A DNA stretch of 33,574 nt from a virus: positions 1-33,574 of the IMG/VR virus record IMGVR_UViG_3300006641_000091. One strand, given 5' to 3'. The notes beneath the pieces are model-generated. The model saw only the letters and a list, made by a program, of their open reading frames with translations, made no database searches and was not told the origin of the DNA. How positions within the stretch are numbered: position 1 is the stretch's first letter; each line of letters begins with the position of its first letter. A program made the position numbers and the translations under genes. Below are positions 1 through 33,574 of the stretch, in pieces.

Positions 1-1102
1 GAGAACCAGTAAATCCTTGAGTTCCTTGAGCACCTTGAGAACCTACAGCACCTTGAGAACCAGAACCAATAATACCTTGAGAACCAGTAAATCCTTGAGT
101 TCCTTGAGCACCTTGAGATCCTGTTGAACCTTGAGAACCAGAACCAATAATACCTTGAGAACCAGTAAATCCTTGAGTTCCTTGAGCACCTTGAGATCCT
201 GTTGAACCTTGAGAACCAGAACCAATAATACCTTGAGAACCCGCAAATCCTTGAGTTCCTGTTGCACCTTGAGCACCTATAGCACCTTGAGCACCTATAG
301 CACCTTGAGATCCAGAGGCACCTTGAGATCCTGTTGAACCTTGAGAACCTACAGCACCTTGAGATCCTGTTGAACCTTGAGAACCTACAGCACCTTGAGA
401 TCCTGTTGAACCTTGAGCACCTATAGCACCTTGAGATCCTGTTGCACCTTGAGAACCAACGGCACCTTGAGATCCTGTTGAACCTTGAGATCCAGAGGCA
501 CCTTGAGAACCAACGGCACCTTGAGATCCTGTTGAACCTTGAGAACCAACGGCACCTTGAGCACCTATAGCACCTTGAGATCCAGAGGCACCTTGAGAAC
601 CAACGGCACCTTGAGATCCTGTTGAACCTTGAGAACCTACAGCACCTTGAGATCCTGTTGAACCTTGAGAACCTACAGCACCTTGAGATCCTGTTGAACC
701 TTGAGAACCAGAACCAATAATACCTTGAGAACCAGTAAATCCTTGAGTTCCTTGAGCACCTTGAGAACCTACAGCACCTTGAGAACCAGAACCAATAATA
801 CCTTGAGAACCCGTAAATCCTTGAGCACCTGATGCTCCTTGAGAACCTTCTGCTCCTTGGGTACCAGCACCTGTAGATCCTTGAGAACCCGCAAATCCTT
901 GAGCACCTGATGCTCCTTGAGAACCTTCTGCTCCTTGGGTACCAGCACCTGTAGATCCTTGAGAACCCGCAAATCCTTGAGCTCCATCAGTTCCAACATA
1001 TCCACCAGGTCCTTGTGTTCCCTGAACACCCTGAAGACTACTAGATTCTCTTGTGACTTTAAAAGAAGGTGAATAACCTACGGTAACGTTATAATCCGTC
1101 AT
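1..1102 (-). CDS. Collagen-like phage fibre protein (C-terminus beyond window)
   Basis: The frame is open from ATG at 1102 to the window edge, about 367 codons, so the C-terminus is missing. After a non-repetitive N-terminus (MTDYNVTVGYSPSFKV, about 35 residues) the protein is almost entirely Gly-X-Y triplets rich in Gln, Ser, Thr and Ala and nearly free of proline (GAQ, GSQ, GST, GAV, GTQ). This is typical of phage collagen-like proteins, which form trimeric rods in tail or capsid fibres. The Gly register is broken wherever GSGSQG, GAGTQG or GTGTQG occurs. Two different 78-bp units are tandemly duplicated exactly. The start overlaps the stop of the upstream gene as TAATG, so translation is probably coupled. 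The Leu/Lys/Val-rich ORFs here are shadows in another frame. The family call is solid; the exact virion position is not known. Confidence 0.85.
   Translation of the reverse strand, partial: MTDYNVTVGYSPSFKVTRESSSLQGVQGTQGPGGYVGTDGAQGFAGSQGSTGAGTQGAEGSQGASGAQGFAGSQGSTGAGTQGAEGSQGASGAQGFTGSQGIIGSGSQGAVGSQGAQGTQGFTGSQGIIGSGSQGSTGSQGAVGSQGSTGSQGAVGSQGSTGSQGAVGSQGASGSQGAIGAQGAVGSQGSTGSQGAVGSQGASGSQGSTGSQGAVGSQGATGSQGAIGAQGSTGSQGAVGSQGSTGSQGAVGSQGSTGSQGASGSQGAIGAQGAIGAQGATGTQGFAGSQGIIGSGSQGSTGSQGAQGTQGFTGSQGIIGSGSQGSTGSQGAQGTQGFTGSQGIIGSGSQGAVGSQGAQGTQGFTGS
61..216. repeat. Exact 78-bp tandem duplication in collagen-like gene
   Basis: 61-138 and 139-216 are identical base for base. A third, diverging copy begins at 217. 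The unit is 26 codons, that is eight Gly-X-Y triplets plus two residues, and it contains the register break GSGSQG. Confidence 0.95.
815..970. repeat. Second exact 78-bp tandem duplication, different unit
   Basis: 815-892 and 893-970 are identical. The unit again spans 26 codons but has a different sequence, encoding repeats of the type GSTGAGTQGAEGSQGASGAQ. Confidence 0.95.
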
Positions 1103-1437
1103 TATATTGTCTCAGTAGCGTTTACTAGCACCATTCCATCAACAACTTTAGTTTTTTTATTTGTAACCGATGATGCAATAATTACATCATAGTAATATCT
1201 TCCTGCCTTTAAGTCAGCAGTAACTGTATTTGCAAGAGATACTACAACTTGTCCTGCATCAGACACAATTCCAACAGTGAATGGTGTAGAAGTTGCTGAT
1301 TCTGGAAACTTACGAATTTTTGCCACTCCAGTATAACCTGTTAGATCCAAGGGAGATCCATCGGGATTATTTACAGTAAAAACATCTAAATAATCTGTTC
1401 CTTGCTCTATAACAATATTAACTGCAGCAACTGCCAT
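1102..1437 (-). CDS. Small beta-sandwich virion protein (BppU/Ig-like type)
   Basis: A 111-residue protein. Its centre, reading NPDGSPLDLTGYTGVAKIRK around residues 24-43, matches a pattern common in phage baseplate or fibre adaptor domains (a polar strand, then DGxPxDLTGYTxxxxIR). The C-terminal half has alternating hydrophobic strands and a LKAGRYYYDV turn, as in those immunoglobulin-like domains. It lies directly upstream of the collagen-like gene and overlaps its start by one base (TAATG), so the two are probably made together and may be partners in one fibre. A late-promoter octamer sits 20 bp upstream of the ATG. The fold assignment is by motif resemblance only. Confidence 0.7.
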   Translation of the reverse strand: MAVAAVNIVIEQGTDYLDVFTVNNPDGSPLDLTGYTGVAKIRKFPESATSTPFTVGIVSDAGQVVVSLANTVTADLKAGRYYYDVIIASSVTNKKTKVVDGMVLVNATETI

Positions 1438-1457
1438 TGTTTTTGGAAACTTTTAAT

Positions 1458-1465
1458 TATTTATG
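1458..1465 (-). promoter_or_regulatory. T4-type late promoter octamer CATAAATA
   Basis: The minus-strand octamer differs from TATAAATA at one base and lies 20 bp upstream of the ATG at 1437. Confidence 0.6.
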
Positions 1466-1494
1466 ATAGAATACATACTATAGAATAGAAAAAT

Positions 1495-1722
1495 ATGAGT
1501 GAGTTTCTTAAAAAAGGATGGTATTATCTTCCAGAAATTATAACTCCAGAAGAAGCAATACAAATCAAGTATAAGAATCTTTGTGGTGCGATGAATGACC
1601 TTGGAAGTTTAGAAGGGCATTTTGACCCAGAAAGAGGAAGAGTATTGACTTGTTATGCTCCACCTTCTTGTGCTTTTGTGATGTTAACTGCAGGTACTGT
1701 CATTGGATTGGAGTATTTTTAA
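1495..1722 (+). CDS. Hypothetical 75-residue protein on the opposite strand
   Basis: This is the only plus-strand ORF that looks like a real protein: mixed composition, no low complexity, and no competing minus-strand frame over the same bases. It reads MSEFLKKGWYYLPEIITPEE at the start and ends in a hydrophobic stretch (AFVMLTAGTVIGLEYF). I do not recognise the family. The start follows an A-rich leader (TAGAAAAAT) without a clear Shine-Dalgarno. A weak promoter match, TTGGAA (1443-1448), 18 bp, TAGAAT (1467-1472), lies upstream. It converges on the sulfotransferase gene with only 4 bp between the stops and lies between two late-promoter octamers pointing the other way, so it may be an inserted accessory gene. 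A chance ORF cannot be excluded. Confidence 0.45.
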   Translation: MSEFLKKGWYYLPEIITPEEAIQIKYKNLCGAMNDLGSLEGHFDPERGRVLTCYAPPSCAFVMLTAGTVIGLEYF

Positions 1723-1723
1723 A

Positions 1724-1731
1724 TATTTATG
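1724..1731 (-). promoter_or_regulatory. Late promoter-like octamer CATAAATA over a stop codon
   Basis: The octamer overlaps the TAA of the sulfotransferase gene and points at the gene starting at 1437, about 290 bp away. Transcripts from it would be antisense to the 75-residue plus-strand ORF. Confidence 0.4.
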
Positions 1732-2521
1732 ATTTTTTCCAAAATGTAAATTCTCTGTATTTTTCAATAACAGATTTTGGTAGATAATCCTCAGCAGAAT
1801 ATTCTGTTTTTTTCAAATCTTTCTTAACTTTATGTAAATTTTTTCCAAACTCAGAATCATCATATTTTAATCCATTTAATTCTAAGTCATTTAGATTTTG
1901 AAATCTATGAGTATATTTACAAATACCCAAGAAATCATATATTTCATCTATTGTTTCTTGTGGATTATTAACTAAAGAATCATACTCTATAAAAGTAGAG
2001 TATTTTAAATTTTCTTCTTTAAATAAAGTAAATGCCGATAACATTGTTTTTGCAATTTGCCCATGTGGATTCATTAGATAATCACATTGATCTTCTATGG
2101 TTTTATATTCTCTATCAATAAAATTATTTGGATTTTCTTTGGACCATTTAATAAAAGACGCTAAAATATCAGTAACATCTCTAAGTAGAACTATTATTTT
2201 TATCTTATTGGGGCAATACTTTTTCAAAAGAGTTAAATTATCTGGTGTTCCCCAAGAACCTCTATCAATAATGTATCTTTGGTTCCAATTTTTATAATAA
2301 CTTGGAATCAACTGACTCATCATTGATTCATAAGATTTTAAGTCACTAAAATTTTTATATCCTCTATCACAGTATTTAAAATTTTCAAAATTATACAATA
2401 TTTCTGGCAAAATACTATTTGCAGTTACTGCGATTTTCTTGTTCTGATTTAAAATAGATGCCAATAAAGTATTTCCTGACCTAGGCATCCCCGAAAGGAA
2501 ATAATATTTTTTAACGGACAT
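1727..2521 (-). CDS. Sulfotransferase (PAPS-dependent)
   Basis: A 264-residue protein of normal single-domain sulfotransferase length. The N-terminus has the 5'-phosphosulfate-binding loop, FLSGMPRSGNTLLASIL (about residues 8-24). The 3'-phosphate-binding segment follows at IIVLLRDVTDILASFIKW (about 108-125), with the expected Arg and Ser-type positions. Such enzymes move sulfate from PAPS to sugars, lipids or proteins; the acceptor here cannot be read from the sequence. It sits among virion genes yet has its own sigma70-like promoter (2542-2569), which suggests an accessory gene expressed by host polymerase, perhaps modifying the host surface or a virion glycan. The coding region is more AT-rich than the adjacent fibre genes, consistent with separate acquisition. 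Confidence 0.85.
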   Translation of the reverse strand: MSVKKYYFLSGMPRSGNTLLASILNQNKKIAVTANSILPEILYNFENFKYCDRGYKNFSDLKSYESMMSQLIPSYYKNWNQRYIIDRGSWGTPDNLTLLKKYCPNKIKIIVLLRDVTDILASFIKWSKENPNNFIDREYKTIEDQCDYLMNPHGQIAKTMLSAFTLFKEENLKYSTFIEYDSLVNNPQETIDEIYDFLGICKYTHRFQNLNDLELNGLKYDDSEFGKNLHKVKKDLKKTEYSAEDYLPKSVIEKYREFTFWKKS

Positions 2522-2541
2522 AATATAAAAATTTAAAATTA

Positions 2542-2569
2542 ATTATAACAAAAAATAAAATTAGGTCAA
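2542..2569 (-). promoter_or_regulatory. Sigma70-like promoter for sulfotransferase
   Basis: On the minus strand TTGACC (2564-2569), a 16-bp spacer and TATAAT (2542-2547) lie 20 bp upstream of the ATG at 2521. The -10 is perfect and the -35 matches at five of six positions. Confidence 0.7.
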
Positions 2570-2575
2570 TAGATA

Positions 2576-3601
2576 TTATATTAAAATTCTAACAATTACT
2601 ACACCGCTTCCTCCAGCTGTTGAGAGAGTGCCATTTGGATGTCCTCCTGCTCCACCTCCACCAAGACCAGAAATACCAATAGTTAAACCTCTAGGACTAG
2701 AAGCTACACTTCCACCACCACCATTTCCCCCTAATCCTTGATATCCAACTGTCCCCCCAGGTGCTGCATATTGTCCACCACCGCCACCACCTGCATATTG
2801 GTTATTTGTTGGAGAATTTGCCACGGGAGCCAAAGTACTTAATCCAACTATAGGATATTCAAATCCTACAAATGGCTGTCCTGCACCACCATTACCCCCT
2901 CCAGCGGCAATAGTAGGAGCAAAAGTTCCTGCATTTGCTGCAGCTGCACCAGATCCTCCTCCACCTTGAGCACCATAACCACCTGTTGTGGGTTGATCTC
3001 CACCCTTAAAACCATAATTTGTTATTTGAGGAATTCCTGGATTTTGTGTTGGTTGTGTTGCAGTTCCTCCAGCAGCAGATCCTCCTCCACCGCCAGATCC
3101 ACCAGGAGCTCCTGGTCCAGTTCCACCTTGATAGAATCCGCCAGCACCACCACCCTTTGCTGTTACAATAGTACCATTGAAATTAATTGTAGTATCTGTT
3201 CCTTGTGTACCTGCCTGTGCTGCTGTTCCCACAGCAGCTCCGCCGCCACCTATAACTATAGGATAACTGCCTGCAATGATTGGAAAGGCGGAACCGTAGG
3301 CAACGCCACCACCACCGCCGCCACCACCATAATATGTTCCTCCTCCACCACCGCCGGCAACAACTAAGAAATCTATGACTTGATTGGTTGCAGTACCAGA
3401 AACTGATAATGTTCCGGAGGAAGTGAATGTATAGTACTTATATCCATTTCCAGGAATTGATTCTATACCCCCAGATACACTAAGTGGTATAAAAACGGTC
3501 CCACCACCTCCACGAATAAAAGTATTTCTACTATAACTTAATAAGTGGCCATCACTTATATTATTTTGCCCTCTATTTTTATTAGAACTTTTTGCACCCA
3601 T
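2576..3601 (-). CDS. Glycine-rich phage adhesin / tail-tip protein, paralogue 1
   Basis: A 341-residue protein. After about 50 residues comes the beta-strand signature GYKYYTFTSSGTLSVSG, then IDFLVVAGGGGGG (about 88-100), then about 230 residues of poly-Gly blocks with Ala, Ser, Thr and aromatic residues, and a final strand GSGVVIVRILI. This plan (FTSSGTF, a strand, VVAGGGGGG, Gly-rich core, GSGxVxVxY end) is the glycine-rich domain of phage receptor-binding proteins, comparable in style to the poly-Gly sandwich adhesins gp38 of T-even phages. Related genes lie at 9949, 11997 and 15866, with a related module inside the gene at 20917. A good AGAGGT Shine-Dalgarno precedes the ATG. The gene follows the 133-residue structural gene by 13 bp. 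Receptor binding is inferred from family resemblance. Confidence 0.75.
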   Translation of the reverse strand: MGAKSSNKNRGQNNISDGHLLSYSRNTFIRGGGGTVFIPLSVSGGIESIPGNGYKYYTFTSSGTLSVSGTATNQVIDFLVVAGGGGGGTYYGGGGGGGGVAYGSAFPIIAGSYPIVIGGGGAAVGTAAQAGTQGTDTTINFNGTIVTAKGGGAGGFYQGGTGPGAPGGSGGGGGSAAGGTATQPTQNPGIPQITNYGFKGGDQPTTGGYGAQGGGGSGAAAANAGTFAPTIAAGGGNGGAGQPFVGFEYPIVGLSTLAPVANSPTNNQYAGGGGGGQYAAPGGTVGYQGLGGNGGGGSVASSPRGLTIGISGLGGGGAGGHPNGTLSTAGGSGVVIVRILI

Positions 3602-3614
3602 TTTAGATTACCTC

Positions 3615-4016
3615 TTAGATATCCGTATCACCAAGAATTTGATAATTAACTATAGTACCAATTCCAATTCCACCAGAACCTGATTGACTAACTTCCACAA
3701 CAATTTTTTCTTGATTAGTAAGAACTAGTGGATAGTTCATTTCAAAGAAGAATGTCTCGTTTGGTGCAAGATCAACTCTTGATAAACGATAGATAGTAAC
3801 ACCGGCACCAGAAACTGCCTGACTACTTGGATAAACGTAGAGTGATGAGGTAGCAGTTGCAATTCCAGTGTTGTGCATTACTACACCACGAAGATAAGTG
3901 GTTGATGCAATACCAACACCTCCAGCAGTTTGAGTAGTTCCTACAGTAAAAATGCCAACAGTATTAATACCAGTGACTGCTTGAATACCCAATAATTTAG
4001 TTCTTCTGAGTGCCAT
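3615..4016 (-). CDS. Small virion structural protein, cyanophage type
   Basis: A 133-residue protein rich in Thr, Gly, Val and Ile with regular beta-strand spacing (MALRRTKLLGIQAVTGINTV at the N-terminus; a central APNETFFFEMNYPLVL segment). The composition and the APNET-FF-phrase resemble small virion proteins in cyanomyoviruses. The 125-residue protein at 10990 has the same layout, with a comparable SIAIPGGSSIVLIGKDNPVY segment, so the two may be distant paralogues. A late octamer lies 18 bp upstream and overlaps the stop of the preceding fibre gene. Function is unknown; fibre-tip accessory or decoration are the likely roles. Confidence 0.65.
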   Translation of the reverse strand: MALRRTKLLGIQAVTGINTVGIFTVGTTQTAGGVGIASTTYLRGVVMHNTGIATATSSLYVYPSSQAVSGAGVTIYRLSRVDLAPNETFFFEMNYPLVLTNQEKIVVEVSQSGSGGIGIGTIVNYQILGDTDI

Positions 4017-4033
4017 CTTACTTCTTTTCTAGT

Positions 4034-4041
4034 TATTTATC
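4034..4041 (-). promoter_or_regulatory. Late promoter octamer GATAAATA
   Basis: Lies 18 bp upstream of the ATG at 4016 and overlaps the TAA of the gene ending at 4037. Confidence 0.6.
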
Positions 4042-5044
4042 CGAAAAGCATATTATCTAAATCACTATACCCCGCTGGAAGTCCAGATAGATTAGATCCA
4101 GATCCAACAAAACTTGTTGCAGTTACAACACCAGTTACATTAATTCCCGTTGAACGAACAGTAACTGCAGAACCTACTATTGCTGCAGTGGAAGTTACAA
4201 CACCAGTTACACTAACTCCTGTTGCATTAAATGTGTTTGAAGAACCAGTGATATCAAATTCTCTTGCTGTGATAATACCAACTCCAGCATTAATTCCCGT
4301 TGAACGAACAGTAACTGCAGAACCTACTATTGCTGCAGTGGAAGTTACAACACCAGTTGCATTAATGTTTGATGCGTTTGTTTGTCCAGTAAGTGTTGAT
4401 ATTCCAGTTACATTAATATTGTCAAATTGCCCTGCCGTTGTAACAATTGTTGCAACATTATATGCAATAGACTCAATTTCATCATTTAAGTTTGCTGCAT
4501 CGGCAAGAACAAAAGTTGTGCCATTAGTAGCGGTAAAGTCACTACCAGATGTTAGTCTGACGCCATTACGATAAACTTCTAAATATCCTACAGTATATGT
4601 TCCAGTAACAGTAAAATTAGTCTGTCCTGCAGTTGCGGTAAATGTACTTCTAGTATAAACATTACCATTATTTGCATAATCTACTGGAACTGCCGGACCT
4701 AAAGAAACTGCAGAAAACGTAAGTCCAGATGCTGGTGCAGTTGTAAAGGTAATATTACTTCCAGAAATTGTATAATCATCAGATGGATCTTGAATAACAC
4801 CACCAAGATTTACTATTACTGATTGTGAAGTTGGTGGAGAAATTGCAGATCCATTAGCAGTTAATGGAAAAGTTTGAGTACTACCATTAAAACTCGAACT
4901 AATATCATCTATAATTTTAATATTAGAACTACTCGCCCCAGTAAAACTTTTCCATACCGTTCCATCCCACTCATAGGAAAACCCAGATGTTGAATCGGTA
5001 TATATTTGTCCTACTGTAGGAGAGTTTGGAAAATTAAGTGCCAC
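4037..5044 (-). CDS. Tail fibre protein with internal duplication
   Basis: A 335-residue protein starting at GTG (5042-5044). The N-terminus (NFPNSPTVGQIYTDSTSGF, then EWDGTVWKSF) is an attachment segment repeatedly seen in marine phage fibres. It is followed by a VNLGGVIQDPSDDYTISGSN repeat-type domain (about 75-105) and the EVYRNGVRLTSGSDFTAT module (about 155-172), both common in marine phage tail fibres. The C-terminal third consists of beta-helix-like repeats (TGVVTSTAAIVGSAVTVRST occurs twice) and ends in TSFVGSGSNLSGLPAGYSDL. The repeat is also exact in DNA (71 bp at 4138 and 4288). A late octamer lies 25 bp upstream of the GTG. Confidence 0.8.
   Translation of the reverse strand: MALNFPNSPTVGQIYTDSTSGFSYEWDGTVWKSFTGASSSNIKIIDDISSSFNGSTQTFPLTANGSAISPPTSQSVIVNLGGVIQDPSDDYTISGSNITFTTAPASGLTFSAVSLGPAVPVDYANNGNVYTRSTFTATAGQTNFTVTGTYTVGYLEVYRNGVRLTSGSDFTATNGTTFVLADAANLNDEIESIAYNVATIVTTAGQFDNINVTGISTLTGQTNASNINATGVVTSTAAIVGSAVTVRSTGINAGVGIITAREFDITGSSNTFNATGVSVTGVVTSTAAIVGSAVTVRSTGINVTGVVTATSFVGSGSNLSGLPAGYSDLDNMLFG
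4089..4117. repeat. 29-bp sequence shared with a distant fibre gene
   Basis: These 29 bases recur exactly at 11461-11489 in the 59-residue gene. They encode the TSFVGSGSNL motif in both proteins. Confidence 0.9.
4138..4208. repeat. 71-bp exact direct repeat, copy 1
   Basis: Identical to 4288-4358. The offset is 150 bp, or 50 codons, so the reading frame is kept. Confidence 0.95.
4288..4358. repeat. 71-bp exact direct repeat, copy 2
   Basis: Second copy of 4138-4208, within the fibre gene 4037-5044. Confidence 0.95.
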
Positions 5045-5069
5045 TTCTTCTCTATTATCTCTATAGTTT

Positions 5070-5077
5070 TATTTATT
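5070..5077 (-). promoter_or_regulatory. Late promoter octamer AATAAATA
   Basis: One base from TATAAATA, 25 bp upstream of the GTG start at 5044. Confidence 0.55.
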
Positions 5078-5080
5078 GAC

Positions 5081-5632
5081 TTATTTTAGTGACTGATGAT
5101 CTGGAGTCTCTGGAAGTAAATCAAAAGATAATATAGAACGTCTTTTTCTTGTTTGATTTGGATAAACAAAGTGTAAAGTATAACTAGGGAACAAGATCAT
5201 TGTTCCCTCTTTAACATTTTGTGGAAAAACTAAAGATGTTGTGTCTGTTCTTGGATCTTGCCAAGGAGCAACAAAACAAGTAGGACTATGCACTATTGGA
5301 TCATACTCCAAATATATAATCCCACTAAATCCCCAAGAACGGTGATTATGAATTGTTTGTTGATCTCCTTTATAGTATCTTACACACCAGGCATCAGTCA
5401 TTCTACAAGTAACTTCAGCTTCTTGACAGAATTCATTTAACTCAGGTTTTAATATGTCCTGAAGGTAATGAATATATGAATGATTGTCTTTTTGACGATC
5501 AGTTTCAAATGTTTGAAGTGAAGTTCTTATAAAATTTTTATCTTTAATTTTACCCAAAATTGCTTTCTTTTTAAAGTCCCAATCCGTTAATTGATATTGA
5601 TATGTGGGATATTCAAAAAGTGGTATTTTCAT
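5081..5632 (-). CDS. Putative 2OG-Fe(II) oxygenase (2OG-FeII_Oxy_5-like)
   Basis: A 183-residue protein. The segment YYKGDQQTIHNHRSWGFSGI (about residues 85-104) gives the first metal-site histidines ahead of a SGxxYL strand. FPSYTLHFVYPNQTRKRRSI (about 148-167) gives the distal His and the Arg that should bind the 2OG carboxylate. This matches the small 2-oxoglutarate oxygenases common in cyanophages (pattern HxH...SGxxYL...FPSxLxHxVxP...R). The substrate is unknown; hydroxylation of a protein or nucleotide is possible. The start overlaps the upstream oxygenase stop as ATGA, so translation is coupled. It is the last gene of a three-oxygenase cassette. Confidence 0.75.
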   Translation of the reverse strand: MKIPLFEYPTYQYQLTDWDFKKKAILGKIKDKNFIRTSLQTFETDRQKDNHSYIHYLQDILKPELNEFCQEAEVTCRMTDAWCVRYYKGDQQTIHNHRSWGFSGIIYLEYDPIVHSPTCFVAPWQDPRTDTTSLVFPQNVKEGTMILFPSYTLHFVYPNQTRKRRSILSFDLLPETPDHQSLK

Positions 5633-6399
5633 CGCGCAGCATCATTTGCACAGTGAGCTCTTGGTCCATTTGCTCTTACATAATGGAAGAAAATTTGGTG
5701 ATGATATGTATCATCTGGTTTTCTAAGAACTTTGTTTAGAATTTTACCAAATTTAGTGTATCTAGATTCTAGTGGATCTCTCCAGTGTTGCCTCTCACAT
5801 CCTTTATAAAGAAGTCCCCAACCATCTTCAAGATTTGCAAAACGCTCTTCACCACTTGGAGTTTCAATACAGAAAGGCCAAGGTTTATCTGCATTAGTGC
5901 TAATTTGAACACTTACAGAAACCTCACAAGCATCACGATCCGAATGCCTTACAAGTCTTTGCCCAGCGAAATAAAAACGATCATAATAATAAGTATTATA
6001 AAGTTTTTCACCAAGAATATCTTCAAGAATTAAACGAATCTTTGTATGCGCTTCTTTATATTGTGGGTGAGTGTAGCGTGCAAGTGAACCTGGAACTTGC
6101 ATTTCATCTGGATTATGGTTAAATCTATCTACAGATCCAAAATAATTAAGTTGACCTCTTTCTTTTGGGACTTCATGAAATAATTCTTTCGGATCATATA
6201 GATTTTTGATAATCATATATCCATGACGATCAAAGTATTCGCGAGCACCAAGAGGAACAGCAGGAGCACCAGGATCAATTGAACATTGAAGTCCTTGCTG
6301 ATGATACTTATTAAACTGTTCCATAATTGGTTTGGACTCTACCATTTCTTTGGTAGCACCAATTGGTCTATTTGGATTGAAATCACATCCGACGTTCAT
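5629..6399 (-). CDS. Putative 2OG-Fe(II) oxygenase, large form
   Basis: A 256-residue protein. FDRHGYMIIKNLYDPKEL (about 56-73) is the usual N-terminal strand of phytanoyl-CoA/prolyl-hydroxylase-type folds. GQRLVRHSDRDACEVSVSVQ (about 147-166) carries the HxD iron motif, and GWGLLYKGCERQHWRDPLES (about 193-212) carries the distal His and a nearby Arg. Proteins of this form are known in cyanophages, with unknown substrate. It ends in ATGA overlap with the next oxygenase and starts only 3 bp after a GIY-YIG endonuclease gene. Confidence 0.75.
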   Translation of the reverse strand: MNVGCDFNPNRPIGATKEMVESKPIMEQFNKYHQQGLQCSIDPGAPAVPLGAREYFDRHGYMIIKNLYDPKELFHEVPKERGQLNYFGSVDRFNHNPDEMQVPGSLARYTHPQYKEAHTKIRLILEDILGEKLYNTYYYDRFYFAGQRLVRHSDRDACEVSVSVQISTNADKPWPFCIETPSGEERFANLEDGWGLLYKGCERQHWRDPLESRYTKFGKILNKVLRKPDDTYHHQIFFHYVRANGPRAHCANDAAR

Positions 6400-6402
6400 T
6401 TT

Positions 6403-7068
6403 TTATACCTCTTTCTGTTGCTGACGCTTATTTTCCCACCAAAGTTTTCTTGCCTCTTTCATTTTCATAAGTGTTTCCTCACTATGTTTTTTTCCAAAAT
6501 TTGGATTTTTTTCCCCTTTGTTATTTTCTCTAAACTTTTCTTTTGACTCTTCACTATGTTTTCTACCAATCCAAGGATGTGGTTGATTTTTCCAAGTTTC
6601 TTTTATTCCTTTCTTTATAAGTTCTTTTGTTTCTTGTGAATGTGTTTTACCATGAAATGGATTGTTTTCTCCTTTATAAGATCTACGATTTTTTACATAT
6701 CCGTTATTTTCTATTTGATATTGACTAATAATTTTTTTTGTTTCCTCAGAGTGTAACTTTCCATAAAATGGATTTTCCTCACCAAATTTTTTTTCTGCAT
6801 AATAAAATCCACTTGTTTTTTGTCTTGCTTTATTTGCAAAATGTGGGTTTTTATCTACTTGATAAAATTTATGAAGATCTACTTCTGCTTGGAGTGCTTC
6901 TTCTCTTGTAGAAAAAGTTTCAAGAATTATTTTATCTGTTGGATTAAAAGTTTGGTCGGTATAAGAACCAAGATAATTATCATCTTCTGGGAGACAATCG
7001 CAGGTTCTAGAACCTATATAACCTCTCCCAAATTCTTCATAAGAATAATAAACATAATGATTTTCCAT
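6403..7068 (-). CDS. GIY-YIG homing endonuclease with NUMOD3 repeats
   Basis: A 221-residue free-standing endonuclease. The N-terminal domain begins HYVYYSYEEFGRGYIGSRTC (about 4-23), a variant GIY-YIG core with YVYYS and GYIGSR in place of GIY and YIG. It continues through DNYLGSYTD and a REEALQAEVDLH helix (about 55-66) with the catalytic-type Glu. From about residue 95 come at least four copies of the DNA-binding NUMOD3 motif (NPFxGKxHSEET, NPFHGKTHSQET, PWIGRKHSEES, NPNFGKKHSEET). It sits between two oxygenase genes with 3 bp downstream, a typical intergenic mobile endonuclease. A 10-bp inverted repeat with a perfect late promoter lies just upstream. No strong Shine-Dalgarno is visible. 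Confidence 0.9.
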   Translation of the reverse strand: MENHYVYYSYEEFGRGYIGSRTCDCLPEDDNYLGSYTDQTFNPTDKIILETFSTREEALQAEVDLHKFYQVDKNPHFANKARQKTSGFYYAEKKFGEENPFYGKLHSEETKKIISQYQIENNGYVKNRRSYKGENNPFHGKTHSQETKELIKKGIKETWKNQPHPWIGRKHSEESKEKFRENNKGEKNPNFGKKHSEETLMKMKEARKLWWENKRQQQKEV

Positions 7069-7084
7069 AACATTATTGGTTATC

Positions 7085-7111
7085 GGTGGAAGTATTTATA
7101 TTACTTCCACC
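7085..7111 (-). promoter_or_regulatory. Hairpin with late promoter between its arms, upstream of GIY-YIG gene
   Basis: The perfect 10-bp inverted repeat 7085-7094 / 7102-7111 (GGTGGAAGTA and its complement) has a 7-base loop. The perfect octamer TATAAATA occupies 7093-7100, so it spans the loop and runs 1-2 bases into each arm. A late start about 6 nt downstream would fall inside the 3' arm, so late RNA could not form the hairpin. The 3' arm is 17-26 bases upstream of the ATG. Confidence 0.75.
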
Positions 7112-7117
7112 TAGGTT

Positions 7118-7738
7118 CTATTTCCATCTTGAACCGCACACCCAGCCAACCAAACTCTTACGAACTCCTTTAGTTACTTTAAGAACTCTATGTTGTGTGC
7201 GGGAATCAAAAAGAATAACCGTACCGCGCTTTCTTGGGGCAAAATATGAGTTGCCAGATTCATCAAGGAGTTGAAGGTTGCCACCTTCATAATCATCAGG
7301 ATCAGAAAGTTGAACAACAAACGAAAGCTTTCTTACCATCTCAATTTTTTCATTGAGAAAATCTTGAGCAAGACCGTCTTGGCGATTACCAACACTTACT
7401 GGTTTATATTGTGTTGCAAGTCCAGCATCATTATGCCATCCATAAAACTGACCTTCACTGTATTTTGTAAACTGCATTGATTCTCCGTCAATGCAGCGAA
7501 GATCATATAAGAAGTTTTCTCTATTTGCTCTTTCAATATAATGCCAAACAAATCCACCTACCCAATGTGTAGTGGGAATCCAGGCATTTTGTGAGTTTCT
7601 TTTTTCTTTGTTTAGAGCATCTCCATGAAGTCTGGAGTCTGCCATTTGCTGATCAAACTTTTCAGTTAAATCTCTTTCGATAATGTCTACTACATCTTCT
7701 GGTAGGTCACTAAAGTACCAAATTGATTGAAATGCCAT
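7118..7738 (-). CDS. 2OG-Fe(II) oxygenase, prolyl-4-hydroxylase/PKHD type
   Basis: A 206-residue protein. SEGQFYGWHNDAG (about 94-106) holds the HxD iron motif; DYEGGNLQLL (about 148-157) is the typical Y-x-GG-x-L strand; GTVILFDSRTQHRVLKVTKG (about 172-191) holds the distal His; and GVRKSLVGWVCGSRW provides the 2OG-binding Arg. This motif order is that of P4Hc/PKHD-type hydroxylases (PiuC-like), frequent in cyanophages with unknown target. It is the first gene of the oxygenase cassette and has a good sigma70-like promoter (7762-7790), so host-polymerase expression is likely even though structural genes surround it. Confidence 0.85.
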   Translation of the reverse strand: MAFQSIWYFSDLPEDVVDIIERDLTEKFDQQMADSRLHGDALNKEKRNSQNAWIPTTHWVGGFVWHYIERANRENFLYDLRCIDGESMQFTKYSEGQFYGWHNDAGLATQYKPVSVGNRQDGLAQDFLNEKIEMVRKLSFVVQLSDPDDYEGGNLQLLDESGNSYFAPRKRGTVILFDSRTQHRVLKVTKGVRKSLVGWVCGSRWK

Positions 7739-7761
7739 ATGTGAATAATATATTCAGGTTT

Positions 7762-7790
7762 ATTATATATGATATTTTCAGAAATGTCTA
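7762..7790 (-). promoter_or_regulatory. Sigma70-like promoter for oxygenase cassette
   Basis: On the minus strand TAGACA (7785-7790), a 17-bp spacer and TATAAT (7762-7767). The -35 overlaps the TAG stop of the preceding beta-helix gene. Confidence 0.65.
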
Positions 7791-8594
7791 TGATAATGGC
7801 CAAGCATAAGTTCCGCTGTATACACCATAAGTTGAATTAGAATAATTTGTCAATGAATATGTTGTAGCATTGATAGTTGCCCCATTTACATTATTTGTAG
7901 ATGTACCAGGAAGACTAAATGGACTAGATGAAGTTAACGCAGTGTTTTGGACTATTGTGCTTGTTCCTCCACTATATGATGCAAGCCAACTGGAAGCAAC
8001 GAATAGACTATTATAAGTTTTTCCTGCCGCAGTTGTGCTATTATCATAAACATAAGACATATAACCGTTGGCATTTAACTCTTCAAAAACGCAGTTATAA
8101 GCTTGTCCATTAGTTGCACCAGCATACTCACTCCAAATGGCCGTATTGTAATCTGTGGTTCTTCCGTCATTATTTCTTTTGAAGGTAAAACCATATAATT
8201 TAATATTTGTATTATTAATTGCTAAAATATGATTATCCCTTAGTCCCAGATTACTAGCTTCTGTCCATATTACTCTTCCAGGAGCAGCAATGTAACTTAA
8301 TACTTTAGTAGTATACACCATCGCATCAGCTCCACCACCTATATTATAATTAACTTCACTATAAGTTCCTGGATATACAATAATTGCAGAGCTTGGTAAT
8401 GCCTGAGATTCTGCGTATTTAATTGTTAACCAAGGATTATTTAATGAACCATTTCCAGTAGAATCGCTTCCAGTTTTTGCAACATAATATTTTGTAGAAA
8501 ACGAATCTATTAATGATTGATATGCTGGAGGAAACGCTAATCCAGAATTTGAAGCACTAAACCCAAATTTTGACCCAGTAAAAATTGGAGACAT
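7788..8594 (-). CDS. Parallel beta-helix tail spike-like protein
   Basis: A 268-residue protein. The segment YYVAKTGSDSTGNGSLNNPW (about 36-55), followed by TIKYAESQALPSSAIIVYPG, is the entry motif of right-handed beta-helix proteins (DUF1565/pectate-lyase-like: YVxxxGsDsnxGs...PwxTIxxAxxxa...IxvxpGxY). Rungs follow with INNTNIKLYGFTFKRN and QAYNCVFEELNANGYMSYVY. The N-terminus (MSPIFTGSKFGF) is like those of neighbouring adhesins (MAPFFTGIAKSL, MAPIVTSLASIV), suggesting a shared attachment tip. No catalytic residues can be assigned, so binding or depolymerase activity is open. A GGAGG Shine-Dalgarno lies in the end of the previous gene. Confidence 0.75.
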   Translation of the reverse strand: MSPIFTGSKFGFSASNSGLAFPPAYQSLIDSFSTKYYVAKTGSDSTGNGSLNNPWLTIKYAESQALPSSAIIVYPGTYSEVNYNIGGGADAMVYTTKVLSYIAAPGRVIWTEASNLGLRDNHILAINNTNIKLYGFTFKRNNDGRTTDYNTAIWSEYAGATNGQAYNCVFEELNANGYMSYVYDNSTTAAGKTYNSLFVASSWLASYSGGTSTIVQNTALTSSSPFSLPGTSTNNVNGATINATTYSLTNYSNSTYGVYSGTYAWPLS

Positions 8595-8597
8595 AAT

Positions 8598-9497
8598 TTA
8601 GCGGAATCCTCCATTTTTAGTGGCATAAACTTGATAGCTCGATGCTGTAGTATTTGTTCCTCCTGTATAATGTATAAAGAATGAAACAAATTCTCTATCA
8701 TTTCCAGTTGAAGTGAGAGTAATTGTTGAACCAAAACTAACCAATGCTCTTGTTGTTATTCCAGCAACAGGCGCTCCATTTTCATATCCAACTATAGTAA
8801 TATTTGTCCCTATACCTGTTGCTGTAGTAGTATTACCAGTTCCTGCAGAGTTTTGAGTTACTAATAACGTAATGGTAGAACCACTTGGGCGGTTAGTTTG
8901 AGCTGGCATATTTTTAAAAGAAACAATACCAATATTTGCCCCTGCTGGCATTGTATAAGTATACGTTGTTGCTTGCCTTACATCCATCTCAAGCACTAAC
9001 GCAGAACCGCTCAAATATGTGGTTGCCGTAGATACAGTCTCTATTACGCCACCAAATCTGGAATCTCCACCAACAACATGCAACTCTGAAGTTGGATTTG
9101 TGGTTCCAATACCAACATCACCTGTTGTATCTTTTACAACAAGTCTCCAATTACCAGATGTATTATCATAAATTCCACCACCAGATATAGAAGTATTAGC
9201 ACCAAAAATATAACTTGAACCAGAAGTTGGTGTTACAATAAATGAAGGTGATGTAGTTCCAAGTGACCTCACATTTCCACCAAATACATCAAGTTTTGAT
9301 GAAGGATTAGTCGTACCAACTCCAACTGATCCAGAAATATAAGCATTACCAGTAACTTGAAGTCTTTGATTTAATGTCCCAGTTGATGATGCAGAACCTG
9401 CAAGAATAGGATTATTAGAAACTGTTAATCCTTTCGAAAAATTTGGTGCTCCGTTATCATCTTTATTTACAATAGTATCAACTTGTACTTTTGACAT
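8598..9497 (-). CDS. Tail fibre protein with shared C-terminal domain
   Basis: A 299-residue protein. The N-terminus MSKVQVDTIVNKDDNGAPNF is a frequent cyanophage fibre start. Two GxxxPxSxLxV repeats follow (VGVGTTNPSSKLDVFGG and VGIGTTNPTSELHVVGG), as in fibres that carry peptidase-S74-type stalks. From about residue 165 a beta domain runs to the end (ALVLEMDV, then TLLVTQNSAGTGNTTTATGI, then FFIHYTG). It clearly matches the C-terminus of the 265-residue protein at 13035. The end, YATKNGGFR, recalls GANNAGYR and NVSGGYRRY in the other two, suggesting a common trimeric tip. A perfect TATAAATA lies 19 bp upstream. Confidence 0.75.
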   Translation of the reverse strand: MSKVQVDTIVNKDDNGAPNFSKGLTVSNNPILAGSASSTGTLNQRLQVTGNAYISGSVGVGTTNPSSKLDVFGGNVRSLGTTSPSFIVTPTSGSSYIFGANTSISGGGIYDNTSGNWRLVVKDTTGDVGIGTTNPTSELHVVGGDSRFGGVIETVSTATTYLSGSALVLEMDVRQATTYTYTMPAGANIGIVSFKNMPAQTNRPSGSTITLLVTQNSAGTGNTTTATGIGTNITIVGYENGAPVAGITTRALVSFGSTITLTSTGNDREFVSFFIHYTGGTNTTASSYQVYATKNGGFR

Positions 9498-9516
9498 CAG
9501 ATTACAGTTTTTTTAA

Positions 9517-9524
9517 TATTTATA
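9517..9524 (-). promoter_or_regulatory. Late promoter TATAAATA
   Basis: A perfect octamer 19 bp upstream of the ATG at 9497. Confidence 0.7.
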
Positions 9525-9530
9525 TTACTC

Positions 9531-9935
9531 TCAAGGTATTGGAGAAGTTTCTAAAACCCATTCACCATTGTCTTCATCCCAACGATAGAATGAACGTGCT
9601 TCGATTTGTTCTTCTGTGAGAGTTGGTTTAGCAACTGGTGATTCCCAATCAAACGTAGAGTCATTCAGAACCCAAGATTCATATGGTTTAGGTGGAATAA
9701 AAGCATCTAGAGTTTCGTTATAGGTATATCCAATACCAGCATAACGAACTCTAAAATTATTATTGTATGATGTTTTTACCCATCTATCTTCTAAAGAATC
9801 GGGAATTGTTTCGTAAAGATGTTTATAAGCCCAGTCTTCATGCTCATTACCATTAATATCAGTAATCATTTCATTTGGAATGGGTGTTACATAAGTAACA
9901 ATATTATTTGAATTAATTCTTGCGTAGTGTGCCAT
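9531..9935 (-). CDS. Conserved cyanophage structural-region protein, paralogue A
   Basis: A 134-residue protein with MAHYARINSNNIVTYVTPIP at the start and a strongly conserved second half: KTSYNNNFRVRYAGIGYTYN, DAFIPPKP, ESWVLN, then SFYRWDEDNGEWVLE near the end. The gene at 14835 encodes the same protein type, with near identity over the last 85 residues. Proteins of this type are known in cyanomyoviruses without assigned function. The aromatic, acidic C-terminus and the place among adhesin genes suggest an assembly or fibre-associated role, which is inference. It precedes the fibre gene at 8598 and follows glycine-rich paralogue 2 by 13 bp. Confidence 0.75.
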   Translation of the reverse strand: MAHYARINSNNIVTYVTPIPNEMITDINGNEHEDWAYKHLYETIPDSLEDRWVKTSYNNNFRVRYAGIGYTYNETLDAFIPPKPYESWVLNDSTFDWESPVAKPTLTEEQIEARSFYRWDEDNGEWVLETSPIP

Positions 9936-9948
9936 AATTTTATATACC

Positions 9949-10962
9949 CTATACTAAGTAACGAATGACGACAATACCGGAACCACCAGCTCCAGCTCTA
10001 TTTGTTGGCGTGTTTGGATCTCCACCACATCCTCCTCCGCCTCCACCAGTATTGGCAGTTCCATCAGTTCCACTAACAGACCTTGCACCGCCAGCTCCGC
10101 CGCCAGCAAATGGTCCTCCAGGTCCACCACCAGGACCACCATTTCCGGCAAATATTCCCATAGCACCGCCACCGCCTCCAGCAAACCAACGACCTGAAGA
10201 TGGACCGGGAGCACCATATGTAGGTGGAATACCAGCATCTGCAGAAAATCCAGATACTCCAATTCCACCATATCCTGCTGTTCCGGGAGTAACTCCCGGT
10301 CCAGGTTGTCCAGCACTTGAACCACCACCGCCACCGCCAGCATTTGTATAATTTGTAGAACCTCCATCCCCTCCTTGAGGTGGAGAAGTTGGTGGACTAT
10401 TACCAGAACCGCCTGGAGCGGTGGCTCCTCCACCACCAGTTCCTCCTCCACCACCAGATCCACCATTCCCACCAACATTTGATGGATGATATGGAGCTCC
10501 ACCATAACCTCCGCCGGTAGAAGTTATTGCATTAAAAGTTGATGGATTGCCTGCTCCCCCTGGAGATCCTCCAGCAGGATTTAGCAATCCAGCAGGTCCT
10601 CCTGCTCCAACTGAAACTGGGTAAATGCCGGGTGTAATGGACATCGATCCTGTTCGATATCCTCCAGCACCACCCCCGCCTCCGCCTGCATATGATCCAG
10701 ATATAGAAGCACCACCACCGCCGGCGCCGCCAGCAACTACGATATATTCTACAGTAACTGGGTTTCCTGCTGTAGTATTGACTAAAGTATCTGGACTTGT
10801 GAAAAAATGATACCTATAACCATTTCCTGGATTTGTAACAGTTCCTCCAGAAATGGTTACTCTACCTAATGTTTTAAAATAACTATTTTCAATTCTAGTA
10901 AAAACTCCACCATCGAAAATACTAGAAACTGCATACCCAACTCTTCCTGCATTGTTTCTCAT
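9949..10962 (-). CDS. Glycine-rich phage adhesin, paralogue 2
   Basis: A 337-residue protein. The order is an N-terminal segment (MRNNAGRVGYAVSSIFDGG), the strand unit GNGYRYHFFTSPDTLVNTTA (about 47-66), VEYIVVAGGAGGGG (about 72-85), a Gly-rich core of about 230 residues with SGNSPPTSPPQGG near the middle, and the closing strand GAGGSGIVVIRYLV. The SPPQG phrase recurs in both halves of the gene at 15866, so these are true paralogues rather than independent low-complexity proteins. An AGAGAG Shine-Dalgarno precedes the ATG. The proline-rich plus-strand ORF over the same bases is a mirror of Gly codons. Likely a receptor-contacting fibre tip. Confidence 0.75.
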   Translation of the reverse strand: MRNNAGRVGYAVSSIFDGGVFTRIENSYFKTLGRVTISGGTVTNPGNGYRYHFFTSPDTLVNTTAGNPVTVEYIVVAGGAGGGGASISGSYAGGGGGGAGGYRTGSMSITPGIYPVSVGAGGPAGLLNPAGGSPGGAGNPSTFNAITSTGGGYGGAPYHPSNVGGNGGSGGGGGTGGGGATAPGGSGNSPPTSPPQGGDGGSTNYTNAGGGGGGSSAGQPGPGVTPGTAGYGGIGVSGFSADAGIPPTYGAPGPSSGRWFAGGGGGAMGIFAGNGGPGGGPGGPFAGGGAGGARSVSGTDGTANTGGGGGGCGGDPNTPTNRAGAGGSGIVVIRYLV

Positions 10963-10989
10963 ATTTTTAAATCTCTCTTATGTTTAAAA

Positions 10990-11367
10990 TCACGAAATAG
11001 CTTCATATGAAGCATAAACATCAACAGAATTTGTAAAGTTTGCATTTACTCCTATTGAACGATTCTCTTCAATATAAACTGGATTATCTTTACCAATCAA
11101 TACTATTGAAGAACCACCAGGAATTGCAATAGACGAAGCCATAGAAACTGATGACCCAGTACCTGCAGCGCCACCAAATATTTTTACAGTAATTGCAGTT
11201 GTATTATTACTAGTTGTATTTGAAGCAACTAAAGTATTAAGTTTAAATACTTGATTACTAGATGCTGCATTTGAAATAAGAACATTATATGAGGTAGTGC
11301 TAACACCAGAAATAAAGGTAGAAACACCTGTAATAGTTGTGAGACCTGCAATATTTGGCGCTGCCAT
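10990..11367 (-). CDS. Small virion structural protein
   Basis: A 125-residue Thr/Ser/Val-rich beta protein (MAAPNIAGLTTITGVSTFIS; TSYNVLISNAASSNQVFKLN; IPGGSSIVLIGKDNPVYIEE). Asn/Ser-rich strands with a GGSS-turn before IVLIGKDNPVY resemble the 133-residue protein at 3615, where APNETFFFEMNYPLVL sits in the same place. Function is unknown; decoration or fibre accessory is likely. A late octamer CATAAATA lies 21 bp upstream. Confidence 0.65.
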   Translation of the reverse strand: MAAPNIAGLTTITGVSTFISGVSTTSYNVLISNAASSNQVFKLNTLVASNTTSNNTTAITVKIFGGAAGTGSSVSMASSIAIPGGSSIVLIGKDNPVYIEENRSIGVNANFTNSVDVYASYEAIS

Positions 11368-11388
11368 TTTCTATAAACCTTTTTGTAA

Positions 11389-11396
11389 TATTTATG
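11389..11396 (-). promoter_or_regulatory. Late promoter octamer CATAAATA
   Basis: Lies 21 bp upstream of the ATG at 11367. Confidence 0.6.
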
Positions 11397-11402
11397 AGAT
11401 TA

Positions 11403-11582
11403 TCAACCACCAAAAACAATACTCATTGCTATTGCTTTATTATTTACGTTAATACCGGTAAGATTAGATCCAGATCCAACAAAACTTGTAGCAGTTACAA
11501 TACCAGTAACATTTAAAGAAGGAACAGTTGGTCCACCGGTTCCTAATCTATTTTTTATAGTATCTACATTTAACTGCGACAT
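11403..11582 (-). CDS. Short fibre-like protein, 59 residues
   Basis: A small gene from ATG at 11580-11582 to TGA at 11403-11405. It begins MSQLNVDTIKNRLGTGGPTV, the same type of start as MSKVQVDTIVNKDDNG in the fibre at 8598. It continues with LNVTGIVTATSFVGSGSNLT, the stalk-end motif seen near the C-terminus of the fibre at 4037, and ends AIAMSIVFGG. It therefore joins a fibre head segment directly to a fibre end segment, as if reduced by deletion, or is a genuine mini-fibre. A perfect TATAAATA lies 20 bp upstream, so it should be expressed late. Confidence 0.75.
   Translation of the reverse strand: MSQLNVDTIKNRLGTGGPTVPSLNVTGIVTATSFVGSGSNLTGINVNNKAIAMSIVFGG
11461..11489. repeat. 29-bp sequence shared with fibre gene at 4037
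   Basis: Identical to 4089-4117. Confidence 0.9.
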
Positions 11583-11602
11583 CTTATTTGATACTTTTTA
11601 AT

Positions 11603-11610
11603 TATTTATA
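11603..11610 (-). promoter_or_regulatory. Late promoter TATAAATA
   Basis: A perfect octamer 20 bp upstream of the ATG at 11582. Confidence 0.7.
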
Positions 11611-11997
11611 TTAAAACACATCATATGAAATTAAATGCTGTAGAGGTTTTATCTCATAGTCCCTATCAAATAGTTCATCAAAAAAAGAAATTTGTTCTCT
11701 GGACGTAGAACTAACAATAAAGTCTACATTAATAAAATCAAATATGATATTGTGATATTTTAAATTCTCTAGTTGTTGGATAATATTTTCCCTTTTGCTG
11801 CTATCAATTCTAGTAAAAATGTTTATAATATGTCCTTTATCATATAAAGAATTAACAGCCTTTAATCTACATGGATGAAATACTATTCTCTCATCATTTA
11901 AATAATTAATATTACATATAGACTCTAAATCTATAAGAATATTGTAAGTGTCTTTTACTAAATTATTTTCTTTTTGATAATTTTTAATTATAGACAT
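11611..11997 (-). CDS. HAD-like protein with degenerate active site (tentative)
   Basis: A 128-residue protein. Residues about 19-29 (YNILIDLESIC) sit where small HAD phosphatases of the capsule-biosynthesis type have a DxDGTIC motif. RLKAVNSLYDKGHIINIFTR (about 44-63) matches their typical INxLYDKGHxIxIxTAR segment, and a QLENLKYHNIIFDF stretch follows, as in their QLxxxGixYhxLxxxKP region. The second catalytic Asp is Glu and the Thr is Ile, and the late acidic motif (IDDK type) is not obvious, so catalysis is doubtful. The start overlaps the stop of glycine-rich paralogue 3 (TAATG). The base composition is more AT-rich than its neighbours. An alternative is an unrelated alpha/beta protein. 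Confidence 0.5.
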   Translation of the reverse strand: MSIIKNYQKENNLVKDTYNILIDLESICNINYLNDERIVFHPCRLKAVNSLYDKGHIINIFTRIDSSKRENIIQQLENLKYHNIIFDFINVDFIVSSTSREQISFFDELFDRDYEIKPLQHLISYDVF

Positions 11998-13022
11998 TAA
12001 TTATAATAATTAACTATTAAGACACCAGGAATTGCAGAATTTCCATATTGAGTTGGTACTGATGCCCAATATGGCGCAATTTGTGGATGATTTTTACCTG
12101 CACCTAAAGGATATGGACCTCCAACACCAGATCCACCCGGGTCTCCCATTCCAGTATAGTTTCTTTCAACTGCAGGTGATGGAACATAAAGTGGAGATGA
12201 CGTATTAATATACCCAGAACCTCCTCCACCTCCAGCAGAATTTCCTCCAGATGTGCTGTTCGATCCACCACCTCCTCCACCACCATAATATCCAGCTCCG
12301 CCTCCACCGCCACCATATGCCCACAGAGGACCAGCAGGGGCAGGAACAGAACTTCCATTACCACCAACTAATTGACCTCCATTAGTAGCAGTAGCTGGTG
12401 GAGATCCAGGTTGATTAAGTCCTCCTGCTCCACCCGAAACTTGACTTCCGCCTCCACCACCTGTTCCTGTTCCTGGTGTAGGTGCAGCGTCTGCTGTTGT
12501 TCCCCCACCATTACCACCAAGTCCACCACTATAACGATTTCCACCGCCAGCGCCTGCAACAATTAATGCAGTAGCTTGAGTTATTCCTGGAGCAGATGGA
12601 GTATTAAAAACTCCAGTTAAACCACCTCCACCGGCGCCACTATAAAGAGGTGCTGGTGGATAAGACGAATATCCAGAACCACCATATCCTATAGTTGGAG
12701 ACCATCCTGCTCCGCCGGCAGCACCTGGACCAGCGGCTTGCCCAGCAGCACCAACTGCATATAAAAGAGTTGTTGTTGTTGGAATTGTAAATCTTGCAAC
12801 TGATATTCCCCCTTGCCCTCCACTTCCACTCGCAGTTGTTCCACCCCCTCCACCAACAGCAATAAATTCAACTTTAGAAGAAACTCTAGAAGAACTAGTG
12901 AACGGAGATGTAAAAACATCTGTAGATATTAATGCATTAAAACTCGTGTCAGAAACTCCAGAAGTTCTAGAAATCCAAAATCCACCCAGACTCTTTGCAA
13001 TTCCAGTAAAAAATGGTGCCAT
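11997..13022 (-). CDS. Glycine-rich phage adhesin, paralogue 3
   Basis: A 341-residue protein. The N-terminus MAPFFTGIAKSLGGFWISRT is of the shared MAP/MSP attachment type. Then FTSPFTSSSRVSSKVEFIAVGGGGG (about 37-61) leads into a Gly-rich core of about 220 residues that includes ALIVAGAGGGNRYSGG, a second VAGAGGG strand also present in the giant protein at 20917 (ALIIAGGGGGGGND). The end is PGVLIVNYYN rather than GIVVIRY. It is the most divergent of the set and closer to the module in the 1456-residue protein. A GGAGGT Shine-Dalgarno lies before the ATG. The HAD-like gene is translationally coupled downstream. Confidence 0.75.
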   Translation of the reverse strand: MAPFFTGIAKSLGGFWISRTSGVSDTSFNALISTDVFTSPFTSSSRVSSKVEFIAVGGGGGTTASGSGGQGGISVARFTIPTTTTLLYAVGAAGQAAGPGAAGGAGWSPTIGYGGSGYSSYPPAPLYSGAGGGGLTGVFNTPSAPGITQATALIVAGAGGGNRYSGGLGGNGGGTTADAAPTPGTGTGGGGGSQVSGGAGGLNQPGSPPATATNGGQLVGGNGSSVPAPAGPLWAYGGGGGGAGYYGGGGGGGSNSTSGGNSAGGGGGSGYINTSSPLYVPSPAVERNYTGMGDPGGSGVGGPYPLGAGKNHPQIAPYWASVPTQYGNSAIPGVLIVNYYN

Positions 13023-13034
13023 AATTACCTCCGA

Positions 13035-13832
13035 TCAAGGTCTAATATTACCAAGACGATATCCTGCATTATTTGCCCCGAAAACTCTATAATTTCCGGG
13101 AGTTTCTGTTCCAGATCCATTATAATGAATAGCAAGAGTTACAATATCAACATCACTTGCTGTTTGAGACAATGTAATTGTAGATGCAGACGAAACTCTT
13201 GCTGACGTACTAAATCCAGAAACTCCAAGAGGTGTAAGTGTAATATTAGTTCCTATACCTGTTGCTGCGGTAGTGTTACCAGTTCCAGAAGAGTTTTGTG
13301 TGAATAGAATAGTAAATGTTGTTACTGAATTTTTGGTTACTGGAAAATTTCTCAATGAAACAATACCAACGTTTCCATTTGATAAGTCATGAGTAAAAAC
13401 AGTTCCATTTTGTGCATTACATTCAAGAATAACTCTACCACCACCTAAATTGGATGTTGTTCCAGTCGAAACAGTTTCTATTGCACCTTTAATGTCAATA
13501 CCTTCACTGAAGGTAAACGAATCTGAATTATCCTGCCAAAGAATACTTTTATTTGTTGTTCCATAAATGACAATACCACCTCCATCGACACCAGCATCAG
13601 TTGGTGATGAAGTAGAACCAATACCTATAGTCTTATCTTTTACATCAAGAATATTTGTATTAATAATGGTTTTAGTACCATTAACCGTTAAATTTCCGGG
13701 GATAACAATAGTGTCACTAGAAGATCCAATAGTTGTTGCGGTCAAAACACCACTGACAACTGCACCATCAGGTAAATTCGGAGCACTTCCAGAGGTTCTT
13801 CCTCTTAAATTAGTAACTCTTAAATCTGACAT
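13035..13832 (-). CDS. Tail fibre protein with shared C-terminal domain
   Basis: A 265-residue protein. The N-terminus MSDLRVTNLRGRTSGSAPNL and the middle (VNGTKTIINTNILDVKDKTI, GIGSTSSPTDAGVDGGGIVI) are standard for long cyanophage fibres. The C-terminal domain (RVILECNA, then TILFTQNSSGTGNTTAATGI, then VTLAIHYNGSG, then FGANNAGYR) is a clear paralogue of that in the fibre at 8598. The start overlaps the stop of the 116-residue gene as TGATG, so expression is coupled. Confidence 0.8.
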   Translation of the reverse strand: MSDLRVTNLRGRTSGSAPNLPDGAVVSGVLTATTIGSSSDTIVIPGNLTVNGTKTIINTNILDVKDKTIGIGSTSSPTDAGVDGGGIVIYGTTNKSILWQDNSDSFTFSEGIDIKGAIETVSTGTTSNLGGGRVILECNAQNGTVFTHDLSNGNVGIVSLRNFPVTKNSVTTFTILFTQNSSGTGNTTAATGIGTNITLTPLGVSGFSTSARVSSASTITLSQTASDVDIVTLAIHYNGSGTETPGNYRVFGANNAGYRLGNIRP

Positions 13833-14182
13833 CAGAGATCTCCTATTTGTAGAACATCAATTACCATAGTTTTACCTACACCTACGGTAACGCCAATACC
13901 AGAAGCAATCGTAATATTTGGAACAACTGCTACAACGTAAGAATCATAGTTACCTGCATTGGTGGTATCAAACGTAATGCTTTGAGTTACAGTTGCAGCA
14001 GCAGCAACATAATTAAAAAGTCCATCAGCATCACCAGTTGGTTGCCCTACACCACCACCAACACCGGTAAGTTGAGAACCATCACCAGAAAATGATGATG
14101 CAGTAACGATGCCAGTAAAACTTGCACCACCAGATACATTTCCTACAATATTACTGACTAATTGTACTTTTGTGGCGGACAT
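13832..14182 (-). CDS. Small fibre-like protein
   Basis: A 116-residue protein: MSATKVQLVSNIVGNVSGGA, then SFTGIVTASSFSGDGSQLTG (about 21-40), the stalk motif of cyanophage fibres, then a short C-terminal beta domain ending in MVIDVLQIGDL. It could be the first part of a two-gene fibre with the coupled 265-residue protein. The late octamer AATAAATA lies 22 bp upstream and overlaps the stop codon of the HNH gene in front of it. Confidence 0.7.
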   Translation of the reverse strand: MSATKVQLVSNIVGNVSGGASFTGIVTASSFSGDGSQLTGVGGGVGQPTGDADGLFNYVAAAATVTQSITFDTTNAGNYDSYVVAVVPNITIASGIGVTVGVGKTMVIDVLQIGDL

Positions 14183-14204
14183 TTCTATCTTTATTTTATA
14201 TGTT

Positions 14205-14212
14205 TATTTATT
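14205..14212 (-). promoter_or_regulatory. Late promoter octamer AATAAATA over HNH stop codon
   Basis: Lies 22 bp upstream of the ATG at 14182 and covers the TAA of the HNH gene, so the endonuclease insertion leaves this gene's promoter intact. Confidence 0.55.
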
Positions 14213-14732
14213 CAATTACATTTAGGAGAGCGTATTGTCCAAAGTATTCAAGTGCTTTTTTGTTATATGCAATTGCTGCTTCCTTTTCTGTTAAAAAATA
14301 TTCCGAATAAACGCATTTTCTTTCTACCATCAATCTAGACAACCATTTTTTTCTATTTTTTCTTCTAGAAACTCCCTTATATTTACTTGATGTTTTTCTT
14401 TTTGTCTTTTTTGCATTTCCTCCATTTTGAGAGTGCGTTGCTTTTCTAATATTAAAATTATTACCCCTGCCCGAAATATGGTCAATACAAAAATCTTGAG
14501 GATCTTCTCCTGTTTTCATGTAATATAATATTCTATGAGTTTTATAGTTTCTATCTTTATCGGTTCTTACTCCAACGTGATAGTAACCATAAGTATTAAT
14601 TCTTCCAGCAGTATCTCCTCTTTTGACAGAGTTTGATCTTGGATTTTTCCAAACAAGACCACTAGGAGATGTTTCACTAATTTCAAACAAGTGATTTAAC
14701 AACTCCAGTGGTGGGAGTGGATTGATTTTCAT
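14208..14732 (-). CDS. HNH homing endonuclease with AP2-like domain
   Basis: A 174-residue free-standing endonuclease. KTHRILYYMKTGEDPQDFCI leads into the HNH core CIDHISGRGNNFNIRKATHS (about 82-101; Asp-His pair, central Asn, distal His). From about residue 115 an AP2-like DNA-binding domain follows (SSKYKGVSRRKNRKKWLSRL, then KEAAIAYNKKALEYFGQYA). This HNH-plus-AP2 pairing is common among phage intron-less endonucleases. It is inserted between paralogue B at 14835 and the small fibre at 13832. Its leader contains an inverted repeat, a nested terminator and a perfect late promoter. Confidence 0.9.
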   Translation of the reverse strand: MKINPLPPLELLNHLFEISETSPSGLVWKNPRSNSVKRGDTAGRINTYGYYHVGVRTDKDRNYKTHRILYYMKTGEDPQDFCIDHISGRGNNFNIRKATHSQNGGNAKKTKRKTSSKYKGVSRRKNRKKWLSRLMVERKCVYSEYFLTEKEAAIAYNKKALEYFGQYALLNVIE

Positions 14733-14757
14733 TTTTGCTCTAGAACTACCGCATTAT

Positions 14758-14765
14758 TATTTATA
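14758..14765 (-). promoter_or_regulatory. Late promoter TATAAATA
   Basis: A perfect octamer 25 bp upstream of the HNH ATG at 14732. Confidence 0.7.
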
Positions 14766-14793
14766 GTAAAAGAGGGTGCTTTAGAGGCACCCC
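14766..14793 (-). terminator. Intrinsic terminator upstream of HNH gene
   Basis: On the minus strand a GGGTGC/GCACCC stem (14787-14792 with 14774-14779) and a 7-base loop are followed by TCTTTTAC. It should end transcripts of the gene at 14835. Confidence 0.75.
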
Positions 14794-14828
14794 ATACCTG
14801 TAACGATTGCGGTAGTTTCAGGCGTTAT

Positions 14829-14836
14829 TATTTATC
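14829..14836 (-). promoter_or_regulatory. Late promoter octamer GATAAATA over a stop codon
   Basis: Overlaps the TGA of the gene ending at 14835. Placed like the octamers over the stops at 4037 and 20917, it probably served the fibre gene at 14182 before the HNH insertion. Confidence 0.45.
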
Positions 14837-15245
14837 ATTCAGCAGGAGGTGCTGGTGGAGTTTCTAGAACCCATTCACCATTATCTTCATCCCAACGATA
14901 TAATGAACGTGAATCAATTTCTTCTTGGGTTAATGTTGGAGCGGGTCCAACTGGCGATTCCCAATCTGCTGTTGTTTCATTCAGAACCCAAGAAGCAAAA
15001 GGCTTGGGTGGTACAAAAGCGTCTAGTGCTTCATTGTAAGAATATCCAATACCTGCATAGCGAACTCTCATATTGTTATTGTATGAGGTCTGCTTCCAGT
15101 TAGTATCAGCACCCAGAAGTTTCTTACAGAAAGCAACTCCGATTTCTTCTACTTCGTTTCCGTTAACATCCGAAGTATCTTCGTTACTCACAATGATAAC
15201 TTGAGTAACAACGTTGTTTTCATCTAACATTGCAAAATGTGCCAA
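14835..15245 (-). CDS. Conserved cyanophage structural-region protein, paralogue B (TTG start)
   Basis: A 136-residue protein beginning MAHFAMLDENNVVTQVIIVS. I place the start at TTG (15243-15245): AAGGAGG lies 8 nt upstream at 15254-15260, and the paralogue at 9531 starts at the same point (MAHYA). The longer in-frame ATG at 15320 would add 25 residues overlapping the HNH gene and has no counterpart in the paralogue. Conserved blocks are KQTSYNNNMRVRYAGIGYSY, DAFVPPKPF, SWVLNETTADWESPVG and YRWDEDNGEWVLETPP. Function is unknown. It is flanked on both sides by HNH/AP2 endonuclease genes, which makes it a likely homing target region. Confidence 0.8.
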   Translation of the reverse strand: MAHFAMLDENNVVTQVIIVSNEDTSDVNGNEVEEIGVAFCKKLLGADTNWKQTSYNNNMRVRYAGIGYSYNEALDAFVPPKPFASWVLNETTADWESPVGPAPTLTQEEIDSRSLYRWDEDNGEWVLETPPAPPAE

Positions 15246-15261
15246 GTTCCTTTCCTCCTTA

Positions 15262-15747
15262 TTAATAAGATCCGTGGTTTGCAAAATCCTTGAAGTATTT
15301 ATTACGCATAGAAGTTGCAACTTGTTTTGCTTCTTCTAAGACGGTATAATGACCAAAACAGTGTTTTTTGCCGTTAATATGCATAGAAACTCTCCATTTA
15401 TTCATAGATGAGTTCCAATAAACATTCTTCACACCCGACTTACTTGTAGAGTATATTCTACTATTCTGTCGATTTTGATAAGTATTTGCTTCTCTTAGGT
15501 TTTCTATTCGGTTGTCATAACGATCACCATTAATGTGATCTATTAACTTGGGCATATACCCTTTATGATATAAGAATATAATGCGATGGAGTTTATAGTT
15601 TTGACCATCAATACCTATTCTAACATATCTATGGTGTTTTGGGGAATAACAACCCATTTCTTTATTATCACTTCTTCGGAATAACTTTCCGTCTTCATAC
15701 TTAAAAAGTTCCAGTGCTCTCTCCTGAGAGACCTCTAATCGTTTCAT
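15262..15747 (-). CDS. HNH homing endonuclease with AP2-like domain
   Basis: A 161-residue protein. YKLHRIIFLYHKGYMPKLID is followed by the HNH core LIDHINGDRYDNRIENLREA (about 67-86), then an AP2-like domain (SGVKNVYWNSSMNKWRVSMH, HCFGHYTVLEEAKQVA; about 103-147). It has the same architecture as the gene at 14208, but the sequences differ throughout, so the two did not arise by recent duplication. The stop TAA lies 16 bp before the TTG of paralogue B, leaving that gene's Shine-Dalgarno intact. AATAAATA at 15296-15303 within its 3' end might serve as a late promoter for paralogue B. Confidence 0.9.
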   Translation of the reverse strand: MKRLEVSQERALELFKYEDGKLFRRSDNKEMGCYSPKHHRYVRIGIDGQNYKLHRIIFLYHKGYMPKLIDHINGDRYDNRIENLREANTYQNRQNSRIYSTSKSGVKNVYWNSSMNKWRVSMHINGKKHCFGHYTVLEEAKQVATSMRNKYFKDFANHGSY

Positions 15748-15771
15748 ACTACTCTAAACAGGTGACAAATG

Positions 15772-15779
15772 TATTTATA
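15772..15779 (-). promoter_or_regulatory. Late promoter TATAAATA
   Basis: A perfect octamer 24 bp upstream of the HNH ATG at 15747. Confidence 0.7.
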
Positions 15780-15780
15780 T

Positions 15781-15802
15781 TAAAAAGGAGCATTTCTGCT
15801 CC
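15781..15802 (-). terminator. Intrinsic terminator with GAAA tetraloop
   Basis: On the minus strand a GGAGCA/TGCTCC stem with GAAA loop is followed by TTTTTA. It ends transcripts of the glycine-rich gene at 15866. Confidence 0.85.
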
Positions 15803-15841
15803 CTCCCTTTTCCTGAAGAGTGTCACCTGTTCAGGTCTTTT

Positions 15842-15857
15842 AGAACTTTAAAGTTCT
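15842..15857. repeat. 16-bp perfect palindrome
   Basis: AGAACTTTAAAGTTCT reads the same on both strands. It lies between the stop at 15866 and the terminator. There is no T tract after it, so it is not a terminator; an operator or RNA-processing site is possible. Confidence 0.6.
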
Positions 15858-15862
15858 GATCA

Positions 15863-15870
15863 TATTTATG
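15863..15870 (-). promoter_or_regulatory. Late promoter octamer CATAAATA over a stop codon
   Basis: Overlaps the TAA of the 634-residue gene. It probably served paralogue B before the HNH gene was inserted. Confidence 0.45.
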
Positions 15871-17770
15871 AAGGATATGCAATAAGAACGATGCCAGAAC
15901 CACCCAATCCACCATTAGGATCTGCTCCAGATGGTCCAGATCCTCCTCCTCCACCACCTCCAGTATTTTCAGATCCATTAATAATTATTGAACCGGGAGG
16001 AACTGGAAATCCTGGTGAACCATTTCCACCGCCACCAGATCCTCCAGTTGCTGAAGTTCCTCCATTAGATCCACCTCCACCACCACCTGCATAAATTACT
16101 GATGATCCAGAGATAGAAGAAGGTGATCCAGGTCCACCATTTCCTGCATTAGTTGGTGTTGCATTAGTACCAGTCCCACCGGCACCCCCGCCACCACCAC
16201 CTACAGCAGCAACTCCTGGATTATGGAATCCACTTCCACCATTACTTCCTTGTGAAGGAGAAACTGGTGGAGTATTTCCAGATCCTCCTCCAGCAGGTCC
16301 ACTAACTCCTGGGCTGCCGCCACCACCACCAGACCCACCTGGAGATCCGGAGTTAGGGGCATTATTATAATTGCCGCCGCCACCGCCGCCGGTAGAAGTT
16401 ATGGTAGAAAATACTGAAGGATTTCCATTACCTCCCCCACCTCTAGCTCCACCAGATCCAACAGTAATTGTGTATGATCCAGGAGATGGACTTACAGGAA
16501 ATGAAGTTCCTGTTCTAAATCCACCAGCACCTCCCCCACCGCCACCCAAAATCCCACCACCGCCGCCACCAGCAACAACAAGATAGTCAACAGAAGTTAG
16601 AGAAGGATTTGTAATAGTAAATGTTCCTGATGATAAAAACTGATGAATGGTCTTTCCACCACTATAACTAATCAAACCACCAGTTGCTTTTGTAGATGCA
16701 ACGATTTGTCCTATTTTATACCTAACAACTACAATTCCTGAACCACCACTTCCACCACCAGAAGATCCTGCAGGGTCATCACCACCACCTCCACCGCCAC
16801 CGCCTGTAGAATAAGTTCCATTACCACCTGGAACTCCAGGAGATGGAAATCCTGGTCCACCATTTCCACCACCACCAGATCCACCAGTTCCAGAAGTTCC
16901 TGCATTTGCTGCACCTGCAGCTCCACCTCCAGCAAAATATCCACCGCCAGGATTTGGACCAGGCGTTCCTAGTGGAGATGCAGAACCAGCAATTAAAACT
17001 TGAGAACCAACACCACCTGGACCACCATTTAAATCGCTTGGTGCTGAAGAACCAGCACCACCAGCACCACCACCACCATTTCCAGCCCGTGCTGCAGGAT
17101 TAGAGTTTGCTCCGGAATTTCCTTGCGGTGGTGATGATGGTGGAGTATTTCCAGTTCCCCCGGTTGTTCCAGCAAATGGCACAACGCCAGGATTAGATCC
17201 TCCACCTCCTCCACCAGATCCACCAGGACTTCCACTTTGAACTGGACTTGGAAAAGCTGCTCCACCATAACCACCACCTATTGCTGTAATTACTCCAACA
17301 TATCCAGGTGCAAATACAGAATTAGAACCAGAAGAAAATCCTTTATTGTTATTTGATCCTGCTGAAGGTGGTGCAGATCCAGCCCCACCAGCCCCAACTG
17401 TTACAACATAAGATCCAGGAGAAGTTGATACTAAAAATGCTGAACCCTCTAGTGGGTGGCCAGAAAGATTAGTTCGCAAACCACCTGCGCCACCACCTCC
17501 AGCTCTTTGACCACCTCCGCCTCCTCCACCAGCAACTACCAAATAATCTACATTAGAACCATAACCACCAATAGAACTTACAGTAAAAGTTCCCGATGAG
17601 GTAAAAATATGTGCTCTATAAATTATTCCTGGTCCCGGATCAGTATAATCACTAATGACACCACCAGTTGCGGTGAGTCCAGTACTACCAGGAGGAGAAG
17701 AAGAAGCAAGAACAGCACCAATGCCAAACTGTTTTACAATAGATGCTAGAGAAGTAACGATGGGAGCCAT
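15866..17770 (-). CDS. Glycine-rich phage adhesin with duplicated module, paralogue 4
   Basis: A 634-residue protein, about twice the length of its paralogues because it has two complete modules. Module 1 (about 33-350) has ATGGVISDY, IFTSSGTFTV, VDYLVVAGGGGGGG, a Gly-rich core with GNTPPSSPPQGNSG, and GGSGIVVVRYKIG. Module 2 (about 355-634) has ATGGLISYSG, QFLSSGTFTI, VDYLVVAGGGGGG, GNTPPVSPSQGSNG and GGSGIVLIAYPS. The modules have diverged but keep the same order of landmarks. The N-terminus MAPIVTSLASIVKQFGIG is of the MAP/MSP type. AAGGTAC serves as Shine-Dalgarno. The fold is presumably two stacked poly-Gly adhesin domains; receptor binding is inferred. Confidence 0.8.
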   Translation of the reverse strand: MAPIVTSLASIVKQFGIGAVLASSSPPGSTGLTATGGVISDYTDPGPGIIYRAHIFTSSGTFTVSSIGGYGSNVDYLVVAGGGGGGGQRAGGGGAGGLRTNLSGHPLEGSAFLVSTSPGSYVVTVGAGGAGSAPPSAGSNNNKGFSSGSNSVFAPGYVGVITAIGGGYGGAAFPSPVQSGSPGGSGGGGGGSNPGVVPFAGTTGGTGNTPPSSPPQGNSGANSNPAARAGNGGGGAGGAGSSAPSDLNGGPGGVGSQVLIAGSASPLGTPGPNPGGGYFAGGGAAGAANAGTSGTGGSGGGGNGGPGFPSPGVPGGNGTYSTGGGGGGGGDDPAGSSGGGSGGSGIVVVRYKIGQIVASTKATGGLISYSGGKTIHQFLSSGTFTITNPSLTSVDYLVVAGGGGGGILGGGGGGAGGFRTGTSFPVSPSPGSYTITVGSGGARGGGGNGNPSVFSTITSTGGGGGGNYNNAPNSGSPGGSGGGGGSPGVSGPAGGGSGNTPPVSPSQGSNGGSGFHNPGVAAVGGGGGGAGGTGTNATPTNAGNGGPGSPSSISGSSVIYAGGGGGGSNGGTSATGGSGGGGNGSPGFPVPPGSIIINGSENTGGGGGGGSGPSGADPNGGLGGSGIVLIAYPS

Positions 17771-17773
17771 AAA

Positions 17774-18451
17774 TCAGTACCTTCTATATCCGCCGCTTAC
17801 ATTTGAGAGTATTTTATAATTAAGTGTTGTTGATGCAGAACCAGTAGTATTGATACCGGTAAAGTTAAAGACATCATAACCAGTAGTACTTCCTGTTGCT
17901 ACTGTTCCGGACACATAAGCAATATGAGTTTGAACACCAACAGTTGCATTCGCACCAAAGGCAACACCATTTAGAGTAACGCTAGTGCAAGCATATGCTG
18001 TTGCTGTTTGAATAGCAATTACGGCAAATGAGATTGCCCGATTATTAAAAGAACTATCAGTTGGAATACCAGTTACATTGAGTGTAATAGGTCCTGTTGG
18101 ATTTGTGCAAATCGCAACATTACCACCACCAGTATTATAAACAAGACTTACGCTATTGCCACTTACGATTGTAGTTTTATCAGCAATAGAAGAGAGTCTT
18201 AAGTCAGTAACCGTAGAAACACCAGTATTATTTACTCCAGATACAGAAATTATAGGACTTCCTGATAGACCTGTTGCTGTTCCAGTAACATTTCCAACAA
18301 AACTGACAGAAGTAACAACACCCGTTACATTAATACCACTTGCATTGACAGTTACACTAGACCCTACAATTGCTGATGTTGCTGTTAAAATACCAGTATT
18401 CGTATTCCTACTGTCATCAATTACAGTAGTTCCTGAGACTTTAATGGCCAT
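17774..18451 (-). CDS. Tail fibre protein with short stalk
   Basis: A 225-residue protein. MAIKVSGTTVIDDSRNTNTG is a common cyanophage fibre start. It is followed by the stalk repeats TSAIVGSSVTVNASGINVTG and SFVGNVTGTATGLSGSPIIS, then a C-terminal beta domain (about 105-225) with ITLNVTGIPTDSSFNNRAIS and the end SNVSGGYRRY, which resembles the tips of the fibres at 8598 and 13035. A GAGGA Shine-Dalgarno is placed at the end of the GIY-YIG gene. It ends 3 bp before the double glycine-rich gene starts, so the two are probably co-translated. Confidence 0.75.
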   Translation of the reverse strand: MAIKVSGTTVIDDSRNTNTGILTATSAIVGSSVTVNASGINVTGVVTSVSFVGNVTGTATGLSGSPIISVSGVNNTGVSTVTDLRLSSIADKTTIVSGNSVSLVYNTGGGNVAICTNPTGPITLNVTGIPTDSSFNNRAISFAVIAIQTATAYACTSVTLNGVAFGANATVGVQTHIAYVSGTVATGSTTGYDVFNFTGINTTGSASTTLNYKILSNVSGGYRRY

Positions 18452-18454
18452 TTT

Positions 18455-19102
18455 TTAAATCCTCTTGCCAGATTTTAGTTTACCAAGTTTCCAACCAGAT
18501 TCTAAATATTTATCAACTTCCTCTTTCTGGACCCATTTCCAACTTACATCATTATGAACTGCTTTTCTGCCATATAATGAATGATTTTCTCCCTGTTGAT
18601 GTTTATTTTTCGCATATGTATCTTTACGCTTTTTAATATATTCTTCAGTTAAAGATTTTTGAGTTCTAATCATTTGGAATTCACGAGTTGCAGTAGAACA
18701 CTTTCCATTTTTCATAGCATTACGAACTCCTAAAGAAATATTACGATTACGTCTTTCTGCCCAGTTTGGATCATTTTTTAATTTTTGAGCAATTGTTTCA
18801 TTACTTTTTATCCAGGTAGATGTTAAACCCGAACCACCTATAGATAAATTATAAGTGTCTTTTCTACAAACAAACTCCTTATTTACAATCTTTTTTTCTA
18901 AATCCATCAATGACTCTCTACTGTCACAATATTCAAGAATAGTTTTTGAAAAATTATTCCTGCCATATTTTTCAATCGCACGGGACACTAAAGTGCTGGA
19001 TCCCATATATCCATCATTTATATTTTCTGTGGAGTGGACTCCAATATAAATTTTTCCGTTTAATTTATTTTCTATTTTATAGAGATAGTGAATTTTTGCC
19101 AT
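18455..19102 (-). CDS. GIY-YIG homing endonuclease (Seg-like)
   Basis: A 215-residue protein. HYLYKIENKLNGKIYIGVHS (about 5-24) is the GIY-YIG core (YLY and YIG), followed by DGYMGSS, AIEKYGRNNFSKTILEYCDS and an LMDLEKKIVNKEFV helix carrying the catalytic-type Glu. The C-terminus has NHSLYGRKAVHNDVSWKWVQ and EEVDKYLESGWKLGK, a DNA-binding end seen in T4 Seg-type endonucleases. It sits between the S74 fibre and a short fibre, 3 bp from the downstream start. Unlike four other endonucleases here, no inverted repeat with a late promoter is visible in its leader. Confidence 0.9.
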   Translation of the reverse strand: MAKIHYLYKIENKLNGKIYIGVHSTENINDGYMGSSTLVSRAIEKYGRNNFSKTILEYCDSRESLMDLEKKIVNKEFVCRKDTYNLSIGGSGLTSTWIKSNETIAQKLKNDPNWAERRNRNISLGVRNAMKNGKCSTATREFQMIRTQKSLTEEYIKKRKDTYAKNKHQQGENHSLYGRKAVHNDVSWKWVQKEEVDKYLESGWKLGKLKSGKRI

Positions 19103-19129
19103 CTTCGTGTTACCACTCGGCGTTTCTTA

Positions 19130-20878
19130 TTATTTAGTGTTCTTTAGTTCTTCCACTTCTGCTTTGAGTTCCTTAATCGCTTCAATTAGAACGCCAATAA
19201 TACCATTATAGTTAACAGTCTTAGGGTCATCACCATGAACTAGTTCGGGTAGAACGTCTTCAAGTTCTTGTGCAATTACACCATAAGAAGGAAGACCACT
19301 TTCCTTCCAGTTGAACTTAACTCCACGTAATTGATCGACTTTTAGTAATGCACTATTAACAGTATTGACGTTTTCCTTATAACGAATATCAGAAAGTGAA
19401 TCAAAATCAGTTGCCGTAGCTATTCCAGTTACTCTAATTCCTGCAGGATTGATATTTAAGATTGAAGATCCAGCAGATACAAATGTTTGTTGTCCTGCAG
19501 TTGGTGAGAACACACCAGTTGTTGAACTGTTGTCAAAATACCAACTCGGAGCAATTGCAGTCCCATTCGCGAATGAAAGACTTCCAACTGCTGTAATTAT
19601 ACCAACATTAAATGGTGCAGCATCAACCCATTGGGCACTATCAGTATCTTGGTAATAAATGAATAGTCTACCAATATTTGTATTGTACCAGAGATTTCCA
19701 GACGTTACAAAACCAACAGGAAATCCAGCAGAACCGGGAGTTGATCCAACACCAATTGTCGCACCTCCACCACCACCAACAATATTAACAGTTGCAATAC
19801 CAGTTGTACTATCATAAAAAACTGTTGATAGTCCTGGACCTCTTAGATCAATAAAAGATACTGCATATCCAACAACTCCAGCAGAGGTTCCAATACCAAT
19901 TGTTGCAGTTAGATTTCTTGCATTTCCACTGAGATATGATCCATCTCCATAATAAGTAACAACACCTGAAGTTGCTGTAATAATTCCAGAAGAAATTCTT
20001 ACCGTTCCTAATGTCGAAATTCCAGAAACATTAAGTTGTTTTGCAAATAACGTAGGACCGGTTACTGTTGTAATTCCAGAAAATGTGGAAATACCTGTTA
20101 TATTAATACCAGTTGCATTAATAGTTTGCGCTGATCCTACTCGATAAGTAGTAGAAGTTATAATACCAGTTATATTGACACCAGTTCTATTAATTGTAAC
20201 TGCAGATCCTACAACCACCGATGCAGCAGTTAAAGCAGTTCCAACATTAAAACTTGATGTTACAGTTCCTACACCCGTAACATAAATTCCTGTTGAGTTA
20301 ATGGTAACCGCAGATCCAACTATTGCTGAAGATAATGTGGTTATTCCAGAAACTCTTAGGTTATTTGATATATCAACACTATTATTAATATCAGTATAAC
20401 CATCAAAAGTAGATATACCTGTTACGTAGAGAGTTGCTCCGCTATTCAGTTGTGCAGCTTGACTTACAAAAAGTCTATTAATATCTGCTTGATCAAGAAC
20501 AATATCATCAATATTAACGTCTCCAGTTACATTAAGATCACCATAAACATAGAGTGCTGTCTGGCCAGTAGAAACCGGAGAGCGAACATCCAATAAGTAT
20601 TCCGGATATGCAGTACCAACACCTATAGATTTTGCTATTCCAGTTGGTCCTGCAATTACACTAAAAGCTTGTCCACCCGCTCCAACTCTTAGTTCATTTG
20701 TAATTGTTGAAATTCCACTGACATAAGAGTTGGTAACACCAATTCCACCTATAACATGAAATCCGTATTGTGGGATTGTTGTACCAATACCAACCTTATC
20801 TGTCGTAGCGTCTGCAACGATAAGGTTGGTATTAACCTCAAATCCGTTCTTAACTACAAAATTCTTATTTACTGCCAT
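19130..20878 (-). CDS. Tail fibre with C-terminal peptidase S74 chaperone
   Basis: A 582-residue protein. The N-terminus MAVNKNFVVKNGFEVNTNLI is a frequent cyanophage fibre head. About 430 residues of stalk follow, with repeated SAIVGSAVTIN-STGI units (about 180-330). The last 87 residues form the intramolecular chaperone: SDIRYKENVNTV (Ser about 496, Lys about 501, the Ser-Lys dyad spacing used for self-cleavage), then YGVIAQELEDVLPELV, and a C-terminal coiled coil (EAIKELKAEVEELKN). In this family the chaperone trimerises the fibre and cuts itself off just before the Ser. Residues NLWYNTNIGRLFIYYQDTDS (about 395-414) form another common fibre module. A late octamer lies 32 bp upstream. Confidence 0.9.
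   Translation of the reverse strand: MAVNKNFVVKNGFEVNTNLIVADATTDKVGIGTTIPQYGFHVIGGIGVTNSYVSGISTITNELRVGAGGQAFSVIAGPTGIAKSIGVGTAYPEYLLDVRSPVSTGQTALYVYGDLNVTGDVNIDDIVLDQADINRLFVSQAAQLNSGATLYVTGISTFDGYTDINNSVDISNNLRVSGITTLSSAIVGSAVTINSTGIYVTGVGTVTSSFNVGTALTAASVVVGSAVTINRTGVNITGIITSTTYRVGSAQTINATGINITGISTFSGITTVTGPTLFAKQLNVSGISTLGTVRISSGIITATSGVVTYYGDGSYLSGNARNLTATIGIGTSAGVVGYAVSFIDLRGPGLSTVFYDSTTGIATVNIVGGGGGATIGVGSTPGSAGFPVGFVTSGNLWYNTNIGRLFIYYQDTDSAQWVDAAPFNVGIITAVGSLSFANGTAIAPSWYFDNSSTTGVFSPTAGQQTFVSAGSSILNINPAGIRVTGIATATDFDSLSDIRYKENVNTVNSALLKVDQLRGVKFNWKESGLPSYGVIAQELEDVLPELVHGDDPKTVNYNGIIGVLIEAIKELKAEVEELKNTK
19131..19137 (-). promoter_or_regulatory. Late promoter-like CTAAATA over a stop codon
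   Basis: Overlaps the end of the S74 fibre gene and lies about 28 bp upstream of the GIY-YIG ATG at 19102. A weaker match than the octamers. Confidence 0.4.
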
Positions 20879-20910
20879 TTGGGTTCACTCTCCCCCAATT
20901 AGATTTTAAT

Positions 20911-20918
20911 TATTTATC
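20911..20918 (-). promoter_or_regulatory. Late promoter octamer GATAAATA
   Basis: Lies 32 bp upstream of the ATG at 20878 and overlaps the TGA stop of the gene ending at 20917. Confidence 0.6.
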
Positions 20919-23900
20919 AAGGAAAATCAGGAACACCTGGAGGAAGTATCCATAAATTTGCAGTTGTGTTGCTATAAGTCGTTGGAGAAAAGAATGAATT
21001 GGAAGATTGTCCATAATATCCATAATAATATGTTGTTCCACCCCAAGAAAGAATGGAATAGTCCAATCCATATCCGGGACCAATGCTATCTTCATCCCAT
21101 GCTAAACAATAAAATGGATATGAATATGGAACATATTGCCAATCAGTCAAACTAGTCTTAAGTTTTATATAATTTGAATTTATCATTTTCCTAATATTAA
21201 AATCAGTTGCTCTCGAAATTGCTGTAGTTTTTCCATCAAGAGTTGCTGTCAAACGATAATTTTGAGTCTTTGCAAGTTCAATAAAACTCTGCCATCTTAT
21301 ATCATCAATACAAGAATCAGTTCCTGGAAGAACTCTACCTGTTGTTTTAGTTAAAGTTCTTGGATCTTTTCCTGCTGTTGCTGCAGAAAAGATAAGAATT
21401 CTTCCAGCAGAATCTCTATAGAAATCTCCCGTCGTCTCAAATAATCTCATAATAAGTTTGGTTTCTTTTTCAGTATGTCCACCAAGAGTTGTATTTACTA
21501 CAGTGACAGATCCATCAGTATATCCAGATCCACCTCCTCCACCACCAGAAGTTCCTCCAGATCCACCAGTGGCTCCATTACCACCAATACCACCATCAGA
21601 TCCACTATTACTACCTGCAGTTTGATTTATACCATAACCTTCTTTAAATCCTCGTATAATGGCAACACTATTTGTAACTTCTCTACCATCTGATAATCTA
21701 AACTTAGTTACACCAAGATCTGAACAAGCGGTTTTTCCCTCAGATCTCCAATAGATACCTTTAGTACAAGATATTGTTCTTCCACCAGTCAATCCAGATG
21801 CTTTAGAATCTTCAGAATATATGTTCTTCGTTGCCGAGGAAGATCCAAAAATACCATTACCACTCAATTGACCAATAGGAATTGCTTGCCCACCAGATCC
21901 AGATAGTCTTCCAAATCCATTTTCACCAGCAACATTTACACCACCACCTCTTCCGCCAGCGCCATAGCGTCCACCTTTACCACCTTGACCAACACAAGCA
22001 ATCAACTGAGCCTTTCTATACAAATAAAGTGCTGTTTTTGATTTAATACCTTTAACAATATATTCTTCACCTCTTTTCATAGTAAATCTAATCTTTGAAT
22101 AACCACCTTCACCACCAAGTTCTTTCGTTGGACTTGTATAATCAGAGTCTTCACCTCTCGCACCATACATCTCAAATTCTACTGTAATATCCCTATCCTT
22201 TGCATATAAGCAAATAGTATCTGAATCAAAAACTCTTGATGTGATTGTATAATCAAGATTAGTTAAATCAAACTCACGTAAAGTTGCTGTGGTTGAATTT
22301 AAATCATATGCCTCAACTTCAATAACTGCACGACTTGTTGAGGAAACAACATTTAATTGAGCAGTATTTGTATAAACTGGAGAATTACAAGCAGTTGGGT
22401 GTGTTATTTTTGCTCTTAATAAATTCTTAGATACGTTTGGAAGAGAAATTGATAAAGTTGGTGTTTGTGACCCACTTGCAAATGTAGAAACATCAATATT
22501 TTGTGACAAACCACTTACGATTGAAGTTTGTTCTGGGGTGAAGTTGGATGTATATTTCGCAAGACCTTTGTAAATCTTAATGTCCTGCATATAACAGAAT
22601 GGGAAGTAATATCCTTGGTCATGGAATGTTGCGTGCTCCAAACCAATATATCCGGCAGCGTTGCCACCATAGGAAGAACTATCAATTCTTTGTCCAATGT
22701 ACTGACCATCAACATAAAATCTGACATTTGTTCCTTGTTTTGATACTGCAAGGTGTCTCCAAGTTCCCAATTTTAAATCACTTACAGTTCCAATAGAGGC
22801 ATATCCACTAACATTTGCAATGTAAAAAGTGGCACCTGTCCCACTCCTAACAAAAGCAAACCAAGTTCCACCATCACCATAATATCCACCACCAACACAA
22901 ACAAGAACTTCATAAGGTCCAGTTGGATATGGATTTGAACCACTTTGGAAATTAACCCAACATTCTATTGTGAAATCTCCAGTTCCAAAATTAAAATCAG
23001 AACTTCCAGCAACATTTAAGTATGAACTTCCACCAAAATACGCAGCACCTCCATAAAATTTACCAACTCCAGTTCTCCAAGACGGAGACCTCCCCCAAGT
23101 GCTACCAGGAGTAATTGTTTTTGAAGTAGATGATAAATCAGTTAATGATAAACTTCCAGTTCCATTATCCCATAAAGGAAGAGATAATACTAATCTTTTA
23201 TCAACTATCGCAACTGTTGATGGGGTAAAGTTTGCTGTATACTTAGATAATGCGTAAATTTGGAAGTCTTGTATTTTTCCAATCATATTATAAGTATTTC
23301 CTGGTGTCCTTCCTATCTTAACATCTGTTGCTGATATATTGCCGTTAAATGTTGCACTGGAAACTTGAATACCATCTATAAACAATCTTAGAGTAGAATC
23401 TCTTTTTGTAATAGTTGTAGAAGGAGTTGTTCTTGTTACAGCAACATGATGCCAAGTATTTAAACTAAACTGACCACCAGAAGCAATAATAGTTCCATTA
23501 TAATAAACTTCAAGTTGTTCAGAACCAGGAGAACTACTTAATTGAGATGATTTATTTTTTCTAATACTTAACTGGTTTTGTCCATAATTTCCCGTTGAAA
23601 AAATATCATTCCATCCTGTTTGAGTAAAATATACCCAAGTTTCTACTGTAAAATCTCCTATTCCAAAATTAAAATCAGATAGCGGAGTTAGAGTAATAAA
23701 GGAATTACTATTAAAACTTGCATATCCATTGTAAAATTTGCCTCCACCAGAAACCCAAGATACATTAGTACTCGTGACTGTATTAGCAACATTAGTTAAA
23801 TCTTCTAGTACTAATGAACCAGTATTTTTGTCCCAAAGAGGAAGTCTCAGTAATGCGTCTGTCGAATAATCTCCATTATTTTTTGGAACAGATATTGTGT

Positions 23901-25287
23901 TCTCACCATCAATCAAATCAATTCCATTTAATTGCCATTGGTAAGATACTTCTCCTTGGGAACTGTCTTCTAATGAAGATTCCGTGGAAAAAGATACAAT
24001 AGAATTTTGAGATGATGTTGCAATATCAGATCCCGATGATACTACTTCAATTTTAAAAGATCCATTTGTAGCAGGAGCTGGTAAAGTTTGAGCACCATCT
24101 GGATTAAATGATGCTCCACTAACTAAATTTGGATGTATAAATCCAGATCCACCACCGCCTCCACCATCTTCACAACATCCAGAACTAGCATTAGGACCAC
24201 CAAAACCAGCGTAGTATCCTCCTCCACCACCGCCACCTGGGGCAGATAATGCATTAAGAGCTGCAGAACCACTACTTTGAGTTGCACCAGCCCCTCCTCT
24301 TCCAGGATAATTTGATGCATTTCCACCAGATAATCCACCACCAACACCACCAATTCCAGGATCATTTCCACCACCACCGCCGCCGCCTGCAATAATTAAT
24401 GCATTAGATTGAGAAACAGAATTTAAAAATAGACCAGTATAACCTCCTCCGCCACCAGCATATCCAGAAGTACTTTGTCCACCACCACCATATCCTCCCT
24501 TTGATCCATTCCCAGATCCACCAACGATTACTTTATAGGTGTTTCCAGCAACCAAAATAATATTTCCTTGAGCAGCACCCCCACTACCTCCAGTTATAGA
24601 TCTATGATTTATTGAAGAAGCTCCACCACCACCAATGGCATATGCTTTTATCAATACATTTTTATCGGTTGTAATTGTATATTCTTTCCCAGAAACAAAA
24701 TTAGAATATGCATTTACATCAAGTGTACTAAAAGTAGTATCAAATCCCAATCCATCTCTTATTCTGATATTAGCAGTTTGTTTAGTTGGTGTTGTTATAG
24801 AAGTAATTTGTGGTTGTTTTGTTACTACAATATCTGAGTAGACGTTTAATGTAACAATTTCAGAATCTTTGGGATCATTAATTGCATTACCAGTTGATCT
24901 GGCAGTTACAGATGTAACATCAGAACCAGCAGGTTGAGAATATGCAGATGGAATATAATCTGCTCTTAAGAAATATTCAGAATTATTAAAAAGAGTAGCA
25001 CTAGAAATTCCCGAAAGAGTTAATGTTGATGTTGCTGAACCAACAACCGTTGTTCCATTGAAATCACCATCTGTTAATTCACCGTATCCAACTTGGTGCC
25101 AACGATAAGAAATATATCCAGTATTTGTTGCTGGATTTGCTGGAGTTTGTGTTGGGAATGTTGCTGTTGCAATACCAGTAAAGGTAGCAATTCCACTTGT
25201 ACAAGCGGAAACAGAATATGGTTGAGTTATGAATGATAAAATAGGACCATTAAGGTCAAGAGTAGTTTGCTTATTAAAACTAGGCAT
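20917..25287 (-). CDS. Giant tail protein with glycine-rich and two LamG-like domains
   Basis: A 1456-residue multidomain protein. An N-terminal beta region (MPSFNKQTTLDLNGPILSFI; repeated Ig-like strands to about 200) is followed by a glycine-rich module (about 211-390, NVLIKAYAIGGGGASS to SGFIHPNLVSG). Two concanavalin/LamG-like domains follow (about 480-700 and 707-920), each starting LPLWDxxTGSL and containing DFNFGxGDFTxExWVxF, WHHVAVTR or WRHLAVSK, then LRLFIDGIQVSS or VRFYVDGQYIGQ. A second glycine-rich module with several cysteines lies at about 1029-1265, and an aromatic C-terminal region ends YSNTTANLWILPPGVPDFP. LamG-like folds usually bind glycans, so surface recognition is likely. 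A GAGGT Shine-Dalgarno lies 11 bp from the upstream giant gene. Confidence 0.75.
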   Translation of the reverse strand: MPSFNKQTTLDLNGPILSFITQPYSVSACTSGIATFTGIATATFPTQTPANPATNTGYISYRWHQVGYGELTDGDFNGTTVVGSATSTLTLSGISSATLFNNSEYFLRADYIPSAYSQPAGSDVTSVTARSTGNAINDPKDSEIVTLNVYSDIVVTKQPQITSITTPTKQTANIRIRDGLGFDTTFSTLDVNAYSNFVSGKEYTITTDKNVLIKAYAIGGGGASSINHRSITGGSGGAAQGNIILVAGNTYKVIVGGSGNGSKGGYGGGGQSTSGYAGGGGGYTGLFLNSVSQSNALIIAGGGGGGGNDPGIGGVGGGLSGGNASNYPGRGGAGATQSSGSAALNALSAPGGGGGGGYYAGFGGPNASSGCCEDGGGGGGSGFIHPNLVSGASFNPDGAQTLPAPATNGSFKIEVVSSGSDIATSSQNSIVSFSTESSLEDSSQGEVSYQWQLNGIDLIDGENTISVPKNNGDYSTDALLRLPLWDKNTGSLVLEDLTNVANTVTSTNVSWVSGGGKFYNGYASFNSNSFITLTPLSDFNFGIGDFTVETWVYFTQTGWNDIFSTGNYGQNQLSIRKNKSSQLSSSPGSEQLEVYYNGTIIASGGQFSLNTWHHVAVTRTTPSTTITKRDSTLRLFIDGIQVSSATFNGNISATDVKIGRTPGNTYNMIGKIQDFQIYALSKYTANFTPSTVAIVDKRLVLSLPLWDNGTGSLSLTDLSSTSKTITPGSTWGRSPSWRTGVGKFYGGAAYFGGSSYLNVAGSSDFNFGTGDFTIECWVNFQSGSNPYPTGPYEVLVCVGGGYYGDGGTWFAFVRSGTGATFYIANVSGYASIGTVSDLKLGTWRHLAVSKQGTNVRFYVDGQYIGQRIDSSSYGGNAAGYIGLEHATFHDQGYYFPFCYMQDIKIYKGLAKYTSNFTPEQTSIVSGLSQNIDVSTFASGSQTPTLSISLPNVSKNLLRAKITHPTACNSPVYTNTAQLNVVSSTSRAVIEVEAYDLNSTTATLREFDLTNLDYTITSRVFDSDTICLYAKDRDITVEFEMYGARGEDSDYTSPTKELGGEGGYSKIRFTMKRGEEYIVKGIKSKTALYLYRKAQLIACVGQGGKGGRYGAGGRGGGVNVAGENGFGRLSGSGGQAIPIGQLSGNGIFGSSSATKNIYSEDSKASGLTGGRTISCTKGIYWRSEGKTACSDLGVTKFRLSDGREVTNSVAIIRGFKEGYGINQTAGSNSGSDGGIGGNGATGGSGGTSGGGGGGSGYTDGSVTVVNTTLGGHTEKETKLIMRLFETTGDFYRDSAGRILIFSAATAGKDPRTLTKTTGRVLPGTDSCIDDIRWQSFIELAKTQNYRLTATLDGKTTAISRATDFNIRKMINSNYIKLKTSLTDWQYVPYSYPFYCLAWDEDSIGPGYGLDYSILSWGGTTYYYGYYGQSSNSFFSPTTYSNTTANLWILPPGVPDFP

Positions 25288-25298
25288 AAGTTTTTACC

Positions 25299-28200
25299 TC
25301 AATCGGCAAAGTTTTGACCAACAACCACACCATATATTCCATTATCAGATGAATAACTTGTTAATGTATTTCCATCAAATATTCTGAATGAATAAATGTC
25401 AGTTCTATTTGCAGTTGTAGTAACTCCAGGCAGAACTCCACCACCAGGCCATCTTACTGGAATTGTGTTCAATCCAACATTCCTAAAATCATCTAGATCT
25501 ACTGTATGTCCACCAACAGAATCTTGTGTTACCTTCAAAGTGAATTGAGTAGAATCAGATGGTGCATTTAATAATACAAAGTAATTAATATCGTCAAACA
25601 AAGTGATGTTAAAGTTTTGTGCTACTGAAAGATCAATGGTGGCAACGTTGGATGTTATAGTTAAAATACCAACTGCCTCAGAATAAGTCTTAAATCTGGC
25701 AGAACCCTCAATATCTATCTTTACTCTTGGGGTAGTAGTTCCAATACCAATGTTTACCCCAGTCGTCATCAACGTTGTTGACCCAGATCCAACTTCAATA
25801 TTTGTTGCAGTTATAATACCAGCGGTAATTTGACCAGATGAGCTGGTTAAATTAAAATCTTTCGCAGTAACTATTCCGCTTACATAAACTTGATTTGCGG
25901 TTATGATTCCAACAAACTTAGCAACATTGTGAACATAAACATCAGTATTACCTGTTCCGGGAGAACCAACTTCTAAATTATATGCTGGAACTGAAGTTCC
26001 AATACCAATTTTTGCAAATCCAGTGTTGTAATATCCACCTGAAGTTTGAGCCCATCCAGTTGCAGCTGCATTGATTGAAGTAAGTCCTGCACCACTACCA
26101 ACAAAATTAGTGGCATAACAAGTTCCACCAATATTAGTATTACCATCTACATTTAGGAAATACTGACTCGAAGTTGCGCCAATACCAACACCATTACTAT
26201 CAACACATAATATCTTACTACCATCTGTTCCAAGTCCTGTGATTTTAAGTTTGCAATCACCAGGAGATGTTGTTCCAATTCCAACTTGATCAAAGATCGC
26301 AATATTATCATTCTTGGAAATACCTACAGATCCAAAACGGAACCAATCATTTTCAGTGGTGTAAATCCAACCAACAAATCCACTCTTTGAAGGATTCTCA
26401 TAATAAACAATATCACCAGGATTTCCTGCAGTTGTTGGAGTTGAAATTCCAACAGTATATTTTCTAGATACAGTCGCATCACCTTGTAAGTATATTGAAT
26501 TCGCTTCAAATCCTTTTGTTGAAGTGGATGTTACTTTATTTGTAAAAATAACTGGACCATTAAATCTGGAAGTTGCTTTATTATCAGATCCACCATCAAC
26601 TTGAACTGAGCGATCAAAATTACCTTCAAGAGCACTTACAATATTGATATTTGGTTGGGAACTAATATCTTCACCAGTTACAGTTATGATAGGAGTATCA
26701 AAAATTTCTTCTTGACCAGTAACTGTACTTAATTTTTTATTACCAGAGTATGAAATACCCTTATCATTCATTCCAGTGTAGAAATTAATTCCTCCCTCTT
26801 TTCTAGTTGATTGTGCTAGAAGTTCTTCTGCTGGTGAGATTTGTCTAGTCTGTTTATCAGGAAGAGCAGTAGAGTAATTTCCAGGACCAAATCCAACATA
26901 TTCAAACGTATGACCAGAAGCACGAGAGATAGAATGTCTTCTTAATTCAATTGGGAATGGTTTAATCCTTCTAACAACAGATCCATTTATATGATTTGTT
27001 GCTTTTGTACCTAAGACTCCACGGAAAACAGTAATTGATGTACCTGCAGTAATTCCACTTGGAATTGTTGTCTTAATTCTTACAATTTCATCATCAATTG
27101 CAAGATAATCACCAATCTTAAGGTCAAGACTTTCTATTCCCTGAATTGTTATTGTTTCTGTTGCAGCATCAGAAATAAGAGCAAATAGTGTTGTTGTAAT
27201 TCCAGCATAAGTTGGAACCATTCTGCCGTTTAGATTTTCATTATCAATAGTTACAACACCGTCATTTGAAGTAAATCCTTCACGATGAACATATAATGTT
27301 CCAGTTACTGATGGTGCAGTTGTTCCAACTCCAACTTTTACTTTAAATGTAGTTAAACCAACATTTTCAGTAACTACAAAATCTCCATTATAAACACTTT
27401 GATTTGCACCACTAATTCTTACTTTTGCATCAACTTTAAGTCCATGGCGGTTTAATGTTGTGACAGTTGCAATGCCAACTTCTTTATTATATACAAGAGA
27501 GCTAACCTTAAGTGCTTCACCTGTTAGATACACAAAGGCATCTTGAGTGATCGGTTGACCAATTCCTGGATTTGAACTCCAAGTAGAGATTCCTGTAGAT
27601 GATTCAGCCCTAAAACTGTTGGCAGCACCAACAGGAACTTCAGTAATTCTATAAAGATTATTGAAAGTTGAATATATTTCAGAGCTTACTCCAGAAACTC
27701 TAACAGTATCGCCAATGTTGTTATAAATTTTTGTTACCTGAACTACTGCTTGAGAATATCCTGAAGTTGTAGCAACACCAACAACAGCAAGAGTATTTCC
27801 AACACCGTAGGCAGATCCACCATCCATGATAATAACACTTGTCAAATTGCCTAAAGCATTAACAGAAATTTTTGCCGTGGCGTGCTTTCCAGTAGTCGAT
27901 GATCCGATACTAACTAGACGAGCATTATATAAATCTCCAGCAGATCCCCCACCATATCCAGCACCACTGCTAGCAATGGATACCTTCATAATTCTATTCA
28001 ATCCATGATCAATAGAAGTATAAACCGAATGAATAGTAGAGCTGGTTGAAACAATATTAGTAATTCCTACCCCAGGATTTATATCTAGGAAAGTTTTATT
28101 GATGGTTTCCTTTGTGATACTCTTACGAATATCATCAACTAATACTTCACCAATTAAAGATGACTGTGCAAAAGACTTTGCTTCATCTGGATCAGAAACG

Positions 28201-31172
28201 GGAGTATCTCTGTCTATTTGTGGATATAAATCTTTTACTGGTTGAGAAAACTTTTCATCAGAAAAATAATTAACACTTGGCGCATTCGATGAATTAACAA
28301 GAGTTAAATAGTATACACCATCTTGTTCATTAGAAACATACCTTTGAATTTCTTCACTTCTGTATACATAATAAACATTTTCATATTCCTTCCTCTTAAA
28401 ATATGGAAGTGATGTATTTCTTGCAGTTATATCACTCGTAAATGTTCCTGGATTTGTAGATAATCCAACAGTAAATTGTTTTGCGCTGCTAATTCCAGAA
28501 ACAATAAATGTACCATTAAAACCAGAACTATCGGCAGCTGAAGTATTATTTGAGCTGACAATATTTAAAACTTGAACTTTTGATCCAATAGAAAGATTGT
28601 GTGGAAGTTCTGTGTCAATTTTAGCATTTGACCCATCCCATGATGCTCCAGCAATAAATCTAAAGTTTCTCTGTTGATTTACATTTCCTATTGATCCACT
28701 ACCAAAGTAAGACTGAATTTCAGAATTTGTAGATCCAATTGAAGTGTTTGACTCTTGAAGAATAAATCCATCACTTGGAGGTCTTGATACAATAGATCCA
28801 GTTTCTTTTGGAATTACATATCTTACACGATAAATTCTATCATTTGTATTTCTAGTGTCTTGCTTACGCTTAATATAAGATCTTGGAGTTGCTTGCCCTA
28901 ATGCAGTTACCCCAATTGAAACAATAGCATTGTAAATATTATTTTCAGTGCTTGCAGATGCAACTTTTACATACCACTGCCCAACATTTGAATCATATTG
29001 AATTGGATGACCAATATCGCCAGCATTTTTATCTGATACTCTACTTACAACTTTTAAATTTCCACCCTTTGTATTAAAAGTTATATTTTTTGCATTTGTT
29101 GAAGAGTGTGTGAGAGCATCATTTAAAGTTTTAGCGACTTTAATTTGAGTTGTTCCAATACCAACATCAGTTGTGCTAGTAATAGCATAGTATACTTGAT
29201 TATTGAGTAAACCATCTGGAATTTTTCCAGTATCACTAAAGAATCTAATAGTTTCTCCAGTTAAAAATGTATGTCCAGTTCCATCAAATGTTAAAATATT
29301 TGTTCCAGTATTTGATGCTACATTAAATGATTTTTCAGAAGTAGATTGTGATCCCGGCATCACAATTCTAGAAGAATACTCAGTAACATTTCCTGCTAAA
29401 GATACAAGAACATTTAATGTATCATTAACCTTTGCACCAAGTCTATATCCTTCAATAATATTTTCTGGTGGAACATCTTGGTTTGTCTGACCATAAAGAT
29501 GTAAGTGACCCGTTGATCCATAACTAACTACTTTGTTAACGTCAATTGAATTAAATTCAATTGTAGTCTCTTCGATTGGAATTTCTTTTGGTGGAATAAT
29601 ATGAGTAATATATCCAAAATCATCTTGTGCAAAAGCGTTTCTTCTGAAACCAGATGCTACTAACGCTTTTGCACCGAAATTGGAGTTGGAGTTGGTGATA
29701 GAAATATCACCACCAGTTTCAGTTACAAAGTGCTCAGCATAACCAATTGCAAAAATTGACACATTTTGAATAAACGCATCGTTTGTTGCTTTAATATGAA
29801 AATTCTTCCAATCTGGTTTATATACTGCTCGTATATTATTACTTAACGTTTCATTACCTGCTACACTACTATCTTCATATAGTCCTGTGTCTTCATTAAA
29901 CAGAACAAATGCTCTATCATCTTTTTGTAGTCCAATTCCAGTAAACTGGGCAACAACTACAGATTTAAATCCAGATGCTTTATCACCATCAGCCAACAAT
30001 CCGCACATTCCATATACAGAACGTAAAGAAACGTTAAAAATGTATGGAGATGCTGATGTTACAGTATCTGATTGGAGAGAAAGAGATGCGCCCGTTGTTG
30101 ATGGTAGTGCAAGTGTTGGAGACTCTTGAACTTGATACTTAATTTGTAGATCAGATACTTTTTCCGTAACGACAAATTGTCCATTATACCCACTGGCAGT
30201 GATACCCTCAATACGGAATGGTGTATCGACATCAAGTCCAGGAACTTCACTACTTAAAGTGACTGTGATAACAGTGCTTGACGTAACACCATCACCTGCC
30301 TTGATACTTGAAATTCCTACTGTTTGTCCTGTAGATCCAACTATACGATATTCATCAATTTTTGGTTGGATATCAAGTCCAGATGATGGATAATCTGGTT
30401 CAATAGGACGACCAGAAGATTGACCATATGCTAATCCAACTTTTTCATAATACATATCCAAGTCAGTTCTTGATGTAGAGTATGACTGGAACGTGTCATT
30501 AATATACACTCCATTTACACCATCAGCATACTCAAAGCAACTTAGTTTATGGTGTGAAAAATTTGGAACAGATAAGTTTGTCGTATAGTTAGTGAAGCAC
30601 TGACCGTTTGGGTTAGCATCAAATATAGAAAACTGCCAGAGATAGCATCCACCGGTAATTCTAAAAACTGCAGATCTTTCAATATCATCATTGAGTGGAT
30701 CTGGAACATATCTTGGAATAATTTTTGTTTTTCTTAGATCAAGACCAACAAGAGAAGTTCCTCTTGGAATAATAACTCCACCATGAATACTATTCAATTT
30801 GTAAAGTTGATTATTATCTGTAGTCAGGTCAAAGTTTGAAGTTAAATCAAAAGCAGCAAAATCATTTGAAACTACACCACTTCTTAATCTAAAATTATTG
30901 ATTCCATCTGGTATCCATCCAGGACGATTATCAACTATATGATCACCAGGATAAACAAGAATAGTTGTTTTACTAAATCTATCGTTATCTAAACCTCTTT
31001 GATATGAAAATCTTGAAGACTCAATAAGTGCTCTTTGAATCGTCTTAAATGGACGAGTCAATGAATTACCTTGATTTTCAATACTATCCGTTGCATCTAA
31101 GTCATTCGGATTAACGTAGAGAATTGTTCCTCTTGCTGACTTCAGAAAATTATCTAATCTGGAGAGACCCAT
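25299..31172 (-). CDS. Very large virion structural protein, cyanophage type
   Basis: A 1957-residue protein, the largest in the window. The N-terminus (MGLSRLDNFLKSARGTILYV, then TRPFKTIQRALIESS and TTILVYPGDHIVDNRPGW) has the entry motif of a parallel beta-helix. At about 1415-1510 come RRHSISRASGHTFEYVGFGP and EELLAQSTRKEGGINFYTGM, a conserved segment I associate with giant structural proteins of cyanomyoviruses. The last 450 residues read like a fibre (TNFVGSGAGLTSINAAATGW; VGIGTTSPGDCKLKITGLG; ATNIEVGSGSTTLMTTGVNI) with a C-terminal beta domain. It is probably a long tail or baseplate-associated fibre. It begins after a terminator and a late octamer, so it heads the structural operon that runs through the S74 fibre. 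Confidence 0.8.
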   Translation of the reverse strand: MGLSRLDNFLKSARGTILYVNPNDLDATDSIENQGNSLTRPFKTIQRALIESSRFSYQRGLDNDRFSKTTILVYPGDHIVDNRPGWIPDGINNFRLRSGVVSNDFAAFDLTSNFDLTTDNNQLYKLNSIHGGVIIPRGTSLVGLDLRKTKIIPRYVPDPLNDDIERSAVFRITGGCYLWQFSIFDANPNGQCFTNYTTNLSVPNFSHHKLSCFEYADGVNGVYINDTFQSYSTSRTDLDMYYEKVGLAYGQSSGRPIEPDYPSSGLDIQPKIDEYRIVGSTGQTVGISSIKAGDGVTSSTVITVTLSSEVPGLDVDTPFRIEGITASGYNGQFVVTEKVSDLQIKYQVQESPTLALPSTTGASLSLQSDTVTSASPYIFNVSLRSVYGMCGLLADGDKASGFKSVVVAQFTGIGLQKDDRAFVLFNEDTGLYEDSSVAGNETLSNNIRAVYKPDWKNFHIKATNDAFIQNVSIFAIGYAEHFVTETGGDISITNSNSNFGAKALVASGFRRNAFAQDDFGYITHIIPPKEIPIEETTIEFNSIDVNKVVSYGSTGHLHLYGQTNQDVPPENIIEGYRLGAKVNDTLNVLVSLAGNVTEYSSRIVMPGSQSTSEKSFNVASNTGTNILTFDGTGHTFLTGETIRFFSDTGKIPDGLLNNQVYYAITSTTDVGIGTTQIKVAKTLNDALTHSSTNAKNITFNTKGGNLKVVSRVSDKNAGDIGHPIQYDSNVGQWYVKVASASTENNIYNAIVSIGVTALGQATPRSYIKRKQDTRNTNDRIYRVRYVIPKETGSIVSRPPSDGFILQESNTSIGSTNSEIQSYFGSGSIGNVNQQRNFRFIAGASWDGSNAKIDTELPHNLSIGSKVQVLNIVSSNNTSAADSSGFNGTFIVSGISSAKQFTVGLSTNPGTFTSDITARNTSLPYFKRKEYENVYYVYRSEEIQRYVSNEQDGVYYLTLVNSSNAPSVNYFSDEKFSQPVKDLYPQIDRDTPVSDPDEAKSFAQSSLIGEVLVDDIRKSITKETINKTFLDINPGVGITNIVSTSSTIHSVYTSIDHGLNRIMKVSIASSGAGYGGGSAGDLYNARLVSIGSSTTGKHATAKISVNALGNLTSVIIMDGGSAYGVGNTLAVVGVATTSGYSQAVVQVTKIYNNIGDTVRVSGVSSEIYSTFNNLYRITEVPVGAANSFRAESSTGISTWSSNPGIGQPITQDAFVYLTGEALKVSSLVYNKEVGIATVTTLNRHGLKVDAKVRISGANQSVYNGDFVVTENVGLTTFKVKVGVGTTAPSVTGTLYVHREGFTSNDGVVTIDNENLNGRMVPTYAGITTTLFALISDAATETITIQGIESLDLKIGDYLAIDDEIVRIKTTIPSGITAGTSITVFRGVLGTKATNHINGSVVRRIKPFPIELRRHSISRASGHTFEYVGFGPGNYSTALPDKQTRQISPAEELLAQSTRKEGGINFYTGMNDKGISYSGNKKLSTVTGQEEIFDTPIITVTGEDISSQPNINIVSALEGNFDRSVQVDGGSDNKATSRFNGPVIFTNKVTSTSTKGFEANSIYLQGDATVSRKYTVGISTPTTAGNPGDIVYYENPSKSGFVGWIYTTENDWFRFGSVGISKNDNIAIFDQVGIGTTSPGDCKLKITGLGTDGSKILCVDSNGVGIGATSSQYFLNVDGNTNIGGTCYATNFVGSGAGLTSINAAATGWAQTSGGYYNTGFAKIGIGTSVPAYNLEVGSPGTGNTDVYVHNVAKFVGIITANQVYVSGIVTAKDFNLTSSSGQITAGIITATNIEVGSGSTTLMTTGVNIGIGTTTPRVKIDIEGSARFKTYSEAVGILTITSNVATIDLSVAQNFNITLFDDINYFVLLNAPSDSTQFTLKVTQDSVGGHTVDLDDFRNVGLNTIPVRWPGGGVLPGVTTTANRTDIYSFRIFDGNTLTSYSSDNGIYGVVVGQNFAD

Positions 31173-31203
31173 CTTATTAATGCTTATAGTTTCCGTTATG
31201 GAT

Positions 31204-31211
31204 TATTTATC
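31204..31211 (-). promoter_or_regulatory. Late promoter octamer GATAAATA
   Basis: Lies 31 bp upstream of the ATG at 31172, just after the terminator, and so heads the giant-protein operon. Confidence 0.65.
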
Positions 31212-31217
31212 ATACAA

Positions 31218-31241
31218 CAAAACCCCCAAAAGGGGGTTTTG
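31218..31241 (-). terminator. Strong bidirectional-type terminator
   Basis: The perfect 10-bp stem 31218-31227 / 31232-31241 has a 4-base loop. On the minus strand CCCCC-TTTT-GGGGG is followed by TTTTGTTG. It separates the Mom-like gene from the structural operon. Confidence 0.85.
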
Positions 31242-31281
31242 TGAGCACTAATTGGCATTCCTTCACACGGACATTATTATT

Positions 31282-31890
31282 TTACCACTTTTCTTCTTTC
31301 CATGTCAAGCGTTTTTTAAGTTCTTTATCAAAAACCATTAAGTATCTATGCTTCCTGCTACGATCTCTCCATTCACCCTCAACACCCTTCACAGAACCTC
31401 TAGAATGCTTTGTTCCGTCAGTATAATAAAAGTCTTTCTTAGGGTTTGTTAAACCGTAGTATTGAAAATTGCAAGCTCTGTATATAGTTCCAAGGTGGTG
31501 ATTAGAGTCAGCGTAACTAAGAATAGCACGAACTGTGGCATCTTTCCTAAATCTCCTTATGCAACGACTAACGAACCAAGATGTGATATTATATTCTTCT
31601 TTTTGAATATCAGGGTGAATACAAAGTCTTGATAACTCATATATTCCTTGCTGCTGATTTCTTTCTAAACCAAACGCACCTACGGCAATTTCTGGAACTG
31701 GGAGACCACTAAAAATGCAAGTGCCAAGACACCCGCCAATATTAAGGATATCTGTGAATGACCTTCTGTATAAACCATAATTGAAACCAGATTTAAAATC
31801 TTTGGATTCATCTTTTAGATAATGATAGGTATAAAGAAGTTCTTTGACTTCTTCTTTACCAACTTTATCTATATAAAAATCTGATTTCAT
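31282..31890 (-). CDS. Mom-like DNA-modification protein (GNAT-fold), putative
   Basis: A 202-residue protein. The diagnostic part is about 83-142: YELSRLCIHPDIQKEEYNIT, then SWFVSRCIRRFRKDATVRAI, then LSYADSNHHLGTIYRACNFQ and YYGLT. This series (SRL...P...NxxSWFxSRxIR...LxSYAD...HxGTIYRAxNWxYxGxT) is the core of the phage Mom-like family, a GNAT-type fold that in phage Mu alters adenines to protect DNA from restriction. An early LLYTYHYLKDES fits the HYxxx start of that family. C-terminal VKGVEGEWRDRSRKHRYLMV is basic, as for a DNA-acting enzyme. It lies 10 bp after a 57-residue gene and is followed by a terminator. The substrate and exact modification are unproven; a plain acetyltransferase is the alternative. 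Confidence 0.65.
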   Translation of the reverse strand: MKSDFYIDKVGKEEVKELLYTYHYLKDESKDFKSGFNYGLYRRSFTDILNIGGCLGTCIFSGLPVPEIAVGAFGLERNQQQGIYELSRLCIHPDIQKEEYNITSWFVSRCIRRFRKDATVRAILSYADSNHHLGTIYRACNFQYYGLTNPKKDFYYTDGTKHSRGSVKGVEGEWRDRSRKHRYLMVFDKELKKRLTWKEEKW

Positions 31891-31900
31891 CTAAGTATTT

Positions 31901-32074
31901 TTACTCACTTTGTTTGCATTTTAACATATATTCTACAGTATTTGCTACATCATTCATAGCATCACGAAGAAATGGTTGTTGACCCGATTCTTGCTTCACA
32001 ATCGGTCGTGAATCATCAGTCAGAATCCACCGCCACTGCTGCATAGATTCACAATACCAGAGATTGATTTTCAT
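31901..32074 (-). CDS. Small conserved cyanophage protein, 57 residues
   Basis: From ATG (32072-32074) to TAA (31901-31903). The protein starts MKINLWYCESMQQWRWILTD, continues DSRPIVKQESGQQPFLRDAM and ends NDVANTVEYMLKCKQSE. The WYC-x-MQQWRWxLTDD pattern is that of a short protein I associate with cyanomyovirus genomes, with no known role. It starts 23 bp after tRNA-Thr and ends 10 bp before the Mom-like gene, so it probably shares their transcript. Confidence 0.75.
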   Translation of the reverse strand: MKINLWYCESMQQWRWILTDDSRPIVKQESGQQPFLRDAMNDVANTVEYMLKCKQSE

Positions 32075-32096
32075 TTTATAGTTTTATAAGAACTAA

Positions 32097-32167
32097 AGCC
32101 CCTAGACAGAATTGAACTGTCGTCTCCGCTTTACAAGAGCGGTGCATCACCACAATGCTTTAGAGGC
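32097..32167 (-). tRNA. tRNA-Thr(UGU)
   Basis: A 71-nt cloverleaf on the minus strand. The 7-bp acceptor stem is GCCTCTA with TAGGGGC (one T-G pair). The D stem is GCAT/ATGC. The anticodon stem is CCGCT/AGCGG with loop CTTGTAA, so the anticodon is TGT, reading ACA. The T stem is GACAG/CTGTC with loop TTCAATT. The variable region is short and CCA is not encoded. The stop codon of the HNH gene at 32160 lies inside the 5' acceptor strand, an 8-base overlap. A tRNA for an A-ending codon suits an AT-rich phage genome. Confidence 0.92.
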
Positions 32168-32576
32168 ATATTTTTTGTCGGTGGAAATCTAATCTTGCTC
32201 TATCACGCCTTTCAACTCTACCATTACCTTTATTCTTCCCTTTATATGTAGAAGTTTGAGAGTGACAGTTTGGGCAAATATAACGAAGATTTGATATATC
32301 GTTATTATAAGGATTTCCGTCTTTATGGTCAATCTCTAATGATAGAGGTTTATTGTTCCATTCAGAAATACTACAACAAGAACATTTATATCCATAATTT
32401 TCAGTTAGGTATTTTTTAAGTGCTTTTTTACCAGGAGGTCTTCCACCACTTAACCATTCATCAATTCTTTGCTTTTGCTGAAATTCTTGTTGACATTTGT
32501 TAGAACAATATTTACCAGTTTTGTTTGCTGGGTTATATCTAAACTCCACAGAGCAAAAATTACATTTACCTAACAT
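32160..32576 (-). CDS. HNH homing endonuclease with zinc fingers
   Basis: A 138-residue protein. An N-terminal zinc-binding unit has C5, C8, C23 and C27 (KCNFC...YCSNKC), followed by a basic linker (GGRPPGKKALKKYL), a second Cys cluster (YKCSCCS, about 63-69) and the HNH core LEIDHKDGNPYNNDISNLRY (about 79-98) closing with ICPNCHSQTSTYKGKNKG. The Asp-His, Asn and distal His of the HNH motif are all present. Its stop TAA lies 3-5 bases into the 3' side of the overlap with tRNA-Thr. The start codon and a likely AAGG Shine-Dalgarno are inside the 3' arm of a 16-bp inverted repeat whose loop holds a late promoter. Confidence 0.88.
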   Translation of the reverse strand: MLGKCNFCSVEFRYNPANKTGKYCSNKCQQEFQQKQRIDEWLSGGRPPGKKALKKYLTENYGYKCSCCSISEWNNKPLSLEIDHKDGNPYNNDISNLRYICPNCHSQTSTYKGKNKGNGRVERRDRARLDFHRQKICL

Positions 32577-32616
32577 AGTAGACCTTTTTATTTTATTTAT
32601 AAGGTCTACTATGTTA
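32571..32616 (-). promoter_or_regulatory. 16-bp hairpin with late promoter in loop, covering HNH start
   Basis: The perfect arms 32571-32586 and 32601-32616 flank a 14-base spacer. TATAAATA lies at 32594-32601. In RNA the 3' arm contains AAGG and the ATG (32574-32576) of the HNH gene, so read-through RNA would hide both. A late start near 32588 would omit the 5' arm. The upstream arm carries the stop codon of the 89-residue gene. Confidence 0.85.
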
Positions 32617-32883
32617 ATCAGCAGGCATCATTTCTGGATTTTCCAGTTCAACTTCAAATAACATTGGATGACACTCTTCATCAATCAAATAGAATGATGA
32701 TTTATATAGGTCCTCTGGTTCGAAGCGTCTTTCTTTGTCTGCTAATTCTATGAGTTCCAAATCGTACATAAGACTATCTGGAACATCATCAAAAGTAAAA
32801 GGAACTTGATTTATAAAGTACATCAGAACCAATTGAGTTCCTCTATTGTACCAGCAATATCTTGCATCAATACGGTACTTCAT
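32614..32883 (-). CDS. Conserved hypothetical phage protein, 89 residues
   Basis: The protein starts MKYRIDARYCWYNRGTQLVL, has an acidic middle (FDDVPDSLMYDLELIELADK, about 30-49) and ends VELENPEMMPAD. There are no membrane segments or known catalytic motifs, and the charge is strongly acidic. I do not recognise the function. It lies between tRNA(UAA) and the HNH gene. Its TAA is the first part of the hairpin that controls the HNH gene. The Shine-Dalgarno AGGA lies in a small TAGGA/TCCTA stem-loop next to the ATG, and CTAAATA at 32905-32911 may be a weak late promoter. Confidence 0.7.
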   Translation of the reverse strand: MKYRIDARYCWYNRGTQLVLMYFINQVPFTFDDVPDSLMYDLELIELADKERRFEPEDLYKSSFYLIDEECHPMLFEVELENPEMMPAD

Positions 32884-32904
32884 AGGATGTTTCCTACTTT
32901 TGAT

Positions 32905-32911
32905 TATTTAG
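32905..32911 (-). promoter_or_regulatory. Late promoter-like CTAAATA
   Basis: Lies 21 bp upstream of the ATG at 32883. Seven bases only, so weak. Confidence 0.35.
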
Positions 32912-32924
32912 AGGAAGAACCTCA

Positions 32925-32998
32925 TACCCGTGGGCGGATTCGAACCGCCGACTGCTCGATTTTAAGTCGAGAACCTCATTCCGCTGGGTCACACGGGC
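32925..32998 (-). tRNA. tRNA with UAA anticodon (Leu), lacking a long variable arm
   Basis: A 74-nt cloverleaf on the minus strand. The acceptor is GCCCGTG/CACGGGT (first pair G-T) with discriminator A. The D stem is ACC/GGT, and the loop contains GG. The anticodon stem is CTCGA/TCGAG with loop CTTAAAA, so the anticodon is TAA, reading UUA (Leu). The T stem is GGCGG/CCGCC with loop TTCGAAT. The variable region is only 5 nt (CAGTC), whereas bacterial and phage tRNA-Leu normally have a long variable arm. The anticodon supports Leu; the body does not. CCA is not encoded. The 5' end overlaps the HNH gene by 10 bases. Confidence 0.85.
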
Positions 32999-33426
32999 TT
33001 ATAGTTTAGATTTGGTTTTCCTCCTCTAAAAGTTTTATTTAACCTTTGACTATATTTTCCAGCACAGGATTTAGAACAAAATGGACCAACTTTTTGTTGT
33101 TTTAGATTGTTATGTCTAATGTCTCTTGCTGGTTTATAGAAAGATTTATCACATTCAGGACATACACAACAAATCATTTCTGCTCTGTTATGTACTGCTG
33201 CGTGTTTCCTTATGTTATCTACTCTACTTAAAACTTGTAAATTGTCAAGTGAATTGTTAGTAAAGTCTCCGTCTATATGGTCACAGGTTTCATCAGGCAA
33301 AAGAGGTCTACCAAGTTTTTGTTCTAAAAGATATTTTGGATAAGAAACTGTTGTTCTTTTACCATTTTCATAGAGAACAATTCTTTGTCTTCCGTCTTTT
33401 GCTGTATATGGACCATATACTTTCAT
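32989..33426 (-). CDS. HNH homing endonuclease with C-terminal zinc-binding cysteines
   Basis: A 145-residue protein. RTTVSYPKYLLEQKLGRPLL leads to the HNH core CDHIDGDFTNNSLDNLQVLS (about 48-67), then VDNIRKHAAVHN. The C-terminal part has CCVCPECDKSFYKPARD and FCSKSCAGKYSQR, a four-Cys zinc site, and a basic tail. It ends KPV-TGA, with these codons formed by the first ten bases of the tRNA. A consensus sigma70 promoter lies upstream (33455-33484). The leader has a small ATCACC/GGTGAT hairpin close to the Shine-Dalgarno (GGGTGA). Its domain order differs from the HNH gene at 32160, so it is a separate lineage. Confidence 0.88.
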   Translation of the reverse strand: MKVYGPYTAKDGRQRIVLYENGKRTTVSYPKYLLEQKLGRPLLPDETCDHIDGDFTNNSLDNLQVLSRVDNIRKHAAVHNRAEMICCVCPECDKSFYKPARDIRHNNLKQQKVGPFCSKSCAGKYSQRLNKTFRGGKPNLNYKPV

Positions 33427-33432
33427 TATAAA

Positions 33433-33451
33433 ATCACCCTTTGTAGGTGAT
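33433..33451 (-). promoter_or_regulatory. Small hairpin in HNH leader
   Basis: The 6-bp arms 33433-33438 and 33446-33451 (ATCACC/GGTGAT) flank a 7-base loop. The 3' arm overlaps the likely Shine-Dalgarno of the HNH gene. The predicted start of the sigma70 promoter, near 33448, falls inside the 5' arm. Confidence 0.45.
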
Positions 33452-33574
33452 AGGATTATACTTGAGAAACTCCCAGAATGTCAACTTCATTTCTTTTTGT
33501 GACATTCCACAGTGTTTTGCTGCTTTAGGGAGATTCCACTTTGCAGTAAAGAGTGCTTCATTTGACTCTTTTAC
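33434..33574 (-). CDS. Conserved cyanophage protein, C-terminal part
   Basis: An open frame of 47 codons running in from the window edge to TGA at 33434-33436. It reads EALFTAKWNLPKAAKHCGMS, then QKEMKLTFWEFLKYNP. The xxKWxLPxAAKxCxMxxxEMKxxFxE pattern is that of a short helical protein I associate with T4-like cyanophages, with unknown role. It may be a helix-turn-helix-like regulator, judging by the PKAAKHCGMSQKEM segment, but that is a guess. The 5' end is outside the window. Its 3' third contains a consensus promoter for the next gene. Confidence 0.7.
   Translation of the reverse strand, partial: VKESNEALFTAKWNLPKAAKHCGMSQKEMKLTFWEFLKYNPITYKG
33455..33484 (-). promoter_or_regulatory. Consensus sigma70 promoter
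   Basis: On the minus strand TTGACA (33479-33484) and TATAAT (33455-33460) are both perfect, with an 18-bp spacer. It lies inside the end of the upstream gene and should drive the HNH, tRNA and downstream genes early in infection. Confidence 0.8.

Follow-up and report, generated by a model that had tools for sequence, protein, structure and literature searches.

A late promoter inside a start-codon hairpin as a probable switch of a mobile HNH endonuclease-tRNA cassette in a T4-like cyanophage

The window, i.e., the whole stretch of 33,574 nucleotides that was analysed, comes from a T4-like cyanophage and is a fragment of 33.6 kb. It has genes for tail fibres, tRNA-Leu, and tRNA-Thr, a Mom-like gene, and several homing-type endonuclease genes. 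The Mom-like DNA modification protein (31282-31890, minus strand) adjoins a tail-fibre gene. One of the endonuclease genes encodes an HNH protein, whose HNH_3 domain (PF13392) scored 26.2 bits, above the curated cut-off of 24.8, and which was matched to PHROG HNH endonuclease families. The features of this locus are as follows.

32160 to 32576, minus strand: HNH endonuclease, 138 aa (Pfam HNH_3; PHROG HNH endonucleases)
32097 to 32167, minus strand: tRNA-Thr(UGU), overlapped at the 5' end by the HNH stop codon; it forms the 3' boundary of the shared cassette
32614 to 32883, minus strand: upstream gene, PHROG 4134, 89 aa; its stop codon (32616-32614) opens the 5' arm
32571 to 32616, minus strand: whole hairpin, 16-bp perfect stem and 14-nt loop
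32601 to 32616, minus strand: 5' arm of the RNA hairpin, TAACATAGTAGACCTT; it would be missing from RNA begun at the late promoter
32571 to 32586, minus strand: 3' arm, AAGGTCTACTATGTTA, with the Shine-Dalgarno AAGG (32586-32583) and the start codon ATG (32576-32574)
32594 to 32601, minus strand: T4-type late promoter TATAAATA, predicted RNA start at about 32588
32096 to 32612, minus strand: cassette of hairpin, promoter, HNH gene, and tRNA-Thr, as DNA common to Synechococcus phage DSL-LC03, where the surroundings are different
33455 to 33484, minus strand: candidate early promoter TTGACA-18-TATAAT, 12/12, by consensus only

In the related phages S-SM2 and SynMITS9220M01, the 89-aa gene is followed directly by tRNA-Thr and there is no HNH gene, so the HNH gene of the window was regarded as an insertion at the junction of these two genes. 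The candidate early promoter, which precedes the operon leading into the hairpin, lies approximately 880 nt upstream of the hairpin on the same strand, with no NATAAATA in between. It appears to share sequence with the end of a coding region located upstream. Between it and another HNH ORF (32989-33426), a small terminator-like hairpin was seen at 33433-33451 (minus strand). The late promoter coincides in part with a weak sigma-70-like site (10/12).

By inverted-repeat search, the two arms of the hairpin were complementary at 16 of 16 positions with 14 nt between them, and no longer perfect short-range inverted repeat was found in the window. By chance, 3.6e-4 perfect stems of 16 bp with a loop of 3-20 nt would be expected in the window, and the longest perfect stem in 12 first-order random windows was 12 bp. 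The plus-strand reading of the repeat folded at -22 kcal/mol (z = -6.4, none of 200 shuffles as stable) and the minus-strand hairpin RNA at -22.8 kcal/mol. The minus strand, which is the transcribed one, reads TAACATAGTAGACCTT-ATAAATAAAATAAA-AAGGTCTACTATGTTA from 32616 to 32571. Because TATAAATA occupies 32601-32594, its first T closes the 5' arm as the last base of that arm, and the other seven of its eight bases lie in the loop. The distance from TATAAATA to the ATG is 25 nt. By the promoter geometry of T4, a late start 6 nt past TATAAATA would fall on 32588 by arithmetic, approximately 2 nt before the 3' arm. The earlier note, made from the letters of the DNA, had described the perfect hairpin, the AAGG and ATG of the HNH gene inside the 3' arm, the promoter in the loop with a start just before the 3' arm, and the upstream stop codon in the 5' arm. 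This anatomy was found as described, and all the coordinates hold; the TAA makes up the first three bases of the 5' arm. An intrinsic terminator was rejected, i.e., no T run follows the 3' arm on the minus strand and the site is absent from the terminator scan. In the search for known RNA families, only chance matches below the cut-off were obtained at the hairpin.

The hairpin was found again before HNH genes in other surroundings. DSL-LC03 (L001) shares the DNA between position 32612, inside the 5' arm, and position 32096, at the 3' end of tRNA-Thr, and in that phage the cassette sits after a broken tRNA 5' half. Viral contigs were searched with the pattern TATAAATA N4-14 AGGTCTACTATG, which represents the promoter and the 3' arm only and leaves the 5' arm free. 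Eleven stretches were obtained, each of them with a 5' arm complementary over at least 7 bp; a near-identical contig (L007/L038) was not counted as independent. The hairpin follows the 89-aa gene in the window, L008, and L009, and tRNA-Leu in L039 and L041. It lies within tRNA arrays in L037, L049, and L053, and after broken tRNA 5' halves in L049 and L051, as in DSL-LC03, which came from the phage collection and is outside the 11. The hairpin, the promoter, the HNH gene, and tRNA-Thr thus recur as one unit in unrelated surroundings. In three of the 11 stretches (L040, L049, and L053), the hairpin precedes HNH proteins that are far from that of the window. The HNH protein of L040 is 36% identical to it, and the DNA similarity ends at the start codon, which suggests from the position of this boundary that the switch was exchanged between HNH genes. 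In the closest relatives (L008, L009, and L051), the stem is shorter, at 7-10 bp, and the base beside the promoter is mismatched; therefore, a strong hairpin is not strictly required.

The pairing was also analysed in HNH relatives gathered by protein similarity. At each locus, the 27 nt up to TAAATA were compared with the stretch from TAAATA to just beyond the ATG. For 32 HNH proteins less than 70% identical, the duplexes averaged -14.6 kcal/mol, and arms combined from different loci averaged -8.8 kcal/mol (p = 6.5e-9); none of 20,000 re-pairings of the arms matched the energy sum. In the set of 29 non-redundant relatives that came from the protein search alone, i.e., the 32 minus three loci found by the hairpin pattern, 18 had at least 7 Watson-Crick pairs around TAAATA, compared with 11.7% of mismatched arm pairs. 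These 18 stem-bearing relatives have 18 distinct 5' arm sequences, for example, the arm pairs TTTAACTTACAACCT/AGGTTGTAAGTTAAA (L061), ATTACTTAGAGCA/TGCTCTAAGTAAT (L077), and TGAGTAGAGCAT/ATGCTCTACTCA (L069). Across the HNH family, the pairing is kept while the sequence of the stem changes. Most 3' arms of the 29-member set end within a few bases of the AUG, and the spacing from TAAATA to ATG is 21 to 35 nt among stem-bearing members. About one third of the family is without a clear stem; a clear promoter-in-loop stem was not seen at the relatives in Escherichia phage OE5505 (L137) and Cronobacter phage LPCS28 (L140).

No pairing excess was obtained for 39 other cyanophage and window ORFs with TAAATA upstream (p = 0.85), and the T4 control gave a slight excess, owing to the known cases of T4. 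When TATAAATA sites were scanned in the window and in 150 kb each of T4 and DSL-LC03, with no prior knowledge of the T4 cases given, the HNH gene of DSL-LC03 ranked first (-30.8) and the window site next (-29.5), followed by I-TevIII, I-TevII, and gene e of T4. The T4 gene rI (at about 59495, minus strand; L045) also stood high in the promoter-spanning duplex scan, at -16.6 kcal/mol. Upstream sigma-70 consensus sites of at least 11/12 were present at 18 of 42 HNH family loci, with none on the opposite strand and 1.2 expected.

Comparable arrangements have been studied in T4 and its relatives. A hairpin combined with a late promoter was shown or implicated for I-TevI, I-TevII, I-TevIII, segB, and mobE of Aeh1 (PMC2988022), and sequestration of the ribosome-binding site (RBS) was described in T4 genes such as e and soc (PMC3014915). 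In I-TevI, I-TevII, and I-TevIII, as here, the RBS and start lie in a stable hairpin of the read-through RNA and the late RNA is without the 5' arm. However, those genes lie in group I introns, whereas the HNH gene of the window is a free-standing intergenic gene linked to a tRNA gene. The T4 segB and Aeromonas phage Aeh1 mobE genes are free-standing and have the hairpin and late promoter, and segB is likewise located in a tRNA gene cluster. Unlike the window gene, segB encodes a GIY-YIG enzyme, and mobE lies at a ribonucleotide reductase gene; in the literature on these two genes, no description of a travelling hairpin module joined to a tRNA was found. Gene e also has TATAAATA within an inhibitory structure, with approximately 21 nt from TATAAATA to the ATG against 25 nt here, but e and soc are ordinary late phage genes that are not mobile. 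The nearest likeness is the HNH gene of DSL-LC03 (WJZ47900), which has the same hairpin core sequence, promoter, and tRNA-Thr and whose protein is 75% identical; its 5' surrounding is the broken tRNA half, whereas that of the window is a protein gene. By its anatomy, as read from the sequence, the window hairpin belongs to the T4-type RBS-sequestering hairpins with a late promoter inside.

The effect of the hairpin on the start region was modelled in silico. In the read-through RNA, opening of the stretch from the Shine-Dalgarno to the AUG cost 20.2 kcal/mol and the mean probability of being unpaired was 0.015; in RNA starting at 32588, the values were 2.6 kcal/mol and 0.69. In cyanophages, the late promoter consensus NATAAATA and homologues of T4 genes 55, 33, and 45 have been described (PMC2984593). 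DSL-LC03 is annotated with a late sigma factor and a late promoter regulator, and the window itself is a fragment of 33.6 kb. We infer an RNA start at about 32588, use of this promoter late in infection, and blocking of ribosomes by the fold in the cell. Early sigma-70-type promoters upstream would give RNA that reads through the tRNA-Leu and 89-aa operon and includes both arms. This RNA would fold and bury the AAGG and AUG, and little HNH protein would be made from it. A late RNA polymerase of the gp55 type would start at TATAAATA in the loop, approximately 2 nt before the 3' arm, and the resulting RNA, without the 5' arm, would have an open HNH start and be translated. From the modelled opening costs, the upstream sigma-70 sites, and the usage of late promoters in cyanophages, it is most likely that the early RNA is folded and silent and the late RNA open and translated. 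We consider it very probable that the hairpin acts as a switch, by timing and by choice of transcript, for the mobile HNH endonuclease cassette in which it lies. The cassette adjoins tail-fibre genes and some read-through RNA may be late; therefore, the choice made by the switch may depend on where the RNA begins, i.e., on which RNA it is, as much as on time. The proposal of the earlier note, that the hairpin hides the HNH start on read-through RNA and that RNA from the loop promoter escapes, is thus supported by analogy with T4 and Aeh1, by the covarying arms with controls that gave no such excess, and by the modelled fall of the opening cost.

A further layer had been proposed in the same note, i.e., that ribosomes finishing the upstream gene could open the hairpin. 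As a rival to the switch, this coupling would dominate, with ribosomes ending the 89-aa gene melting the 5' arm and HNH protein made at any time. The geometry of the window fits it, as the 5' arm opens with the TAA and would lie partly under a ribosome that terminates there; L008 and L009 share the same upstream gene. It was not conserved in the relatives, however. The stop of L009 lies approximately 10 nt upstream of the stem, and in L001, L037, L039/L041, L049, and L051 the hairpin is preceded by tRNAs or tRNA fragments and not by the end of a gene. Relatives of this kind cannot use the opening by ribosomes, which is therefore an unlikely reason for the retention of the hairpin. The overlap with the stop codon seems to have arisen by chance at this particular insertion site, and dominance of coupling is judged unlikely. 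The same tRNA surroundings speak against the hairpin being mainly a 3'-end or processing structure, which would protect or end the upstream RNA or serve as an RNase site that frees the tRNA or the HNH message. The hairpin does begin at the stop codon of the upstream gene, and intergenic processing is common in phage RNAs. However, there is no U tract after it, it is not in the terminator listing, and every hairpin of the core group spans the HNH translation start and has the promoter in its loop. We regard this explanation as highly improbable.

The symmetry of the arms about TATAAATA would also suit a DNA operator, in which a dimeric protein, perhaps the HNH protein itself, binds the arms and shuts off transcription. 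Autorepression of I-TevI through an operator that overlaps its late promoter is known (PMC2988022). In an operator, however, the sequence of the arms should matter, and the relatives have 18 distinct arms with the pairing kept. The 5' arm drifts in the core group against a fixed 3' arm, although the 3' arm was fixed by the search. In L049, a G.U pair fits RNA and is a mismatch in DNA, and the TAAATA-to-ATG spacing varies as given above. A palindromic operator is therefore disfavoured and very unlikely, and the RNA switch is retained as the preferred reading.

The HNH family is tied to tRNA genes. In 28 of 48 HNH relatives, the gene ends within 40 nt of a tRNA 5' end. The following tRNA often provides the HNH stop within its own 5' end (L001, L040, L135, L138, and others; 32160-32170 in the window), for example by the conserved TAG at tRNA positions 8-10. 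Clear cases of displaced tRNA 5' halves directly upstream of the hairpin are L001, L049, L051, L080, and L088; it looks as though the cassette had inserted into a tRNA gene and carried an intact tRNA with it. In L064, L065, and L088, the 5' arm itself resembles a tRNA D-arm, which is suggestive only. A wider and tentative possibility, which we think doubtful at present, is that these are widespread HNH cassettes invading tRNA genes, with the promoter-in-loop switch at the 5' side and the end on or in a tRNA 5' end. Their insertion would displace the old tRNA 5' half, and some lineages would use the displaced D-arm (GGTAGAGC) as the 5' arm of the off-switch, the early RNA of the tRNA operon thereby silencing the cassette.

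No description of HNH genes that split and rebuild tRNA genes was found in the open-licence literature. Nor was an account found there of how widely one HNH family has the switch, of the switch moving as a unit, or of its link to tRNA genes; this absence is weak evidence of novelty. The results suggest that, beyond a few oddities of T4, the late-promoter-in-hairpin switch recurs in a large family of phage HNH genes as a covarying 5' module that can be transferred. It may reflect a general rule of how mobile endonucleases stay silent within early tRNA operons. The broken tRNA halves give a concrete route by which such genes may invade tRNA genes and yet not destroy them.

The same switch was not present at the other homing-type genes of the window that start at 14732, 15747, 33426, and 19102. 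The HNH gene at 33426 and the GIY-YIG gene at 19102 have neither the hairpin nor TATAAATA. Before the HNH genes at 14732 and 15747, a terminator-like hairpin with a T run is followed by TATAAATA (14732-14800 and 15747-15815, minus strand), i.e., an arrangement of terminator plus late promoter and not a sequestering hairpin. A 10-bp hairpin, GGTGGAAGTA/TACTTCCACC, was seen around TATAAATA at 7085-7115 (minus strand) before the ORF 6403-7068, a GIY-YIG/NUMOD3 endonuclease. Its stem stops short of the start region, and it is reminiscent of seg43(25) of Aeromonas phage 25. Inside the start of a 582-aa gene, a 15-bp perfect inverted repeat lies at 20786-20833 (minus strand), and before the ATG of this gene, at 20878 (minus strand), a pairing of -16.8 kcal/mol surrounds TAAATA.
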